Assembly (NCBI RefSeq): GCF_001422405.1
Contig: NZ_LMMV01000001.1
Coordinates: 435,275-499,274, forward strand
Source of the DNA: Pseudorhodoferax sp. Leaf267
GTDB lineage: Bacteria > Pseudomonadota > Gammaproteobacteria > Burkholderiales > Burkholderiaceae_C
Direction: 5' to 3'
DNA: 64,000 bases
Shown: piece by piece, positions 1-64,000 of the stretch
Position numbering within the stretch: the first letter of the stretch is position 1
Layout: every line of letters starts with the position of its first letter
Translations under genes and position numbers: made by a program
Notes under the pieces: generated by a model
The model's input: the letters and a program-made list of their open reading frames with translations, nothing else
Told to the model about the DNA's origin: nothing
Database searches by the model: none

Positions 1-669
1 GCCGACGGTGTCCACGCGCAGGATGTCGTAGCCGCCGGCGCCGCCGTCCACGCCGCCGGCAAGCGAGCCGCCGTCCTGCAGCACGAAGGTGTCCTGGTTG
101 CCGTCGGCGCCGGCCAGCTTCTCGATGCCCATGAAACGCAGCGTGGCCACGTGCCCGGCGTTGGCGCCGTCGATGTTCCAGGTGCTGTCGGCCACACCGC
201 CGCGCAACACGTCGTCGCCCAGGCCGCCGTCCACCGTGACGTCCAGGCCCGGCACGTCGATCTGCAGGCTGTCGTTGCCGGCACCGGCGTCCACCTGCAG
301 CGCGCGCACGCCGTGCTCGGCGCTGCCGAAGCGCTGCGTCGTGCCGTTGACGGTCAGGTCGATGACCGCGCTGCCGTCGGCCGCGCCGCCCACGCGCTGT
401 ACGACCAGGTGGTCGGCGCCCTGCGTGAGCGTGGTCTGCAGCATGCCGGCTCCGTTCAGCGCGAGCACCGGGTCGGCCGAGAGCAGCAGGCGCGGCTCCA
501 GCGCCTCGATCTCGTAGGGGCTGGCCTCGCGCGCGGCGCTGCGGCGCGCAGCCGGCGTGCGCGCGTCACCGGCCGGCGATGCAGCGGCGCGCCAGCCGCG
601 CAGCAGGTCGCGGGCCAGGGCGCTCAGGCCGGTGGCGGGGCGGGTGGCGGTCGTTGTCTTCTTCTTCAT
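1..669 (-). CDS. LEPR-XLL domain protein, N-terminal part of a large surface/adhesin-like protein (runs off the left edge)
   Basis: Reading the minus strand from the ATG at 669 gives 223 residues open to the window edge. A basic N-terminus (MKKKTTTATR) is followed at residues 57-66 by LEPRLLLSAD, the signature of the LEPR-XLL domain found at the start of very large repetitive secreted proteins in proteobacteria. Downstream, Gly/Asp/Asn-rich stretches (AGAGNDS, GGLGDDVLRGG) resemble RTX-like or cadherin-like repeats. The start is supported by GGAGAG a few bases upstream. Such proteins are usually type I-secreted adhesins. The C-terminal part, where repeats and a secretion signal would lie, is outside the window, so the exact role is unknown. 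Confidence 0.75.
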   Translation of the reverse strand, partial: MKKKTTTATRPATGLSALARDLLRGWRAAASPAGDARTPAARRSAAREASPYEIEALEPRLLLSADPVLALNGAGMLQTTLTQGADHLVVQRVGGAADGSAVIDLTVNGTTQRFGSAEHGVRALQVDAGAGNDSLQIDVPGLDVTVDGGLGDDVLRGGVADSTWNIDGANAGHVATLRFMGIEKLAGADGNQDTFVLQDGGSLAGGVDGGAGGYDILRVDTVG

Positions 670-1179
670 GACGCTCTCTCCGGGCCGCAGCCCTGCTCGT
701 GAGGGGGCTGCCGGCGGCGCGCGGTGCGCGCCGCCGGGTGCAGCAAGGGGCTGGCCGCATGCCACGGCCGGCTGCCTGGCGGCAGCCAACGGAATCGGTT
801 CGGGGTGGACACGGCGCGTCCCGCAGGCGCGGCCAGGCTCGGCGCGGGGCTCACCGTGGGCTCGCGGCGATGGGGTAGGGGCGCAGCCTGGTATGGGCGG
901 CCACCAGGGCCGCCAAACACTCTGTAACGGTATACATCAATGCATTCCGAGCGAGCAATTGATGCGGTTTCGTCGCGGATCGCTGCGCACACCAGGTCAC
1001 AGAGGCGCGCTTCGGGGACAGTTGTGGCTGCGACGTTTCGGTCATTCCGCGAACGGTATGCCAGGGCCCGCACTGTGTCCTGAGCAAGTTCTGGGCTTTA
1101 TCTGAGGCTGGCAAGACACAAGTTCACACTTTCGGCACACTACCGCCGCCTGATTGAAACAAAACGTGCGCGAGATGTT
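670..1179. other. Intergenic region between divergent genes, no convincing gene
   Basis: About 510 bases separate the minus-strand LEPR-XLL gene from the plus-strand regulator at 1180. Several open frames cross it on both strands, but their translations are Arg/Ala/Pro-rich with no recognisable domain, as expected of chance frames in high-GC DNA. The stretch around 915-960 is locally AT-richer and probably carries promoters for one or both genes. I could not fix a -35/-10 pair with confidence. Confidence 0.5.
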
Positions 1180-4050
1180 GTGAATTCTGCTTCTGCTGCT
1201 CCGATTTCGGGCGAACTCCGGTTCGCAGGCTTCCGCCTCCTCGGGCCGCATGGGCCCTTGCTGGACCAGGGCAGCACCGTCGATCTGCCACGCAAACCGC
1301 TCGCCTTGCTGTGGATGCTGGCGGGCCGGGCCGGCGAGGTCGTGACCAAGGACGAGATGCTGGCGCGCGTGTGGCCCGACGTGGTGGTCAGCGAAGGCGT
1401 GCTGTCCACCACGCTGCGCGAGCTGCGCGTGGCCCTGGGCGACGACGCGCGCGCGCCGCGCTTCATCGCCACGGCGCACCGCATCGGCTACCGCTTCATC
1501 GCGCCTGTGGCGCACCGTTCGCCCGGCAATGCCGGCGTCGTGCCGCAGCCCCCGGTCGAGCGCGTGGCGGCGGACGCTGCGCCGCTGGCCCCGCCCACCA
1601 TGGACGCCCTGCTGGTGGGCCGGGGCGCCGAGCGCGTCAGGCTGCGCGAGGCCTACCGGCGCGCCGCGGCCGGCCAGCGCCAGGTGCTGTTCATCGCCGG
1701 GGAGGCGGGCATCGGCAAGACCCGGCTGGTCGAGTCCTTCCTGGCCGAGCTGGCGGCCAGTCCCGAGGCCAGCGGCGACCTCGTGAGCCACGGCCAGTGC
1801 ATCGAGCATTTCGGCGCGGGCGAGCCCTACCTGCCGCTGCTCGACGCGGTGACGGCCCTGTGCCGCCAGCGCGGCGGCCGGCCGCTGGTGGCACTGCTGC
1901 GCCGGCACGCGCCGGCCTGGGCGGCCCAGATGCCCGGGCTGTTCGGCGCCGAGCCGCCGGGCCCGGCCGACACCGGCGCCGGCGCGGCCCAGCGCATGCC
2001 GCGCCAGATGGCCGACGTGGTCGACCTGGCCGCGGCCGACCGCACGCTCGTCCTGGTGTTCGAGGACATGCACTGGAGCGACCCTTCCACGGTGGACTGG
2101 CTGGCCATGCTGGCGCGCCGCCGCGAGCGCTCGCGGCTGCTCGTGATCGCCACCTGCCGGCCCGTGGAGCTGGCGGTGCAGGGCCATCCCCTGCAGCAGG
2201 TCAAGCGGGACCTGGTGGCGCGGCAGATGGCCCAGGAGCTCGTGCTGGGCCGGCTCGCGGCCCCCGAGGTGCGCGACTACGTGCGCCAGCGCATGCAGGG
2301 CCGCGCGGCCGTGCCGGCGCTGGCCGCGGCGGTGTTCCGGCGCTCGCAGGGCCACCCGCTGTTCATGGTGCACATCGCCGACGACCTGCAGCGCCTTCCT
2401 GACGGCGCGGGCCTGTCCGGCGAGGTGCCTTCGGGGGTCGGCGAGCTGATCGAGGCCCAGGCGGCCCGCCTGCCGGCCGAGCAGCTGCGCGTGCTGGAGG
2501 CGGCCAGCGTGGCCGGCGCCGAGTTCGCCACGGCCGCCGTGGCCGCCGCCCTGCAGATGCCGGCCGAGCAGGCCGAGCAGGTGCTGGAAACGCTGGCGCG
2601 CCAGGGCCAGTTCGTCGAGGCCAGGGGGCTGGCCACCTGGCGCGACGGCACCGTCAGTGGCCGCTACGGCTTCCGTCATGACCTGGTGCGCGAGTCGCTG
2701 TACCGGCGGCTGGGCAGCGACCGCCGCATGCGCCTGCACGCCGCCATCGCGGCACGCCTGGCACGCGCCTACCAGGGGCACAGCGGCGACATCGCGGCCG
2801 AGCTGGCCCTGCATTTCGAGAATGCGCACCAGCCCTGGGAGGCCGCACAGCACCGCATCGACGCGGGCGACAAGGCGCTGCACCGCTACGCCCATCCCGA
2901 GGCGCTGGGCCACGCGGCCAAGGGGCTGGCGCTGCTCGCCGCGGCCCCGGCCGACCGGCCGGGCCGGCCGTTGGCCGAGCTGCGCCTGCGCCTGATCGAG
3001 GGCGCGGCCCTGCTGACGGTGCGCGGCTACGGCGCGCCCGAGGTGGAGGCCACCTACACGCGCGCGCTGGCGCTGGGCATCGAGCTCAACGACGGCGCGG
3101 CCATCGGGCCGGCGCTGTCGGGCCTGTTCAATTCCTACCTGACGCGCGGCGCCTTCGCCCAGGTGCAGCAGATCGCCGACCAGGTGCTGGCGCAGCTGCG
3201 CCGCCAGCCCGACGTGGTGCTGGCCATGCTCGCGCACAACGTGCGCGGCACGGCGCAGCTGTTCGTCGGCGGCGCAGCGGCATCGCTGGAGCACGTGGAC
3301 CAGACGCTGGCCCTGTACGACCCACAGGCGCACCGCCACCTGGCCGCCACCTACGGCGAGGACCCGGCCATCGCCAGCCACCACTACGCGGCCCTGTCGC
3401 GCTGGGTGCTGGGTGATGCCGACGCCGCCGAGCACCACCTGCGCGCCGGCTCCGCGCTGGCGTACCGGCTGGAGCACGCGTTCGGCGAAGCGCAGATGCT
3501 GTGGGTCGAGTCCGTGATCGCACTGGACGACGGCGACCTGGACCGCGTGGAGCGCGCCACGCGCCGCCTCGATGCCATCTGCGTGGACTGCGGCTACCCG
3601 CTGTGGCAGGCGGGCGGCCAGATCCTGCGCGGTGCAGCGCTGGCGGGCCGGGCGCAACACGAGGAGGGCCAGCGCCTGACCGACACGGGCCTGCGGGCCT
3701 GGCGCGAGGCCGGCACGCTGCTGACCCTGCCGCACGCCCTGGCGGTCGCCGCGCGCATGCACGGCATGGCCGGCCGGCTGGACGTGGCCCTGGCGGGCGT
3801 CGAGGAGGCCCTGGCCATCGCCACGCAGACCGGGGAGCACTGGTACACGGCCGAGCTGCACCGCCTGCACGGCGAGTTGCGGTTGCGGGCCCGGGACGAG
3901 GCGTCGGCCCGGGCCTGCTTCGGGCAGGCGCTGCAGCTGGCGCAGGGCCAGCGCGCGGCCTTGTTCGAGTACCGCGCGGCGGCCAGCCTGGCGGCGCTGG
4001 GCGCACCGGGCGCCGGCCGTGTGCGGCCGTTGCGCCGCAACGCGGGGTAG
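1180..4050 (+). CDS. Large transcriptional regulator: winged-helix DNA-binding domain, AAA/NACHT-like ATPase, TPR-like C-terminus
   Basis: 956 residues from a GTG start. Residues about 10-105 form an OmpR/CadC-type winged helix, ending in the typical RFIATAHRIGYRFIAPV. Residues about 140-400 are a P-loop ATPase: Walker A GEAGIGKT and Walker B LVLVFEDMHW. The remaining ~500 residues are Ala/Leu-rich helical repeats with TPR-like periodicity. This order matches the 'wHTH plus AAA ATPase plus TPR' predicted-ATPase regulators, related in concept to MalT/STAND switches, that bind ATP and a ligand before activating transcription. The target is unknown; the divergent LEPR-XLL gene is a candidate. 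No in-frame ATG gives a better start before the winged helix. Confidence 0.8.
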   Translation: MNSASAAPISGELRFAGFRLLGPHGPLLDQGSTVDLPRKPLALLWMLAGRAGEVVTKDEMLARVWPDVVVSEGVLSTTLRELRVALGDDARAPRFIATAHRIGYRFIAPVAHRSPGNAGVVPQPPVERVAADAAPLAPPTMDALLVGRGAERVRLREAYRRAAAGQRQVLFIAGEAGIGKTRLVESFLAELAASPEASGDLVSHGQCIEHFGAGEPYLPLLDAVTALCRQRGGRPLVALLRRHAPAWAAQMPGLFGAEPPGPADTGAGAAQRMPRQMADVVDLAAADRTLVLVFEDMHWSDPSTVDWLAMLARRRERSRLLVIATCRPVELAVQGHPLQQVKRDLVARQMAQELVLGRLAAPEVRDYVRQRMQGRAAVPALAAAVFRRSQGHPLFMVHIADDLQRLPDGAGLSGEVPSGVGELIEAQAARLPAEQLRVLEAASVAGAEFATAAVAAALQMPAEQAEQVLETLARQGQFVEARGLATWRDGTVSGRYGFRHDLVRESLYRRLGSDRRMRLHAAIAARLARAYQGHSGDIAAELALHFENAHQPWEAAQHRIDAGDKALHRYAHPEALGHAAKGLALLAAAPADRPGRPLAELRLRLIEGAALLTVRGYGAPEVEATYTRALALGIELNDGAAIGPALSGLFNSYLTRGAFAQVQQIADQVLAQLRRQPDVVLAMLAHNVRGTAQLFVGGAAASLEHVDQTLALYDPQAHRHLAATYGEDPAIASHHYAALSRWVLGDADAAEHHLRAGSALAYRLEHAFGEAQMLWVESVIALDDGDLDRVERATRRLDAICVDCGYPLWQAGGQILRGAALAGRAQHEEGQRLTDTGLRAWREAGTLLTLPHALAVAARMHGMAGRLDVALAGVEEALAIATQTGEHWYTAELHRLHGELRLRARDEASARACFGQALQLAQGQRAALFEYRAAASLAALGAPGAGRVRPLRRNAG

Positions 4051-4057
4051 CTGGAGT

Positions 4058-4525
4058 TCACAGACCGAGCTCGGACAAGCCAGGGTGGTCATCCGGGCGA
4101 CGGCCCAACGGCCAGTGGAACTTGCGCTCGGCCTCCTTGATGGGCATGTCGTTGATGCAGGCGAAGCGTCGCCGCATGAGCCCATTGGCCTCGAACTCCC
4201 AGTTCTCGTTTCCATAGGAGCGGAACCAGTTGCCGGCGTCGTCATGCCACTCGTAGGCGTACCGAACGGCGATGCGGTCCTCGCCATGCAGCCAGAGCTC
4301 CTTGATGAGCCGGTAGTCGAGCTCCTTCCTCCACTTTCTGTCCAGAAAGGCCTGGGCTTCGGCACGGTTGTCGGCAAACTCCGTCCGATTGCGCCACTTC
4401 GTGTCGGGCGTGTAGGCCATGGCGACCTTGGCCGCATCGCGTGTGTTCCAACCGTCTTCGGCCAGGCGGACCTTCTGCACGGCGGTGGCCCGCGAGAAGG
4501 GCGGCAGGGGTGGGCGTGATTCCAT
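4058..4525 (-). CDS. DUF1348 family, NTF2-like small protein
   Basis: 155 residues starting [10 protein letters not shown]. The body ([20 protein letters not shown], then KWRNRTEF, a [10 protein letters not shown] segment and [20 protein letters not shown]) matches the DUF1348 branch of the NTF2/SnoaL-like alpha+beta barrel fold, usually 145-160 residues, annotated as nuclear transport factor 2 family proteins of unknown function. The frame is open further upstream, but the ATG at 4525 follows AGGTGA at good spacing and begins the conserved domain; the longer form would run through the operators. It is divergent from the TetR gene at 4609 and is the probable target of that repressor. Confidence 0.85.
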
Positions 4526-4544
4526 GATGTCACCTTTCATAAGA

Positions 4545-4600
4545 TGTAGAACGATCTGTCTACATGCAGATGCTAGCCCATGTGGAACGACCTGTCTACA
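4545..4600. promoter_or_regulatory. Two tandem palindromic operator-like sites between the DUF1348 and TetR genes
   Basis: Site 1 (4545-4564) is TGTAGA, 8 bases, TCTACA. Site 2 (4581-4600) is TGTGGA, 8 bases, TCTACA. Both share the core GAACGAYCTGTCTACA and are 36 bp apart centre to centre. They lie in the divergent promoter region just before the start codons of both genes, the usual place for a TetR-family operator. Binding by the adjacent TetR protein is inferred. Confidence 0.65.
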
Positions 4601-4608
4601 ATGGCCGC

Positions 4609-5178
4609 ATGAACACTTCCGAACCAGCGGCAGAGCCATTGCCCCCCAGGGAGCGCATCCTGATGGCGGCCCACGCCCTCTTCTACGGAGAAGGGATCAG
4701 GGCAACAGGCGTGGACAGGATCATCGAGCGGTCGGCGGTGAGCAAGGTGACCTTCTATCGCCAGTACGCGAGCAAGGACGAACTGGTGCGGGCGTACCTC
4801 GATGACCGGCACGACAAGTGGCTTTCCTGGTTCCGGGCCAACCTGGCGCAAGCCACCGGCCAGGGGGCTTCGGCGGTCGACGCCCTCGTCACGACGCTCA
4901 GGATCTGGTTCAGCCAGCCCGACTTCAGGGGTTGCGCGTTTCTCAATGCCGCAGCCGAACTCGGTGCCTCCGATTCCGACATCCTCGCAACCGTCCGTCG
5001 GCACAAGGAGGACGTGTCGTCCGTGCTGGAGGAGACGTTGGGCAGCCTTTCGAAGTCGACGGGACGTGCGCTCACGTTGGCGATGGACGGCGCCATCGTC
5101 CACGCCCAGATGGGCTACCCCATCCACGGGGTGCTGGAAAGCTTCGAGACAGTCGTTGCCAGGACGCTGCGCGACTGA
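4609..5178 (+). CDS. TetR/AcrR family transcriptional regulator
   Basis: 189 residues from [10 protein letters not shown]. Residues about 15-65 are the TetR helix-turn-helix ([47 protein letters not shown], split here by residues not shown). The C-terminal ~120 residues are an all-helical ligand domain with a conserved [10 protein letters not shown] segment seen in the common TetR subfamily that controls small detoxification genes. An upstream in-frame ATG at 4564 exists, but that extension would be encoded by operator DNA, so 4609 is preferred. Probably represses itself and the divergent DUF1348 gene. Confidence 0.85.
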
Positions 5179-5289
5179 AGGCGGCGAGCACACTGCCGGC
5201 TCGGACCGCCGCACCGTCCGGCTCGTCGTCTCAAGTTTTTTGTGGGCTCAGGGGGCGCTCCGGCAGATCCCGCGTGGGCCGTTGCGCTT

Positions 5290-6894
5290 TTACTCCACGC
5301 CGGACGCACCATCCAGCACTTGCCGAACCTTGTGCGCCAGGTCCTGCGGCAAGAACGGCTTGGAAATCACTGGCAGCTCGGTGCCCCCCAGGTCCGTGCG
5401 CTCGATCGAGCTCTCCGCGTAGCCGGTCATCAGCAGGCTGGGCATGTCGGGCCAGCGCCGCTTGGCTTCCCGCGCCAGCATCACGCCGTTCATGCCGCCC
5501 GGCATCACGAGGTCGGTCAGCAGGAGGTCGTACGTCTGCAACTCCAGACGCCCCAACGCCTGCGCCGCACTGTGTGTCACATCGGCCTCATAGCCGAAGT
5601 CTTCGAGGATCAGGCGAGCCAGGTCCGCCACGTCCTGGCGATCGTCCACGATCAACAAGCGCTCGCTCCCGTGCCGGCGCGGCTGCACTGGCTGCACGGC
5701 CACCTTGTCAGGTGCCTCGTCGGCGGCGGGAAAGTACAGGCGCACGGTGGTGCCGACGCCGTCTTCGGAGTAGATGCGCGCGATGCCGCCTGATTGGCGG
5801 GCAAACCCATAGACCATGCTCAGGCCCAGCCCGGTTCCGAGCCCTTCCGCTTTGGTCGTGAAGAAAGGGTCCATGGCCCGCGCCGCCACGTCGGGTGACA
5901 TGCCCGCACCGTTGTCCGTGAAGGAAACGCTGACGTAGCGGCCGGGCAGCAGGGCATCGAAGTGGGTCGCCTGCTGGGCATCGACCTCGACATTCCTGGT
6001 CTGCACACTGAACTGCGGCGCGTCGCGGCCCGCCAGCGCATCGCGGGCATTCTGGAAGATGTTGAGGAAGGCCACCTCGGTCTGGGTGGGGTCCAGCCGG
6101 CTGTTCCAGACCGCTTGCGCCAGATCCATGCGGACGTCCACACCTGGCAGCGACTGCCGGGCCAGCTCGCGCGTCGACTCGACAAACGAGTTCAGGTTGA
6201 CCACGCGCCCGTGCAGCTTCTGCTTGCGCGAGAACGCCAGAAGCTGCTGCGTGAGCGCCGTGGCCCGTTCGGCGGCGGCGCGCACTCGTTCGGTGCTGCG
6301 CGCGATCTTCTCGCGCGGGGGGCGCGGTTCTTCCAGGGCACGCTGCACGATATCGGTGTGCCCCAGGATCACCTGCAGCAGGTTGTTGAAATCGTGCGCG
6401 ATCCCGCCCGTCAGCTGGCCCAGCGCTTCCATTTTCTGTGCCTGGCGCAGCCCGTCTTCCGCATCGCGCCTGCGGCTCACGTCGAGCTGCGACGCGAAGA
6501 AGTACGTGAGTTCTCCCGACTCATTGAGCACCGGAGAGATGAACAGCGCGTTCCAGAACGCAGAGCCGTCCTTGCGGTAATTGACCAGCTCGACGGCGAT
6601 CTCCGTGCGCTGCTCGATCGCCGTGCGCACGCGGGAAACGACGGAACGGTCGGTGTCGGGGCCTTGCAGAAAGCGGCAGTTGCCGCCGACGATCTCCTGC
6701 GCGCTGTAGCCGGTCATCTCGAGGAACGCCTGGTTCGCAAAGATGATGGGGTTGTCCGGCTGGTGTGGATCTGTCACCAGCATCGGCATGCGGGTGGTCT
6801 GTACCGCGGCGAAGAAGACGTTGTGGCCCTCCTTGCTGAGGTCACCTGTAGACGTGTCGAGCACGCGCGTGGCACTGGACTTGTGGATCGGCAT
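5290..6894 (-). CDS. LOV-domain hybrid histidine kinase (blue-light sensor kinase with receiver)
   Basis: 534 residues from [10 protein letters not shown]. Residues ~25-140 are a LOV-type PAS with GNCRFLQ at 71-77, whose Cys73 is the residue that forms the flavin adduct on blue-light excitation. Residues ~150-225 are the dimerisation/phosphoacceptor domain with His167 in IAHDFNN, a HisKA variant typical of LOV and PAS kinases. Residues ~270-390 are the ATPase ([24 protein letters not shown]). Residues ~412-530 are a receiver with Asp461 in [10 protein letters not shown]. The frame is open to 7125, but the extension has no domain. It is divergent from a second LOV kinase. No DNA-binding output domain is present, so output goes through a partner or the receiver itself. 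Confidence 0.88.
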
Positions 6895-7145
6895 CGACTT
6901 TTCTCTCAGATTTTTCCTGATACAGCGCTTGGTTTTCAACGAGGCGCCTGTATATGTTGCGGTGCAGACAGAGCGGGTTGGGTAGGACAGCGCAGATTCA
7001 TGGCGGGGGTTGGATCCAACACGTAAGGCTGTCATGCAGGACCGGCCACAAAGTTGGCATGATGCACGGCACGGCATTTTGGCGGACCGCCCAGCGCGTG
7101 CGCGCCCTGGGCTTGCCGACGTCACCTTGGAGGATCAACCTGGAC
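6895..7145. other. Divergent promoter region between the two LOV kinases
   Basis: 251 bases separate the two start codons I prefer (6894 minus, 7146 plus). The left half, near 6900-6960, is AT-rich with T and A runs, consistent with promoter DNA for the minus-strand gene. I could not assign -35/-10 elements, and a sigma-54-like look-alike near 7070 has wrong GG/GC spacing. Confidence 0.4.
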
Positions 7146-9752
<2,607 letters not shown>

Positions 9753-9839
9753 ACGCCGCACGCGAAGCGCAATCGCGTGGTGACGTTCCCCGGCCAGTCG
9801 TCGGTTGCAGCCGTACGGCGCTCGTCCACACCGGCCGAA

Positions 9840-9868
9840 TTTACGAAGATTTGACGCCCACCCGCCTG
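9840..9868 (+). promoter_or_regulatory. Possible KdpE-type promoter element upstream of kdpA
   Basis: TTTACGAAGATTTGACG followed by a C-rich tract lies about 110 bases before kdpA. From memory it resembles the T-rich, then ACxCCC, layout of the KdpE site before kdp in E. coli. The resemblance is partial and there is no second copy nearby, so this is a weak call. Confidence 0.3.
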
Positions 9869-9977
9869 CCGCGAATGGCAATTTGATGCCCTCCCGTCGA
9901 ACACTGACGGCCGGCACTTTTGCCATGCGACCGCGGATACGACATGCGTTTCTTCGACCCGGACGGAGCCACCCACC

Positions 9978-11675
9978 ATGGCTGAGTCCCTCTTGCTGCT
10001 GGCCCTCGTGCTGGCGCTGGCCTGGCCGCTCGGCCACTACCTGGCCGCCGTCATGCGCGGCGACGCAATGCGCAGCGATGCGCTGTTTGCGTGGATCGAG
10101 CGGCCGCTGTACCGGCTGCTGGGCACGCACCCGCAGCAGGGCATGACCTGGCGCGGATACGCCGGCGCCTTCCTGCTGTCCAACGCGCTGCTGGCGCTCG
10201 CGGTCTGGGTGCTGTTCATGACGCAGGCCTGGCTGCCGCTGAACCCCGACGGCGTGCCCAACATGTCCTGGGACCTGGCGCTGCACACCATGGTCTCGTT
10301 CCTCACGAACACCAACCAGCAGCACTACGCGGGCCAGGCCCAGCTGTCCTACCTGTCGCAGATGACGGGCATCGTGGGCCTGCAGGTGGTCACGCCCGTC
10401 ATGGGCTTGGCCATCGTGGCGGCCACGCTGCGCGGGCTGTTTGGCGGCCGCCAGGCGGCCGGCAGCGAGGCCATCGACGTGGGCAACTACTGGGCCGACG
10501 TGGTGCGCGCCACGCTGCGCTTCGTGCTGCCGCTGTGCCTGGCGCTGTCGGCGCTGCTCACCTGGCAGGGCGTGCCCGCCACGCTGGCCGCCGGCCCGGT
10601 GGCCAGCCCGGTCGAGGCCAGTGCGGAGTTCAAGGAGCAGAAGATCCCGCTCGGCCCGGTGGCGCCCATGGTGGCCATCAAGCAGCTGGGCAGCAACGGC
10701 GGCGGCTGGTACGGCCCGAACAGCGCCGTGCCGCTGGAGAACCCGACGCCGTTGTCCAATTTCATGTCGATGGTGGCCATCGTGCTGATCCCCGTCAGCA
10801 TCGTCTTCATGGTCGGCCCCTTCACTGGCCGCCGCCGGTTCGGCGCCCTGGTGTTCGGCACCATGCTCACGATGTCGGTGATCTCCTCGGGCCTGGCGCT
10901 GTGGTCCGAGGGCTATTCGCGCACCGCCACCGACATCGCGCTCATGGAGGGCAAGGAATTGCGCATCGGCACCGGTGCCTCGGCGCTGTGGGCCTCGCTG
11001 ACCACGCAGGTCAACAACGGCTCGGTCAACGCCATGCTGGACTCCACCGCGCCACTCACCGGCCTGGTGTCCATGGTCAACATGCTCATCAACGCGGTCT
11101 GGGGCGGCGTGGGCTGCGGGCTGCAGCAGTTCATCGTCTACCTGCTGCTGGCGGTGTTCCTGGCCGGCCTGATGACGGGGCGCACGCCCGAGCTGTTCGG
11201 TCGCAAGATCGAAGGGCCCGAGGTGCGGCTGCTGGCCGTGCTGGTGCTGCTGCAGCCCGTGGTGATCCTGGGCTTCACGGCGCTCACGCTGGCGCTGCCG
11301 GGCGTGGCGGGCATCTCCAACCCGGGCTTTCACGGCATCAGCCAGGTGTTCTACGAATACGTGTCGGCCTTCGCCAACAACGGCTCGGGCTTCGAGGGCC
11401 TGGGCGACGCCACGCCGTGGTGGAACGTGACCTGCGCGCTGGTGCTGGCGCTGGGCCGCTACCCGGCGCTGGTGATCCCGCTGGCGATTGCCGCCATGCT
11501 GGCCGCCAAGCGGCGCGCGCCGGAAGGTTCGGGCTCGCTGCAGATCGAGAGCCCCACCTTCGCGCTGACGCTGATCGGCATCGTGCTCATCCTCACGCTG
11601 CTGCAGTTCATGCCGGTGCTGGTGCTGGGGCCGGTGGCCGACCACCTGTCGCTCACCCCCTTGCTGGCCCGTTGA
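9978..11675 (+). CDS. kdpA: Potassium-transporting ATPase subunit KdpA
   Basis: 565 residues, about the family length. KdpA is the inner-membrane channel-like subunit that binds and translocates K+. The four pore-loop regions are visible: [30 protein letters not shown] and [11 protein letters not shown], between hydrophobic helices. It is first in kdpABC, with kdpB starting 10 bases after its stop behind a GAGGAG site. No kdpF-like peptide is visible upstream. Confidence 0.97.
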
Positions 11676-11685
11676 GGAGATTCCC

Positions 11686-13674
11686 ATGGATGCAATGCAA
11701 CTGAAGCCGGCCGTGGCCGACGCCTTTCTCAAGCTGGCGCCGCAGCATGCCGTGCGCAACCCCGTGATGGCCGTGGTCTGGCTCGGCACCGTGCTCACTG
11801 CCGTGGCCACGCTGGCCGGCTGGACGGGCGCCGGCTTCGGCTGGGCCGTGACCGCCATCCTGTTCCTGACCGTGCTGTTCGCCAACTTCGCCGAGGCTGT
11901 GGCAGAAGCGCGTGGCCGCGGCCAGGCCGCCTCGCTGCGGCGTGCGCGCAAGGACCTGGTGGCGCGCCGCCTGCAGGACGGGCACGAGACCAGCGTGCCC
12001 GCCGCCGAGCTGCGCCCGGGCGACCTGGTCGTGGTGGAGGAGGGCCAGCTCATCCCCGCCGACGGCGAGATCACCGAAGGCCTGGCCACCATCAACGAGG
12101 CCGCCGTCACGGGCGAGTCCGCCCCCGTGCTGCGCGAGTCGGGAACCGACCGGTCCGGCGTGATCGGCGGCACCAAGGTGCTGTCCGACCGCATCGTCGT
12201 GCGCGTCACGGCCGAGCCCGGCGCGAGCTTCCTGGACTGCATGATCGCGCTGGTGGAGGGCTCGAACCGGCAGAAGACGCCGAACGAGATCGCGCTCGGA
12301 ATCCTGCTCATGGTGATGACCGTCACCTTCCTCGCCGTGGTCGTCACGCTGCCCTTCATCGGCGGCTTCGTCGGCGTGCAGATCAATGTCGTGCTGCTGG
12401 TGGCGCTGCTGGTGTGCCTGATCCCCACCACCATCGGCGGGCTGCTGCCGGCCATCGGCATCGCGGGCATGAACCGCGCGCTCAAGGCCAATGTGCTGGC
12501 CAAGTCCGGCAAGGCCGTCGAAGTGGCGGGCGACGTGGACGTGCTGCTGCTGGACAAGACCGGCACCATCACCTACGGCGACCGCCAGGCCACGGCCTTC
12601 CATGCGCTCGCCGGGGTGGACGCATCGCAGCTGCGCCAGGCCGCGCTGCTGGCCTCGCTGGCCGACCCCACGCCCGAGGGCAAGTCCATCGTGAAGCTGG
12701 CGCGCGAAAAGGGCGAGCCGCTGGTGGACCCGGCCCAGGCGCACTTCGTGCCGTTCACGGCGCAGACGCGCATGTCCGGTGTAGACGTCGACGAGCGCCA
12801 GATCCGCAAGGGCGCCATCGACGCCATCGTGCGCCACGTGCAGTCGCTGGACGGCCGCGCACCGGTCGAGCTGCAGGCGCGCGTGGACGAGGTGGCGCGC
12901 AAGGGCGCGACGCCGCTGGTCGTCAGCGACGGGCGCCATGTGCTGGGCGTGATCGAGCTGTCCGACGTGATCAAGCACGGCATCAAGGAGCGCTTCGCCC
13001 GGCTGCGCGAGATGGGCGTGAAGACCATCATGATCACGGGCGACAACAAGCTCACGGCGGCCCACATCGCGGCCGAGGCGGGCGTGGACGACTACATCGC
13101 CGAGGCCCGGCCCGAGGACAAGCTGGCCCGCATCCGCGCCGAGCAGGCCGGCGGTCGCCTGGTGGCCATGGTGGGCGACGGCACCAACGACGCGCCGGCC
13201 CTGGCCCAGGCCGACGTGGGCCTGGCCATGAACTCGGGCACGCAGGCGGCCAAGGAGGCCGGCAACATGGTGGACCTGGACTCCGACCCTGCCAAGCTGC
13301 TAGCCGTGGTGGAGATCGGCAAGCAGCAGCTCATCACGCGCGGCGCGCTGACGACCTTCTCGCTGGCCAACGACGTGTCCAAGTACTTCGCCATCCTGCC
13401 CGCGCTGTTCGCGGTCGCCATCCCGCAGATGGCGGTGCTCAACGTGATGCAGCTGCACAGCCCGCAGAGCGCGGTGCTGTCGGCGCTGATGTTCAACGCC
13501 ATCGTCATCCCGGCGCTGATCCCGCTGGCGCTGCGCGGCGTGCGCTTCAAGCCGGCCAGCGCCAACGCGCTGCTGCGCAACAACATGCTGGTCTACGGCG
13601 TGGGCGGCGTGCTGCTGCCGTTCGCCGCGATCAAGCTGATCGACCTCGTGCTGGCCGCACTCTTCGCCTTGTGA
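11686..13674 (+). CDS. kdpB: Potassium-transporting ATPase subunit KdpB (P-type ATPase)
   Basis: 662 residues. KdpB hydrolyses ATP and drives K+ import through KdpA. P-type signatures are all present: TGES in the actuator domain ([10 protein letters not shown]), the phosphorylation motif DKTGTIT after LLLL, and the hinge [10 protein letters not shown]. Membrane helices occur near residues 35-80, 215-270 and the C-terminus. It is co-transcribed between kdpA and kdpC, with kdpC beginning 8 bases after its stop. Confidence 0.97.
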
Positions 13675-13682
13675 GACACACC

Positions 13683-14306
13683 ATGAACACCACCACGGCC
13701 GCCCTGCGGCCCCCCCTCGACGCCATCCAACCGGCCGGCCACGGCGTGCTGCGCGGGGCCATCGTGCTCACGATCCTCTCTCTGCTGGGCTTCGGCTTCC
13801 TGTATGCGCTGGCCGGCGTAGGCATCGGCCAGGCGCTGTTCCCGGCCGCGGCCAACGGCAGCGTGATCGAACGCGGCGGTCGGGTCGTGGGCTCGGCGCT
13901 GGTGGCGCAGCCCTTCGTCGGCGAGTCGTACTTCCAGCCGCGCCCGTCCGCCGCAGGCTACGACCCCATGGCGCTGGCAGGCAGCAACCAGGCACGCACC
14001 AACCCCGAGTTGCGCAAGCGACTGGCCGAGACGCGCGCCGCCATCGCGCAGCGCGAGGGCGTGGCGCCGGATCAGGTGCCGGGCGAGCTGTTCACGCAGT
14101 CGGGCGGCGGCATCGATCCGCACATCAGCCCCGCGGGCGCGGCGATCCAGGTCGCGCGCGTGGCCCGCGTGCGCGGCCTCGCGCCGGATGTGGTGCAGCG
14201 TCTGGTGGCCGAGCACACCGAAGCCAGGCAGTTCGGCGTGCTGGGCGCGCCGCGCGTCAACGTGCTGCAACTCAACCTCGCGCTGGACGCGGCCAAGGTG
14301 CGCTGA
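13683..14306 (+). CDS. kdpC: Potassium-transporting ATPase subunit KdpC
   Basis: 207 residues from MNTTTAALRP. One N-terminal membrane helix (IVLTILSLLGFGFLYALAGV) is followed by the conserved periplasmic domain: SALVAQPF, YFQPRPSAAGYDP, GSNQARTNP, LFTQSGGGIDPHISP and a C-terminal VNVLQLN. KdpC stabilises the KdpAB complex and raises ATP affinity. The next gene starts 3 bases after the stop, so they are translationally linked. Confidence 0.95.
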   Translation: MNTTTAALRPPLDAIQPAGHGVLRGAIVLTILSLLGFGFLYALAGVGIGQALFPAAANGSVIERGGRVVGSALVAQPFVGESYFQPRPSAAGYDPMALAGSNQARTNPELRKRLAETRAAIAQREGVAPDQVPGELFTQSGGGIDPHISPAGAAIQVARVARVRGLAPDVVQRLVAEHTEARQFGVLGAPRVNVLQLNLALDAAKVR

Positions 14307-14309
14307 GCC

Positions 14310-14765
14310 ATGGGCACCTTGACCGACTACCTGGACGAGCGGGACATCCTGCTCGACCTGCACGCACGCGACAAGCGCGAACTGTTCGAAGCCGTCGGCA
14401 CCCACATGGAGGCGCTGCACGGCGTGCCGGCCCACGCCGTGGCCACGGCGCTGCAGCGCCGCGAGTCGGCGGGCACCACGGCCCTGGGCTGCGGCGTGGC
14501 GATCCCGCATGCGCGCGTCAGCGGCCTGCGGCAGATCCGCATCGTCTATGCGCGGCTGGCGCCCGCATTGGACTTCGAGACCCCGGACGGCCAACCGGTG
14601 TGCGACGTCGTCACGCTGATGGTGCCCACGCCGGCGAGCCAGGCGCACCTGGATGTGCTGGCGCAGGTCGCTTCGCTGTTCTCCGACGCGGCGTTCCGCG
14701 CCGCGCTGCACGCGGGCCGGAGCGCCGCGCAGATCCGCCGCAGCTTCGCGCAATGGACCGCCTGA
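14310..14765 (+). CDS. PTS EIIA (EIIA-Ntr/PtsN-like) protein within the kdp operon
   Basis: 151 residues. The fold signature of EIIA of the fructose/nitrogen PTS is clear: LERRESAGTTALGCG-like region (here ALQRRESAGTTALG) then GVAIPHARV, with His67 the predicted phosphorylation site. Also present are TLMVPTPASQAHLDVLAQVASLF and a terminal helix. No sugar-specific EIIB or EIIC is nearby. It lies 3 bases after kdpC and 53 before kdpD. In E. coli the nitrogen EIIA regulates K+ uptake by binding KdpD, so this copy is probably a dedicated regulator of KdpD or Kdp activity. That role is inferred from position. Confidence 0.88.
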   Translation: MGTLTDYLDERDILLDLHARDKRELFEAVGTHMEALHGVPAHAVATALQRRESAGTTALGCGVAIPHARVSGLRQIRIVYARLAPALDFETPDGQPVCDVVTLMVPTPASQAHLDVLAQVASLFSDAAFRAALHAGRSAAQIRRSFAQWTA

Positions 14766-14818
14766 GCGCGGCAGGGCGAGCCGCTATGCTGCGCCTCGCA
14801 TGACCGGAACAAGGGCCG

Positions 14819-17544
14819 ATGGCAACTGACAACACCGACCAGGCCGACGCGCTGATCGGCGCGCTGCGGCGGCAGGCCGCCGGCCGGCTCACGGTGTTCC
14901 TGGGCGCTGCCCCGGGCGTGGGCAAGACCTACGCCATGCTGGCCCGCGCGCGCGAGCTGCACCGCCAGGGCATCGACGTGGTGGTGGGCATCGTCGAGAC
15001 GCATGGCCGCAGCGAGACGCAGGCCATGCTGGAAGGCCTGCCGCAGCTCGCGCGCAAGCGCGTCGAGTACCAGGGCCGGCTGCTGGACGAGATGGACCTG
15101 GACGGCCTGCTGGCGCGCAAGCCCGCCATCGCGCTGGTCGACGAGCTGGCCCACCGCAACGCGCCCGGCAGCCGCCACGAACGCCGCTGGCAGGACGTGG
15201 AAGAGCTGCTGGACCTGGGCATCGACGTCTACACCACGGTCAACATCCAGCACCTGGAGAGCCTGAACGACGTGGTGCACCAGATCACTGGCGTGCGCGT
15301 CAGCGAGACCGTGCCCGACGCGGTGTTCGAGCGGCTGCGCGACATCCGCCTGGTGGACCTGCCCGCGCGCGAGCTGATCGAGCGGCTGAACCAGGGCAAG
15401 GTCTATTTGCCCGAGCAGGCCACGCAGGCGCTGCAGGCCTTCTTCTCGCCGTCCAACCTCACGGCGCTGCGCGAGCTGGCCATGCAGACCGTGGCCGAGC
15501 AGGTGGACGCCGACCTGCGCGAGACGCGCACCGCGCGCGGGCTGGCCGGCATCGCGCTGCAGCGCCATGTGCTGATCGCCATCGACGGCCAGGGCCAGTC
15601 CGACTACCTGGTGCGCGCCGGCGCCCGCATGGCCGAGCGGCGCGGCGCGCCCTGGTCGGTGGTGACGGTGGACACGGGCCATTCGGCCGACGCCACGCTG
15701 CATGCCGACGACCTGGACCGCCACGGCGCGGCGCAGCACGGCACGGCCCAGGCCGGCCAGCAACGCCAGCGCGAGCTGGACAAGGCCTTCGCGCTGGCGC
15801 GCAGCCTGGGCGGCGACACCGAGATCCTGCACAACACCGATGTGGTGCAGGCGCTGCTGGACGCGGCCTCGGCGCGCGGCGCCCGGGCCATCGTGATCGG
15901 CCGCACGCGCGAGCGGCCGATTGCGCGCATCTTCAACCGCACGCTCACGCAGCAGCTGCTGCAGCGCGGCGCGCGCTACGAGCTGACCATCGTTAGCACG
16001 CCGCTGGCACGCCAGCGCGGGCGGCAGCTGCAGGGCCTGGCCGGCGAGCGGCTGGCCCGGCGCGAGACGGCGCTGATCGCGTCGGCCACGCTGGGGGCCA
16101 TCGGCGCTGCGGCGGCGGCCGAGGAGTTCCTGGGCCTGCAGGAGCTGGCGCCGGTGTTCCTGGTCGCGGTGATGCTGGTGGCCTCGCGCACGCGCATGGC
16201 GGCGGCCTTCGTCACGGCGGTGCTGTGCTTCCTGGCGTATGACTTCTTCTTCATCGCGCCGCGCTTCACCTTCCTCATCAGCGCGCCGCGCGGCGTGGCC
16301 ACGGTGCTGCTGTTCCTGGCCGCGGCCTTGATCGCCGGTCGGCTCGCCTCGCGGCTGCGCATGCAGGTGATCGCGCTGCGCGCCGCCAACGCGCAGGCCA
16401 CGGCCCTGCAGAACCTGGCGCGGCAACTTTCGAAGGCGGCCGACCTGGGGCAGGTCATCGCGGCCAGCGCGGCCGTGCTGCAGGCCACGCTGCACGCCGA
16501 GGCCTGGGTCCGCATCCAGGCCGAGGCCGGCCCGGCAGCAGCGCAAGACATGCTCAGCGACAAGGACCTGGCCGCCGCCGACTGGGCGCAGCGCCACGGC
16601 CAGCCCAGCGGCCGCTACACCGACACGCTGGCCCACGCCGGCTGGTGGTTCCTGCCGATCCCGGACGGCGCGCAGACGCTGGGCGTGGTGGGCCTGCGCT
16701 TCCCGGCCGGCATGGGCCGGCTGTCGTTCGAGCAGCGGCGCCTGGCCGAGAGCATGACCGAGGACATCGGCCAGGCCGCGGCGCGCGCGCGCCTGGTGGC
16801 CGAGCTGGAGGCCGCGCGCGTGGCCGGCGAGACCGAGCGGCTGCGCTCGGCGCTGCTGTCGTCCGTCTCGCACGACCTGCGCTCGCCGCTGGCATCCATG
16901 ATCGGTGCGGCCGACAGCCTGGCCCACTACGGCCAGGACATGGGGGCAGAGGACCGCAGCAGCCTGCTGGACACCATCCGCGTCGAAGGCGAGCGCCTGG
17001 ACCGCTACATCCAGAACCTGCTGGACATGACGCGCCTGGGCCAGCAGGGCCTGACGCTGGCGCGCGACTGGATCGGCGTGGACGAGCTGGTGGGCTCGGC
17101 CGCGCGCCGGCTGCAGCGCTACGTGCCGGGCTCGCGCGTGGAGACGGACGTGCGGGCCGACCTGGGGCTGATCCACGTGCACCCGGCGCTGATCGAACAG
17201 GCGCTGTTCAACGTGATGGAGAACGCGGCCAAGTTCTCGCCGCCGGGCGAGGCGATCCGGGTGCAGGCGCGCCGGGCGGACGACGGGCGCCTGGCGATCG
17301 ACATCTCCGACCGCGGCCCCGGCATCCCGCCGGACGAGCGGCGCCGCATCTTCGACATGTTCTACAGCGTGGAGCGCGGCGACCGTGGCCGCCAGGGCAC
17401 GGGCCTGGGGCTCACCATCGTGCAGGGCATCGTGGGCGCGCACATGGGCAGCGTGGAGGCCCTGCCCGGGCCGGGCGGCGCGGGCACCACCATCCGGCTG
17501 TGCCTGCCGATGAACCCTGCGGAGCCGGTGGAGACAATCGCAGC

Positions 17545-17548
<4 letters not shown>
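14819..17548 (+). CDS. kdpD: Osmosensitive K+ channel histidine kinase KdpD
   Basis: 909 residues. N-terminal KdpD domain with Walker A GAAPGVGKT (29-37) and ETHGR; a USP-like domain (~230-370) with VIGRTRERP; transmembrane helices at ~400-510 (LGAIGAAAAAEEFLGLQELAPVF onward, not shown in full); a GAF-like segment; the kinase core with SHDLRSPLASM (His685); and ATPase motifs ENAAKFSP, DRGPGIP and GTGLGLTIVQGI. KdpD senses low K+/osmotic stress and phosphorylates KdpE. Its stop overlaps the kdpE start (ATGA). Confidence 0.97.
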
Positions 17549-18276
<728 letters not shown>

Positions 18277-18280
18277 CCGG

Positions 18281-19018
18281 CTACAGGCGGACCGAGCGCC
18301 CCACGAACAGGATCGGCCCGGTCGGCAGCCCGGTCGGCGAGCCACCCTGGGGCTCCAGCGTCAGCTCGAACAGTTGCTCGGCGCCGAGGCCCGGCGAGCG
18401 TTCCACGGGCAGCTCCAGCCGCGTGCCGGGCTGCACCAGGCCCAGCGAAGTGGGCCGGTCCGCGCCCTGGGGCTTGGTCCAGAACTGCAGCGACTTGCCG
18501 GCCGGCACGGCGGCGCCGGCCTCGATCGGCACGAGGCGGATGCGCTCGCCCGACGTGGCCTCGACCACCCAGCCGGTGCGCTGTGTCTCCGGTGCCTGCA
18601 GCAGCGTGATGTAGCGCACCTGCGTCTCGGGCGGGCGCAGCACCAGCACGGCCGCCAGTGCCACCGTGGCCGCCATCGACAGCAGGGCCGTGGCGCGCCA
18701 GCGGCGCTGGCTGCGCCACAGCGCGTCGTTGGCCGCGGGCGTGGCCGATTGCGCGGCGGGCATGGGCGAAGGCGGGGCCGAGGGCGCCGGCCGCGCGATG
18801 CGCTCGGCGATGCGGGGCCACAGGCTGGCGTCCGGCTCGGCGGCCGGCCCGCGCGTGGCCAGCGGCAGCAGCCGGTCCTGCCAGGCATAGACCTCGGCGC
18901 GCAGCGCCGCGTCGGAGGGCAGCAGCGCCTCCAGCTCGGCACGGGCGGCCGCGTCCAACGTGCCAAGCACGTATTCGGCGGCGGCGACGCTGCGTTCTTC
19001 GGGGTCCTGCAGATTCAT
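18281..19018 (-). CDS. Anti-sigma factor, RskA/anti-sigma-K family
   Basis: 245 residues from MNLQDPEERS. The N-terminal region (AAEYVLGTLDAAARAELEALL, abbreviated) is the anti-sigma domain typical of RskA proteins. One membrane helix follows (ALLSMAATVALAAVLVL), then a periplasmic C-terminal RskA domain with WVVEATSGE and LQFWTKPQG. It starts with an ATG overlapping the stop of the sigma gene (ATGA), showing translational coupling. It should hold the ECF sigma at the inner membrane until a signal causes release. A longer start at 19060 would lie inside the sigma gene. Confidence 0.88.
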   Translation of the reverse strand: MNLQDPEERSVAAAEYVLGTLDAAARAELEALLPSDAALRAEVYAWQDRLLPLATRGPAAEPDASLWPRIAERIARPAPSAPPSPMPAAQSATPAANDALWRSQRRWRATALLSMAATVALAAVLVLRPPETQVRYITLLQAPETQRTGWVVEATSGERIRLVPIEAGAAVPAGKSLQFWTKPQGADRPTSLGLVQPGTRLELPVERSPGLGAEQLFELTLEPQGGSPTGLPTGPILFVGRSVRL

Positions 19019-19569
19019 GACAGACAGGCTTTGAGCGAGAGCAATCCACGCCGGATCCACGACTTGACCGAGCCCAGCGGCGCGGCCAGGCGGGTGGCGA
19101 TCTGCTCGTGCGTCAGGCCCTCGACGAAGGCGCTGACGATGCAGTCTCGCTTCGGCGTATCGAGTGCGTCAAGACAGCGCGTGAGGGCGGCGGCGTCGGC
19201 ATGGCCTGACAGTGCGGACGCATCGAACGCCGTCTCGTCGGGCTGAGCGCTCAGCGCATCGCGCAGGTCGCCGGCCGGGCTTTCGCGCGCCGCGCGGCGC
19301 GCCTCGTCCAGCGCCTTGTGCCGCACCACGGTGTAGACCCAGCCGCGCGCCGAGCCCAGTGCGCGCTGGTAAGTGCCGGCGCGCTGCCAGATGGCCACGA
19401 AGGCGTCCTGCAGCACGTCGTGCGCCGTGTGGCGGTCGCGCACGATGCGCATCGCCACGCCCAGCAGCCAGCGCGACTCGCGCTCGTACAGCGCGCGCAG
19501 GGCCTCGGCATCGCCACGGGCACAGGCTTCCACGGTGGATTCGTAGTCGAAGTCGGTGGCTTGGGGCAT
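19015..19569 (-). CDS. ECF RNA polymerase sigma factor (SigK-like)
   Basis: 184 residues. Region 2: LYERESRWLLGVAMRIVRD then AHDVLQDAFVAIWQRA and ARGWVYTVVRHKALDEAR. Region 4: CLDALDTPKRDCIVSAFVEGLTHEQIA with a final helix GSVKSWIRRGLLSLK. No extra C-terminal domain. Upstream partner of the RskA-type anti-sigma, and probably controls the DUF4394 lipoprotein gene located just upstream on the same strand. Confidence 0.92.
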   Translation of the reverse strand: MPQATDFDYESTVEACARGDAEALRALYERESRWLLGVAMRIVRDRHTAHDVLQDAFVAIWQRAGTYQRALGSARGWVYTVVRHKALDEARRAARESPAGDLRDALSAQPDETAFDASALSGHADAAALTRCLDALDTPKRDCIVSAFVEGLTHEQIATRLAAPLGSVKSWIRRGLLSLKACLS

Positions 19570-19618
19570 AGGGCGGGCGCCATTCTAGGAATGGCACCCG
19601 CTCCACACGCATATCCCT

Positions 19619-21268
19619 TTAGAAGCGGACGGCCAAGTCGATCAGGTTGGTCGGCCCGCCGGCGCCGCCGATCAGGGACTGCGCCGCATTGCCGCTGGTG
19701 TTGCGGTACAGCGTGGCCGCGCCCGTGGGCAGCGCCACCGCGTACAGCGAGAACGGCCCGGCCGCGCCGCTGCGCAGGGCCGCCAGCGCCACGCCGTTGC
19801 CGCCGCCCGCGATGTCGAAGCCGGCGGCGCTGCCGATGTCCAGCCCCAGCGCGCCCACGTTGACCTGCGTGCCGTCGTTCGGCGGCACCTGCTGCGTCAG
19901 CACGTCGCTGGCCTCGTCCAGGTTGAACAGCGTGGTGGCCGTGGCACCGGCGAAGCTGTTGGTGTAGGCCGAGCCGATCACCGAGGCCGGCACGCCCGCG
20001 CGGTTGACCACGCCATCGGTGATGGTGCGGCCCGCCGGCACCGTGGTGCCGCCTGTGGTGATCGCCTCGACGACGATGCGCAGGTTCTGGCCGTCGTTGC
20101 CGATGGCGCGCAGGCGGTCGGCCACGGGGTTGAAGTCCACGGTGTAGCGCGCGGCGGTGAGGCCGGCGTAGGGCGCGGTGGCGTCGGCAGGGTCGGCCGC
20201 CAGCGTGGCGCGCAGCGTGGCCGCGCCCGTGGCCGGGTCGATGGTGTAGAGCTTGCCGCCGGTGGCCAGCGCATAGAGCAGGCCGTCCTTGGGGCGGAAG
20301 TCCACGCCCAGTACCGTGTCGCCGGCCTGCAGGCCCGTGATGGCCGTGTTGGCGGTGAGGGTGTTCGGCGCGGCCGGGTCGAAGCTGACCAGGCGGTTGT
20401 CGGCGGTGAGCGCCAGCGTCTGCAGCTTGGCCGGCATGTTGAGCGCCAGGCCCTTCACGGCCTCGCCGCCGGGGATTTCGGCCACGCGCGTGGCGGCATT
20501 GCCGGTGGCAGCCAGGTCGATGGTGTACAGGCCCGTGCTGCCGCCCACGCGCAGCGCGGCGTAGCCGATGTTGTTGCGTGCGTCGATGTCGAAGCCGTTG
20601 GCCGCATCGGCCACCACGCCCAGCGGCACGCCGGCGTTTACCACGCCGTCGTTCGGCGGGTCCTGCAGCACCAGGCGGCCGGCGGCCACGTCCAGCCCGT
20701 AGAGCTGCGTGGCCACCGTGCCGGCGAAGGAGTTGGTGTAGGCCGCGGCGGTCACGCTGGTGCTGGTGGGCGTGATGGTGCCGTCGGTGGTGGTCTCGCC
20801 GGTGTCCACGTTGATGCGCAGGTTCTGGCCGGTGTTGCTGACCACGCGCAGGCGGTCGGCCGCGGGGTTGAAATCCACCGCGAACTGCGTGCCGGCCAGG
20901 CCGGCGTAGGGCGCGCTGTCGCCGGCCAGGGCAACGAGCGTCGACTTGCGCGTGGCCTTGCCGGTGGCCGCATCCAGCGTGTAGAGCGTGCCGGTGCTGG
21001 CCAGCGCGTACAGCGCGCCATCGGCCGGCCGCATGTCGATGCCCAGCAGCGTCTCGCCACTGGCCAGGCCCGTCACCGCGATGGCGCCGACCTGCGTGGC
21101 CGGTGCGGCGCGGTTGAAGGACAGCAGCCGGTCCGAGCTGGTCAGCACGATGGTGTCGCCGACCTGCACGGTGCCGGGTTCGTCATCGTCGCCACTGCCG
21201 CCGCAGGCGACAAGGCCGGCCGTGACGAGGACCAGCAGGGAAGAGTGGACTGCGGTGCGAGAAAACAT
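19619..21268 (-). CDS. DUF4394 lipoprotein with two tandem DUF4394 domains
   Basis: 549 residues. A lipoprotein signal (VLVTAGLVACGGSGDDD) is followed by two copies, about residues 40-280 and 285-545, of the same beta-propeller-like unit. Shared landmarks are LLSF or LVSFD, GxDxRPxDGxLYAL, YAGL, VDFNPxADRLR, GQNLRI and AYTNSFAGxxxTxL. Function is unknown for the family. It is commonly next to an ECF sigma/anti-sigma pair, as here, suggesting it is the regulated output or the envelope signal sensor. The sigma gene begins 49 bases beyond its stop. Confidence 0.85.
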   Translation of the reverse strand: MFSRTAVHSSLLVLVTAGLVACGGSGDDDEPGTVQVGDTIVLTSSDRLLSFNRAAPATQVGAIAVTGLASGETLLGIDMRPADGALYALASTGTLYTLDAATGKATRKSTLVALAGDSAPYAGLAGTQFAVDFNPAADRLRVVSNTGQNLRINVDTGETTTDGTITPTSTSVTAAAYTNSFAGTVATQLYGLDVAAGRLVLQDPPNDGVVNAGVPLGVVADAANGFDIDARNNIGYAALRVGGSTGLYTIDLAATGNAATRVAEIPGGEAVKGLALNMPAKLQTLALTADNRLVSFDPAAPNTLTANTAITGLQAGDTVLGVDFRPKDGLLYALATGGKLYTIDPATGAATLRATLAADPADATAPYAGLTAARYTVDFNPVADRLRAIGNDGQNLRIVVEAITTGGTTVPAGRTITDGVVNRAGVPASVIGSAYTNSFAGATATTLFNLDEASDVLTQQVPPNDGTQVNVGALGLDIGSAAGFDIAGGGNGVALAALRSGAAGPFSLYAVALPTGAATLYRNTSGNAAQSLIGGAGGPTNLIDLAVRF

Positions 21269-21480
21269 CGGGTGCCCCTTGTAGGGATGGGTGGCGCAGG
21301 CCGGAATGGCCTGGGCTCATGGGCACTACCGATGGGGGGTGGGTTTGGATGCAGTAGGGCGCCTGCCAGTTGTTACGAAGTGCAAGGCTCCCGTGGGTGG
21401 GGGCTTGCGCGACCGGCCTTGCCCTCAAACGCGCATCGCGCCGTCCGTCCTGCCATCTGCCGCAGGTGCGCGCCGTGCAG
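21269..21480. other. Intergenic region, no gene seen
   Basis: 212 bases between the DUF4394 gene start and the stop of the EamA transporter, both on the minus strand. It should contain the promoter of the DUF4394/sigma/anti-sigma group, possibly read by the ECF sigma itself. No clear inverted repeat or terminator was seen. Confidence 0.4.
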
Positions 21481-22443
21481 CTAGGGCTTGCCGCCCCCGG
21501 CCCCCGCCTGCGGCTCCCGCGTCACCAGCCAGATCCCCAGGCAGACCAGGCCCAGCGCGACCGCGTTGCGCCATTCCAGGATGCTCTCGTCCAGGAACGC
21601 GGCAGACAGCAGCGCGCCGAACACCGGCACCATGAAGTTGAAGGCCGTGACCAGGCTCACGCGGTTGTGCTTGAGCAGCAGGCTCCAGATCGAGATGGCC
21701 AGCGAGGACAGCAGCACCATGTAGGCCAGCAGGGCGGTGGAGGCCACGGTCAGCGTGCGCAGAGCGCCGCCCAGCGCATAGCCGGCCGCCAGCAGCGCCG
21801 CGCCCCCGATGGCGAGCTGCCAGGCCGTCATGACGATGGGGTCGATGCCTTGCGAGACGCGCTTGCCGTAGATGCTGGCGGCGGCCAGCACGGCGGCGGC
21901 GATGACCACGAAGCCTTCGCCCAGCAGCGTGAAGTCCAGCGCCAGCAGGCCGCCCAGGCCCGAGCCCAGGTTCACCACCATCACGCCGACGAAGCCGATC
22001 GCGCAGCCCAGCGCCTTGCCATAGCTCAGGCGATCGTTGCGGTACAGGAAGTGCGCCAGCAGCACGCTGAAGAAGGTGCCCGTGGCGTTCATGATCGAGC
22101 TCTTCACACCCGTGGTGTAGGCCAGGCCGATGTAGAAAAACACGTATTGCAGAGTGGTCTGCGTGAGGCCCAGCAAGGCGAATTGGCCCATCTGCCGGCC
22201 CGACCAGCCGCCCACGCGCTTGCCGCTGAGGGCGGCCCAGGCCAGCAGCACCACGCCCGCCAGCGCGAAGCGCCAACCGGCGAACACCAGCTTGGCCGGG
22301 ATGTCGGTCGGCATGATGCCCAGCAGCGCGTAGCCGCCCTTGATGGCGGGGTAGGAGCTGCCCCAGAGCAGGCAGCAGAAGGTGGCCAGCAGGAAGACGG
22401 TCTTGCGGTCGGTGAGCGGCGAGGCGGGTGATGAGCTTGGCAC
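21481..22443 (-). CDS. DMT superfamily (EamA) inner-membrane transporter
   Basis: 320 residues from a GTG at 22443 (VPSSSPASPL, first residue read as Met). Ten hydrophobic helices in two EamA repeats are visible: FLLATFCCLLWGSSYPAIKGG at the start and FNFMVPVFGALLSAAFLDE near the end of repeat two. Such proteins export or import metabolites; substrate unknown. The frame is open to an ATG at 22539, but that extension is not membrane-like, and a TACAAT -10-like box on the minus strand at 22491-22496 would lie inside it. The GTG has no strong ribosome site, so the start is uncertain. Confidence 0.82.
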   Translation of the reverse strand: MPSSSPASPLTDRKTVFLLATFCCLLWGSSYPAIKGGYALLGIMPTDIPAKLVFAGWRFALAGVVLLAWAALSGKRVGGWSGRQMGQFALLGLTQTTLQYVFFYIGLAYTTGVKSSIMNATGTFFSVLLAHFLYRNDRLSYGKALGCAIGFVGVMVVNLGSGLGGLLALDFTLLGEGFVVIAAAVLAAASIYGKRVSQGIDPIVMTAWQLAIGGAALLAAGYALGGALRTLTVASTALLAYMVLLSSLAISIWSLLLKHNRVSLVTAFNFMVPVFGALLSAAFLDESILEWRNAVALGLVCLGIWLVTREPQAGAGGGKP

Positions 22444-22575
22444 GGCGAGCAATCGGCAGAACCCAGGGCGGCGCCCTGAAATGGTGCGTGATTGTAGGTT
22501 GTACGATGACTCGGCGCTCCTCACCGGGTTGGCGTGCACTGACTCGCCGGATGATGGCGCACGTTGTCTGATGAC

Positions 22576-23322
22576 TCAGGCCGCCTTGGCGCGGTAGTGG
22601 TAGCCATAGCAGCGTGTGAACCCCAGCGCCGCGTACAGCGCACAGGCCGGCGCGTTCTGCGCGCTGACCTGCAGGTAGGCCCAGCCTGCGCCCGCGTGCT
22701 GCCCCCAGTGCAGCAGGCCCTGCACCAGCGCGCGCCCGTGCCCCTGGCCGCGGTGCTGTGGTGCCACCACGAGGTCGTACAGCCCGACCGCGCCGCGCTC
22801 CAGCACGGCGAGGCCGTACGCGACCGGCTGCCCGCCGATGAGCACCGTGGCGAAGCCGGCTGGCAGCGCGATCAAGTGCACCATGGCGTGGTGCATGGCC
22901 CATTGCTGGCGCGGCACGCCATTGGCGGCGGCCAGGCCGTCCAGCCAGGCGTCCGACCGCTCGCTCGCCACATGCACATGGGCCTGAGCCTGCAGGCCCG
23001 GCAACGGCGCGTGCAGCACCAGGCTCGGGTCCAGCACGGCGTAGCCGGCCTCGGCCAGCTCGCGGTCTGCCGCGGGCGGCGCCAGCGGCGAGATGCGGAA
23101 CACGGCCGGCTGCCCGTGGCGCGCATAGAAAGCCTCGGCGGCGGCACGCTGGCCGTCGAAGCTTGCCCCGGGCAGCACGGCGTTGGCCGAGTTCGCGCGC
23201 TTGGTGAACCCGTCCGACAGCCGGAACAGCCAGCCGCCGTGCAGCACCGCCTGGCGCGCCGGCCAGGCGTTGAAGGCGCGTTCTTCGAGGGCGTGGACCA
23301 GGGCGGTGTCGGGCGATTCCAT
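22576..23322 (-). CDS. GNAT family N-acetyltransferase
   Basis: 248 residues from MESPDTALVH. The C-terminal half carries the GNAT core: VGLYDLVVAPQHRGQGHGRALV with the acetyl-CoA-binding QHRGQGHG loop, and LQVSAQNAPACALYAALGF. The N-terminal half (RAFNAWPARQAVLHGGWLFR) is typical of a GNAT group with a degenerate N-terminal GNAT-like domain. Acceptor substrate unknown. Transcribed divergently from the TauD-type gene. Confidence 0.85.
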   Translation of the reverse strand: MESPDTALVHALEERAFNAWPARQAVLHGGWLFRLSDGFTKRANSANAVLPGASFDGQRAAAEAFYARHGQPAVFRISPLAPPAADRELAEAGYAVLDPSLVLHAPLPGLQAQAHVHVASERSDAWLDGLAAANGVPRQQWAMHHAMVHLIALPAGFATVLIGGQPVAYGLAVLERGAVGLYDLVVAPQHRGQGHGRALVQGLLHWGQHAGAGWAYLQVSAQNAPACALYAALGFTRCYGYHYRAKAA

Positions 23323-23464
23323 GGGGCGGCGGCAGAGGGTGGGACGCGGCATTGTGCGGCCCGCGCGCGCACCAACGGTTTGCGCATAAGCACCTGCGAT
23401 CTTGGTCGTTCACGCGCCGCGCGCCGCTCTCCAGAATCCGCCGCTTCATCACCCAGGAGAACCC

Positions 23465-24406
23465 ATGACCCAGGTAGCTACCCACGACGCGACGACCGCG
23501 CTCGACCTCGTGCCGCTGGCCGGCCGCATCGGCGCCGAGGTGCGCGGCGTGGCGCTGTCCGCCGCGCTGGAAGAGGGCACGCTGGCCGCGCTGCATGCAG
23601 CGCTGCTGCGCCACAAGGTGCTGTTCCTGCGCGGCCAGCAGCAGCTCGACGATGCCGGCCAGGAGGCCTTCGCGCGCCGACTGGGCGAGCCCGTGGCGCA
23701 CCCCACCGTGCCCTCGCGCGCGGGCACCGCCACGGTGCTGGAGCTCGACTCGCAGCACGGCGGCCGCGCCAACTCCTGGCACACGGACGTGACCTTCGCG
23801 CATGCGCCGCCCAAGATCTCGGTGCTGCGCGGCGTGGTGATCCCGCCCGTGGGCGGCGACACCGTGTGGGCCAACACCGTCACCGCCTACGACGACCTGC
23901 CGCAGCCGCTGCGCACGCTGGCCGACAGCCTGCGCGCCGTGCACAGCAACCAGTACGACTACGCACAGCAGCGCGCGCCCCACGAGGTGTCGCAGGAGGC
24001 CGTCAAGCGTTACCGCGAGGTGTTCACCTCCACGCTGTACGAGACCGAGCACCCCGTGGTGCGCGTGCACCCCGAGACCGGCGAGCGCAGCCTGGTGCTG
24101 GGCCATTTCGCACAGCGCCTGCAGGGCTTCAATTCGCAGGACTCGGCGCACTTGCTGGCCGCGCTGCAGGCCCACGTGATCCGGCTGGAGAACACCGTGC
24201 GCTGGCGCTGGCGGGCCGGCGACGTGGTGATCTGGGACAACCGCGCCACGCAGCACTACGCCATCAACGACTATGGCGACCAGCACCGCGTGGTGCGCCG
24301 CGTGACGCTGGCCGGCGACGTGCCGGTGGGCGTGGACGGGCGGCCCTCGCTCGCGCTGACGCCGGCGCCCAGGGCCAGCGCACCGGCCGCGGCGGTGGCC
24401 GCGTGA
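23465..24406 (+). CDS. TauD/TfdA family Fe(II)/2-oxoglutarate dioxygenase (alkylsulfonate or alkylsulfate cleaving)
   Basis: 313 residues from MTQVATHDAT behind AGGAG. The iron triad is visible: His106 and Asp108 in NSWHTDVTF and the distal His in NRATQHYAIND; the 2-oxoglutarate Arg lies in QHRVVRRVTL. TauD-type enzymes oxidise the carbon next to a sulfonate or sulfate so that sulfite or sulfate leaves. Its stop overlaps the GTG of the sulfite dehydrogenase gene (GTGA), so the sulfite produced is probably oxidised by the next two products. Substrate (taurine, other alkanesulfonate, alkyl sulfate) cannot be told from sequence. Confidence 0.9.
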   Translation: MTQVATHDATTALDLVPLAGRIGAEVRGVALSAALEEGTLAALHAALLRHKVLFLRGQQQLDDAGQEAFARRLGEPVAHPTVPSRAGTATVLELDSQHGGRANSWHTDVTFAHAPPKISVLRGVVIPPVGGDTVWANTVTAYDDLPQPLRTLADSLRAVHSNQYDYAQQRAPHEVSQEAVKRYREVFTSTLYETEHPVVRVHPETGERSLVLGHFAQRLQGFNSQDSAHLLAALQAHVIRLENTVRWRWRAGDVVIWDNRATQHYAINDYGDQHRVVRRVTLAGDVPVGVDGRPSLALTPAPRASAPAAAVAA

Positions 24407-25650
24407 GCGGGCCCGGCACGACCGCATCGCGCCGCCGTTTCCTGGGCCGCTCCGCCGCGCTGGGCGCCGCGGGCCTGGCCTTGGGTGCACGCGCAGCCGA
24501 AGAAGCGCCGCTCGACATCCCGCCCTGGACGCGCACACCCGGCGAGCCCGTGCTGTGGCGCGGCTACGGCCTGCCCGATGTGCACGAGGCCCACGTGGTG
24601 CGCCGCACGCGCGGCACGGCCGTGCTGCCCGGCGCGTCATCGTCGCTCACGCCGCTGCAGAACCTGCACGGCATCATCACCCCGACCGGCCTGGTGTTCG
24701 AGCGCCACCACGCCGGCATCCCGCAGATCGACCCGGCGCTGCACCGGCTCGTGGTGCACGGCCTGGTGCAGCGCCCGCTGATCCTGAGCATGGACGACCT
24801 GGTGCGCTTTCCCTCGGTGTCGCGCATCCACTTCCTCGAATGCTCGGGCAACACCGGCGTGGAGTGGCGCGGGCCGGCCAGCAAGTCCATCCAGCAGAGC
24901 CACGGCCTGCTGTCGTGCTGCGAATGGACCGGCGTGCGCCTGTCCACCATCCTGCAGGAAGTGGGCGTCGATCCCGCGGCCGCCTGGGTGCTGGCCGAGG
25001 GCGCTGACGGCGCCGCCATGTCGCGCAGCATCCCGATTGCCAAGGCCTGGGAAGACGCGCTCCTGGTCTACGCGCAGAACGGCGAGATGCTGCGGCCCGA
25101 GCACGGCTACCCGCTGCGCCTGTTCCTGCCCGGCTGGGAGGGCAACGCCAGCATCAAATGGCTGCGGCGCCTGAAGCTCGGCGCGCAGCCCTTCATGACG
25201 CGCGAGGAGACGTCCAAGTACACCGACTCGCTGCCCGATGGCCGTGCGCGCCAGTTCACGTTCACGATGGAGGCCAAGTCCGTCATCACCTACCCGGCCG
25301 TGGACCACCGCCTGCGCGGCAAGGGCTACTACGAGATCAGCGGCCTGGCCTGGACCGGGCAGGGCCGCGTGAAGCGTGTCGACGTGTCGACCGATGGCGG
25401 CGCAACCTGGCGCGAGGCGCGCATCGAAGGGCCGGTGCTCGACCGCGCGCTCACGCGCTTCAAGGCCGACTGGCAGTGGGACGGCGGCCCCGCCGTGCTG
25501 CAAAGCCGCGTGACGGACGAGACCGGCTATGTGCAGCCCACGGGCCGGCAACTCATTGCACAGCGCGGGCTGAACTCGCTCTACCACTACAACGCGATCC
25601 AGAGCTGGCGCGTGGCAACCGACGGAGGCATCAGCAATGCGCAAGTCTGA
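24403..25650 (+). CDS. soxC: Sulfite dehydrogenase, molybdopterin subunit (SoxC-type)
   Basis: 415 residues from a GTG that overlaps the preceding stop. A Tat signal (SRRRFLGRSAALGAAG) directs periplasmic export. The Mo-binding Cys147 is in FLECSGNTG. The sulfite-oxidase molybdopterin fold is followed by the Mo-co dimerisation domain (~300-415; KRVDVSTDGGATW). Its 3' end overlaps the cytochrome gene by 14 bases, matching SoxCD/SorAB organisation in which electrons from sulfite pass to a c-type cytochrome. No other sox genes are in the window, so it serves organosulfur breakdown rather than a complete Sox system here. Confidence 0.9.
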   Translation: MSGPGTTASRRRFLGRSAALGAAGLALGARAAEEAPLDIPPWTRTPGEPVLWRGYGLPDVHEAHVVRRTRGTAVLPGASSSLTPLQNLHGIITPTGLVFERHHAGIPQIDPALHRLVVHGLVQRPLILSMDDLVRFPSVSRIHFLECSGNTGVEWRGPASKSIQQSHGLLSCCEWTGVRLSTILQEVGVDPAAAWVLAEGADGAAMSRSIPIAKAWEDALLVYAQNGEMLRPEHGYPLRLFLPGWEGNASIKWLRRLKLGAQPFMTREETSKYTDSLPDGRARQFTFTMEAKSVITYPAVDHRLRGKGYYEISGLAWTGQGRVKRVDVSTDGGATWREARIEGPVLDRALTRFKADWQWDGGPAVLQSRVTDETGYVQPTGRQLIAQRGLNSLYHYNAIQSWRVATDGGISNAQV

Positions 25651-26185
25651 AGCGCTGGCGCTCGCATTGCTGCTGGCCTGCAGCGCCACGCAGGCCCAGG
25701 TGTACGGCCTGGGCCGGCCTGCGACCCCTGCCGCCATCGCGGCCTGGGACATCGATGTTGCGCCCGATGGCGCCGGCCTGCCCAATGGCCGCGGCTCAGT
25801 CACCGCCGGCCAGGCGGTCTACGCCGCCCAGTGCGCGGCCTGCCATGGCGCCCAGGGCGAGGGCAAGCCGGCCGACGCGCTGGTCGGTGGCCAGGGCACG
25901 CTGGCCACGCCCAAACCCATCAAGACCATCGGCAGCTTCTGGCCGCACGCGACCACGGTGTTCGACTTCATCCGCCGCGCCATGCCCTACCAGGCGCCGC
26001 AGAGCCTTTCCGCCGACGAGGTCTACGCCGTCACGGCCTACCTGCTGCACCTGAACGGCATCGTGCCGGCCGATGCGGTGCTGGACGCCACGACCTTGCC
26101 GCAGGTGCGCATGCCGAATCGCGATGGCTTCATCGCCGACGCGCGGCCGGACACCGCCAGCACGCCCTGCGTGCAATGCAGATGA
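25637..26185 (+). CDS. soxD: c-type cytochrome subunit of sulfite dehydrogenase (SoxD/SorB-like)
   Basis: 182 residues. Signal peptide ALALALLLACSATQAQ; a single haem site CAACH; candidate distal Met in the RRAMPYQAPQ or VRMPNRDGF segment. The C-terminus MPNRDGFIADARPD is characteristic of cytochromes paired with SoxC-like enzymes. The start lies inside the end of soxC, indicating coupled translation. Electron acceptor of the periplasmic sulfite dehydrogenase. Confidence 0.88.
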   Translation: MRKSEALALALLLACSATQAQVYGLGRPATPAAIAAWDIDVAPDGAGLPNGRGSVTAGQAVYAAQCAACHGAQGEGKPADALVGGQGTLATPKPIKTIGSFWPHATTVFDFIRRAMPYQAPQSLSADEVYAVTAYLLHLNGIVPADAVLDATTLPQVRMPNRDGFIADARPDTASTPCVQCR

Positions 26186-26200
26186 ACCCCAGGAGATGAC

Positions 26201-27550
26201 ATGACCCAACGCAAGCTGCGCCTCGGCGCCTTCATCATGGCCACCGGCCACCACATCGCCGCCTGGCGCCACCCGGGCTCGCAGGCCGATGCCGGCACCA
26301 ACATCGACCACTACATCGAGGTCGCGCAGATCGCCGAGCGCGGCCTGTTCGACCAGGTCTTCGTGGCCGACAGCCCCGGCGTGCAATTCAAGGGCGACGA
26401 CGAGGCCTTCAGCCGCCAGGGCCGCGTGTCCTACTTCGAGCCCGTCACGCTGTGGGCCGCGCTGTCCGCCGTGACCAAGCACATCGGCTTCGTCGCAACC
26501 GCCTCCACCACCTACGAAGACCCGTTCCTGCTGGCCCGCAAGTTCGCCTCGCTCGACCACCTCAGCAAGGGCCGCGCGGCCTGGAACGTGGTGACCACCA
26601 GCGCCGACAACGTGCACGGCAACTTCGGCCTGGACAGGCACCCCGACCCGGCCCTGCGCTACGAGCGCGCGCACGAGTTCGTCGACGTGGTCAAGGGCCT
26701 GTGGGACAGCTTCGAGGACGACGCCTTCGTACGCAATGCCGAGACGGGCGTGTACTTCGACCCGGCCAGGCTGCATGTGCTCAACCACGTGGGCAAACAC
26801 TTCCAGGTGAAGGGCCCGCTGAACCTGGGCCGCCCGCCGCAGGGCCACCCCGTCATCGTGCAGGCCGGCTCGTCGGAAGACGGCAAGGAACTGGCCGCCG
26901 CCACGGCCGAGGCCATCTTCACGGCCTGGACCAGCCTGGCCGAGGCCCAGGCCTTCTACCGCGACGTGAAGGGCCGCATGGCCCGCTACGGCCGCCGGCC
27001 CGAACAGCTGCTGGTGCTGCCCGGCATCTCACCCGTGATCGGCCGCACCGAGGAAGAGGCGCAGGCCAAATGGGCGCAGCTGCAGTCGCTGATCCACCCC
27101 TCGGTGGGCCTCAACACACTGCAGCCCTTCTGGCCCGGCGAGGACCTCAAAAAGTGGAACCTCGACGCGCCGCCGCCCTACATTCCCGAGCCGCCCAAGG
27201 GCACGCACAGCCGCACGCATGTCGTGCTGGAGCTGGCACGGCGCGAGCGCTACACGGTGCGCCAGCTGTACGAATACCTGGCCGGCGCGCGCGGCCACTG
27301 GGTGGTGGTGGGCACGCCCGCGACGATCGCCGACCGCATGCAGGAATGGTTCGAGAACGGCGCGGCCGATGGCTTCAACGTCATGCCGCCGGTGCTGCCC
27401 GAGTCGCTGGAGACCTTCGTCGACCTGGTGGTGCCCGAACTGCAGCGGCGCGGGCTGTTCCGTACCGCGTACGAAGGGACGACCCTGCGCGAAAACCTGG
27501 GCCTGGCGCGCCCCGAGAACCAGTTCGCCAAAGCCCGCAAGGCCGCCTGA
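26201..27550 (+). CDS. NtaA/DmoA-family FMN-dependent monooxygenase
   Basis: 449 residues behind an AGGAG site. A luciferase-like TIM barrel of the NtaA/SnaA/DszA/SoxA subgroup: KLRLGAFIMATGHHIAAWRHP, GLFDQVFVADS, RVSYFEPVTL, WNVVTTS, PVIVQAGSSEDGK and VGTPATIADRMQEWFENGAADGFNVM (abbreviated). These enzymes use reduced FMN from a separate reductase to oxidise organosulfur or nitrilotriacetate-type compounds. Its position after TauD and SoxCD favours an organosulfur substrate. No reductase is adjacent; the SsuE-like protein at 45368 could supply FMNH2. Confidence 0.9.
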   Translation: MTQRKLRLGAFIMATGHHIAAWRHPGSQADAGTNIDHYIEVAQIAERGLFDQVFVADSPGVQFKGDDEAFSRQGRVSYFEPVTLWAALSAVTKHIGFVATASTTYEDPFLLARKFASLDHLSKGRAAWNVVTTSADNVHGNFGLDRHPDPALRYERAHEFVDVVKGLWDSFEDDAFVRNAETGVYFDPARLHVLNHVGKHFQVKGPLNLGRPPQGHPVIVQAGSSEDGKELAAATAEAIFTAWTSLAEAQAFYRDVKGRMARYGRRPEQLLVLPGISPVIGRTEEEAQAKWAQLQSLIHPSVGLNTLQPFWPGEDLKKWNLDAPPPYIPEPPKGTHSRTHVVLELARRERYTVRQLYEYLAGARGHWVVVGTPATIADRMQEWFENGAADGFNVMPPVLPESLETFVDLVVPELQRRGLFRTAYEGTTLRENLGLARPENQFAKARKAA

Positions 27551-27566
27551 TCCGCAGGGCTGCGGC

Positions 27567-27935
27567 ATGATGGCGGCCATGCCCGATGCCCCCACATCCG
27601 CCCCCGGCCGCCCTGCGCGGCAGGTCTATTGCCTGTGCGCCGAATGGTGCGGCGTCTGCCGCGAATGGCGCGCCGCCTTCGAGGCCCAGGCCGCCGCCCA
27701 CCCGGGCGACGCGTTCGCGTGGATCGATGTCGATGCGCATGAAGAAGTGCTGGACGCGGTGGAGATCGAGACCTTCCCGGTCGTGCTGATCGCGGAGCAG
27801 GGCAGAGTGCTGTTCTTCGGGGCGATCGAGCCGTCGGGGGGAATGCTGGGGCGGATGCTGGAGCGGGTGGAGGGTGGTGTGGCGTCGGCGCGCGATGACG
27901 CGGAACGCTTGCTGAATGTTCTGTCTTCAGGCTAA
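27567..27935 (+). CDS. Thioredoxin-like protein
   Basis: 122 residues from the first of three in-frame ATGs (27567, 27570, 27579; AGGG precedes). The thioredoxin active site is LCAEWCGVCREW, a CGVC dithiol, followed by FAWIDVDAHEEVLDAVEIETFPVVLI with the cis-Pro loop TFPVV. No signal peptide, so cytoplasmic. It follows the monooxygenase by 16 bases on the same strand and may be the last gene of that operon. Specific partner unknown. Confidence 0.82.
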   Translation: MMAAMPDAPTSAPGRPARQVYCLCAEWCGVCREWRAAFEAQAAAHPGDAFAWIDVDAHEEVLDAVEIETFPVVLIAEQGRVLFFGAIEPSGGMLGRMLERVEGGVASARDDAERLLNVLSSG

Positions 27936-28327
27936 TGTGGCTGAACTTTTCAAACTTAACGAGGTTTTCGGAATTTTCCGATAGCAGTAGACTCTTGACC
28001 TTGGCAGGGTTTCTCGACCTGCTGACGAAAGCTCTGCATGATTCTTCTGAAATCCATTGACTCACCTTGCTCAGGTATTGGTGCGCTGTTGGCTCACTAC
28101 GAAGTCATTCATCGATCAAGCGCCGTGGTTCCTTTTGAACCTTCTTCGACACCCACTTCCATAAGTGCTACTTGGCCCCTTCCTAGTGCTAGTAAGCCGA
28201 TGAGCAGCTTGTGCCAACGCGCGCATGGTCGTACTCAGTTCTGGCAAGTGGAACGACATGGGTTCTTTTCCGCAACTAAGCTGAATTTGCGCAACGCGCC
28301 CTGAGCGCACTTCATCGAAGACAACGC
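27936..28327. other. Lower-GC intergenic region upstream of the toxin-antitoxin pair
   Basis: About 390 bases, clearly richer in A and T than the flanking genes. It contains a perfect palindrome, TCGGAATTTTCCGA (27968-27981), which could be an operator or the tail of a terminator. A plus-strand open frame of 88 codons (28038-28304) has no recognisable feature and no convincing ribosome site. The composition suggests that the following module was acquired. Confidence 0.5.
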
Positions 28328-28798
28328 ATGACCACCCTTCTCACTACTTCACCTGTTGTCACTGGAAGTGCGCCCACTCACAGCAAAGCGTCCAGCGATC
28401 CCTACACCAGCATTGCGGAGTCTGCGAACGTGTTGCGGTCAGGTGCTCAGTACCGCCGTGACCGAATGGATGCCGCCGACATGATCAATACCGACGAAGC
28501 CGCCAAGTTGGCCGGTACAAGCCGCGTGACGATCAACGCCTGGATCAAGGCTGGCCGCTGCATCGCGGTGTCTAACCTGCGCCGCGGGTTCAAGCTGCCG
28601 CGCTGGCAGTTCGAGCCTTCCGTCTGGCCCTTACTGCAGCCCCTTGCAAAAAGCATTGGCAGCAGCGACGGCTGGCAATTGCTGGCCTTTCTTGAGGCGC
28701 CTTCGATGGCGTTGGACGGCCAGACTCCGCGCGCTGCGCTGGAGCAGGGCGTTTCTGGAGAGCGCATTCTTGCGCTGGCGACGGCTGAGGCACATTGA
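28328..28798 (+). CDS. Xre/MbcA/ParS-type antitoxin of a RES toxin-antitoxin system
   Basis: 156 residues. The middle carries a helix-turn-helix (NTDEAAKLAGTSRVTINAWI). The C-terminal half matches the toxin-binding MbcA/ParS domain: WQLLAFLEAPSMALDGQTP then RAALEQGVSGERILALA, the usual 'Leu-x-Pro-x-x-x-Leu-Asp-Gly-x-x-Pro' pattern. The first ~45 residues are Ser/Thr-rich and look unstructured; a shorter form starting at Met47 or Met52 (near MDAADMINTDEA) is possible. The toxin gene starts 9 bases after its stop. Confidence 0.8.
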   Translation: MTTLLTTSPVVTGSAPTHSKASSDPYTSIAESANVLRSGAQYRRDRMDAADMINTDEAAKLAGTSRVTINAWIKAGRCIAVSNLRRGFKLPRWQFEPSVWPLLQPLAKSIGSSDGWQLLAFLEAPSMALDGQTPRAALEQGVSGERILALATAEAH

Positions 28799-28807
28799 CC
28801 TCACTTC

Positions 28808-29389
28808 ATGAATCTCGAAGCACTGAATCCACCTATCGTTGAATTCCCTGCGCATCAAATTTGGCACCGCGTGCAGCGCATCAAGGCGCGTAGCGACAGC
28901 ATCCGGACTCGCGGCTTTGTTCTCGCACCGCCGGGCAGCTTGGCCGGCCGATTCGATCTGCGCGACGAGGCCACGGCCTACCTGGGCGACAGCGAGCTCA
29001 CGGCCTTGTACGAGTCGCTGTTTCGAAGAGAGGCGCGCAACTGCCATCTGGGCCGATTGCGCGAGCGCGCACTAACTAGCTTTCGCAGCACCGCGCGCCT
29101 ACGGCTCGTGGACCTATGTGGACTGGAAGAGCAGTTTCCGGTACTACAGTCGCTGCGTTATGAATCGACACAGGCATTTGCCGCGGACTGCCGGCGGGCG
29201 GACCTGCATGGCATTGCTTATGCGTCAGCACAGCATCCTCATCACGGCTGCGTTTGCCTGTTCGAGGCCGGCATTGCGCGCATGAAGCGCATGACGCAAA
29301 CGCCGCTGGTTCATGCCGGAGCCATGCGTTTGCACCGCAGCGTCGTGCAGGCGGCGCACGGGTCGCAGGTGCCCATCGTGCAGTCGTAA
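28808..29389 (+). CDS. RES domain toxin (NAD+-degrading toxin family)
   Basis: 193 residues. The RES domain is seen as an early Arg (IWHRVQRIKAR), then YLGDSELTALYES with the conserved Glu69, and the terminal GIAYASAQHPHHGCVCLFE with Ser140, the usual 'G-I-x-Y-x-S ... LF' signature. RES toxins such as MbcT consume NAD+ and arrest or kill the cell when the Xre partner is lost. Antitoxin-first order and tight spacing support a type II module. Confidence 0.82.
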   Translation: MNLEALNPPIVEFPAHQIWHRVQRIKARSDSIRTRGFVLAPPGSLAGRFDLRDEATAYLGDSELTALYESLFRREARNCHLGRLRERALTSFRSTARLRLVDLCGLEEQFPVLQSLRYESTQAFAADCRRADLHGIAYASAQHPHHGCVCLFEAGIARMKRMTQTPLVHAGAMRLHRSVVQAAHGSQVPIVQS

Positions 29390-29401
29390 GAGCCAGTCCC
29401 C

Positions 29402-29913
29402 ATGCTGATCGAGCCCGCCACTCCCAAGACAGCCGCGCCATCGCCGAGGTGCAGGTCCTGTCCTGACAGCACGCCTACAAAGGCATCCTGCCGCGCGCGA
29501 TGCTGGCCACCATGGACATCGACCAGCGCGAAGCCCAATGGCGCAGCGCGCTGGCCCTGGGGCGGCCGCAGGTGCTGGTGGCGCGGGCCGACGGTGCGGT
29601 ACAGGGCTTCATCGCGTTCGGGCCTTCGCGCGACGCCGATGTGGCGCCCGGCAGCGCCGAGATCTGGGCCTTCTAACTGGCTCCGGCCGCCTGGTCGCGC
29701 GGCTGGGGCCGCATGCTGTGGCTGGCGGCGCGCGAGCAGATGCGCACGCACGGCCATGCCAGCGTGAGCCTGTGGGTGCTGGCCGCGAACGCGCGGGCGA
29801 TCATGTTCTATGCGGCGGCTGGTTTTGCACGCGAGGCCAAGTCGGCGCGGCTCATCAAGGTCGGCGGCGAGCAGGTGCGGGAGTTGCGCTGCAGTTGCAG
29901 CCTCGAAAGCTGA
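29402..29913 (+). pseudogene. GNAT N-acetyltransferase pseudogene (one frameshift, two nonsense codons)
   Basis: The start ATG 29402 reads MLIEPATPK, a normal GNAT beginning. One base is missing between 29425 and 29428, and the protein continues in another frame as DSRAIAEVQVLS. TGA at 29464 then replaces the Trp expected in the family pattern VxSWxxAYxGILP (QHAYKGILP follows). TAA at 29674 replaces a residue after AEIWAF. The remaining frame contains WGRMLWLAAREQM and WVLAANARAIMFYAAAGFAREA, the acetyl-CoA core, ending at 29913. Three independent lesions show it is inactive. Confidence 0.85.
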
Positions 29914-29944
29914 GCGCAGAGCTGCAGCGCCGCCGCGTGGCGCC

Positions 29945-30268
29945 TCAACCCACGGCCACCCGCCGCCTGAACGGCTCCAGCACCTCCGACCGGCCACCCC
30001 CGCGCAGCCGCTGCGCGATCGCCTCGCCGAGGCCCGCCGAATGCTTGAACCCATGCCCCGAGCACGCCGAGGCGATCCACACATTCGACGCGCCATCCAT
30101 CTGGTCGACCACGAAATCGCGGTCCGGCGTCACGGTGTACATGCAGGCGCGTGCCTTCAACGCTTGGCCACGGATCTGCGGGAAGCGGGCCTGCACGCGG
30201 CTAGCGTGCAGGCCGGCGATCTCGTCCGCGCCCACCTCGCGCCACAAGGCGTCGGGCGCGGCTTCGTG
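29945..30268 (-). pseudogene. Truncated C-terminal remnant of a sarcosine oxidase-like FAD enzyme
   Basis: The minus-strand frame encodes about 107 residues ending in TGA at 29945. The block CMYTVTPDRDFVVDQMD then IASACSGHGFKHSAGLGEAIAQ is the conserved C-terminus of monomeric sarcosine oxidase/N-methyltryptophan oxidase, including the Cys two residues before Tyr that carries covalent FAD. The whole N-terminal two-thirds, including the FAD-binding GxGxxG, is absent: the homologous frame runs directly into the 3' end of hppD. A deletion remnant. Confidence 0.75.
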
Positions 30269-30270
30269 CC

Positions 30271-31356
<1,086 letters not shown>

Positions 31357-31535
31357 GGAGGGTCTCCGTGTGGGTGGTGAACAGCTTCCCATGGTAGGGA
31401 TTCAGGGTGCAGTATTCCTGCAATGTTTTGCACCCGCACTGGCTCTTGCGCGTGATTCCTGCGCTGCTGCGCGTACGTGTGCCGCTTTATCTTTGGAATA
31501 TGGGTCTTCGCGATGGATTCACGCGCAGCACGGCC

Positions 31536-33815
31536 TCACCCTTGCATCCGCACCCGCAGCAGACGCAAGCCGTTCCCCACGACCAGCAGGCTCGCTCCCA
31601 TGTCGGCGAACACGGCCATCCACATCGTGGCGTCGCCGAACAGCGCCAGCACCAGGAACACCGCCTTGATGCCCAGGGCCAGCGTGATGTTCTGCCACAG
31701 CACGCGGTGCGTGGCGCGCGACAGGCGCACGGTCTCGGCGATGCGGCGCAGGTCGTCGTTCATGACCACCACGTCGGCCGCCTCCATGGCCGTGTCGGTG
31801 CCGGCCGCGCCCATGGCGATGCCGATGTCGGCCTGGGCCAGCGCGGGCGCGTCGTTAATGCCGTCGCCGGTCATGGCCGTGGGGCCGTGCTGCTGTTGCA
31901 GCGCCTTGATCGCGTCCAGCTTGTCCTGCGGCAGCAGGTTGCCGCGCGCCTCGGCGATGCCGGCCTGCTGCGCAATGGCCGAGGCCGTGGCCTGGTTGTC
32001 GCCGGTCAGCATGACGGGCGTGATGCCCAGGGCCTGCAGCGCGGCGATGGCCTCGCGCGACGAGGGCTTGATGGTGTCGGCCACGGCGAACAGCGCGAGC
32101 ACGCCCGCATCCGATGCCAGCAGCGTCACGGTGCGGCCGGCCTGCTCGTGCTCCTGCAACCGGGCCTGCAGCGCGGGCGTGCACTGGCCGCGCTCCTCGA
32201 CGAGGCGGCGGTTGCCCAGCCAGTAGGCCGCGCCGTCGACCTGGCCCTGCGTGCCGCGGCCGGCCAGGGCCTGGAAGCCGGTGACGTGCAACGCCGTGGC
32301 ATCCAAACCCTGCGCGATGGCACGCGACACGGGGTGGTCGGACTGGCCGGCCAGCGCCGCGCCCAGGCGCTCCACGCGCGCCCGGTCGGCGCCGGTGTCC
32401 ACCAGCGCCCAATGCACGAGCCTGGGCTTGCCCTCGGTGATGGTGCCGGTCTTGTCCAGCGCGATGGCCTTGAGCTTGCGCGCATCTTCCAGGTAGACGC
32501 CGCCCTTGATCAGGATGCCGCGCCGCGCCGCAGCCGCCAGCCCGCTGACCACGCTGACCGGCGTGGAGATGACGAGCGCGCAGGGGCAGGCGATGACCAG
32601 CAGCACCAGGGCCTTGTACAGCGACTGCAGCCAGGTCCAGTCGAACAGCCAGGGGCCCAGCACCGCCACGGCCAGCGCGAACACGAACACGCCGGGGGTG
32701 TAGACGGCGGCGAAGCGGTCCACGAAGCCCTGCGTGGGCGCGCGCGTGGCCTGCGCCTCCTCGACGGCATGGATGATGCGCGCGAGCGTGGAGTTCGACG
32801 CCGCGGCCGTCACGCGCACCTGCAGCGTGCCGCTGGCGTTGATGGTGCCGGCGAACACCGGGTCGCCCGGGGCCTTGTCGAGCGGAATGCTCTCGCCGGT
32901 GACAGGCGACTGGTCGATGCTGGAGTTGCCTTCCTCGACCGTGCCGTCCATGGGCACGCGCTCGCCGGGGCGCACGCGCACGATGGCCTGCAGCGGCACG
33001 TCGGCCACCGGCAGGTCGCGCCATGTGCCGTCGGCCTGGCGCACGGCCGCCACGTCGGGCGCCATGGCCAGCAGGCCCTGGATCGCGTTGCGCGCGCGGT
33101 CCACGGCCTTGGCCTCGATGGCCTCGGCGATGGCGTACAGCGCCATCACCATGGCCGCCTCGGGCCACTGGCCGATGACGAAGGCGCCGGACACGGCCAC
33201 GGTCATCAGCGCGTTGATGTTGAGCCGGCCGTGGCGCAGCGAGACCAGGCCCTTCTTGTAGACGCCCCAGCCCGCGGCCCAGATGGCGATGGCAGCCAGC
33301 AGCAGGCCGGCGCCGCGCCACAGCGGCAGGTCGGGCGCGAAGAAGTGCAGCAGCTCGGCGCCGATGGCCAGGCCGAGTGCGAGGCCCAGTCGCCTCAAGC
33401 CGGCATCGCCGTGGTCGTGTTCGTGGTCGTGCGCATGGCCGCGGGGCTCGGCCGGGCCCGCATGCGCGGCGTCGGCCACGGGCTGCGGGTCGAAGCCGCT
33501 CTTGCGGATCGCCTGCAGCGCTTGCTCGATGGCCGCGGCCGGTGCATCGAACGCCAGCGTGCGCTGGCCCAGGTTGAAGCGCAGCGCCTGGATGCCCGCG
33601 ATGCCCTGCACGGCGCGGCGGATCTCGGCCTCCTCGACCGCGCAGTCCATGGCCGAGATGCGAAAGCGCGCCAGGCCGGCGTCGGCGCCTGCTGCGGGCA
33701 GGGGCGAGGGCGACTTCGGCGCGCAGCACGCGTCATGGGCATGGCCGTGCTGGTGGTCGTGGCCATGGTCATGGGTGGCGTGGCCGGCGTCCGGCGCGGG
33801 GTGGGTGGCGTTCAT
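31536..33815 (-). CDS. cadA: Zn/Cd/Pb-exporting P1B-type ATPase
   Basis: 759 residues. A His/Asp-rich tail (HATHDHGHDHQHGHAHDACC) precedes an HMA domain with the variant metal site AMDCAVEEAE, then a second His-rich stretch (HAHDHEHDHGD). Core: TGES (PVTGESIPLD), CPC in [24 protein letters not shown] of the ATP domain (SDHPVSRAI) and GDGINDAPAL. The last helix FADMGASLLVVGNGLRL has the Asp-x-Gly/Asn pattern of the P1B-2 subgroup, specific for Zn2+, Cd2+ and Pb2+. A MerR-type box precedes it, but no cadR/zntR/pbrR gene is in the window. Confidence 0.92.
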   Translation of the reverse strand: MNATHPAPDAGHATHDHGHDHQHGHAHDACCAPKSPSPLPAAGADAGLARFRISAMDCAVEEAEIRRAVQGIAGIQALRFNLGQRTLAFDAPAAAIEQALQAIRKSGFDPQPVADAAHAGPAEPRGHAHDHEHDHGDAGLRRLGLALGLAIGAELLHFFAPDLPLWRGAGLLLAAIAIWAAGWGVYKKGLVSLRHGRLNINALMTVAVSGAFVIGQWPEAAMVMALYAIAEAIEAKAVDRARNAIQGLLAMAPDVAAVRQADGTWRDLPVADVPLQAIVRVRPGERVPMDGTVEEGNSSIDQSPVTGESIPLDKAPGDPVFAGTINASGTLQVRVTAAASNSTLARIIHAVEEAQATRAPTQGFVDRFAAVYTPGVFVFALAVAVLGPWLFDWTWLQSLYKALVLLVIACPCALVISTPVSVVSGLAAAARRGILIKGGVYLEDARKLKAIALDKTGTITEGKPRLVHWALVDTGADRARVERLGAALAGQSDHPVSRAIAQGLDATALHVTGFQALAGRGTQGQVDGAAYWLGNRRLVEERGQCTPALQARLQEHEQAGRTVTLLASDAGVLALFAVADTIKPSSREAIAALQALGITPVMLTGDNQATASAIAQQAGIAEARGNLLPQDKLDAIKALQQQHGPTAMTGDGINDAPALAQADIGIAMGAAGTDTAMEAADVVVMNDDLRRIAETVRLSRATHRVLWQNITLALGIKAVFLVLALFGDATMWMAVFADMGASLLVVGNGLRLLRVRMQG

Positions 33816-33842
33816 GCAGCTCTCTCGGCAGTCGATGCAGGC

Positions 33843-33873
33843 ATTGGGAACCTTGATGTGGCTGCAGAGTCAA
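33843..33873 (-). promoter_or_regulatory. PbrR/CadR-type MerR-family promoter for cadA
   Basis: Read on the minus strand: -35 TTGACT, a 19-bp spacer beginning CTGCAG and containing CAAGG, then -10 CCCAAT, 28 bases before the cadA start. The stretched 19-bp spacer and the CTCTGCAG start resemble PbrR/CadR operators. The dyad is imperfect on the right. Confidence 0.55.
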
Positions 33874-33909
33874 GCATCGGCTTGCAGGCACCATGGGCAT
33901 CTGCGCTTC

Positions 33910-33940
33910 TTGACCTTGCCACTGTGTAAGACTCCAGACT
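33910..33940 (+). promoter_or_regulatory. CueR-type copper promoter before the copper operon
   Basis: -35 TTGACC (33910-33915), 19-bp spacer starting TTGCC, -10 CAGACT (33935-33940). The -35 and first spacer bases are identical to those of the copA and copZ promoters in this window. It faces the gene at 33983. The -10 is poor and the right half of the dyad is weak. Confidence 0.55.
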
Positions 33941-33982
33941 CGCTGCGCTGGCCCTGCGGTCCGCCGGCATCCAACGGAACCC

Positions 33983-34363
33983 ATGTCTTCATTGCGCACC
34001 TTTCTGCTCTGGGCCTTGATGCTGGCCGTGCCCTTCCAGGGTTACGCGGCGGCGTCGATGCTGGGCTGCGCTCCGGGTTCGTCGCCGGTGGCGGCGTCCA
34101 TGGATGCGCTGGCGGACGACCACGCGGCGCACGGTCACCATGCCGCGCAGGCGCCAGCCGATGCGGCCGTGCACGACCACGGCGCCGTTCACGCGGACAC
34201 GGGGCACACCTGCGGCACCTGTGGCATCTGCCACGCCGTCGCGCTCGTCGGCCCGCCGGCGTGGGGCGCGGCCCAGCCCCTGCCGCCCGCCGACCTGGGC
34301 GAGCCGGCGCGCCCCGTGGCCACGCACGTGCTGCGCGTGCTGGACCGACCACCTCGCGCCTGA
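33983..34363 (+). CDS. Small exported His/Cys-containing protein in the copper operon (DUF2946-like)
   Basis: 126 residues. An N-terminal signal/membrane segment (LLWALMLAVPFQGYAAASML) is followed by a His/Asp-rich middle (DDHAAHGHHAAQ, HDHGAVHADTGH) and TCGTCGICHAVAL. The Cys-x-x-Cys cluster near a His is reminiscent of DUF2946 proteins found beside copper transport genes, but overall similarity is loose. Probably a periplasmic or membrane-anchored copper ligand. First gene after the CueR-type promoter. Confidence 0.65.
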   Translation: MSSLRTFLLWALMLAVPFQGYAAASMLGCAPGSSPVAASMDALADDHAAHGHHAAQAPADAAVHDHGAVHADTGHTCGTCGICHAVALVGPPAWGAAQPLPPADLGEPARPVATHVLRVLDRPPRA

Positions 34364-34482
34364 CGCGTTCGCGCACGCGTGGCGTTGGCCGCGCGCTGTC
34401 TGCGAACGCCCCATGCACTGCCTGCGTCGCCGCCTTCCGAGGCGCGGCCGACGCGTCCCGTCCATGATCTTGCGAGGATTCC

Positions 34483-34782
34483 ATGCGCCCCATATCGCCG
34501 GCCCATTGGCTGGCCGCCCTTGCGTCCCTGGTGGCCCTGGCCGCCGTGGCCCAGCCTGCGCCGCCCGCGCCACCTGCGGCCCCACCGGCCGTGCCGGCCT
34601 ACCGATCCGCCTTCGAGGGCTACCGCCCCATGGCCGACGACAAGCCGATCCCCTGGCGGCAGGCCAACGAGACCGTGCGCCAGCGCGGCGGCTGGAAAGC
34701 CTACGCGCAGGAGGCCGAGGCCCCAGCCGCCGAGGGCCCGCACAAGGGCCACGCGATGCCGCCTGCCAAGGCGCGGCCATGA
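34483..34782 (+). CDS. Small exported protein of unknown function, copper/TolC operon
   Basis: 99 residues. Signal peptide (HWLAALASLVALAAVAQ), a Pro/Ala linker, then a compact segment AYRSAFEGYRPMADDKPIPW, RQANETVRQRGGWKAYAQEA and a His/Met tail. I recall similar small proteins just upstream of TolC-type genes in Burkholderiales metal operons, always without assigned function. Its stop overlaps the start of the TolC-like gene (ATGA), so the two are co-translated and likely act together. Confidence 0.72.
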   Translation: MRPISPAHWLAALASLVALAAVAQPAPPAPPAAPPAVPAYRSAFEGYRPMADDKPIPWRQANETVRQRGGWKAYAQEAEAPAAEGPHKGHAMPPAKARP

Positions 34783-36149
34783 GCGTCGTGACGCGATGGG
34801 CGCTGGCCCCGCTGGTGCTGCTGCTGGCCGGTTGCGCCTCCGTCGGCATCGACGAGGCCGTGCGCGAGGCCAACACGCAGGCACGCGATTTCACGGGCGG
34901 CGCGCTGGAGCTCGGCCGCACAGCCGAGCAACGCGAACGCCGCCAGGCCTTGTCGCAGACTTTGCTGGATGAGCCGTTGTCGCAGGCCGATGCCGTGCAA
35001 CTGGCGCTGGCCAACAGCCCCGCCGTGCAGGCACTGCTGGCCGAAAGCTGGGCCGACATGGCCACTGCCAACCAGTCCGGCCGCTTGCCGAACCCGGTGT
35101 TCAGCTTCGAGCGCATGCGCCTGGGCAGCGAGCTCGAGTTCGGCCGGCTGCTCTCGTTCGGCCTCGTCGACCTGATCCTGCTGCCGCAGCGCCTGCAGGT
35201 CGCGGCCAGCCAGCAGGCCCAGGCCAGGCTGCAACTCGCCAGCGCCGTGGTCGACCAGGTCACGCAGGTGCGCCAAGCCTGGGTGCGCGCCGTCGCCGCG
35301 CAGCAGGCGCTGCACTATGCGCGGCAGGTGCAGCGCTCGGCCGCGGCCAGCGCCGAACTCGCGCGTCGCATGCAGGCCGTGGGCAACTTCAGCCGCCTGC
35401 AGCGCGCGCGGCAGCAGGTCTTCTATGCCGACGCGAGCACGCAGTTGGCCGTCGCCCAGCACGGCGCCATGGCCACGCGCGAAGCCCTGGTGCGCATGCT
35501 GGGCCTGGACGACGCCCAGGCCGCGCGCCTGCGTCTGCCCGCGCGCCTGGCCGACCTGCCGCCGGCCCCGCGCGAGGCCGCCGACATCGGCACCGCCGCA
35601 GCCGCGCAGCGCCTGGACATCCAGCTCGCACGGGCCAGGCTGGAGGCGGCCGGCCGATCGCAAGGCCTCACGCGCTGGGCCAGCTTCGTGGACGTGGAAG
35701 CCGGCGTGCGGCGCGACACGGTGTTCGACAACGCCGACGGCGGCAAGGGCACGCGCCGCGGCTTCGAGCTGGACATCCGGCTGCCGCTGTTCGACTGGGG
35801 CGCGGCGCAGCGCGAAGCCATGGACGCCGGCACGCTGGCCGCGGCCCACCGCTACGACGCCACGGTGCGCGGCGCGGCCTCGCAACTGCGCGAGGACTAT
35901 TCCGCCTATCGCACGGCCTACGACATCGCGCGCCACCACCGCGACGAGGTCGTGCCGCTGCACCAGGTGATCGCCAACGAGAACCTGCTGCGCTACAACG
36001 GCATGCTGATCGGCGTGTTCGAGCTGCTCGCCGAAGCGCGCGAGCAGGTTGCCAGCGTCACGCGCGCCATCGACGCACAGCAGCAGTTCTGGCTGGCCGA
36101 CGCGGCGCTGGCCGCCTCGCTGATCGGCCGGCCCGCTGCCGCGCCCTGA
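34779..36149 (+). CDS. TolC-family outer-membrane lipoprotein (CusC-like)
   Basis: 456 residues from the ATG overlapping the previous stop. Lipobox LLLAGCAS. Two outer-membrane efflux repeats: DAVQLALANSPAVQALLAES and GLTRWASFVDVEAGVRRDT then LPLFDWGAAQREAM, with long Ala/Gln-rich helices as in TolC-like tunnels. Such proteins normally dock with an RND pump and adaptor; neither is encoded in the window. In this operon it is paired instead with a multicopper oxidase and a CusF-like protein. Confidence 0.88.
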   Translation: MSVVTRWALAPLVLLLAGCASVGIDEAVREANTQARDFTGGALELGRTAEQRERRQALSQTLLDEPLSQADAVQLALANSPAVQALLAESWADMATANQSGRLPNPVFSFERMRLGSELEFGRLLSFGLVDLILLPQRLQVAASQQAQARLQLASAVVDQVTQVRQAWVRAVAAQQALHYARQVQRSAAASAELARRMQAVGNFSRLQRARQQVFYADASTQLAVAQHGAMATREALVRMLGLDDAQAARLRLPARLADLPPAPREAADIGTAAAAQRLDIQLARARLEAAGRSQGLTRWASFVDVEAGVRRDTVFDNADGGKGTRRGFELDIRLPLFDWGAAQREAMDAGTLAAAHRYDATVRGAASQLREDYSAYRTAYDIARHHRDEVVPLHQVIANENLLRYNGMLIGVFELLAEAREQVASVTRAIDAQQQFWLADAALAASLIGRPAAAP

Positions 36150-36171
36150 ACCATCCACGAAACGATCTCCC

Positions 36172-37587
36172 ATGCACAACAGACGCAACTTCCTCGGCGG
36201 CGCGGGCGCCATCACGGGCGCCGTGGCCGCCGCCAGCGTGGCGCGCGCGGCCATGGCCGCCTTGCCCGAGCCCGTGGTCCAAACCTCGCCCGACACCATG
36301 GCGCCGCTGGTGCCCGCCAGCGGTCGCCCCTACAACCCCGTGGTCACGCTGAACGGCTGGACGCTGCCCTGGCGCATGCGCGATGGTGTCAAGGAATTCC
36401 ACCTCGTGGCCGAGCCCGTGGTGCGCGAAATGGCCCCCGGCTTCAAGGCCAACCTGTGGGGCTACAACGGCCAGTCGCCCGGCCCGACCATCGAGGTCGT
36501 CGAGGGCGACCGCGTGCGCATCTTCGTGACCAACAGGCTGCCCGAGCACACCAGCGTGCACTGGCATGGCCAGCGCCTGCCCAATGGCATGGACGGCGTG
36601 ACCGGCCTCACGCAGCCGGCCATCCAGCCCGGCAAGACCTTCGTCTACGAGTTCGTTGCGCGCCGGCCCGGCACCTTCATGTACCACCCGCATGCCGACG
36701 AGATGACACAGATGGCCATGGGCATGATGGGCTTCTGGGTCACGCACCCCAGGGCCGCGCACCCGCTGATCGCACCGGTCGACCGCGATTTCGTGTTCCT
36801 GCTGAACGCCTATGACGTGGAGCCCGGCAGCGCCACGCCGCGCACCATGACCATGCTGGACTTCAACCTGTGGTCCTGGAACAGCCGCATCTTCCCGGGC
36901 ATCGACTCGCTGAACGTGCGCCTGGGCGACAGGGTGCGCATCCGCATGGGCAACCTCACGATGACCAACCACCCCATCCACCTGCACGGCCACGAGTTCC
37001 AGGTGACGGGCACGGACGGCGGGCCGACGCCGAAGGCCACGCGGCTGTACGAGGTCACCACCGACATCGCCGTCGGCCAGATGCGCCAGATCGAGTTCGT
37101 GGCCGACGAGCCGGGCGACTGGGCCTTCCATTGCCACAAGAGCCACCACACCATGAACGCCATGGGCCATGACGTGCCCACGCTGATCGGCGTGGACCAC
37201 AAGGACATGGTGCGGCAGATCGCCGACCTCGTGCCCGACTACATGGTCATGGGCGAGCGCGGCATGGCCGACATGGCCGAGATGCAGATGCCCATCCCCG
37301 ACAACACCGTGCCCATGATGGGGGGCGAGGGCCCGTTCGGCTCGGTCGAGATGGGCGGCATGTTCAGCGTGCTTAAGGTGCGCAAGGACCAGAAGCCGGG
37401 CGACTACGCCAACCCGGGCTGGTACCGGCACCCGCCGGGCACGGTGGCCTATGAACTCGGCAGCGTGCCACCGGAGCCGCCGCGCCAGCACGGCGCCGGC
37501 CCGGCCGCGATGCCGGCGCGCCACCCGCCGGCGACCGACATCGAGGTGCAGATCCGCAAGCCCGGCGGCGGGCATGCGCACCACTGA
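36172..37587 (+). CDS. Periplasmic multicopper oxidase (copper-tolerance type)
   Basis: 471 residues. Tat signal NRRNFLGGAGAITGAVAAAS. The copper-ligand blocks are all present: SVHWHGQRLPNGMDG, MYHPHADEM, NHPIHLHGHEF and the type 1/3 block FHCHKSHHTMNAM. The C-terminal part is Met-rich (MADMAEMQMPIP, MGGMFSV) and ends GGGHAHH, likely extra copper sites. Expected to oxidise Cu(I) to the less toxic Cu(II) in the periplasm. Lies 22 bases after the TolC-like gene and 26 before the CusF-like gene. Confidence 0.92.
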   Translation: MHNRRNFLGGAGAITGAVAAASVARAAMAALPEPVVQTSPDTMAPLVPASGRPYNPVVTLNGWTLPWRMRDGVKEFHLVAEPVVREMAPGFKANLWGYNGQSPGPTIEVVEGDRVRIFVTNRLPEHTSVHWHGQRLPNGMDGVTGLTQPAIQPGKTFVYEFVARRPGTFMYHPHADEMTQMAMGMMGFWVTHPRAAHPLIAPVDRDFVFLLNAYDVEPGSATPRTMTMLDFNLWSWNSRIFPGIDSLNVRLGDRVRIRMGNLTMTNHPIHLHGHEFQVTGTDGGPTPKATRLYEVTTDIAVGQMRQIEFVADEPGDWAFHCHKSHHTMNAMGHDVPTLIGVDHKDMVRQIADLVPDYMVMGERGMADMAEMQMPIPDNTVPMMGGEGPFGSVEMGGMFSVLKVRKDQKPGDYANPGWYRHPPGTVAYELGSVPPEPPRQHGAGPAAMPARHPPATDIEVQIRKPGGGHAHH

Positions 37588-37613
37588 TCCATTTTTCAAT
37601 CACGAGGAATCCC

Positions 37614-37901
37614 ATGCTGCGCACCACCACCATCGCCGCCATGCTCGCGCTGGCCGCCATCACCACGAACGCAACCGAGCTGGCCGAGGGCGAGATCCGC
37701 AAGGTCGACAAGGACAACGCCCGGCTCACGATCCAGCACGGGCCGCTGAAGAACCTGGACATGCCGGGCATGACCATGGTGTTCGGTGTGCGGGACGAAG
37801 CCGTGCTGGACCAGGTCAAGGCCGGTGAGAAGGTGCGCTTCCAGGCCGAGAAGATCGATGGCAGGTTCGTGGTGACACACATCGAACCGGCAGCACGATA
37901 G
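37614..37901 (+). CDS. CusF-like periplasmic copper-binding protein
   Basis: 95 residues. Signal peptide TTTIAAMLALAAITTNA followed by the CusF fold: ELAEGEIRKVDKDNARLTI, HGPLKNLDMPGMTMVFGV and ADRVRF-like EKVRFQAEKI. In CusF, Cu(I) is bound by His and two Met residues with a stacking Trp. Here the Met ligands of MPGMTM are present, a nearby His is available (QHGPL), and the Trp is not. Last gene of the copper operon; the TIR gene converges on it. Confidence 0.9.
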   Translation: MLRTTTIAAMLALAAITTNATELAEGEIRKVDKDNARLTIQHGPLKNLDMPGMTMVFGVRDEAVLDQVKAGEKVRFQAEKIDGRFVVTHIEPAAR

Positions 37902-37939
37902 CGAGGAACAGTGTGTTCAAGCCGGTGTCTGGCGGAACG

Positions 37940-38809
37940 TCACTGCGGTGCTTTCGATTCAGCCTGTGCACGAAATTTTTCATAGAGCGCTTCGACGAGC
38001 CTGGCCGCTTCGATGTCCAGTTGCGTGATCCGATTGCCGACGTCCCAGGTCGTGAAGTACACGAACACGGTGCGCCATTGGTTTTCGAGGCGTGGGTGGT
38101 GCTTCAATTTGTTGATCGGGTCCACGAGCGCTTGCAGAAAGCCGATCGCGTCCTTGAAGGACCGGAAGCGAAACCCTCGGCGCAGCTCTAGACGCGTGCG
38201 TGGGTAGTCTCTGGGAATGGCGCTCTCGACGGGCTCCCAGCGAGGAATCGTCAGCAATGCCGCGTCCAGATCGCCATCAGTCAACGCAGGCAGGTTGATC
38301 TCGGGCGTTGGGTAGATCACCGCCGCGTCGGACGGGTGAAAGCCATGCGAATCCACCAGCAGGCGGGCCAGGCTCCCGACGTTGTCTTCCCAACTCTGGT
38401 CGTGGATCACGAGATGCTGACGGTTGCGGAGCTCCCGCAGCGGCTCCGGCAGCGCCTCGGCCGGCGGTAGTACGGTCAGGCCACCGACGAGCAGCGCGAT
38501 CACCGGCTTGCCGGAGCGCAGCGCTTGCTCGATCTCCTGGCGCACCCAGTCGCCTGTCTCGTCCAGGCGGCGGCGCCCGTACTGGTCGGTCGCACGCAGC
38601 CAGGTCGGGCCGATCACTACCAGCACGACGCTGGCTTTAGTCAGGGCGCGCTGCAAGCGATCGGGCCAGACATCACCCGGCTCGATACCGGACACGTCCA
38701 TGAAGACCTGGCGTGAGCCGAAACGCAGGCGCAGCTGGAAGTACAAGCCGCGCACTGCGTCGATGGCGTCCGTACGGCGATAGCTGATGAAGACATTGGG
38801 TTGGTGCAT
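37940..38809 (-). CDS. TIR domain fused to a pterin-4a-carbinolamine dehydratase-like domain
   Basis: 289 residues from MHQPNVFISYRR (AAGGA upstream). Residues 4-150 are a TIR domain: FISYRRTDA, VFMDVSGIEPG, VVLVVIGPTW, and GDWVRQEIEQAL with Glu92 at the place of the NADase catalytic Glu, then KPVIALLVGG. Residues ~185-280 match the PCD/DCoH fold: GFRFRSFKDAIGFLQALV, HHP at 237-239, Trp245, Trp255 and Asp265 in WDVGNRITQLDIEAA. Compared with the PCD active-site pattern, the first acidic position is Asn233 and the third His is Trp255, so dehydratase activity is doubtful. No partner gene adjoins it. A small-molecule-gated NAD-consuming effector is a reasonable hypothesis; a longer start at 38986 is unlikely. 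Confidence 0.82.
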   Translation of the reverse strand: MHQPNVFISYRRTDAIDAVRGLYFQLRLRFGSRQVFMDVSGIEPGDVWPDRLQRALTKASVVLVVIGPTWLRATDQYGRRRLDETGDWVRQEIEQALRSGKPVIALLVGGLTVLPPAEALPEPLRELRNRQHLVIHDQSWEDNVGSLARLLVDSHGFHPSDAAVIYPTPEINLPALTDGDLDAALLTIPRWEPVESAIPRDYPRTRLELRRGFRFRSFKDAIGFLQALVDPINKLKHHPRLENQWRTVFVYFTTWDVGNRITQLDIEAARLVEALYEKFRAQAESKAPQ

Positions 38810-38948
38810 GGGGATCCTTGGGTTTGCGCTCTGGTTCAAGCCGCTGTCGAACAGTCGGCGTGACACATCGAGACCTCCAGCCATTGGCCGGTCAAGGTCC
38901 TGCGAACAATCTACCAAGCTGTGCGGCCGGGTCCGCCGCGCGCCTCCA
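38810..38948. other. Short intergenic stretch, promoter region of the TIR-fusion gene
   Basis: About 140 bases between the TIR-fusion start and the restored end of the alpha/beta hydrolase, both on the minus strand. No gene or clear repeat was found. Confidence 0.35.
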
Positions 38949-39834
38949 TCAATGTGAGGATGCCGCCCCGGCCTTAGCTCCACCAAGCACCCGATCGAGG
39001 AACATTATGATGCGCCGCGTCACCTCGTCGCAGTTCGTCTCATTAAGCAACTCGTGCCGTGCGTCTGCGTACAGCCCAACCTCCACATCGCGCACGCCCG
39101 CCTCGCGGTAGGCGCTGCCCGACCAGTTGCACGCCTGAGCCGCCGGGCCCGGCGATGGGGTCTGCCTCGCCGGACAGCAGCAGGATGGGCAGGTCCACCC
39201 GCACCTGCGACAGGGCGGCAGGGTCGGCCGCGCGGCCCAGCGTGGCTATGCCGCTGAAGGGCTCGGGCAGGAAGCCGCAGGCCGGGTCGGCGCAGTACAG
39301 GTCAACCTCGGCCGCGTCGCGGCTCAGCCATTCGAGGCAGGTGCTATGTTCGAAGCCCTGGTTCAGCCTACTCAGGTCGACCGGGCCTTCGGCGCTCAAC
39401 ATCGCAGCGATGCCGGCCGGCTCGCTGGTGCCCAGCAGCACGGCAGCCTGTACGTCTGCGGAGTGGTCCAGCAAGTATTGCTGTGCCGCGAACGAGCCCA
39501 GGCTGTGGCCGATCAAAGCCAACGGCAGGCCGGGTTGGTCGGCACGGATGCGGCGGTTCAGCCGGTGCACATCGTCGATCCAGACCAGCCAGCCGTTCGC
39601 GCCCCAGCGCCCGTAGGCTCCGGCTGCATTGCGGCCGGAGCCGCGCGCGTCCGGCGCATAGACCAGATACCCGGCGGCTGTCAGGGCCTGGCCGAAGCGG
39701 CGGTAGCGGCCGGCATGCTCATCCAGGCCATGCTGCAACTGGACCACGGCGCGCGGCACGTCGGCTGGCGCCCAGCCAGAGGTTTGCACCGAGATGCCGT
39801 CGCGCGTGTCGATGGTGATAGTGCTGTGCTGCAT
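38949..39834 (-). pseudogene. Alpha/beta hydrolase (monoacylglycerol lipase-like) with a C-terminal frameshift
   Basis: From the ATG at 39834 the protein is a normal serine hydrolase: GLDEHAGRYRRFGQALTAAG, nucleophile Ser111 in GHSLGS, acid Asp225 in SGEADPI. After about residue 241 the frame gives nonsense (RLPRGGRARCGG) and stops at 39043. The adjacent frame, entered by skipping one base in the CGCC at 39111-39114, reads YREAGVRDVEVGLYADARHE, LLNETNCDEVTRRI and ends at 38949. DARHELLNE holds the catalytic His. The unshifted product therefore lacks its triad His. A true mutation or a sequencing/assembly error is possible. Confidence 0.82.
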
Positions 39835-39880
39835 GCGGTCTTCCGTTGGCCACGAGTAAGTGACGTGCTTGCCTGATCGT

Positions 39881-40963
39881 TCATTCCTCGGACGCCGCCA
39901 GCGTCACGCGCCCCGTGCGCGTGCTGCCGCCGCGCCACAGCGTCAGCTCGGCCCGGTCGCCGGGCTGCAGGCGCTCCAGCGCATTGAGCACGTCGTCGGC
40001 ACTGGCCACGGGCTCGCCGCCGATGGCCGTGATCACGTCGCCCGCATTCACGCCGCGCTCGCTGCGCGTGAACGCGCGCAGGCCCGCCTGCGCAGCCGGG
40101 CTGCCCGGCTGCACGCGCACGATGGCCACGCCGCGCGGCAGGCCGAGCGCGCGATTGAGCTGCGCCGGCGCATAGGCCACGCCCAGGGCGGGACGCACGA
40201 AGCGGCCGTCGCGAATTAGGCGCGGCACGATGCGGTTGACCTCGTCCACCGGGATCGAGAAGCCGATGCCGGCACTGGCGCCCGAGGGGCTGTAGATGGC
40301 GGTGTTCACGCCGATCAGCCGGCCCGCCGAGTCCAGCAGCGGGCCGCCGGAGTTGCCTGGGTTGATCGCCGCATCGGTCTGGATGGCGCCGCGGATGGTG
40401 CGCCGCGTGACGGATTCGATCTCGCGGTTCAGTGCGCTCACGATGCCGGTGGTCAGCGTCTGGTCCAGGCCGAACGGGTTGCCGATCGCGTAGACGGCCT
40501 GTCCGACCTGCAGGTCGGCGCTGCGGCCGATCGGCAGCGCGCGCAGCTGGGCGGCAGGCACGTCGATCTTGAGCACGGCGAGGTCGCGGTCGGGGAAGAC
40601 GCCGACCAGCTGCGCCGCGTGGCTGCTCTGGTCGGCCAGCGTCACGCGCGCGCCGCGCGCGTTCTGGATCACATGGAAGTTCGTGACGATGTGGCCCTGC
40701 GTGTCCCACACGAAGCCGGTGCCCGTGCCCTGCGGCACCTGCTGCACGTTCAGCGAAAACATCTCGCGCTCCAGGGCCAGCGAGGTGATGTTCACGACCG
40801 AGGGCGAGGCCGCCTTGAACACGGCGATGTTGTTGAGCTCCTCCGCACCCAGCGGGCCACGCGGCGCGATGGCGCGCGGCGCGGCGTCGGTGCGTGCGAA
40901 GACGGGCGGGGCCAGCAGCGCGGCGGTGCAGGCCAGGCAGAGCAGACGGTGCAGCAGTCTCAT
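39881..40963 (-). CDS. Periplasmic trypsin-like serine protease, HtrA/DegP family, one PDZ domain
   Basis: 360 residues from MRLLHRLLCL behind GAGG. Signal peptide to about Ala23. Catalytic triad His97 (TNFHVI), Asp127 (PDRDLAVLKI) and Ser205 (NPGNSGGPLL). One C-terminal PDZ (~265-355): GVAIVRVQPGSPAAQAGL, GDVITAIGGEPVASADD. A single PDZ resembles DegS/DegQ-like variants, but no membrane anchor beyond the signal is obvious. A role in degrading damaged envelope proteins fits its place next to copper genes, though linkage may be accidental. Confidence 0.9.
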   Translation of the reverse strand: MRLLHRLLCLACTAALLAPPVFARTDAAPRAIAPRGPLGAEELNNIAVFKAASPSVVNITSLALEREMFSLNVQQVPQGTGTGFVWDTQGHIVTNFHVIQNARGARVTLADQSSHAAQLVGVFPDRDLAVLKIDVPAAQLRALPIGRSADLQVGQAVYAIGNPFGLDQTLTTGIVSALNREIESVTRRTIRGAIQTDAAINPGNSGGPLLDSAGRLIGVNTAIYSPSGASAGIGFSIPVDEVNRIVPRLIRDGRFVRPALGVAYAPAQLNRALGLPRGVAIVRVQPGSPAAQAGLRAFTRSERGVNAGDVITAIGGEPVASADDVLNALERLQPGDRAELTLWRGGSTRTGRVTLAASEE

Positions 40964-41033
40964 GGTGGACCTCGATCGCAAATCGGAGGCCGGCGAGTGT
41001 AGCCACGCCAGGGCAACGCCGGCCAGCGCGACG

Positions 41034-41513
41034 TCAGGGCCGGCGCGCATGCCGCCCCGGCTGCAGGCCGTTGCCACGGCTGGCCGGCCGTGCCGTCGCC
41101 GGCAGCACGGGCTGCTCGCCCGCCAGGCTGTCGATGATGGGGCAGTCGGGCCGGTCGTCGCCCTGGCAGCAGTGCACCAGATGCGCAAGCGTGGCCTTCA
41201 TGGCCTGCAGCTCCTGCAGCTTGGCGTCCAGCTCGGCGATGTGGGCCTGGGCCAGCGCCTTGACCTGGCGGCTGGGGCGCTTGCGGTTTTGCCACAGGCC
41301 CAGCAGGTCGCGGATCTGCTCGATCGAAAAGCCCAGGTCGCGCGACTGGCGGATGAAGCGCAGCGTGCCGACCTCGCGCTCGCCATATTGCCGGTAGCCG
41401 GCCTCGGTGCGCAGCGCCTCGGGGAACAGGCCCACGCTCTCGTAGTGGCGGATCATCTTGGCCGACACGCCCGAGGCCTTGGCGGCCTGGCCGATGTTCA
41501 TCGTGGTGTCCAT
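41034..41513 (-). CDS. cueR: Copper-responsive MerR-family activator CueR
   Basis: 159 residues from MDTTMNIGQA (a start at Met5, 41501, is also possible). MerR helix-turn-helix NIGQAAKASGVSAKMIRHYE, then RFIRQSRDLGFSIEQIRDLL, a long dimerisation helix, and the copper loop CCQGDDRPDCPII in which Cys116 and Cys124 are spaced as in CueR. Senses Cu(I)/Ag(I) and activates promoters with 19-bp spacers by DNA distortion. It starts 11 bases after the copA stop, so it is autoregulated from the copA promoter. Confidence 0.93.
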   Translation of the reverse strand: MDTTMNIGQAAKASGVSAKMIRHYESVGLFPEALRTEAGYRQYGEREVGTLRFIRQSRDLGFSIEQIRDLLGLWQNRKRPSRQVKALAQAHIAELDAKLQELQAMKATLAHLVHCCQGDDRPDCPIIDSLAGEQPVLPATARPASRGNGLQPGRHARRP

Positions 41514-41524
41514 GTGGTCGCTTC

Positions 41525-43765
41525 TCAGGCGGTGACGGTGGTGGGGCGTGGCGCCTCGGCGGGCGCGGCGGGCTGCGTGTCGGCGGCGCCACGCCAACGG
41601 CGCAGCAGCAGCGCATTGGCCACCACGCTCACGCTGCTGAAGGCCATGGCGGCGCCGGCAATCACGGGGCTCAGCAGGCCGAACGCGGCCAGCGGGATGC
41701 CCAACGTGTTGTAGACGAAGGCCCAGCCCAGGTTCTGCCGGATCTTGGCGTAGGTGCGGCGCGAGACGTCGATGGCGTCGGCCACCAGCCGCGGGTCGCC
41801 GCGCATGAGCGTGACGCCGGCCGTCTCGGTCGCCACGTCGGCACCGCCGGCCATCGCGAAGCCGCAGGAAGCCGCGGCCAGCGCCGGGCCGTCGTTGAGC
41901 CCATCGCCCACGAAGGCGACGACCTCGCCGGCCGCGCGCAGCTGCTGCACGACGGCGGCCTTGTCGCCGGGCAGCACCTCGGCGCGCACGTCGGTGATGC
42001 CCAGCTCCCGGGCCACGGCCTGCGCGCTGCCGTGGTTGTCGCCGGTCAGCATCACGGTGCGGATGCCCAGCGCATGCAGGCGCGCCACGGCCTGCGTGGC
42101 GGCGGGCTTGACGGTGTCGCCGAAGGCCAGCAGGCCCAGCACGGTGGTGCTGCCTGCGTCCTGGCGTAGCAGCCACGAGATGGTTTTGCCCTGCTGCTCC
42201 AGCCGCTCGGCCTGGGCCGCCAGCGGGCCGGCGTCCACGCCGCGCTCGTGCAGCAGCCGCGTGCTGCCCAGTGCCAGCGACTGGCCATGCACCGTGCCGG
42301 CCACGCCGCGGCCCGGCAGGGCCTGCGCGTCGCTGGCGTGCGGCAGCGCCAGCCCCTGCGCACGCGCGGCGCCGAGCACAGCCAGCGCCAGCGGGTGGCT
42401 GCTGGCCTGCTGCAGCGCGGCGGCCAGGCGCACGAGCTCGTCGCGCGCCACGCCATCGGCCGGCAGCGCGGCGGCCAGCGCGGGCTTGCCCTCGGTCAGC
42501 GTGCCGGTCTTGTCGAACGCGACCACGGTCACGCCGTGGGCGACCTCCAGCGCCTCGGCGTCCTTGATCAGGATGCCGTGGCGCGCGGCCACGCCGGTGC
42601 CGGCCATCACGGCCGTAGGCGTGGCCAGGCCCAGCGCGCACGGGCAGGCGATGACGAGCACCGACACGGCGTTGATCAGCGCCGCCTCCCAGTCGCCCGT
42701 CACCCCGGCCCAGGCCGCGAAGGTCAGCACGGCGAGCGCCAGCACGACCGGCACGAACACGGCACTGACGCGGTCCACGATGCGCTGGATCGGCGCCTTG
42801 CCGGCTTGCGCCGACTCGACCATGCGCACGATGCGGGCGAGCGTGGTCTCGGCACCGATGGCCGTGGTGCGTACCGTCAGCAGGCCTTCTGCATTGATGG
42901 CGCCGCCGGTCACGGCGTCGCCCGGCCCCTTGGCCACGGGCAGGCTCTCGCCCGTGATCAACGACTCGTCGACATGGCTGCGTCCTTCGACGATGGCACC
43001 GTCCACCGCCACGCGGTCGCCCGGCCGCACGCGCACCAGGTCGCCGACCTGCAACTGCTCGACCGGCACCTCGGCCTCCACGCCGTCGCGCAGCACGCGC
43101 GCCGTCGCCGGCCGCAAGGCGTTCAGCGCACGGATCGCGTCCGTGGTCTGGCGCTTGGCGCGGCCCTCCAGCCATTTGCCCAGCAGCACCAAGGTGATGA
43201 CGGCCGCCGAGGCCTCGAAGTACAGATGCGCCATGCCGTGGCCCGTGTGCCGCAACAGCAGGTAGACCGACAGGCCGTAGGCAGCCGAAGTGCCCAGCGC
43301 GACCAGCAGGTCCATGTTGCCGGTGCCCACGCGCAGGGCGCCCCAGCCCGCGCGGTAGAAGCGCGCGCCCAGCCAGAACTGCACGGGCGTGGCCAGCGCG
43401 AGCTGCACCCAGCCGTTGGGCATCCAGGCGATGCCGAAGAGCTGCAGCAGCATCGGGGCGACCAGGGGCAGCGTCAGCACCGTGCTGAGCGCAACGGGCC
43501 ACCACGCGGGCAGGCGCTTGGCGCTGGCGGGCCGGCCCTGCGCAGCGTCGCGCGCCTGGTAACCAGCCTGGGCCACAGCCGCGAGCAAGGCGGCGATGGG
43601 TACCGTGGAAGAAGCCTGCACGCTGGCTTTCTCGGTGGCCAGGTTCACCGTGGCGCTGGACACGCCAGGCACCTGGCGCAAGACCTTCTCCACGCGGCCG
43701 GAGCACGACGCGCAGGTCATGCCCTCGATCTGCAGCTCGAAACGGTTGGCATCCTGGGCGGGCAT
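41525..43765 (-). CDS. copA: Copper-exporting P1B-type ATPase CopA
   Basis: 746 residues. One N-terminal HMA domain with [19 protein letters not shown] ([10 protein letters not shown]); CPC ([13 protein letters not shown]); [27 protein letters not shown]; and the P1B-1 signature in the last helices, [11 protein letters not shown] and [17 protein letters not shown]. It exports Cu(I) from the cytoplasm. The segment after GDGLND ([14 protein letters not shown]) departs from the usual ADVGIAMG. Driven by the CueR-type promoter at 43796-43826 and co-transcribed with cueR. Confidence 0.95.
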
Positions 43766-43795
43766 CGCGGCACTCGGTTGATGGAAGATGCCGCG

Positions 43796-43826
43796 ATGGT
43801 AAAGATTGCCATGATGGCAAGGTCAA
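43796..43826 (-). promoter_or_regulatory. CueR promoter of copA-cueR
   Basis: Read on the minus strand: -35 TTGACC, 19-bp spacer holding the dyad TTGCCATCATGGCAA, -10 TACCAT, about 30 bases before the copA start. The best dyad of the three CueR-type boxes in the window. Confidence 0.8.
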
Positions 43827-43877
43827 GGAAGGCTAGCGCAAGACGCTCCTGCCAGCAGGGGCATGCCGGCACGCCGC

Positions 43878-43908
43878 TTGACCTTGCCGCAGTGTCAAGC
43901 CCGATACT
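43878..43908 (+). promoter_or_regulatory. CueR promoter of copZ
   Basis: -35 TTGACC (43878-43883), 19-bp spacer TTGCCGCAGTGTCAAGCCC, -10 GATACT (43903-43908), 32 bases before copZ. Divergent from the copA promoter 52 bases away. Confidence 0.75.
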
Positions 43909-43940
43909 GCGACTGTCTCACCTTACAGACAGGACACCCG

Positions 43941-44141
43941 ATGATCGCTTTCGAAGTGCAAGACATGAGCTGCGGCCACTGCGTCGGCAGCATCACCAAG
44001 GCCGTGCAGGCCGTGGACCCGCAGGCCCGTGTGGAGATCGACCTGCCCACGCACCGCGTGCAGATCACGCCAGCGCAAGCCGACGCAGCGCAGTTGCGCG
44101 ATGCGATCACGCAAGCCGGCTTCACGCCGGTCCCGGCTTGA
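43941..44141 (+). CDS. copZ: Copper chaperone CopZ (HMA domain)
   Basis: 66 residues from MIAFEVQDMS, one heavy-metal-associated domain with MSCGHCVGSITKAVQ (Cys-x-x-Cys) and a C-terminal AITQAGFTPVPA. It carries Cu(I) to CopA or CueR in the cytoplasm. Divergent from copA under its own CueR-type promoter. Confidence 0.93.
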   Translation: MIAFEVQDMSCGHCVGSITKAVQAVDPQARVEIDLPTHRVQITPAQADAAQLRDAITQAGFTPVPA

Positions 44142-44219
44142 CCGACGCGTTGCGCAGGCCCGCAACCGCCGCCTGGACACAGCCCAAGCCAAACCAGGCT
44201 CAGCCGACAAACACCGGCA

Positions 44220-45167
44220 TCAGATCTCGTACCCCTCGGCCACCGCGTCCCGGCCTGCCATCGCCTGGTCCACCACGCTCTTTTGCAGCGTGGGCGCGAA
44301 CGACTCGATCAACGCGTAGACATAGGCCCGCAGGTAAGTGCCGCGCCGCAGCGCCAGCTTGGTCAGGTTGATGCCGAACAGCCCGCCCGCATCGATGGCA
44401 CGCAGCTGCGTGTCGCGCTCGGCCTCGAACGCGATCGAGGCCACGATGCCCACGCCCATGCCCAGCTCCACATAGGTCTTGATGACGTCGGCGTCCATCG
44501 CGCTCAGCACGATGCGCGGCTCGATGCGCTGCTTGGCGAAAGCCTGGTCGATGTGGCCGCGGCCCGTGAAGCCTGCGCCGTAGGTGATGAGCGGGTAGCG
44601 CGCCAGCTTCTCCAGCGTGAGCGGGCCTTCGAGCAGCGGATGGTTGGGCGGCACGATGACCGAATGCGTCCAGCGGTAGCAGGGCAGGGCGACCAGCTCG
44701 CTGTACTGGGCCAGCGCCTCGGTCGCGATGCCGATGTCGGCTTCGCCCGAGAGCAGCATCTCGGCCACCTGGCGCGGCGAGCCCTGGTGCAGGTGCAGCT
44801 TCACGTTGGGGAACTGCAAGCGGAACTCCTGCACGGCAGTGGGCAGGGCGTAGCGCGCCTGCGTGTGCGTGGCCGCGATGGAGAGTGCCCCGCTCTGCTG
44901 GGCCATGAATTCCTGGCCCGCGCTGCGCAGGTTGTGGCTGCCCTGCAGGATGCCTTCGATGATGGGCAGCACGTGGGCGCCGGGCTCCGTCAGGCCCGTC
45001 AGCCGCTTGCCGGCGCGCACGAACAGGTCGATGCCCAGCTCCTCCTCCAGCTCGCGGATCTGCCGGCTGACGCCGGGCTGCGAGGTGTGCAGGGTGTGGG
45101 CGACTTCGGTCAGGTTGAAGCCGCAGCGGACGGTTTCGCGCACGGAACGCAGTTGCTGGAAGTTCAT
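44220..45167 (-). CDS. LysR-family regulator, CysB-like
   Basis: 315 residues from MNFQQLRSVR. The N-terminal wHTH (LTEVAHTLHTSQPGVSRQIRELEEELG, abbreviated) is of the CysB/Cbl/SsuR subgroup, with the characteristic MNFQQLRSVRE opening. The ligand domain includes TTHTQARYALP-like ATHTQARYALP, VxLHQGSPxQ (LHLHQGSPRQV) and GFTGRGHIDQAF. CysB-type proteins control sulfate, thiosulfate and sulfonate assimilation and answer to N-acetylserine or adenosine phosphosulfate. Likely regulator of the SsuE-like gene next door and perhaps of the sulfur operon at 23.5 kb. Confidence 0.9.
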   Translation of the reverse strand: MNFQQLRSVRETVRCGFNLTEVAHTLHTSQPGVSRQIRELEEELGIDLFVRAGKRLTGLTEPGAHVLPIIEGILQGSHNLRSAGQEFMAQQSGALSIAATHTQARYALPTAVQEFRLQFPNVKLHLHQGSPRQVAEMLLSGEADIGIATEALAQYSELVALPCYRWTHSVIVPPNHPLLEGPLTLEKLARYPLITYGAGFTGRGHIDQAFAKQRIEPRIVLSAMDADVIKTYVELGMGVGIVASIAFEAERDTQLRAIDAGGLFGINLTKLALRRGTYLRAYVYALIESFAPTLQKSVVDQAMAGRDAVAEGYEI

Positions 45168-45286
45168 CCGGCTGCATTGTTCCGCCCGGCCCGCGGATTC
45201 CAAACGATTGATTCGTAGATTGGTTATGGCGCAATTGTCTCAAGCGCGGTGCGGGTAGGCGCAGGCATTCGATCGATGCGCGCAGT

Positions 45287-45321
45287 AAAAAAACCCCCAG
45301 GCCTGTTGCCAGTGCCTGGGG
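45287..45321 (-). terminator. Rho-independent terminator after the SsuE-like gene
   Basis: On the minus strand, CCCCAGGC, an 11-base loop and GCCTGGGGG are followed by seven T residues. It lies 47 bases beyond the SsuE-like stop and separates that gene from the LysR gene. Confidence 0.85.
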
Positions 45322-45367
45322 TCCAACGCCCGCTTGCGGGGGCGAGGAGACAAAACCAACCCTCAAC

Positions 45368-45928
45368 TCAAGCGGCGCGCTCCAGTGCGGCCGGGCGCGA
45401 CGCGTGCACAGGGTGCGCCAGCAGCGGCTGCAGCGCGCGGTCCAGGCGCTCGAGCAGGCTGTCGTCGGGCACGTAGCCGCCCGAGGTGTGCGCCACCAGC
45501 TGCGCATCGGTGGCGAACACGCCGTCCAGCACGTGGCGCGCACCGAGTGCGGAGACGACCGGGCGCAGCGTGTAGTCCAGCGCCAGAAGATGGGCCAGGG
45601 TGCCGCCGGTGGCCAGCGGCAGCACGGTCTTGCCGCGCAGCGCATCCATGGGCAACAGGTCCAGGAAGATCTTGAGCAGGCCGCTGTAGGCCGCCTTGTA
45701 GATGGGCGTGGAGATGATGACCAGGTCGGCATCGGCCAGCTGTGCCACGGCCCGCTGGACCGGTGTGGACTGGGTGTCGGCCAGCAGCAGGGCCTGGGCC
45801 GGCAGCTCGCGCACCGCGATCAGGTGGCTGCTGTGCGCATGGGCTTCGAGACGTGTCTGCGCCAGTTGCAGCAGCAAGGCGGAGCGCGAACGCAGCGAGG
45901 GGCTGCCGGAGATGCTGACGATGTTCAT
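45368..45928 (-). CDS. ssuE: NADPH-dependent FMN reductase (SsuE/MsuE-like)
   Basis: 186 residues from MNIVSISGSP. Flavodoxin-like fold: ISGSPSLRSRSALLL binds FMN phosphate; then ELPAQALLLADTQSTP, DADLVIISTPIYKAAYSGLLK and the dimer region LPMDALRGKTVLPLATGGT. Supplies FMNH2 to two-component sulfonate monooxygenases. No ssuD or ssuABC genes adjoin it, but the FMN monooxygenase at 26201 needs such a partner. Has its own terminator. Confidence 0.88.
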   Translation of the reverse strand: MNIVSISGSPSLRSRSALLLQLAQTRLEAHAHSSHLIAVRELPAQALLLADTQSTPVQRAVAQLADADLVIISTPIYKAAYSGLLKIFLDLLPMDALRGKTVLPLATGGTLAHLLALDYTLRPVVSALGARHVLDGVFATDAQLVAHTSGGYVPDDSLLERLDRALQPLLAHPVHASRPAALERAA

Positions 45929-46174
45929 GGATGCATGCCCGTGTGCGGGGTTGGGAACGAGGAAGGTCGAGCATAGGGAGGGCGCCCCGCCGTGGCTACG
46001 AAGCTTTCCGAGTTTGCATATGCGCCAGCGGGCCGCGGCGCCTCGGGCACGTGCCGGCTTGATGACGGCGCGTGCCACGGCTACCAGAAACACACGATGC
46101 GCGACGGGTGGCAGGCTCGAAGAATGGGACGCAGCAACGGGATGGTCCCGGTTGCACATTCTTCGGAGCCCACC

Positions 46175-46333
46175 ATGCCCAGACTCATCACACGTTCACG
46201 TGCACTCACGGTCGCCCTGCTGATCGGTGCCTCGCTCTGTACCAGTGCCAACGCCATGGGCCGCCGTGACGCGCCGTGCGATGGATTCATGGACTGCATC
46301 TACACGGCCTACTGGTATGCGTTTTTGCGGTGA
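46175..46333 (+). CDS. Small secreted peptide of unknown function
   Basis: 52 residues from MPRLITRSRA, with CGGAG six to seven bases upstream. A clear signal peptide (RALTVALLIGASLCTSANA) leaves a mature part of ~25 residues, MGRRDAPCDGFMDCIYTAYW then YAFLR, with two Cys and several aromatics. No family recognised. A GC-rich hairpin follows the stop. Confidence 0.5.
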   Translation: MPRLITRSRALTVALLIGASLCTSANAMGRRDAPCDGFMDCIYTAYWYAFLR

Positions 46334-46340
46334 GACCAGC

Positions 46341-46366
46341 GGCGCAGCAGGGAGGGGCGCTGCGCC
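46341..46366 (+). terminator. Terminator-like hairpin after the small secreted peptide
   Basis: Perfect 8-bp stem GGCGCAGC/GCTGCGCC around a 10-base loop, 8 bases after the stop at 46333. No T tract follows, so it may be only a stabilising hairpin. Confidence 0.35.
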
Positions 46367-46499
46367 TTGCTGGCAACGCCAGCCTGCGGACTCCTCGGGG
46401 CCGACTCGCCAGTCGTAGCCCTGAGGGCCAGGCATTCGCACGTCTTTGCTGCTGAAGGGCGTGCGCGCGGACCGGGATGTCCGGGCTGGGTGCCCATCA

Positions 46500-47960
46500 C
46501 TACCGCAACCAGAATCGGAACACCGCCCCCCGCCCGTCCTGTGCCACCAGCCGGATGTCGCTGTCGTGCAGCTGCAGGATGCGCTTGACGATCATCAGGC
46601 CGAGCCCGCCGCTGCGGCTGGTGGACGCGGAGAACGCGGGCCGCGTGAACAGCACGGGTTGCAGCGCCTGCGCAATGCCCGGCCCGGTGTCGCTCACGTC
46701 CACCTGCACGCCGTCGGCCCGTGCGCTCAGGCGCACGGCGATCTCGCCGCCTTCGGGCGTGTGGCGGATCGCGTTGTCCAGCAGGTTGGTCAGCACGCGT
46801 TCGATCATGCCGACGTCGGCCGTCACGGTGGGCAGGCCGGGTGCGATGTCGGGCACCAGGCGCTGGCGGCGTGATTCGGCGGCCAGCTCGAATTTCTGGA
46901 ACACGTCCTGCACCAAGTCGGCCAGTACGAAGCGGTCCAGCTCGGGCTGCACCACGCCGTATTCCAGCCGCGCCAGCTCGAACAGCTGCTGCGACAGCAG
47001 GCCCACCTTGCGGCTCTGGCCCAGTGCGATCTCCAGGTAGCGGCGGCGCTCGGCAGGGCCCAGCGTGTCGGCCTTGAGCAGCAGCGTCTCCAGGTAGCCG
47101 TGCAGCGAGGTCAGCGGCGTGCGCAGGTCGTGCGAGATGTTGGCGAACAGCTCGCGGCGCTGCTGGTCGGCCGTGGTCAGCTCGCGCCACTGCTCGGCGA
47201 TGCGCTGCGCCATGCGCGTGAAGGCCTGGCCCAGCGTGGCGATCTCGTCGCCGCCGGCGGCCACGCGCTGCAGCGCGGGCGCGGCATGCTCCAGGCTCTG
47301 CACGCCTTCCTGCTCGAAGCGGCGCACGGCGCCGGTGAGTTCGCGCAGCGGGCGCGTGATGAGCCGGAACGCGACCAGGCCGGCGACCAGGCCCAGCAGC
47401 GCCACCAGCGCGATGGACCACAGCGTGGTGCGCAGCACGCCGCCTGCCGCCACCTGGGTGACCAGCGCGTCGCGTTCTTCGCCCGACAGCACGACGTAGA
47501 CGTAGCCGGCATCGCGCCCGTCGACCTTCAGGGGGGCCGCGCTGAACACCTTGCGCCCGCCCTCGCCGCGCGGGTCGTCGCCGAAGACAGGCAGGGCGGC
47601 GCCGTCCAGCAGGCGGTGGATGGGAGCGGTATCGACCGTGGTCTTCTTCAGGTGGCCATCGGGCGCGGCCTGGGCCTGGATGCGGCCGTCCAGGCCCAGC
47701 ACGTAGACCTCCACGCTGGGGTTCACGGCCATCAGCATCGTGAACAAGCGGCGTACGGCCGCGTCGTTCAGGCCGTCGCTCTTCATCAGTTCTGCATTGC
47801 CCGCGATGTGCGCGGCCAGGCCGGCGGACAGGCGCTGCGTGACCTCCTGCTCATGGCGCCCGCTGGCCGCCATCTGCAGCCAGGCCGATGCGCCGCAGCA
47901 GGCCAGCAGCAGCGCGGCGAACACCAGCGACAAGCGCTGCGACAGCGAAAGACGGCTCAT
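46500..47960 (-). CDS. Sensor histidine kinase of a two-component system
   Basis: 486 residues from the ATG overlapping the regulator stop. Helix 1 (LSLVFAALLLACCGASAWL), a ~140-residue periplasmic sensor region, helix 2 (LRTTLWSIALVALLGLVAGL), HAMP, then HisKA with FANISHDLRTPLTSLHG and ATPase motifs LLDNAIRHTP, VSDTGPGI and GGLGLMIVKRIL. It is beside sulfite-oxidase-family and methionine sulfoxide repair genes. That recalls HprSR next to msrPQ in E. coli, so an oxidative or hypochlorite signal is plausible but not shown. Confidence 0.92.
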   Translation of the reverse strand: MSRLSLSQRLSLVFAALLLACCGASAWLQMAASGRHEQEVTQRLSAGLAAHIAGNAELMKSDGLNDAAVRRLFTMLMAVNPSVEVYVLGLDGRIQAQAAPDGHLKKTTVDTAPIHRLLDGAALPVFGDDPRGEGGRKVFSAAPLKVDGRDAGYVYVVLSGEERDALVTQVAAGGVLRTTLWSIALVALLGLVAGLVAFRLITRPLRELTGAVRRFEQEGVQSLEHAAPALQRVAAGGDEIATLGQAFTRMAQRIAEQWRELTTADQQRRELFANISHDLRTPLTSLHGYLETLLLKADTLGPAERRRYLEIALGQSRKVGLLSQQLFELARLEYGVVQPELDRFVLADLVQDVFQKFELAAESRRQRLVPDIAPGLPTVTADVGMIERVLTNLLDNAIRHTPEGGEIAVRLSARADGVQVDVSDTGPGIAQALQPVLFTRPAFSASTSRSGGLGLMIVKRILQLHDSDIRLVAQDGRGAVFRFWLR

Positions 47961-48667
47961 GGCTTCACGTCCGCCAGCTTGTAGCCACGGCCCCACACGG
48001 TGAGGATGCGCTGCGGCTCGGCGGGATTGGTCTCGATCTTCATGCGCAGCCGGTTGATGTGCGTGTTCACCGTGTGCTCGTAGCCATCGTGCTGGTAGCC
48101 CCAGACCTGGTTCAGCAGGTCCAGCCGCGAGAAGACCTTGCCCGGATGCCGCGCGAAGAAGTACAGCAGGTCGAACTCGCGCGGCGTGAGCTCGACGGCC
48201 TGGCCGCCGTGCCGCACCTCGCGCGCCACCGGGTCGATGGAGAGATTGCCCAGGCTCAACTGGCCTGATTCGAGCCGGGCATTGCGCGCCATGGCTTCGG
48301 TGCGGCGCAGCAGCGCGCGCACGCGCGCGACGAGTTCGAGCACCGAGAAGGGCTTGGCCAGGTAGTCGTCGGCGCCCAGCTCCAGGCCCAGGATGCGGTG
48401 CACCTCGCTGGCGCGCGCGCTGATGATGATGATGGGCGTGTAGCGCACCATGGCCCGCGCGCGGCGGCAGATCTCCAGGCCGTCCACGCCGGGCAGCATC
48501 AAGTCCAGGATCAGCGCGTCCCAGCTGCCATGCTCCAGCGCGCGCAGGCCGGCATGGCCATCGGCCGCGTGCGTCACGGCGTAGCCCTCGTCGTGCAGGT
48601 GCATGCGCAGCAGCTCGGCGATGTGGATGTCGTCCTCGACGACGAGCACGCGTTTGACGGTTTCCAT
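47957..48667 (-). CDS. OmpR-family response regulator
   Basis: 236 residues. Receiver: VLVVEDDIHIAELL, phosphoacceptor Asp in LILDLMLPGVDGLE, AKPFS. Winged helix: LTPREFDLLYFFARHPGKVF, YEHTVNTHINRLRMKIE and ILTVWGRGYKL. Coupled to the kinase by an ATGA-type overlap and divergent from the cytochrome b gene, whose operon it probably controls. Confidence 0.94.
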   Translation of the reverse strand: METVKRVLVVEDDIHIAELLRMHLHDEGYAVTHAADGHAGLRALEHGSWDALILDLMLPGVDGLEICRRARAMVRYTPIIIISARASEVHRILGLELGADDYLAKPFSVLELVARVRALLRRTEAMARNARLESGQLSLGNLSIDPVAREVRHGGQAVELTPREFDLLYFFARHPGKVFSRLDLLNQVWGYQHDGYEHTVNTHINRLRMKIETNPAEPQRILTVWGRGYKLADVKP

Positions 48668-48702
48668 GCGGCCGATTGTCCTGCGGACGGCGCCGCCGAG
48701 TT

Positions 48703-48729
48703 ATCACGATTTATTGAAGTTTGCGTGAT
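48703..48729. promoter_or_regulatory. Inverted repeat in the divergent promoter region
   Basis: ATCACG, 15 AT-rich bases, CGTGAT, in the 97-bp gap between the response regulator and the cytochrome b gene. A candidate binding site for that regulator; binding is inferred from location. Confidence 0.4.
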
Positions 48730-48764
48730 GCATCGGTGAGCGGGTGGGCCCAAGAATCCAGCCC

Positions 48765-49400
48765 ATGCCGAACGCAACCATCTCCACCCCGCTTGCACCG
48801 GTGCACCCGCTGTGGATGCGCATCACGCACTGGCTCAACGCGCTGGCGGTGCTGGTGCTAGTGGCCAGCGGCTGGCGCATCTACAACGCGGCGCCGTTCT
48901 TCCCGTTCACGTTTCCGGCCGGCATCACGCTGGGCGGCTGGCTGGGCGGCGCGCTGCAATGGCACTTCGCGGCGATGTGGGTGCTGGCGGGCAACGGCCT
49001 GGTCTACCTGGCGGCCAATGTGTCCAGCGGCCGGCTGTGGCGCCGCTTCTTCCCGCTGTCGCCGCGCGGCATCGTGCATGACGCCCTGGCCGCACTGCGC
49101 GGGCGCCTGTCGCATGCCGACCCGCGGCACTACAACCAGGTGCAGCGGCTGGCCTACCTGTTCGTGATGGTGGACATCGTGCTGCTGGTGCTGTCGGGCC
49201 TGGTGCTGTGGAAGTCCGTGCAGTTCGGGCTGCTGCGCGACCTGCTGGGCGGCTACGAGTTCGCACGCCGCATCCACTTCGTGGCGATGGCGGCTCTGGT
49301 GGGCTTCGTGGCCGTACACCTGGTGATGGTGGCGCTGGTGCCGCGCACGCTGTTGACGATGCTGAGCGGCCGCGCTGGCCGCCATGGAGAACCCGCATGA
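48765..49400 (+). CDS. Membrane cytochrome b (bacterial cytochrome b561/Ni-hydrogenase-type)
   Basis: 211 residues from MPNATISTPL. Four transmembrane helices with candidate haem-ligand His in RITHWLNALAVLVL, WHFAAMWVLAGNGLVYL, and FARRIHFVAMAALVGFVAVHLV. This cytochrome b fold differs from the ferric-reductase-like MsrQ, but it fills the same position: its stop overlaps the start of the molybdoenzyme gene. It should pass electrons from quinol to that enzyme. Confidence 0.87.
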   Translation: MPNATISTPLAPVHPLWMRITHWLNALAVLVLVASGWRIYNAAPFFPFTFPAGITLGGWLGGALQWHFAAMWVLAGNGLVYLAANVSSGRLWRRFFPLSPRGIVHDALAALRGRLSHADPRHYNQVQRLAYLFVMVDIVLLVLSGLVLWKSVQFGLLRDLLGGYEFARRIHFVAMAALVGFVAVHLVMVALVPRTLLTMLSGRAGRHGEPA

Positions 49401-50188
49401 AGATCCTGCGCCGCATCCCGCTCGCCGGCATCGACGGCGAGGCCGTGCTGGGCGAGGCCCGCCGGCGCATCGGCCGCGTGGTCGAGCAGCCCGCGCGCCG
49501 CGCCTTCCTGCAGCGCTCGCTGACGCTGGGCGGCCTGTCGCTGCTGACGGGTTGCAGCATCAGCGACAACGCCGGCGTGGAGGCCGCGCTCTCGCGCATC
49601 TCGCGTTTGAACGACAAGGTGCAGGGCCTGATCTTCGACCCGAACCAGCTGGCCGAGACCTACCCCGAGTCCATGATCACGCGGCCGTTCCCCTTCAACG
49701 CCTACTACGGCGAGGACGAGGTGCGCGTGGTGGCCGAGGAGGGCTTTCGGCTCGAGGTGTCGGGGCTTGTCTCGGGCAAGCGCGCCTGGACGCTGGACGA
49801 ACTGCGCGCCATGCCACAGCACGAGCAGGTCACGCGCCACATCTGCGTGGAAGGCTGGAGCGCCATCGGCAAGTGGGGCGGGGTGCGTTTCGCCGATTTC
49901 CTGCAGCGCGTGGGCGCGGACACGACGGCGAAGTACGTGGGCTTCAAGTGCGCCGACGACTACTACACGAGCATCGACATGGCGACCGCGCTGCATCCGC
50001 AGACGCAGCTCACGCTGCGCTACGACGGCCATCCGCTGCCGCCCAAATACGGATTCCCGATGAAGCTGCGCATGCCGACCAAGCTGGGCTACAAGAACCC
50101 CAAGCACGTCATGGCGATCTTCGTCACCAACACCCACCCGGGCGGCTACTGGGAAGACCAGGGCTACAACTGGTTCGGCGGAAGCTAG
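49397..50188 (+). CDS. Periplasmic molybdopterin-dependent oxidoreductase (sulfite oxidase/MsrP family)
   Basis: 263 residues from the ATG overlapping the preceding stop. Tat/lipoprotein signal: RRAFLQRSLTLGGLSLLTGC, with Cys available for lipidation. The molybdenum-binding Cys is in RHICVEGWSAIGKWGG, and MKLRMPTKLGYKNPKHVMAI is typical of the YedY-like branch. There is no dimerisation domain. In MsrP the reaction is reduction of protein methionine sulfoxide; neighbouring MsrA, MsrB and a Met-rich protein make that likely here. Confidence 0.87.
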   Translation: MKILRRIPLAGIDGEAVLGEARRRIGRVVEQPARRAFLQRSLTLGGLSLLTGCSISDNAGVEAALSRISRLNDKVQGLIFDPNQLAETYPESMITRPFPFNAYYGEDEVRVVAEEGFRLEVSGLVSGKRAWTLDELRAMPQHEQVTRHICVEGWSAIGKWGGVRFADFLQRVGADTTAKYVGFKCADDYYTSIDMATALHPQTQLTLRYDGHPLPPKYGFPMKLRMPTKLGYKNPKHVMAIFVTNTHPGGYWEDQGYNWFGGS

Positions 50189-50205
50189 ATGAACCCACCC
50201 CGTTT

Positions 50206-50231
50206 GGATGTCTCACTGCGTGTAGACATCC
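50206..50231 (+). other. Perfect hairpin in the leader between the molybdoenzyme and MXKDX genes
   Basis: 8-bp stem GGATGTCT/AGACATCC with a 10-base loop, 17 bases after the molybdoenzyme stop, followed by a second small hairpin CCCCT/AGGGG. No T tract. Could stabilise or process the transcript. Confidence 0.4.
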
Positions 50232-50367
50232 CATACCCCTCAAGGGGCGCACCCAGCGGTCTGGCAGAGCCAGTCCCGCGGGTGCACTCGCATAGCCCGT
50301 TGCTTCGGGACATGCGGGTAGCGCACAGCGCAATGGAGGGCCGACTCGACAAGCGGCCCGAAGGTGC

Positions 50368-50397
50368 GGCCGGACCCATGACGGGCCGGCCATTTTG
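50368..50397 (+). terminator. Strong GC hairpin before the MXKDX gene, terminator or attenuator
   Basis: A 9-bp stem GGCCGG-(A bulge)-CCC paired with GGGCCGGCC around a 5-base loop, followed by ATTTTG, 31 bases before the MXKDX start. It could end the molybdoenzyme transcript or attenuate readthrough. Confidence 0.5.
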
Positions 50398-50428
50398 AAG
50401 ACGATCAACCAACCCCAAAGGAAACCCC

Positions 50429-50683
50429 ATGAACAAGCTCTACGCAACCCTGCTGGTCACCGGCATCGCCATCGGCTCCGTTTCGGCATTCGCGGCCGAT
50501 GACATGAAGAAGGACGGCATGGCCAAGGACGGCATGGCCAAGGATTCGATGGCCAAGGACGGCATGAAGAAGGATTCGATGGCCAAGGACGGGATGGCCA
50601 AAGACAACATGGCCAAGGATGGCATGGCAAAAGGCGGCATGATGAAGAAGGACGACATGAAGAAAGACGAGATGAAGAAATGA
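50429..50683 (+). CDS. Pentapeptide MXKDX repeat protein, Met/Lys/Asp-rich, periplasmic
   Basis: 84 residues. Signal peptide LLVTGIAIGSVSAFA, then 12 near-perfect units of the type MxKDx (MKKDG, MAKDG, MAKDS, MAKDN) to the end. The mature protein is about one-fifth Met. It matches the MXKDX repeat family. Comparable Met-rich peptides (MrpX of Azospira) act with a YedY-type enzyme as a recyclable sink for hypochlorite. Overlap of its stop with the msrB start region and the Msr genes downstream supports that role here. Confidence 0.88.
   Translation: MNKLYATLLVTGIAIGSVSAFAADDMKKDGMAKDGMAKDSMAKDGMKKDSMAKDGMAKDNMAKDGMAKGGMMKKDDMKKDEMKK
50504..50680 (+). repeat. Tandem 15-bp coding repeat (MXKDX units)
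   Basis: About 12 copies of a 15-base unit close to ATGGCCAAGGACGGC, with third-base and residue-level variation. Prone to copy-number change by slippage. Confidence 0.85.
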
Positions 50684-51189
50684 ACACCACAGCCTCGACC
50701 GACCGTCGTTTCATCCTGGCAGCCGGCGCGGCGGCTGCCCTGGCCGCGCTCGGCTGGTTCTCCACACGGCCGGGCGAGGCCGTGGCGGCCGAGACCTTCG
50801 AGTTCACGCTCACCGAGGCCGAGTGGCGCAAGCGCCTGACGCCGCAGCAGTACGCCGTGCTGCGCGAGGAGGGCACCGAGCGCCCCTACAGCAGCCCGCT
50901 CAACAATGAGAAGCGCGCCGGGCGCTACGAGTGCGCAGGCTGCGGGCTGGCGCAGTTCTCGTCTAGAACGAAGTTCGACAGCGGCACCGGCTGGCCCAGC
51001 TTCTGGCAGCCGCTGGACGGCGCGCTGATCGAGAAGAAGGACCGCTCGCTGGGCATGCTGCGCACCGAGGTGCTGTGCAAGCGCTGCGGCGGGCACGGTG
51101 GGCATGTGTTCGACGATGGGCCCAAGCCCACCGGCCTGCGCTACTGCATGAATGGCCTGGCGCTGCGTTTTGTGCCGGGTGAAGCCTGA
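50680..51189 (+). CDS. msrB: Exported peptide-methionine (R)-S-oxide reductase MsrB
   Basis: 169 residues, starting with the ATG that overlaps the MXKDX stop. Signal/Tat-like N-terminus DRRFILAAGAAAALAALGW. MsrB domain: zinc sites CAGC and CKRC, DSGTGWPSFW, GGHGGHVFDDGP and the catalytic Cys in LRYCMNGLALRF. Reduces the R-epimer of methionine sulfoxide, probably on exported proteins. Confidence 0.93.
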   Translation: MNTTASTDRRFILAAGAAAALAALGWFSTRPGEAVAAETFEFTLTEAEWRKRLTPQQYAVLREEGTERPYSSPLNNEKRAGRYECAGCGLAQFSSRTKFDSGTGWPSFWQPLDGALIEKKDRSLGMLRTEVLCKRCGGHGGHVFDDGPKPTGLRYCMNGLALRFVPGEA

Positions 51190-51209
51190 TGTTCCGACCA
51201 GGAGAACCC

Positions 51210-51953
51210 ATGAAGACCTTGAAGAGTGACACATCGCCCACCCCGCTGCGCCGCCGCGCATGGCTGGGCACGGCGGCGCTGGCCGCATTCGGCGGCACGG
51301 CGTTCTGGCAGCTGGCCACTGCCTCCAGCGAGGCGCGCACCATCCCGGCGTTTGCTGGCGCAGCGCCCACGAATCCACCGGCGACCGAGGTCGCCGTGCT
51401 GGCCGGCGGTTGCTTCTGGGGCGTGCAGGGCGTGTTCCAGCACGTCAAGGGCGTGAGCAATGCCGTCTCGGGCTACGCTGGCGGTGAGAAGGCCACCGCC
51501 ACCTACGAGCAGATCGGCTCGGGCCGCACGGGCCATGCCGAGGCGGTGCAGGTCTACTTCGACCCGCGGCAGATCAGCTATGCGCAGATCCTGCAGATCT
51601 ACTTTTCTGTCGTGCACGACCCCACGCAGCTGAACCGCCAGGGGCCGGACTTCGGCAAGCAGTACCGCTCCACCGTGTTCCCGCAAGACGAAGCGCAGGC
51701 CCGCATCGCCAGGGACTACATCGCGCAGCTGAACCAGTCCGGCGTGTTCAAGGACAAGATCGCCACGACCATCGAGCCGGGCCGGCCGTTCTACGCGGCC
51801 GAGGCCTACCACCAGGACTACCTGGTGCGCAACCCGCGCCAGCCGTACATCGTGATCAACGATCAGCCCAAGATCGAGGACCTGAAGAAGATCTTCCCGG
51901 CGGTGTATCGGGCCGAGCCGGCGCTGGTGAAGGACGCGCGCAAGGCGGGCTGA
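51210..51953 (+). CDS. msrA: Exported peptide-methionine (S)-S-oxide reductase MsrA
   Basis: 247 residues from MKTLKSDTSP behind AGGAG; the frame is open from 51189. Tat-like signal RRRAWLGTAALAAFGG. Catalytic GCFWGVQGVF, then GYAGG, GHAEAVQVYFDP and YHQDYL. Lacks the usual second C-terminal resolving Cys pair, so it probably depends on a thiol partner. Complements MsrB for S-sulfoxides and completes the periplasmic repair set. Confidence 0.93.
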   Translation: MKTLKSDTSPTPLRRRAWLGTAALAAFGGTAFWQLATASSEARTIPAFAGAAPTNPPATEVAVLAGGCFWGVQGVFQHVKGVSNAVSGYAGGEKATATYEQIGSGRTGHAEAVQVYFDPRQISYAQILQIYFSVVHDPTQLNRQGPDFGKQYRSTVFPQDEAQARIARDYIAQLNQSGVFKDKIATTIEPGRPFYAAEAYHQDYLVRNPRQPYIVINDQPKIEDLKKIFPAVYRAEPALVKDARKAG

Positions 51954-52015
51954 AACGCGCGCCGCGCATCAGTGCATGCGGCGCCGGGCCCGTGCGGTAC
52001 GGCACAATCGCGCCC

Positions 52016-52411
52016 ATGTCCCGTTGGCCCCGCTTCCTCCACTGCCTGCCCCTCGTGGCCGGCCAGCGGCCGGGCGTGGGCCTGGTGCGCGCCGTGCTGC
52101 TGATGTTCGCGCTGTCGCTGGGCGTGGCCATCGCATCGCCCATCGTCAAGCCACAGACCATGGAGCTGATCTGCTCGGGCAGCGGCATCGTCAAAGCCAT
52201 CGTGCACACCGACGATGGCATGCAGGAGCTGGGCGCCGGCCACCTCGACTGCCCGCTGTGCGTGCTGGGCGGCGCACCGCCAATCCCTTCTGCCGTGGCC
52301 CTGCCCACGCTGCAGCCGCTGGGCCATGCGGTCCAGCCCATCCCCGCCGCGCGCATTGCCGCGGCCACCGCGGCGCCGTTGCCGGCGCGCGGGCCTCCCT
52401 CGCTCTCCTGA
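52016..52411 (+). CDS. DUF2946 family protein of a copper/TonB cluster
   Basis: 131 residues from MSRWPRFLHC. One N-terminal hydrophobic segment (AVLLMFALSLGVAIASPIV), then METLICS-like TMELICSGSG and LDCPLCVLGGAPP, the Cys-x-x-Cys of DUF2946. Function unknown. Such genes recur beside TonB-dependent copper receptors and PCuAC chaperones, exactly the order seen here. Confidence 0.75.
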   Translation: MSRWPRFLHCLPLVAGQRPGVGLVRAVLLMFALSLGVAIASPIVKPQTMELICSGSGIVKAIVHTDDGMQELGAGHLDCPLCVLGGAPPIPSAVALPTLQPLGHAVQPIPAARIAAATAAPLPARGPPSLS

Positions 52412-52512
52412 CGTTCTCATCGATGGCGTGAGCGTGCGGCCTGCGGGCTGCGCGGCACGCCGCCTTCCCGTCATGCAGCGGTGTGCACCGGCACGCCGCG
52501 GAGAGCTTCCCC

Positions 52513-54789
52513 ATGCACAAGAACATTGCGTTGGCGCTTCTGCCCGCCGTGGCGCTGGCCGCCACCGCGCAGGACCGGGCGCCCGAGCGCGCCAAGTCGC
52601 TGGGCATCGTCACCGTCACAGGTGGCCAGCCCAGCTCGCTGCCCACGCAGATCCCGACCACCATCGAAGGCGTCACGCGCGAGCAGATCGCCACCACCAT
52701 CAACGCCAGCGACAGCGAAGACGCGTTGAAATACCTGCCCAGCCTGATGGTGCGCAAGCGCTACATCGGCGACTACAACCACGCCATCCTGTCCACGCGC
52801 GCCTCCGGCACGGGCAACAGCGCGCGATCGGCCGTGTACGCAGACGGCATCCTGCTGTCGAACTTCCTGGGCAACGGCATTGCCAACGGCACGAACTACG
52901 CACCGCGCTGGGGCCTGGTCACGCCCGAGGAGATCGCGCGCGTGGACGTGATGTACGGCCCGTTCTCGGCCGCGTACCCGGGCAACTCGGCCGGCGCCGT
53001 GGTCGACTTCGTGACGCGCATGCCGACCAAGCTGGAGGCCCATGTGAAGCTGGGCTATGCGCGCCAGCCCAACGACCTGTACAGCACCGACCGCAGCTTC
53101 AACAGTTGGCAGACCAGCGCCTCGCTGGGCAGCAAGAGCGGCGACTGGTCGTGGTGGATTGCGCTGCAGCGCAGCCGCAGCGAGGGCCAGCCGCAGACCT
53201 TCGCCACGGCGCTGGCCAGCGCGGGGCAGGCCGGCGGCAACGGCGTGCCCGTCACGGGCGCTGTGCCGGGCCAGAGCACCACGGGCCAGCCCTGGTGGCT
53301 GCTGGGCAGCGCCACGCAGTACGACACGCGGCAGGACCAGGCCAAGCTCAGACTGGCCTACGACATCACGCCCACGCTGCGTGCCAGCTACACGTTGGGC
53401 TGGTGGCAGAACGATGCGCAGGGCCGGCCCGAGAGCTGGCTGCGCGATGGCGCGGGCAACGCGGTCTACAGCGGGCCGGTGCTGGTCGGCGGGCGCACCG
53501 TCACGCTGGCACTCCCGCTCACGGACGAACGGCAGACGCATGTGATGCATGGCCTCTCGCTCAAGAGCCGCACGCAGGGCGAGTGGGACTGGGAGCTGGC
53601 CGCCAGCCTCTACGACTACGCCAAGGACCTCCAGCGCGCGCCCACTACGCCGCTGCCGCAGGCTGCGCTGGGCGGAGCCGGCACCGTGCAAAGCCAGGAC
53701 GGCACGGGCTGGAACACGTTGGCCGCCAAGGGCACCTGGCGGCCGCAGGGCGTGGGCGGTGCGCACATCGTGGACTTCGGCGTGGGGCGCGATGCTTACA
53801 AGCTCGACATCCTCAAGAGCGCCGTCGTGGGCGACTGGCAGAGCGGCGATGCGGGCGCGCTGGTCAGCGACGTCGCCGGCCGCACCACCACCTGGCATGC
53901 CTGGGCGCAGGACGCCTGGGCCTTTGCGCCGCGCTGGAAGGCCGTGCTCGGCGCGCGCTGGGAACACTGGGAGGCCAGCGACGGCACCACAGCCACGGCG
54001 ACCAGCCGGCAGGGCTACGCACAGCGCAGCCAGTCCGACCTGTCGCCCAAGGCCGCGCTGGCCTGGCAGTGGCTGCCCGACACGGTCCTCAAGGCCTCGC
54101 TGGGCCGCGCCGTGCGCTACCCCACGGTGGGCGAGCTGTACGGCGCGACATCGGGCGGCGCGCTGGCCTTCATCAACGACCCCAATCTCAGGCCTGAGAA
54201 GTCCTGGACCAGCGAACTCTCGGCCGAGCACGACCTGGGCACAGTCCTGGCCCGCGCCACGTTGTTCCACGAGCGCACGCGCGACGCGCTGATCAGCCAG
54301 CTGGTGCCGAACACCGCCGTCTCGCGCGTGCAGAACGTGGACGAGGTGCGCACCACCGGCGTGGAGCTGGCCGCCACCGCGCAGGACGTGGGGCTGCGCG
54401 GCATCGACCTGGGCGGCAGCCTGACCTATGCCAACAGTCGCACCGTGGCGAATGCCGCCAACCCGGCCAGCGTTGGCAAATGGCAGCCGCGCGTGCCGCG
54501 CTGGCGCGCCACCGCCGTGGCCACCTGGCGCCCCGACGATCACTGGGCCGCCACGCTGGCCGCGCGCTACAGCGGACGCCAGTACAGCAACCTGGACAAC
54601 AGCGACACGAATGCCTTCGCGTACTTCGGCGCCAGCCGCTACCTCACGCTGGACCTGCGCTTGCGCTGGCAGATCGACAAGCAATGGTCGGCCGCGTTCG
54701 GCATCGACAACCTGAACAACCAGCAGTACTGGGCGTTCCACCCGTATCCGCAGCGCACCTACAGCGCTGAACTCAAATTTGATCTGTGA
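52513..54789 (+). CDS. TonB-dependent outer-membrane receptor, probably for copper
   Basis: 758 residues from MHKNIALALL. Signal peptide, then plug domain (EDALKYLPSLMVRKRY, TPEEIARVDVMYGPFSAAY, PGNSAGAVVDFVTRMP) and a long beta-barrel ending in an aromatic-rich strand and YSAELKFDL. Receptors of this type beside DUF2946 and PCuAC genes are usually assigned to copper; the substrate is inferred from context. The next gene begins just after the stop. Confidence 0.88.
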   Translation: MHKNIALALLPAVALAATAQDRAPERAKSLGIVTVTGGQPSSLPTQIPTTIEGVTREQIATTINASDSEDALKYLPSLMVRKRYIGDYNHAILSTRASGTGNSARSAVYADGILLSNFLGNGIANGTNYAPRWGLVTPEEIARVDVMYGPFSAAYPGNSAGAVVDFVTRMPTKLEAHVKLGYARQPNDLYSTDRSFNSWQTSASLGSKSGDWSWWIALQRSRSEGQPQTFATALASAGQAGGNGVPVTGAVPGQSTTGQPWWLLGSATQYDTRQDQAKLRLAYDITPTLRASYTLGWWQNDAQGRPESWLRDGAGNAVYSGPVLVGGRTVTLALPLTDERQTHVMHGLSLKSRTQGEWDWELAASLYDYAKDLQRAPTTPLPQAALGGAGTVQSQDGTGWNTLAAKGTWRPQGVGGAHIVDFGVGRDAYKLDILKSAVVGDWQSGDAGALVSDVAGRTTTWHAWAQDAWAFAPRWKAVLGARWEHWEASDGTTATATSRQGYAQRSQSDLSPKAALAWQWLPDTVLKASLGRAVRYPTVGELYGATSGGALAFINDPNLRPEKSWTSELSAEHDLGTVLARATLFHERTRDALISQLVPNTAVSRVQNVDEVRTTGVELAATAQDVGLRGIDLGGSLTYANSRTVANAANPASVGKWQPRVPRWRATAVATWRPDDHWAATLAARYSGRQYSNLDNSDTNAFAYFGASRYLTLDLRLRWQIDKQWSAAFGIDNLNNQQYWAFHPYPQRTYSAELKFDL

Positions 54790-54806
54790 CCCAAGGAGCC
54801 ATCACC

Positions 54807-55673
54807 ATGCGCAAGTTCGTTTTCCCCCTTCTCGTCTCCGCCACCCTGCCAGCCCTGGCCCATGTCACGCTGCCGCCCGGCGGCGCCGCGGCCGGCAGCG
54901 ACTACGAGGCCGCGTTCCGCGTCGGCCACAGCTGCAAGGACACGGCCAGCACCACGGGCATCACGGTACGCCTGCCCGAGGGCTTCACCTTGGCCGAAGC
55001 GCAGCCGCGCGCCGGCTGGACACTCGCCAGCAATGCGCGCGAAGTGAGCTGGACGGCACCTGCCAACGCCGGCCTTCCCGACAACGAGCGCGCCGAGTTC
55101 ATCGTGCGCGGCAAGCTCACGGGCCAGCCCGGCACGCTGTGGTTCAAGGTGCTGCAATCCTGCGGCACGGCCAGCGCCGACTGGGCGCAGCTGCCGGGCC
55201 CCGATGCCAGCGCCAAGCTGCCGTTCCCGGCCGCGCGGCTCGACGTGCTGCCGGCCGGCGTCGCGGCCGTGGACGTGAAGAACGCCTGGGTGCGCCAGAC
55301 CGTGCCGGGCCAGAGCGGCACGGGCGCCTTCATGCAGTTGCAAGCGCCGCAGGGCGCGAAGCTGGTGGGCGTCTCCACCCCGGTGGCCGGCGTGGCCGAG
55401 GTGCACGAGATGCTGATGGACGGCGGCACCATGCGCATGCGCGAGCTGAAGGACGGCCTGCCGCTGCCCGCGCGCCAGACCGTGGAGCTGAAACCCGGCG
55501 GCTTCCACGTGATGCTGATGGACCTGAAGCAGCCGCTGCCCAAGGGCGCCACGGTGCCGCTGAGCCTGCGCTTCGAGGATGCGAAGGGGGTGAAGAGCGT
55601 GCGCGAGGTGCAGGTGCCGGTGGGGGCGCCGGATGGGGCTGCGGCGGCTGTGGGTCAGGTCCACATGCATTGA
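54807..55673 (+). CDS. Fused DUF1775 (YcnI-like) and PCuAC copper-chaperone protein
   Basis: 288 residues from MRKFVFPLLV behind AAGGAG. Signal peptide ends ALA before His, leaving an N-terminal HVTLPPGG, as in YcnI where the N-terminal His binds copper. DUF1775 spans to ~150 (AAFRVGHSCKDTASTTGITV). PCuAC follows, with VKNAWVRQTVPGQSGTGAFM, EVHEMLMDGGTMRMRE (His and Met ligands) and PGGFHVMLMDLKQPL. The two domains are often separate genes. It likely handles periplasmic copper arriving by the TonB receptor. Confidence 0.9.
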   Translation: MRKFVFPLLVSATLPALAHVTLPPGGAAAGSDYEAAFRVGHSCKDTASTTGITVRLPEGFTLAEAQPRAGWTLASNAREVSWTAPANAGLPDNERAEFIVRGKLTGQPGTLWFKVLQSCGTASADWAQLPGPDASAKLPFPAARLDVLPAGVAAVDVKNAWVRQTVPGQSGTGAFMQLQAPQGAKLVGVSTPVAGVAEVHEMLMDGGTMRMRELKDGLPLPARQTVELKPGGFHVMLMDLKQPLPKGATVPLSLRFEDAKGVKSVREVQVPVGAPDGAAAAVGQVHMH

Positions 55674-55704
55674 GGAGTGCGCTGCAGGCGTGATAATTTT
55701 TGTC

Positions 55705-56001
55705 ATGGCTGACAGCAAGGTCGTGGACGCAGTCCATCACATCGCGCACAAGCGTGGGAATGATCACTTGCGGCGCGAGGTGTGGGTGGATGGCAAGGGA
55801 CGCGTGACGCGCTACCACCTGGCCTACATCAACCCTGCAGTGCAAGCGGGGGACCACGGGCGGGTCGTGGGCTACGACAACCAGCACGGGTACCACCACT
55901 GCCATGCTTTCGGCAAGGTATTCCCGGTCGAGTTCACGAGCTTCGAAGACATCGAGGATCGTTTTCAGGCAGATTGGACAGCGTTGCGAGGTGCTCAATG
56001 A
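55705..56001 (+). CDS. tumE: TumE-family toxin (DUF6516) of a toxin-antitoxin pair
   Basis: 98 residues from MADSKVVDAV. Body: KVVDAVHHIAHKRGN, VDGKGRVTRYHLAYINPAV, DHGRVVGYDNQHGYHHCHAFG and FEDIEDRFQADW, matching the small DUF6516 family now named TumE. Mechanism unknown. Its stop overlaps the start of the HTH partner (ATGA). Confidence 0.75.
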   Translation: MADSKVVDAVHHIAHKRGNDHLRREVWVDGKGRVTRYHLAYINPAVQAGDHGRVVGYDNQHGYHHCHAFGKVFPVEFTSFEDIEDRFQADWTALRGAQ

Positions 56002-56372
56002 AAAGCATGGTTTTGAAGGCGGGGACGGAGCAGGATTTCTTCCAGCGGGGCAAGGCTCTGGCGCGCCTGGCCGACTGGCGCCAGCCGATGCCGCGCGAGC
56101 GCACCATCAGTTTCGAGGAGCCGGCAGAACTGCTGCGGCTGTTGACCAGCAGCCGGCTGGATGTGTTGCGCACGGTGAAAGACGCGCCAGGGTCGATCAC
56201 CGTGATCGCCGAGCGGCTGCAGCGTGACCGCAGTGCCGTCAAGCGTGATGTGGACCAGCTTGCGCTGGCTGGCATGGTCACCATCGAGACCAAGGTCTTG
56301 CCAGGGCATGGTCATATGAAGGAAGTGCGTGCCGTGGCGCGGCGGTTTCGGTTGGAGGCGATCGTCGCCTGA
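55998..56372 (+). CDS. tumA: HTH antitoxin/regulator partner of TumE (TumA-like, MarR-type wHTH)
   Basis: 124 residues. N-terminal region ISFEEPAELLRLLTSSRLDV leads into a winged helix, SITVIAERLQRDRSAVKRDV with DQLALAGMVTIE as wing. It resembles the HVO_A0114-type DNA-binding proteins paired with TumE. Toxin-first order and overlap suggest a coupled module that represses itself. Confidence 0.75.
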   Translation: MKSMVLKAGTEQDFFQRGKALARLADWRQPMPRERTISFEEPAELLRLLTSSRLDVLRTVKDAPGSITVIAERLQRDRSAVKRDVDQLALAGMVTIETKVLPGHGHMKEVRAVARRFRLEAIVA

Positions 56373-56414
56373 GCACATTTGGCCGTAGCGCTTGCCGCAA
56401 GCCTCCATACGCGG

Positions 56415-57455
56415 TCAACCCACAGCGTTGCAGTCCGCCAGCGTACGCAGTTCCACACCGTTGCTTCGGCCGACTTGTTCAGCATCGCGCGCAAGCCAGG
56501 CTTGCGCCGCCATGCGCCCCGCTTCACGCAGCCTTTGCAAGAACGGCAGGTAGGCGATCAGCCGCGTCTCGCCGTGCAACGCCGCCAACGTCGGCGCGCC
56601 ATCGACCAGGTGCCAGCGCGCATTGGCGATGCGCCGCTCCAGGCCCACACGCGGCCACCAGCGAGATGGCGAGGCCGACTGCAACTGGTCGATCAAGCCC
56701 AGCTCGCGCAGGAACGGCGCCTGGAACGCAATGTCCATCGCACGTTCGGCGATCTCGGCCGTGCTGCGCGGCGTACGCGCATGCTGGCGCGGGGCCAGCA
56801 GCACGAGCAGGGTGTCGTCCGCGCACTGGCTGTCGGCCAGCAGTGGCATCAGCGCAGGATTCGCGCTGTAGCCGCCGTCCCAGTACGGCTCGCCGTCGAT
56901 CAGCACCGTGTGGTGCAGCGTGGGCAGGCAGGTCGAGGCCAGCACGGCGTCGATGTCCATGGCGGCGTTGTCGAACACCTTGAGCCGCCCGCTGTTCGCA
57001 TGCGTGGCCGCGATGGCCAGCCGTGGCCCCGCGCCACTGCGCAGTGCCGCGAAGTCCACCTGCTCGGCCAGCAGCTCGCGCAGCGGGTTGCGGCCCAACG
57101 GGTTCAGCTCATGCGGCGCGAACAGCTTGGACCAGCGCATCATGAGCCGCGCCAGCGGGTTGAAGGCCAGCGCGTCGTCTTCGCCCACCGTGAGCCATTC
57201 GAACGGGATGCGCGCGCCGACCGCGCTCCAGAAGCCGTCCAGCGCCGCGCGCGCCGCGGCCGGGCCGCCTTGCTGCAGGCCGTGCGCGACGAGCACGCCA
57301 TTGATGGCGCCGGCACTCGTGCCGCTGATGCCGGCGATGTCGAAGCGGTCGGCCTCCAGCAGCGCGTCGAGCACGCCCCAGGTAAAGGCGCCGTGCGCGC
57401 CGCCGCCTTGCAGGGCGAGGTTCAGGGCAGGGCGGCGGGAAGGGAAGAAGGGCAT
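56415..57455 (-). CDS. Patatin-like phospholipase
   Basis: 346 residues from MPFFPSRRPA; a start at 57470 is equally open. Oxyanion loop LALQGGGAHGAF, nucleophile GISGTSAGA, and catalytic Asp in WDGGYSANP. The family is typically 300-400 residues, cytoplasmic or type-secreted; no signal peptide here. Hydrolyses acyl ester bonds of phospholipids or related lipids. Confidence 0.88.
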   Translation of the reverse strand: MPFFPSRRPALNLALQGGGAHGAFTWGVLDALLEADRFDIAGISGTSAGAINGVLVAHGLQQGGPAAARAALDGFWSAVGARIPFEWLTVGEDDALAFNPLARLMMRWSKLFAPHELNPLGRNPLRELLAEQVDFAALRSGAGPRLAIAATHANSGRLKVFDNAAMDIDAVLASTCLPTLHHTVLIDGEPYWDGGYSANPALMPLLADSQCADDTLLVLLAPRQHARTPRSTAEIAERAMDIAFQAPFLRELGLIDQLQSASPSRWWPRVGLERRIANARWHLVDGAPTLAALHGETRLIAYLPFLQRLREAGRMAAQAWLARDAEQVGRSNGVELRTLADCNAVG

Positions 57456-57523
57456 GGCGCAGCATGCCATGGGCGTGCGTCAGACTGGATAAGACCCATG
57501 GCGGGTAGTGGTACGGTCGGGCG

Positions 57524-58225
57524 ATGCAGACACACATCGACCATTTGATCGTCGCCGCCCGCACGCTGGACCAGGGCGTGCAGTGGTGCGAGGCCACGCT
57601 CGGCGTCACGCCGGGCCCCGGCGGCGCGCACCCCCAGTACGGCACCCACAACCGGCTGATCAAGATCGCCACGCCACGCAACCCCATGGCGTATCTGGAG
57701 ATCATCGCCGTGGACCCCGGCGCCGTGCCCACCGCGCGCGGCCCGCGCTGGTTCGACCTGGACGACGCCGCGCTGCAGGCCGCCATCGGCAAGGAACCGC
57801 AGCTGATCCACTTCGTCGTGGCGCCACCGGACATCCGGGCCGCCCTGGCCGCGCTGCAGGCCCAGGGCCTGGACCGTGGCCCCCCGCTGGCGGCGAGTCG
57901 GCCTGGTGCGGACGGGCTTCTGCAATGGCAGATCAGCGTGCGCGACGACGGCCAGCGCCTGTTCAATGGCGCCTTGCCCACCTTGATCCAGTGGGGTGCG
58001 CCCGGCGACAAGGAGCCGCTGCGCCGCCATCCGCGCAACAGCCTGCCGCGCTCCAAGGTGTCGCTGGAGCGCATCGCGGTCACCCATCCCGAGGCGGACG
58101 CGTTGAAAGCGGCCTACTCGGAGCTGGGGCTGACGGGCATCGACATCACGGCCGGTGCGGCCGACCTGGCCGCCACCTTGCACACGCCCAAGGGCGTCGT
58201 CACGCTGCACAGCCGCGGCGTCTGA
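57524..58225 (+). CDS. VOC family (Glyoxalase_3-like) protein
   Basis: 233 residues. MQTHIDHLIVAARTLDQGVQW, GGAHPQYGTHNRLIKI, YLEIIAVDP and ELIHFVV-like QLIHFVVAPPDI are typical of the Glyoxalase_3 branch of the VOC fold. Candidate metal ligands are His7 and the Glu of YLEII. Substrate unknown. Divergent from the patatin gene. Confidence 0.85.
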   Translation: MQTHIDHLIVAARTLDQGVQWCEATLGVTPGPGGAHPQYGTHNRLIKIATPRNPMAYLEIIAVDPGAVPTARGPRWFDLDDAALQAAIGKEPQLIHFVVAPPDIRAALAALQAQGLDRGPPLAASRPGADGLLQWQISVRDDGQRLFNGALPTLIQWGAPGDKEPLRRHPRNSLPRSKVSLERIAVTHPEADALKAAYSELGLTGIDITAGAADLAATLHTPKGVVTLHSRGV

Positions 58226-58235
58226 GCCGCAGCGT

Positions 58236-58886
58236 TCAGTCCCGCGCGCGCGGGGCCAGGGCCGCTTGCACCAGCGAGGCCATCGCGCAAGCGGTCGGGT
58301 TGCCCTGGGCCATCAGCCCGTCGACCGTGCCCAGCCGGTCCGGCATCGCCTCGTCCTGGCTCGCCTTGAGCTTGCCTTCCAGGCGGTCGATCGGGATCTC
58401 GATGCCGACCACCGCGCGCAGAAGCTTGTCCACAAACGCCGCGGGCGCGTCCGTCATGGCCCACGGCACCGCCTGCGTCGCCTCGTGGGTCGCGGTCAGG
58501 CGCATCAGGAACTCGCGCAGCCACAGTGCGTCGTCCACCGCCCGGGCGACGCCGTGCGCATGGGCGACCACGTAGTTCCAGGTCGGCACGACCTCGCCAT
58601 GGTCGGCCTTGCCAGGGTACCAGCCCGGCGTGATGTAGCTCTGCGGTCCCTGGAACATCACGACCGAGGGCACGCCGCCCACCAGCTGCCGCCAGACCGG
58701 GTTGGCGCGCGACACATGGCCCAGCAGCGTACCGTGCGGGCCGCGCGCGCGGTCCAGCAGGAAGGGGACATGGTTGGCCAACAGCCCGTCACGGGCCTGC
58801 ACGACCCAGGCGCCCAGTGGGTGCGTGTCGATCAGGGCTTGCGTGGCGCCGGGATCGGGCTGGCGGTGGTAGTGGGGGATGTACAC
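58236..58886 (-). CDS. paiB: PaiB-family FMN-binding protein/negative transcriptional regulator
   Basis: 216 residues. Split-barrel FMN-binding fold: MYIPHYHRQPDP at the start, THPLGAWVV, LLANHVPFLL, GHVSRANPVWRQL, VVMFQGPQSYITPGWYP, VPTWNYVVAHAHG and EDWLREFL-like ALWLREFLMRLT. The family is named for PaiB of Bacillus; whether it regulates transcription here is unknown. Confidence 0.9.
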   Translation of the reverse strand: MYIPHYHRQPDPGATQALIDTHPLGAWVVQARDGLLANHVPFLLDRARGPHGTLLGHVSRANPVWRQLVGGVPSVVMFQGPQSYITPGWYPGKADHGEVVPTWNYVVAHAHGVARAVDDALWLREFLMRLTATHEATQAVPWAMTDAPAAFVDKLLRAVVGIEIPIDRLEGKLKASQDEAMPDRLGTVDGLMAQGNPTACAMASLVQAALAPRARD

Positions 58887-58936
58887 GGGGGACTCCTCGG
58901 GCTGTCAACAAGGTCGGCGCTCTGCACGCCCAGGAT

Positions 58937-59242
58937 TCAAGGCCGGCCGCGGTACAGCCCGGGCCGTGCGGCGCCGTCGATGATCTGGCGCCACGATTTG
59001 CCTGCGGACCGCAACTGCTCGACCGACGGCCCCAGCGCATTGCCGTAGCGGCCCAGCGTCCAGGCCTCCAACCGCGCGAGATCCTCGGCCGGCGTCAGCG
59101 CCCGAAAGCGCTGCTTGAGTGCGTTGCGCTGCGCCACGATCCAGCGCGCGACCTGTTCCTCGCTGGTGCCCGCGGCGAGCATGCGGGCCGCCTCGGTGCC
59201 CAGGGCCGTGACCTCGGCTTCGTAGTGCGCGCGCGCATCCAT
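58937..59242 (-). CDS. Small conserved-looking protein of unknown function
   Basis: 101 residues from MDARAHYEAE. Predicted all-helical and charged (VTALGTEAARMLAAGTSEEQ, RWIVAQRNALKQRFR), ending SWRQIIDGAARPGLYRGRP. No signal peptide or membrane segment. I do not recognise the family. It lies 13 bases beyond the TfoX-like gene on the same strand, probably co-transcribed. Confidence 0.65.
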   Translation of the reverse strand: MDARAHYEAEVTALGTEAARMLAAGTSEEQVARWIVAQRNALKQRFRALTPAEDLARLEAWTLGRYGNALGPSVEQLRSAGKSWRQIIDGAARPGLYRGRP

Positions 59243-59255
59243 CGCGGGAACCGGC

Positions 59256-59642
59256 TCAGCGCTTGGGTGAGCGCTTCCTGGCCGCCGCCCGCTGGCGCGG
59301 TGCAGCCGGTGCGCGCGGCGGCGTCCCCGAGCGCAGCACGGCCTCCCAGGCGAGGCGTGCCCAGCGCGCGGCCTCGTCGCGGTCCTCGAAGATCTCGGCC
59401 GGCGCCTCGTGGTAATGCATGCGCGCCAGCTCGCCCTTGCGCTCGTACTCGAAGGCCGGCAGGTGCTTCGCCTCGAAGGCCGCCACGCTCTGCGCGTCGG
59501 TCTTCAGATACAGCCGCTCGCGCGCCACCAGCGCGAACATGCGGCCTTCATGAAACACCCCATGGCCGCCGAACATGCGCCGCACCGCGATGCGGCCGAA
59601 GCGCTCGAAGACCTCGTGCAGGTTGTCGCTGAATTCGCTCAT
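59256..59642 (-). CDS. TfoX/Sxy N-terminal domain protein
   Basis: 128 residues from MSEFSDNLHE. TfoX N-terminal domain: FGRIAVRRMFGGHGVFHEGR, MFALVARERLYLKTD and FEYERKGELARMHYHEAP, with a helical and basic tail (RQRAAARKRSPKR). The C-terminal domain of competence regulator Sxy is absent. The family role is uncertain when it stands alone. Confidence 0.87.
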   Translation of the reverse strand: MSEFSDNLHEVFERFGRIAVRRMFGGHGVFHEGRMFALVARERLYLKTDAQSVAAFEAKHLPAFEYERKGELARMHYHEAPAEIFEDRDEAARWARLAWEAVLRSGTPPRAPAAPRQRAAARKRSPKR

Positions 59643-59680
59643 GCGCCGCATCATAGAAAAGCGCGGCTACGATCCGGCCC

Positions 59681-60352
59681 ATGTCCGCTTCGCCACCCCT
59701 CCTGCACGGTCCTGTCGACCACCTGCTCGGCCTGTTGCGACAGATGCCGCCACGGCGCTGGATCGTGGGCATTGCCGGCCTGCCGGGCTCGGGCAAGAGC
59801 ACCATCGCGCAGGCGCTGGCCGGCGCGGTGAACCTGGCGGCCGGCGCGCCCGTGGCCATGGCGCTGGGCATGGACGGCTTCCATCTCACGCGTGCGCAAC
59901 TGCGTGCCTTCCCCGATCCGGATGCGGCCTTGCTGCGCCGCGGCGCACCCTGGACCTTCGATCCGCAGGGCCTGGCACAGCGGCTGGCCTTGCTGCGTTC
60001 ACAGGCGGCACAGAGCCTGACCTGGCCCGGCTTCGAACACGGCGTGGGCGACCCGGTGGCCGATGCGATCCACGTGCCACCCTCGGTGCGCCTGGTGCTG
60101 CTGGAAGGCCTGTACCTGCTGCACGACGCGCACGGCTGGAACTTGCGCGGCGCCATGGACGCCTGCTGGTTTCTCGACGTGCCGCGCGAGGTGGCCATGG
60201 CGCGTCTGGCGGCGCGCCACCAGGCGGCCTGGGGCATCACGCCAGAGGAGGCCCTGGCCCGCATCGCGCGCAACGACGGGCTCAACGCCGAGATCGTCTG
60301 GCGCAGCCGGGCGCGCGCGGACGCGCTGGTGGCGGACGAAGTCAGGCCGTGA
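59681..60352 (+). CDS. P-loop kinase, uridine kinase/pantothenate kinase-like
   Basis: 223 residues. Walker A GLPGSGKST, then MDGFHLTRAQL, RRGAPWTFDPQGL, WPGFEHGVGDPVADAI and VLLEGLYLLHD, typical of the nucleoside/nucleotide kinase family proteins related to uridine kinase and to fructose-transport-associated FrcK. Substrate not determined. Divergent from the TfoX-like gene 38 bases away. Confidence 0.85.
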   Translation: MSASPPLLHGPVDHLLGLLRQMPPRRWIVGIAGLPGSGKSTIAQALAGAVNLAAGAPVAMALGMDGFHLTRAQLRAFPDPDAALLRRGAPWTFDPQGLAQRLALLRSQAAQSLTWPGFEHGVGDPVADAIHVPPSVRLVLLEGLYLLHDAHGWNLRGAMDACWFLDVPREVAMARLAARHQAAWGITPEEALARIARNDGLNAEIVWRSRARADALVADEVRP

Positions 60353-60519
60353 GCCCGCTCACGCCCGCCTGAGCAGCATCGCGCAGCGGTTTGCCCGTCA
60401 GGCGTGCACGCGCGTGGATGCCGCGCCGGCGCGCTTCGGCAGGGCTTGGGTGTGTTGCAGGGCAGGCTATCGCTGCGATTGAATGCCGTGTCTGGCCAAG
60501 GCGCTGCGGCGGCAATAGC
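60353..60519. other. Intergenic stretch, no gene seen
   Basis: About 170 bases after the P-loop kinase. Open frames here are Arg/Ala-rich chance products; no promoter or hairpin stood out. Confidence 0.35.
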
Positions 60520-60645
60520 ATGGCGCCCATGCACACACTTGCCACCTTCCCCACCACCCGGCTTCACCGCGGGCGCCTGCTGCTGGGCGCGCTCATCCAG
60601 GCAGGCGGATGCGCGATCGCCGTCGGCCATTGGCTGGGGCGCTGA
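60520..60645 (+). CDS. Possible 41-residue small hydrophobic protein
   Basis: From the ATG at 60520: a basic N-terminus and one short hydrophobic stretch (LLLGALIQAGGCAIAVGHW) before LGR and stop. It ends one base before the cupin gene starts. No homologue recognised; may be a leader or a chance frame. Confidence 0.25.
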   Translation: MAPMHTLATFPTTRLHRGRLLLGALIQAGGCAIAVGHWLGR

Positions 60646-60646
60646 G

Positions 60647-60949
60647 ATGCCCGCGATCCATCCTTCCCTGCAGGCCGCGACCACGCTCGAGGCGTTCCGC
60701 ACCGCGGCACTGGCAGCCGGCTTCGACGAGGCGATGGCGCGCAGCTGGGCGCCGCACCAGGTCATCGACGACCATGCGCACCCCTTCGACGCCGAGGCGC
60801 TCGTCGTGGATGGCGAGATGTGGCTCGGCGACGCGCAGGGCACGCGGCACCTGCAGCCTGGCGACACCTTCGTGCTGGCGCGCGGCACCGTGCATTCGGA
60901 GCGCTACGGCGCCGCCGGCGCGACCTACTGGGTCGCGCGCCGCTCCTGA
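60647..60949 (+). CDS. Cupin-domain protein
   Basis: 100 residues from MPAIHPSLQA. Short helical start, then a single cupin barrel: DDHAHPFDAEALVVDGEMWL, HLQPGDTFVLARGTVHSERYG. His residues in HAHPF and the second motif can bind a metal. Function unknown; small cupins of this kind are often stress or detoxification proteins. Confidence 0.78.
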   Translation: MPAIHPSLQAATTLEAFRTAALAAGFDEAMARSWAPHQVIDDHAHPFDAEALVVDGEMWLGDAQGTRHLQPGDTFVLARGTVHSERYGAAGATYWVARRS

Positions 60950-60971
60950 GACCCGGCCGCCGGGCGAGACC

Positions 60972-62585
60972 TCACGCCACGTGGAAGTGGTGCGTGCCGT
61001 CCCGGCCCAGTTGCTCGACCAGGCCGAACTCCCAATCCAGGTACGCCTGCATGGCTGCGCGCGGCGCGTCCGTGCCCTCGTAGGGCCGGCGGTAGCGGTC
61101 GGTGCGCGGCGTGGCCAGGCGGGCTTCGCCGCCTTCCAGCGGCAGGCCGGCCGCGGCCCATGCGTTCGTGCCGCCGTCCAGCACCAGCACCTGTGCGGGG
61201 TCCTGGCGCGCGGCCAGCAACGCGCGCAGGTCGGCCGCGGCATACGGCGCCAGCGCTCCGTCCGCGCTGGTCAGCACATAGCGCGCGGCGGGCGGCAGGG
61301 CGCCCAGCGCCTGGCGCAGCTGCGCGCGGATGGCGAACCAGGCGCCCGGGATGTGGGCCTGGACGTAGGCCTGGCCCGGGCCGAGGTCGAGCACCAGCGT
61401 GTTGCCATCGGCCAGCGCGGCCTGCAGCTGCGCGGGCGTGAGGCGCCCGGCATCGGGCGCGGGCGGCAGCACCGCGGGCTGCGCGCCGGTCTCGCCGCCG
61501 TCGGCCGCACGCGGGCCTGCGAGCACGTGCACGTCCCAGCCCATCTGCGCGAGCCATGAGCCCGTCATGCGCGCACGCACGCCGTCGTCGTCGGCGAGAA
61601 CGATGGCCGCGCCGCGCACGGGCACCTGGTGATCGGTCTCCTGCACGAGCTGGCCGCCGGGCACGTTGGCAAAGCCGGGCAGGTGGCCGGCCGCGTATTC
61701 CTCGGGCGTGCGCACGTCGAAGGCATGCACCGTGCGGCCCGGCGCGGCGCGCAGCCGGGCCAGCGCCTCGGGCGCGATGGTGCGCACGCCGGCCCGCTCG
61801 GCCAGTTGCGCCGCGGCCTCCTGCGCGGCGGCCAGGTGCTGCGGGTCGACCGCGGCCGGTGCGCGCCGGCTTGCGCCGTGGTCCAGCACCTGGCCCGCGA
61901 GCAGCCAGCCGATGGTGCCGTTGCGCAGCGCCGCCACGGGGTTGGGCAGGCCTGCGTTCACGAGCGACTGCGTGCCGATGATGCTGCGCGTGCGGCCGGC
62001 GCAGTTCACGATGACCTGGGTGCGCGGGTCGGGCGCCAGCGCACGCACGCGCAAGACCAGCTCGGCGCCGGGCACGCTGGTCGCGCCGGGGATGCTCATG
62101 GTCTGGTACTCGTCGAAGCGGCGCGCGTCGACCACCACGGCGTCGGCGCCCGAGGCGATCAGGGCCTGCACCTCTTCGGCCGCCAGCGAGGGCGTGTGGC
62201 GCATGTGCTCGACCAGCTCGCCGAAGGCCTTGCTCGGCACGTTCACGTCGCGGAACACCTCGCCGCCGGCGGCCTGCCAGCCGGCCAGTCCACCGGCCAG
62301 CGCGAACAGGCGCGTGTAGCCCAGCGCGGCCAGCACGGCGGCCCCGCGCGGCACCAGGTCTTCGCCGTCGTGCTCGCCGTACAGCACGAGCGTGGTGTCG
62401 CGGCGCGGGATGCGGCGCCAGGCGTCGAGCTCGATGCGCGACAGCGGCAGGTTGGCGGCCCATAGCGGGTGGCATTGGGCGAACGGGTCTTCTTCGCGCA
62501 GGTCGAGCAGGGCGATCTCCTCGCGTGCGAGCAGGGCGCGGCGCACGGCGGCGAAGTCGAGGGTGGGAAGCGGTGGAGGGGTCAT
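60972..62585 (-). CDS. Rhodanese-like protein with four rhodanese domains
   Basis: 537 residues from MTPPPLPTLD; the frame is open to 62696 without added domain. Four rhodanese-fold units begin near residues 8, 125, 275 and 415: ALLDLREEDPFAQCHP; VVVDARRFDEYQTMSIPGA; AFDVRTPEEYAAGHLPG; LVLDLGPGQAYVQAHIPG. Only the second has a catalytic-loop Cys (VIVNCAGRTRS). The others have Tyr or Ala at that position, so three domains are probably structural or binding. Likely moves sulfane sulfur. Confidence 0.88.
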   Translation of the reverse strand: MTPPPLPTLDFAAVRRALLAREEIALLDLREEDPFAQCHPLWAANLPLSRIELDAWRRIPRRDTTLVLYGEHDGEDLVPRGAAVLAALGYTRLFALAGGLAGWQAAGGEVFRDVNVPSKAFGELVEHMRHTPSLAAEEVQALIASGADAVVVDARRFDEYQTMSIPGATSVPGAELVLRVRALAPDPRTQVIVNCAGRTRSIIGTQSLVNAGLPNPVAALRNGTIGWLLAGQVLDHGASRRAPAAVDPQHLAAAQEAAAQLAERAGVRTIAPEALARLRAAPGRTVHAFDVRTPEEYAAGHLPGFANVPGGQLVQETDHQVPVRGAAIVLADDDGVRARMTGSWLAQMGWDVHVLAGPRAADGGETGAQPAVLPPAPDAGRLTPAQLQAALADGNTLVLDLGPGQAYVQAHIPGAWFAIRAQLRQALGALPPAARYVLTSADGALAPYAAADLRALLAARQDPAQVLVLDGGTNAWAAAGLPLEGGEARLATPRTDRYRRPYEGTDAPRAAMQAYLDWEFGLVEQLGRDGTHHFHVA

Positions 62586-62686
62586 GGCGCCAGCATACGG
62601 CGCGCCGATGGCCTGGCGGGTGGCTGCAACCGCCCAAGCGTTGCCCCGGATAGCATGTCGTGGCCTCCAGCACCACACTGCCTGCC

Positions 62687-63979
62687 ATGACACCACACAC
62701 CGACCGCAAGACCGCCCCGGCCATCGTGCTCGGCTGCATCGCCGACGACTTCACGGGTGCGACCGACCTGGCCAACAACCTGGTGCGCGCCGGCATGCGC
62801 GTGGTGCAGGCCATCGGCGTGCCCGAGGGCCCGCTGGACACGCAGGCCGACGCCGTCGTCGTCGCGCTCAAGAGCCGCACCATCGCGCCGGACGAGGCCG
62901 TGGCCCAGTCGCTGGCAGCGCTGCAGTGGCTCCGGGCCCAGGGTGCCCAGCAGATCTACTTCAAATACTGCTCCACCTTCGACAGCACGCCCGCGGGCAA
63001 CATCGGGCCCGTGACCGACGCGCTGATGCAGGCGCTGGAGACGCGCTTCACGATCGCCACGCCGGCCTTTCCGGACAACAAGCGCACCGTCTTCAAGGGC
63101 TACCTGTTCGCGGGCGACGTGCTGCTCAACGAGAGCGGCATGCAGGACCACCCACTCACGCCCATGACCGATCCCAATCTCGTGCGCGTGCTGCAGCCGC
63201 AGACGCGGCACAAGGTCGGTCTGGTGGACTACCAGGCCGTCGCCCAGGGGCCGGATGCGATCCGCGCGCGCTTTGCCGCATTGCAGGCACAGGGCGTGGG
63301 CATTGCGATCGTCGATGCGCTGGCCAATGCCGATCTCGTCACGCTGGGCCAGGCGCTGCAGGGCATGCCGCTCGTCACGGCGGGCTCGGGCGTGGCCATC
63401 GGGCTACCGCAGAACTTCGGCATCGCACCGGATGCGCAGGCCGCCGCCTTGCCCCCGGCCGCCGGCCTGCAGGCCGTGGTGTCGGGCAGCTGCTCGGTGG
63501 CGACCAACCGGCAGGTGGCCGAGTTCATCGCCAGCGGCCGGCCGGCGCTGGCGCTCGACCCGCTGCGCATCGCCAGCGGTGCCGATGTGGTCGGCGAGGC
63601 GCTGGCCTGGGCGGGGGGCAGGCTGGCCAGCGGCCCGGTGCTGGTCTATTCCACGGCCGAGCCTGCGGCCGTGCGCGCGATCCAGGGCCGGCTCGGCGTG
63701 GAGCAGGCCGGTGCGATGGTGGAGGACGCGATCGCCGGCATCGCGCGCGGCCTCGTGCAGGCCGGCGTGCGGCAGCTGGTCGTGGCCGGTGGCGAAACCT
63801 CCGGCGCCTGCGTGCAGGCACTCGGCATCGCGCAGATGCGCATCGGCGCGCAGATCGACCCTGGCGTGCCCTGGTGCTTCGCCACCAGCGACGTGGTGCC
63901 CGAGGGCCTGCACATCACGCTGAAGTCGGGCAACTTCGGCACGCCGGATTTCTTCACCAAGGCCTTTGCCACGCCATGA
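62687..63979 (+). CDS. otnK: Four-carbon acid sugar kinase OtnK (3-oxo-tetronate kinase)
   Basis: 430 residues from MTPHTDRKTA. N-terminal DUF1537 domain with LGCIADDFTGATDLANNLV, the substrate loop FKYCSTFDSTPAGNIGP and PDNKRTVFKGYLF. C-terminal nucleotide-binding domain with VVSGSCSVATNRQ, LVVAGGETSGAC and SGNFGTPDFF. Phosphorylates 3-oxo-tetronates at the 4-OH for cleavage by the partner aldolase OtnC. Its stop overlaps the start of the next gene. Confidence 0.92.
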   Translation: MTPHTDRKTAPAIVLGCIADDFTGATDLANNLVRAGMRVVQAIGVPEGPLDTQADAVVVALKSRTIAPDEAVAQSLAALQWLRAQGAQQIYFKYCSTFDSTPAGNIGPVTDALMQALETRFTIATPAFPDNKRTVFKGYLFAGDVLLNESGMQDHPLTPMTDPNLVRVLQPQTRHKVGLVDYQAVAQGPDAIRARFAALQAQGVGIAIVDALANADLVTLGQALQGMPLVTAGSGVAIGLPQNFGIAPDAQAAALPPAAGLQAVVSGSCSVATNRQVAEFIASGRPALALDPLRIASGADVVGEALAWAGGRLASGPVLVYSTAEPAAVRAIQGRLGVEQAGAMVEDAIAGIARGLVQAGVRQLVVAGGETSGACVQALGIAQMRIGAQIDPGVPWCFATSDVVPEGLHITLKSGNFGTPDFFTKAFATP

Positions 63980-64000
63980 GTCATGACCTGGACGACGCCA
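63976..64000 (+). CDS. Start of the next operon gene (partial)
   Basis: An ATG overlapping the otnK stop (ATGA) opens a frame MSHDLDDA cut by the window edge. By the usual otn arrangement it could be the otnC aldolase or otnI isomerase, but eight residues cannot show which. Confidence 0.5.

Follow-up and report, generated by a model that had tools for sequence, protein, structure and literature searches.

Within the window, by which we mean the whole 64-kb stretch of Pseudorhodoferax sp. Leaf267 DNA analysed here, one gene encodes a genuine fusion of a TIR domain with a domain of the pterin-4a-carbinolamine dehydratase (PCD/DCoH) fold. The TIR-PCD family is rare, and in one cyanobacterium the same pterin-type domain is joined to another effector, which suggests a swappable sensor for defence-type proteins. 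We give about even chances to the reading that the protein is a single-gene TIR effector gated by a ligand-responsive PCD-fold sensor. The features of the gene are as follows.

37940..38809, minus strand: TIR-PCD fusion gene, 289 aa, ATG start, stop included (translation)
38815..38819, minus strand: Shine-Dalgarno-like AAGGA, five bases 5' of the ATG (sequence)
38378..38794, minus strand: TIR_2 domain, residues 6-144 (Pfam 2.2e-14; SARM1 TIR by phmmer and Foldseek)
38534..38536, minus strand: Glu92, aligned with the Glu of SARM1 DWVxxEI and invariant across 14 aligned TIRs
38303..38314, minus strand: YPTP linker motif, residues 166-169, common to the TIR-PCD loci L001, L002, L079 and L085 and to the CHAT-PCD locus L078
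37988..38287, minus strand: Pterin_4a/DCoH-like domain, residues 175-274 (Pfam 6.9e-17; Foldseek 3jst, 1f93, 2v6t)
38111..38113, minus strand: Asn233, at the position of the family's first acidic residue (alignment)
38093..38101, minus strand: HHP, residues 237-239, invariant in 26/26 aligned PCDs
38045..38047, minus strand: Trp255, at the third-His site, Trp in 8/8 fused modules
38015..38017, minus strand: Asp265, invariant in 26/26 aligned PCDs

Both domain assignments lie far beyond chance, with 54.4 bits for TIR_2 against a curated Pfam cut-off of 28 and 61.8 bits for Pterin_4a against a cut-off of 26. In phmmer searches against PDB sequences, the N-terminal half matches SARM1 TIRs and the C-terminal half matches PCD/DCoH chains. 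The AlphaFold model recovers both folds (mean pLDDT 85.7, pTM 0.61) from a 14-row alignment, only three rows of which reach the PCD half. Its pLDDT falls below 50 at residues 163-169, and the placement of the TIR domain relative to the PCD domain is unreliable in this model. Among the 50 Foldseek matches listed, isolated SARM1 TIR chains have target TM-scores of 0.79-0.85 and PCD/DCoH chains 0.76-0.88, with 3jst at 0.85-0.88. The preliminary description of this DNA had reported a TIR domain with Glu92 and a PCD-like domain with HHP, Trp245, Trp255 and Asp265 in one 289-residue protein, with Asn as the first acidic residue and Trp as the third His. All of these residues are confirmed, and the structural comparison with PCD folds that it proposed returns 3jst, 1f93 and 2v6t, in agreement with the profile match.

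SARM1, an animal TIR NADase, is the best match of the window TIR in both sequence and fold, and possesses the same Glu block, which is also seen in L001, L002, L079, L024, L085 and L096. The SARM1 Glu aligned with Glu92 is presumably the catalytic Glu642; an E642A mutant is named in a PDB title among the Foldseek matches, and further titles indicate that self-inhibited, NAD+-bound SARM1 is among the matches of the TIR half. From the SARM1-like sequence and the retained Glu, the window TIR is probably an NADase. SARM1 carries ARM and SAM regulatory domains, both named in a PDB title among the SARM1 fold matches, whereas the window protein contains a PCD fold. The TIR-type domain is likewise common to Thoeris ThsB and other bacterial TIR effectors, with weaker resemblance: the matches to ThsB and SAVED-TIR models are weak, that to ThcB4 is far below its cut-off (PADLOC, NCBIfam), and all of them lie outside the PCD half. 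Thoeris combines ThsB with a ThsA-type partner, and no ThsA-type gene was found among the neighbours scanned.

The fusion is present in five cyanobacterial genomes and, as a frame-broken copy, on a Rhodococcus plasmid, in most cases with a YPTP-type linker. In a scan of genome contigs, the window protein hit 21 loci, 20 of which were read as reading frames and some by Pfam scan. The matches in 19 of them stop by query residue 159, and those in the remaining two, from Nostoc favosum (L001) and Stenomitos frigidus (L002), cover both halves. Genome searches added fusions in G832 (L079) and G1212 (L085, L112) as well as a divergent one in G1360 (L096, L113), with 35% identity over 280 columns of its alignment to the window protein. 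Across all other intact TIR fusions, identity to the window protein is 34-39%. The same architecture is found on the Rhodococcus jostii RHA1 plasmid (L024) with its TIR broken by a frame change, and the pieces match separately (TIR_2 at 29.4 bits, cut-off 28, and Pterin_4a). The homologue search called for in the preliminary description thus finds the architecture in relatives, and the two domains are not split in all of them. An assembly artefact is ruled out by this independent recurrence.

Two of these loci show peculiarities. At 9742-10690 of the Rhodococcus locus (pRHL1), the TIR and PCD parts lie in different frames, in keeping with either a decayed copy or a sequencing error, and the linker reads YPRP. 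The divergent fusion at 1003-1986 of L096 lacks the linker motif and has an extra C-terminal stretch resembling a ribbon-helix-helix (RHH_8 3.5e-5, just below cut-off).

Of 200 genomes from the window's family, 21 give a match at E<=1e-8 (seed included), and both halves are matched only in the window's own protein; the PCD half alone is matched in two others, G076 and G001 (with a stop inside the G001 copy), and no further match extends past residue 217. At the level of the order, matches at E<=1e-30 occur in 17 of 300 genomes (seed included), with only the window's own protein reaching past model position 175. The module occurs in 3/339 cyanobacterial genomes at E<=1e-18 (two on TIR, one on CHAT), in 11/214 of the order of G492 at E<=1e-15 (two of them fusions, the other nine open frames 95-113 aa long), in 3/42 of the order of G493 (two fusions) and in 10/200 of the order of G794 (two fusions); these counts include the seed genomes, the sets are samples, and the cyanobacterial, G492-order and G794-order sets overlap. 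The order of G494 (a Nocardia genome) gave 0/348 at E<=1e-40; with so strict a cut-off and no positive genome in the set, this counts for little as a negative. Among plasmids, the module was found in Rhodococcus and in short PCD-like matches (9 records in one search, 3 in another). The phage collection contained no match to the window protein, and IMG/VR gave one match with query A1, restricted to the TIR half, and none with the PCD module query A3.

The PCD module is also found on a second type of effector. In a sixth cyanobacterium, G794 (L078), a 364-aa protein is composed of a CHAT domain (1.4e-11) and Pterin_4a (5.4e-17), both above cut-off, connected by a YPTP-type linker like that of the TIR fusions. 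This protein is 64-79% identical to the TIR-PCDs of L001, L002, L079 and L112 over 110-141 aligned residues. The PADLOC 'chat' model likewise recognises the first half of this protein. A His and a Cys, spotted by eye in HFSGHG and LNACYAE, presumably correspond to the expected CHAT dyad. The CHAT swap, known from one genome, argues more strongly than any other observation that the PCD half is a regulatory module able to move between proteins, and that its position beside the TIR is no accident. In the same locus, a pentapeptide-repeat gene without PADLOC match (7703-9187) is located directly upstream of the CHAT-PCD gene (9311-10402) on the same strand.

A single module shared by TIR and CHAT follows the one-module-many-effectors rule stated for effector-associated domains (EADs) in the relevant part of PMC8195603. 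By analogy, the PCD domain could be an adaptor bringing TIR or CHAT to a core sensor through homotypic contact. Such a system would place the same domain on the core sensor. The window's own genome (E<=0.01) and the genomes G492 and G493 (E<=1e-5) each contain, besides the fused copy, one other Pterin_4a protein, a short His-type PCD of 97-172 aa, and none of these three genomes yielded a sensor carrying a second fused module. The module therefore follows the EAD rule without a homotypic partner, and we regard the adaptor explanation as unlikely.

The residues of the PCD pocket were compared in a 26-row alignment that combined eight fused modules with 18 stand-alone PCDs, the latter a non-random set drawn from module-seeded profile searches, plasmid hits and the genomes themselves. 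HHP, Asn243, Trp255 and Asp265 are each present in all eight fused modules. At the third-His site, the stand-alone proteins have His in 14 of 18 (L069 among them), Tyr in three (L087, L092, L111) and Trp in one (L080). The first acidic site is Glu in 17 of the 18 stand-alone PCDs; it is occupied by Asn in the window protein, Asp in L001, L002, L079, L024 and L078, Glu in L085 and Ser in L096, so that an acid is kept in six of the eight fused modules. We take the acidic residue, four before the first His, to be the counterpart of E57 of rat PCD and the third His to be that of H79. In addition, a longer loop precedes the RxELxR-like strand in the fused modules and L080.

The window PCD half thus shares profile, fold, HHP, Asp265 and spacing with PCD/DCoH proteins (3jst, 2v6t, 1f93), and differs from them by the Trp at the third-His site, the longer loop and the fusion to an effector. 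Two catalytic-residue features of PCDs, the acidic residue four before the first His (here Asn233) and the third His (here Trp255), are absent from it, and the five NCBIfam PCD equivalog models that match it all score below cut-off (e.g. 55.5 of 80 bits). For these reasons we do not call the protein a dehydratase. The preliminary description went further, inferring that the domain probably binds rather than dehydrates. The Trp in all eight fused modules makes this reasonable, whereas the argument drawn from Asn233 does not stand, since no other fused module has Asn there; the idea that a lost acid is the key change is accordingly rejected. Loss of the third His is not unique to the fusions either, given three stand-alone proteins with Tyr and one with Trp, and such a change alone is therefore no proof of a sensor role. 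The earlier proposal that the PCD domain is a sensor finds partial support in the fold of this half, in the recurrence of the fusion and, as would be expected of a regulatory module, in its sharing by TIR and CHAT.

The opposite possibility is a PCD that is still a working dehydratase, positioned by the TIR, or a metabolic protein unrelated to conflict. It would be in line with the acid kept in six of the eight fused modules and with the Trp of stand-alone L080, and a published PCD motif reportedly permits Trp at the third-His site. The exchange of TIR for CHAT has no metabolic logic, however, and the distribution is patchy, as the cyanobacterial count illustrates. Moreover, the genomes tested contain a separate PCD, His-type in the window's own genome, G492 and G493 and Tyr-type in G794 (for Rhodococcus, the search covered the plasmid only). 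The separate His-type proteins mean that the fused PCD need not be the housekeeping enzyme, and we consider this possibility very unlikely.

In the 26-row tree, the eight fused modules together with stand-alone L080 are set apart from the 17 other PCDs by a branch with support of 98/96, and the corresponding branch of a 22-row tree has 98/92. L080 is sister to the window module (100/99) in the 26-row tree, which is midpoint-rooted for drawing only and contains several long branches; its inner order is not reliable. This protein (L080 9824-10294, minus strand) is a stand-alone Trp-type PCD from G076, a member of the window's own family, and its position means either a loss of the TIR or more than one fusion event. 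The short stand-alone cyanobacterial Tyr-type PCDs L087, L092 and L111 form one group (99/95), perhaps another non-catalytic subfamily. Among four cyanobacterial fusion genes, purifying selection acts on both halves: by a Nei-Gojobori script, dN/dS is 0.10-0.25 for the TIR in six pairs and 0.25-0.63 for the PCD in the three of six pairs with unsaturated dS, the closest pair giving 0.63.

The occurrence of the module on TIR and CHAT, the grouping of the fused modules in the tree, and the retention of HHP and Asp265 together with the Trp give the module the appearance of an interchangeable regulatory unit whose pterin pocket is kept in altered form. Alternatively, the PCD fold may be a protein-protein scaffold of the DCoH/HNF-1 or plant Raf2 kind, which forms the dimer or tetramer and docks a host or phage protein as the trigger, the pocket being a relic. 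The DCoH-HNF-1 structure 1f93 is among the Foldseek matches listed. Raf2 and the PCD-like proteins of alpha-carboxysomes offer a precedent, in which an inactive PCD fold forms dimers and tetramers; the part of PMC5859369 considered here presents Raf2 as a Rubisco assembly factor and mentions neither TIR nor CHAT. A relic pocket would also agree with the Trp that the fused modules have in place of the third His and with their variable first acidic residue (N, D, E or S). HHP and Asp265, however, are invariant in 8/8 fused modules across cyanobacteria, Rhodococcus and the window genome at 34-39% identity, which weakens the scaffold explanation because a pure scaffold would not obviously need them. 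Taken by itself this explanation is somewhat doubtful, and it is nearly as likely as the ligand-gated sensor that we favour.

For the ligand-gated sensor, we propose the following mechanism. The protein would be a solitary, accessory effector of the conflict or suicide type, in which the C-terminal PCD-fold module, carried on a proline-rich linker, acts as a regulatory sensor. The protein is probably oligomeric: the module may form dimers or tetramers like other PCD/DCoH proteins, holding the TIRs in a controlled arrangement and keeping them idle in the unstressed cell. The cue would arrive at the module, either as a pterin-type ligand bound or lost, or as a protein docking on it as HNF-1 does on DCoH. 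It would then let the TIRs pack into an active arrangement, in which NAD+ is spent, and the CHAT version would cut proteins on the same cue. NADase activity, oligomerisation, gating, ligand and defence role are all our inference. Given that HHP and the Asp are kept and the third-His site is Trp in all fused modules, we favour a small ligand as the trigger, a pterin being the simplest candidate; pterin itself as the ligand is a tentative suggestion.

More broadly, the TIR and CHAT fusions could constitute a family of pterin-gated suicide effectors, in which an altered PCD module reads the pterin/folate pool and switches a TIR NADase or a CHAT protease, a generalisation that we find possible and rather unlikely. 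In a bold form, we would have the sensor detect pterin intermediates or a folate disturbance caused by phages, such as carriers of FolE and QueD. Phages with both genes for 7-deazaguanine DNA modification are described in the pertinent part of PMC6884629.

Known switches of bacterial TIR and caspase-like effectors include nucleotide signals, phage proteins and adaptor domains. A repurposed metabolic-enzyme fold on TIR and CHAT, if the sensor reading is true, would represent another kind of input and would tie the pterin/folate state to programmed cell death. It would parallel the GUN4 fusions of cyanobacteria, where GUN4 is joined to TIR, caspases and other effectors and read as a tetrapyrrole sensor (Kaur et al. 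2020, PMC7159879, in its relevant part). GUN4-TIR and GUN4-caspase proteins resemble TIR-PCD in having a cofactor-pathway binding domain fused to effectors, and differ in binding tetrapyrrole via GUN4, in place of which TIR-PCD has the PCD fold. The words 'pterin' and 'dehydratase' are absent from the main texts of PMC7159879, PMC8195603 and the TIR survey PMC7075850, and no description of a TIR-PCD pairing was found in the literature searched, a body that includes few subscription journals. The TIR-PCD system is small, encoded by a single gene and easily tested.

The preliminary description had also asked whether the fusion clusters with defence genes. In a PADLOC scan of 20 neighbouring ORFs from the seven relative loci, clear matches to defence models were found at three, a count made without control loci, for which reason the defence neighbourhood of the relatives is suggestive only. 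L001 has a PD-Lambda-2 A and B pair, A being also HigB_toxin in Pfam, and L002 a 113-aa ORF matching part of PbeA. At L113, a 503-aa protein (152-1660, minus strand) matches ThsB and PD-T4-6 and contains TIR_2 (2.3e-12) and GUN4 (4e-41) by Pfam. This TIR-GUN4 gene is located about 8 kb from the divergent TIR-PCD gene, and the TIR parts of the two proteins are not meaningfully similar (BLASTP E 0.27). The defence count is also weakened by how commonly cyanobacteria carry toxin-antitoxin genes. The neighbours of L112 gave general helix-turn-helix matches only and those scanned at L078, L079 and L024 no PADLOC match; the neighbours of the window gene are copper, hydrolase and protease genes.

The earlier statement that the gene has no partner is borne out, as comparison of heuristic ORFs (BLASTP E<=1e-6) from the window and the seven relative loci revealed no conserved partner gene. 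Apart from the fusions themselves, the ORFs matched between loci were two neighbouring genes of L001 and L079, which are close relatives, a DUF29 protein shared by L001 and L113, and a pair resembling response regulators, one in L113 and the other at window position 47957. To the left of the window gene are CusF, a multicopper oxidase, OEP and a metal P-type ATPase (Pfam), and to its right an alpha/beta hydrolase and a trypsin-PDZ protease followed by the next metal ATPase. The location between copper blocks given in the preliminary description is therefore roughly right. A functional tie to the copper genes is rejected, since neighbours vary between lineages (except L001/L079) and the DNA of the copper flank matches elsewhere in congeners. 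Among plasmids, the copper region is most similar to a Comamonadaceae record and to Variovorax paradoxus, with 17-22% of the query aligned at about 81% identity. Neither the tRNA scan nor Rfam at its gathering thresholds detected anything in the 64-kb window.

None of five congeners gave a DNA match to the TIR-PCD gene among the 40 scored of several hundred candidate places per genome, and two of them, G069 and G175, also gave no match with the window protein. The hydrolase and protease genes, in contrast, are matched by DNA in all five, and in the three congeners inspected no match continues past the hydrolase on the TIR-PCD side. The window gene thus lies at the edge of a rearranged or acquired block. 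Its GC3 is 0.785, within the range of 0.70-0.95 (median 0.919) of 20 neighbouring ORFs of at least 150 aa. Among the relatives, GC3 of the fusion against the neighbour median is 0.298/0.558 in L002, 0.292/0.405 in L001 and 0.300/0.341 in L079; it is the lowest among the ORFs listed in L112 (0.34) and L113 (0.39), and not low in L078 (0.338 vs 0.333).

The alpha/beta hydrolase gene upstream of TIR-PCD (38955-39834, minus strand) has a frame change near its C-terminus, and its counterparts in three congeners are open frames of 294-305 aa. A second TIR protein is encoded in the window's genome about 94 kb away (L023, G000:C1:568004-568432, minus strand; TIR_2 1.1e-13). Its C-terminal part is without Pfam match, and a metal P-type ATPase-like frame was recognised by eye in the same stretch.
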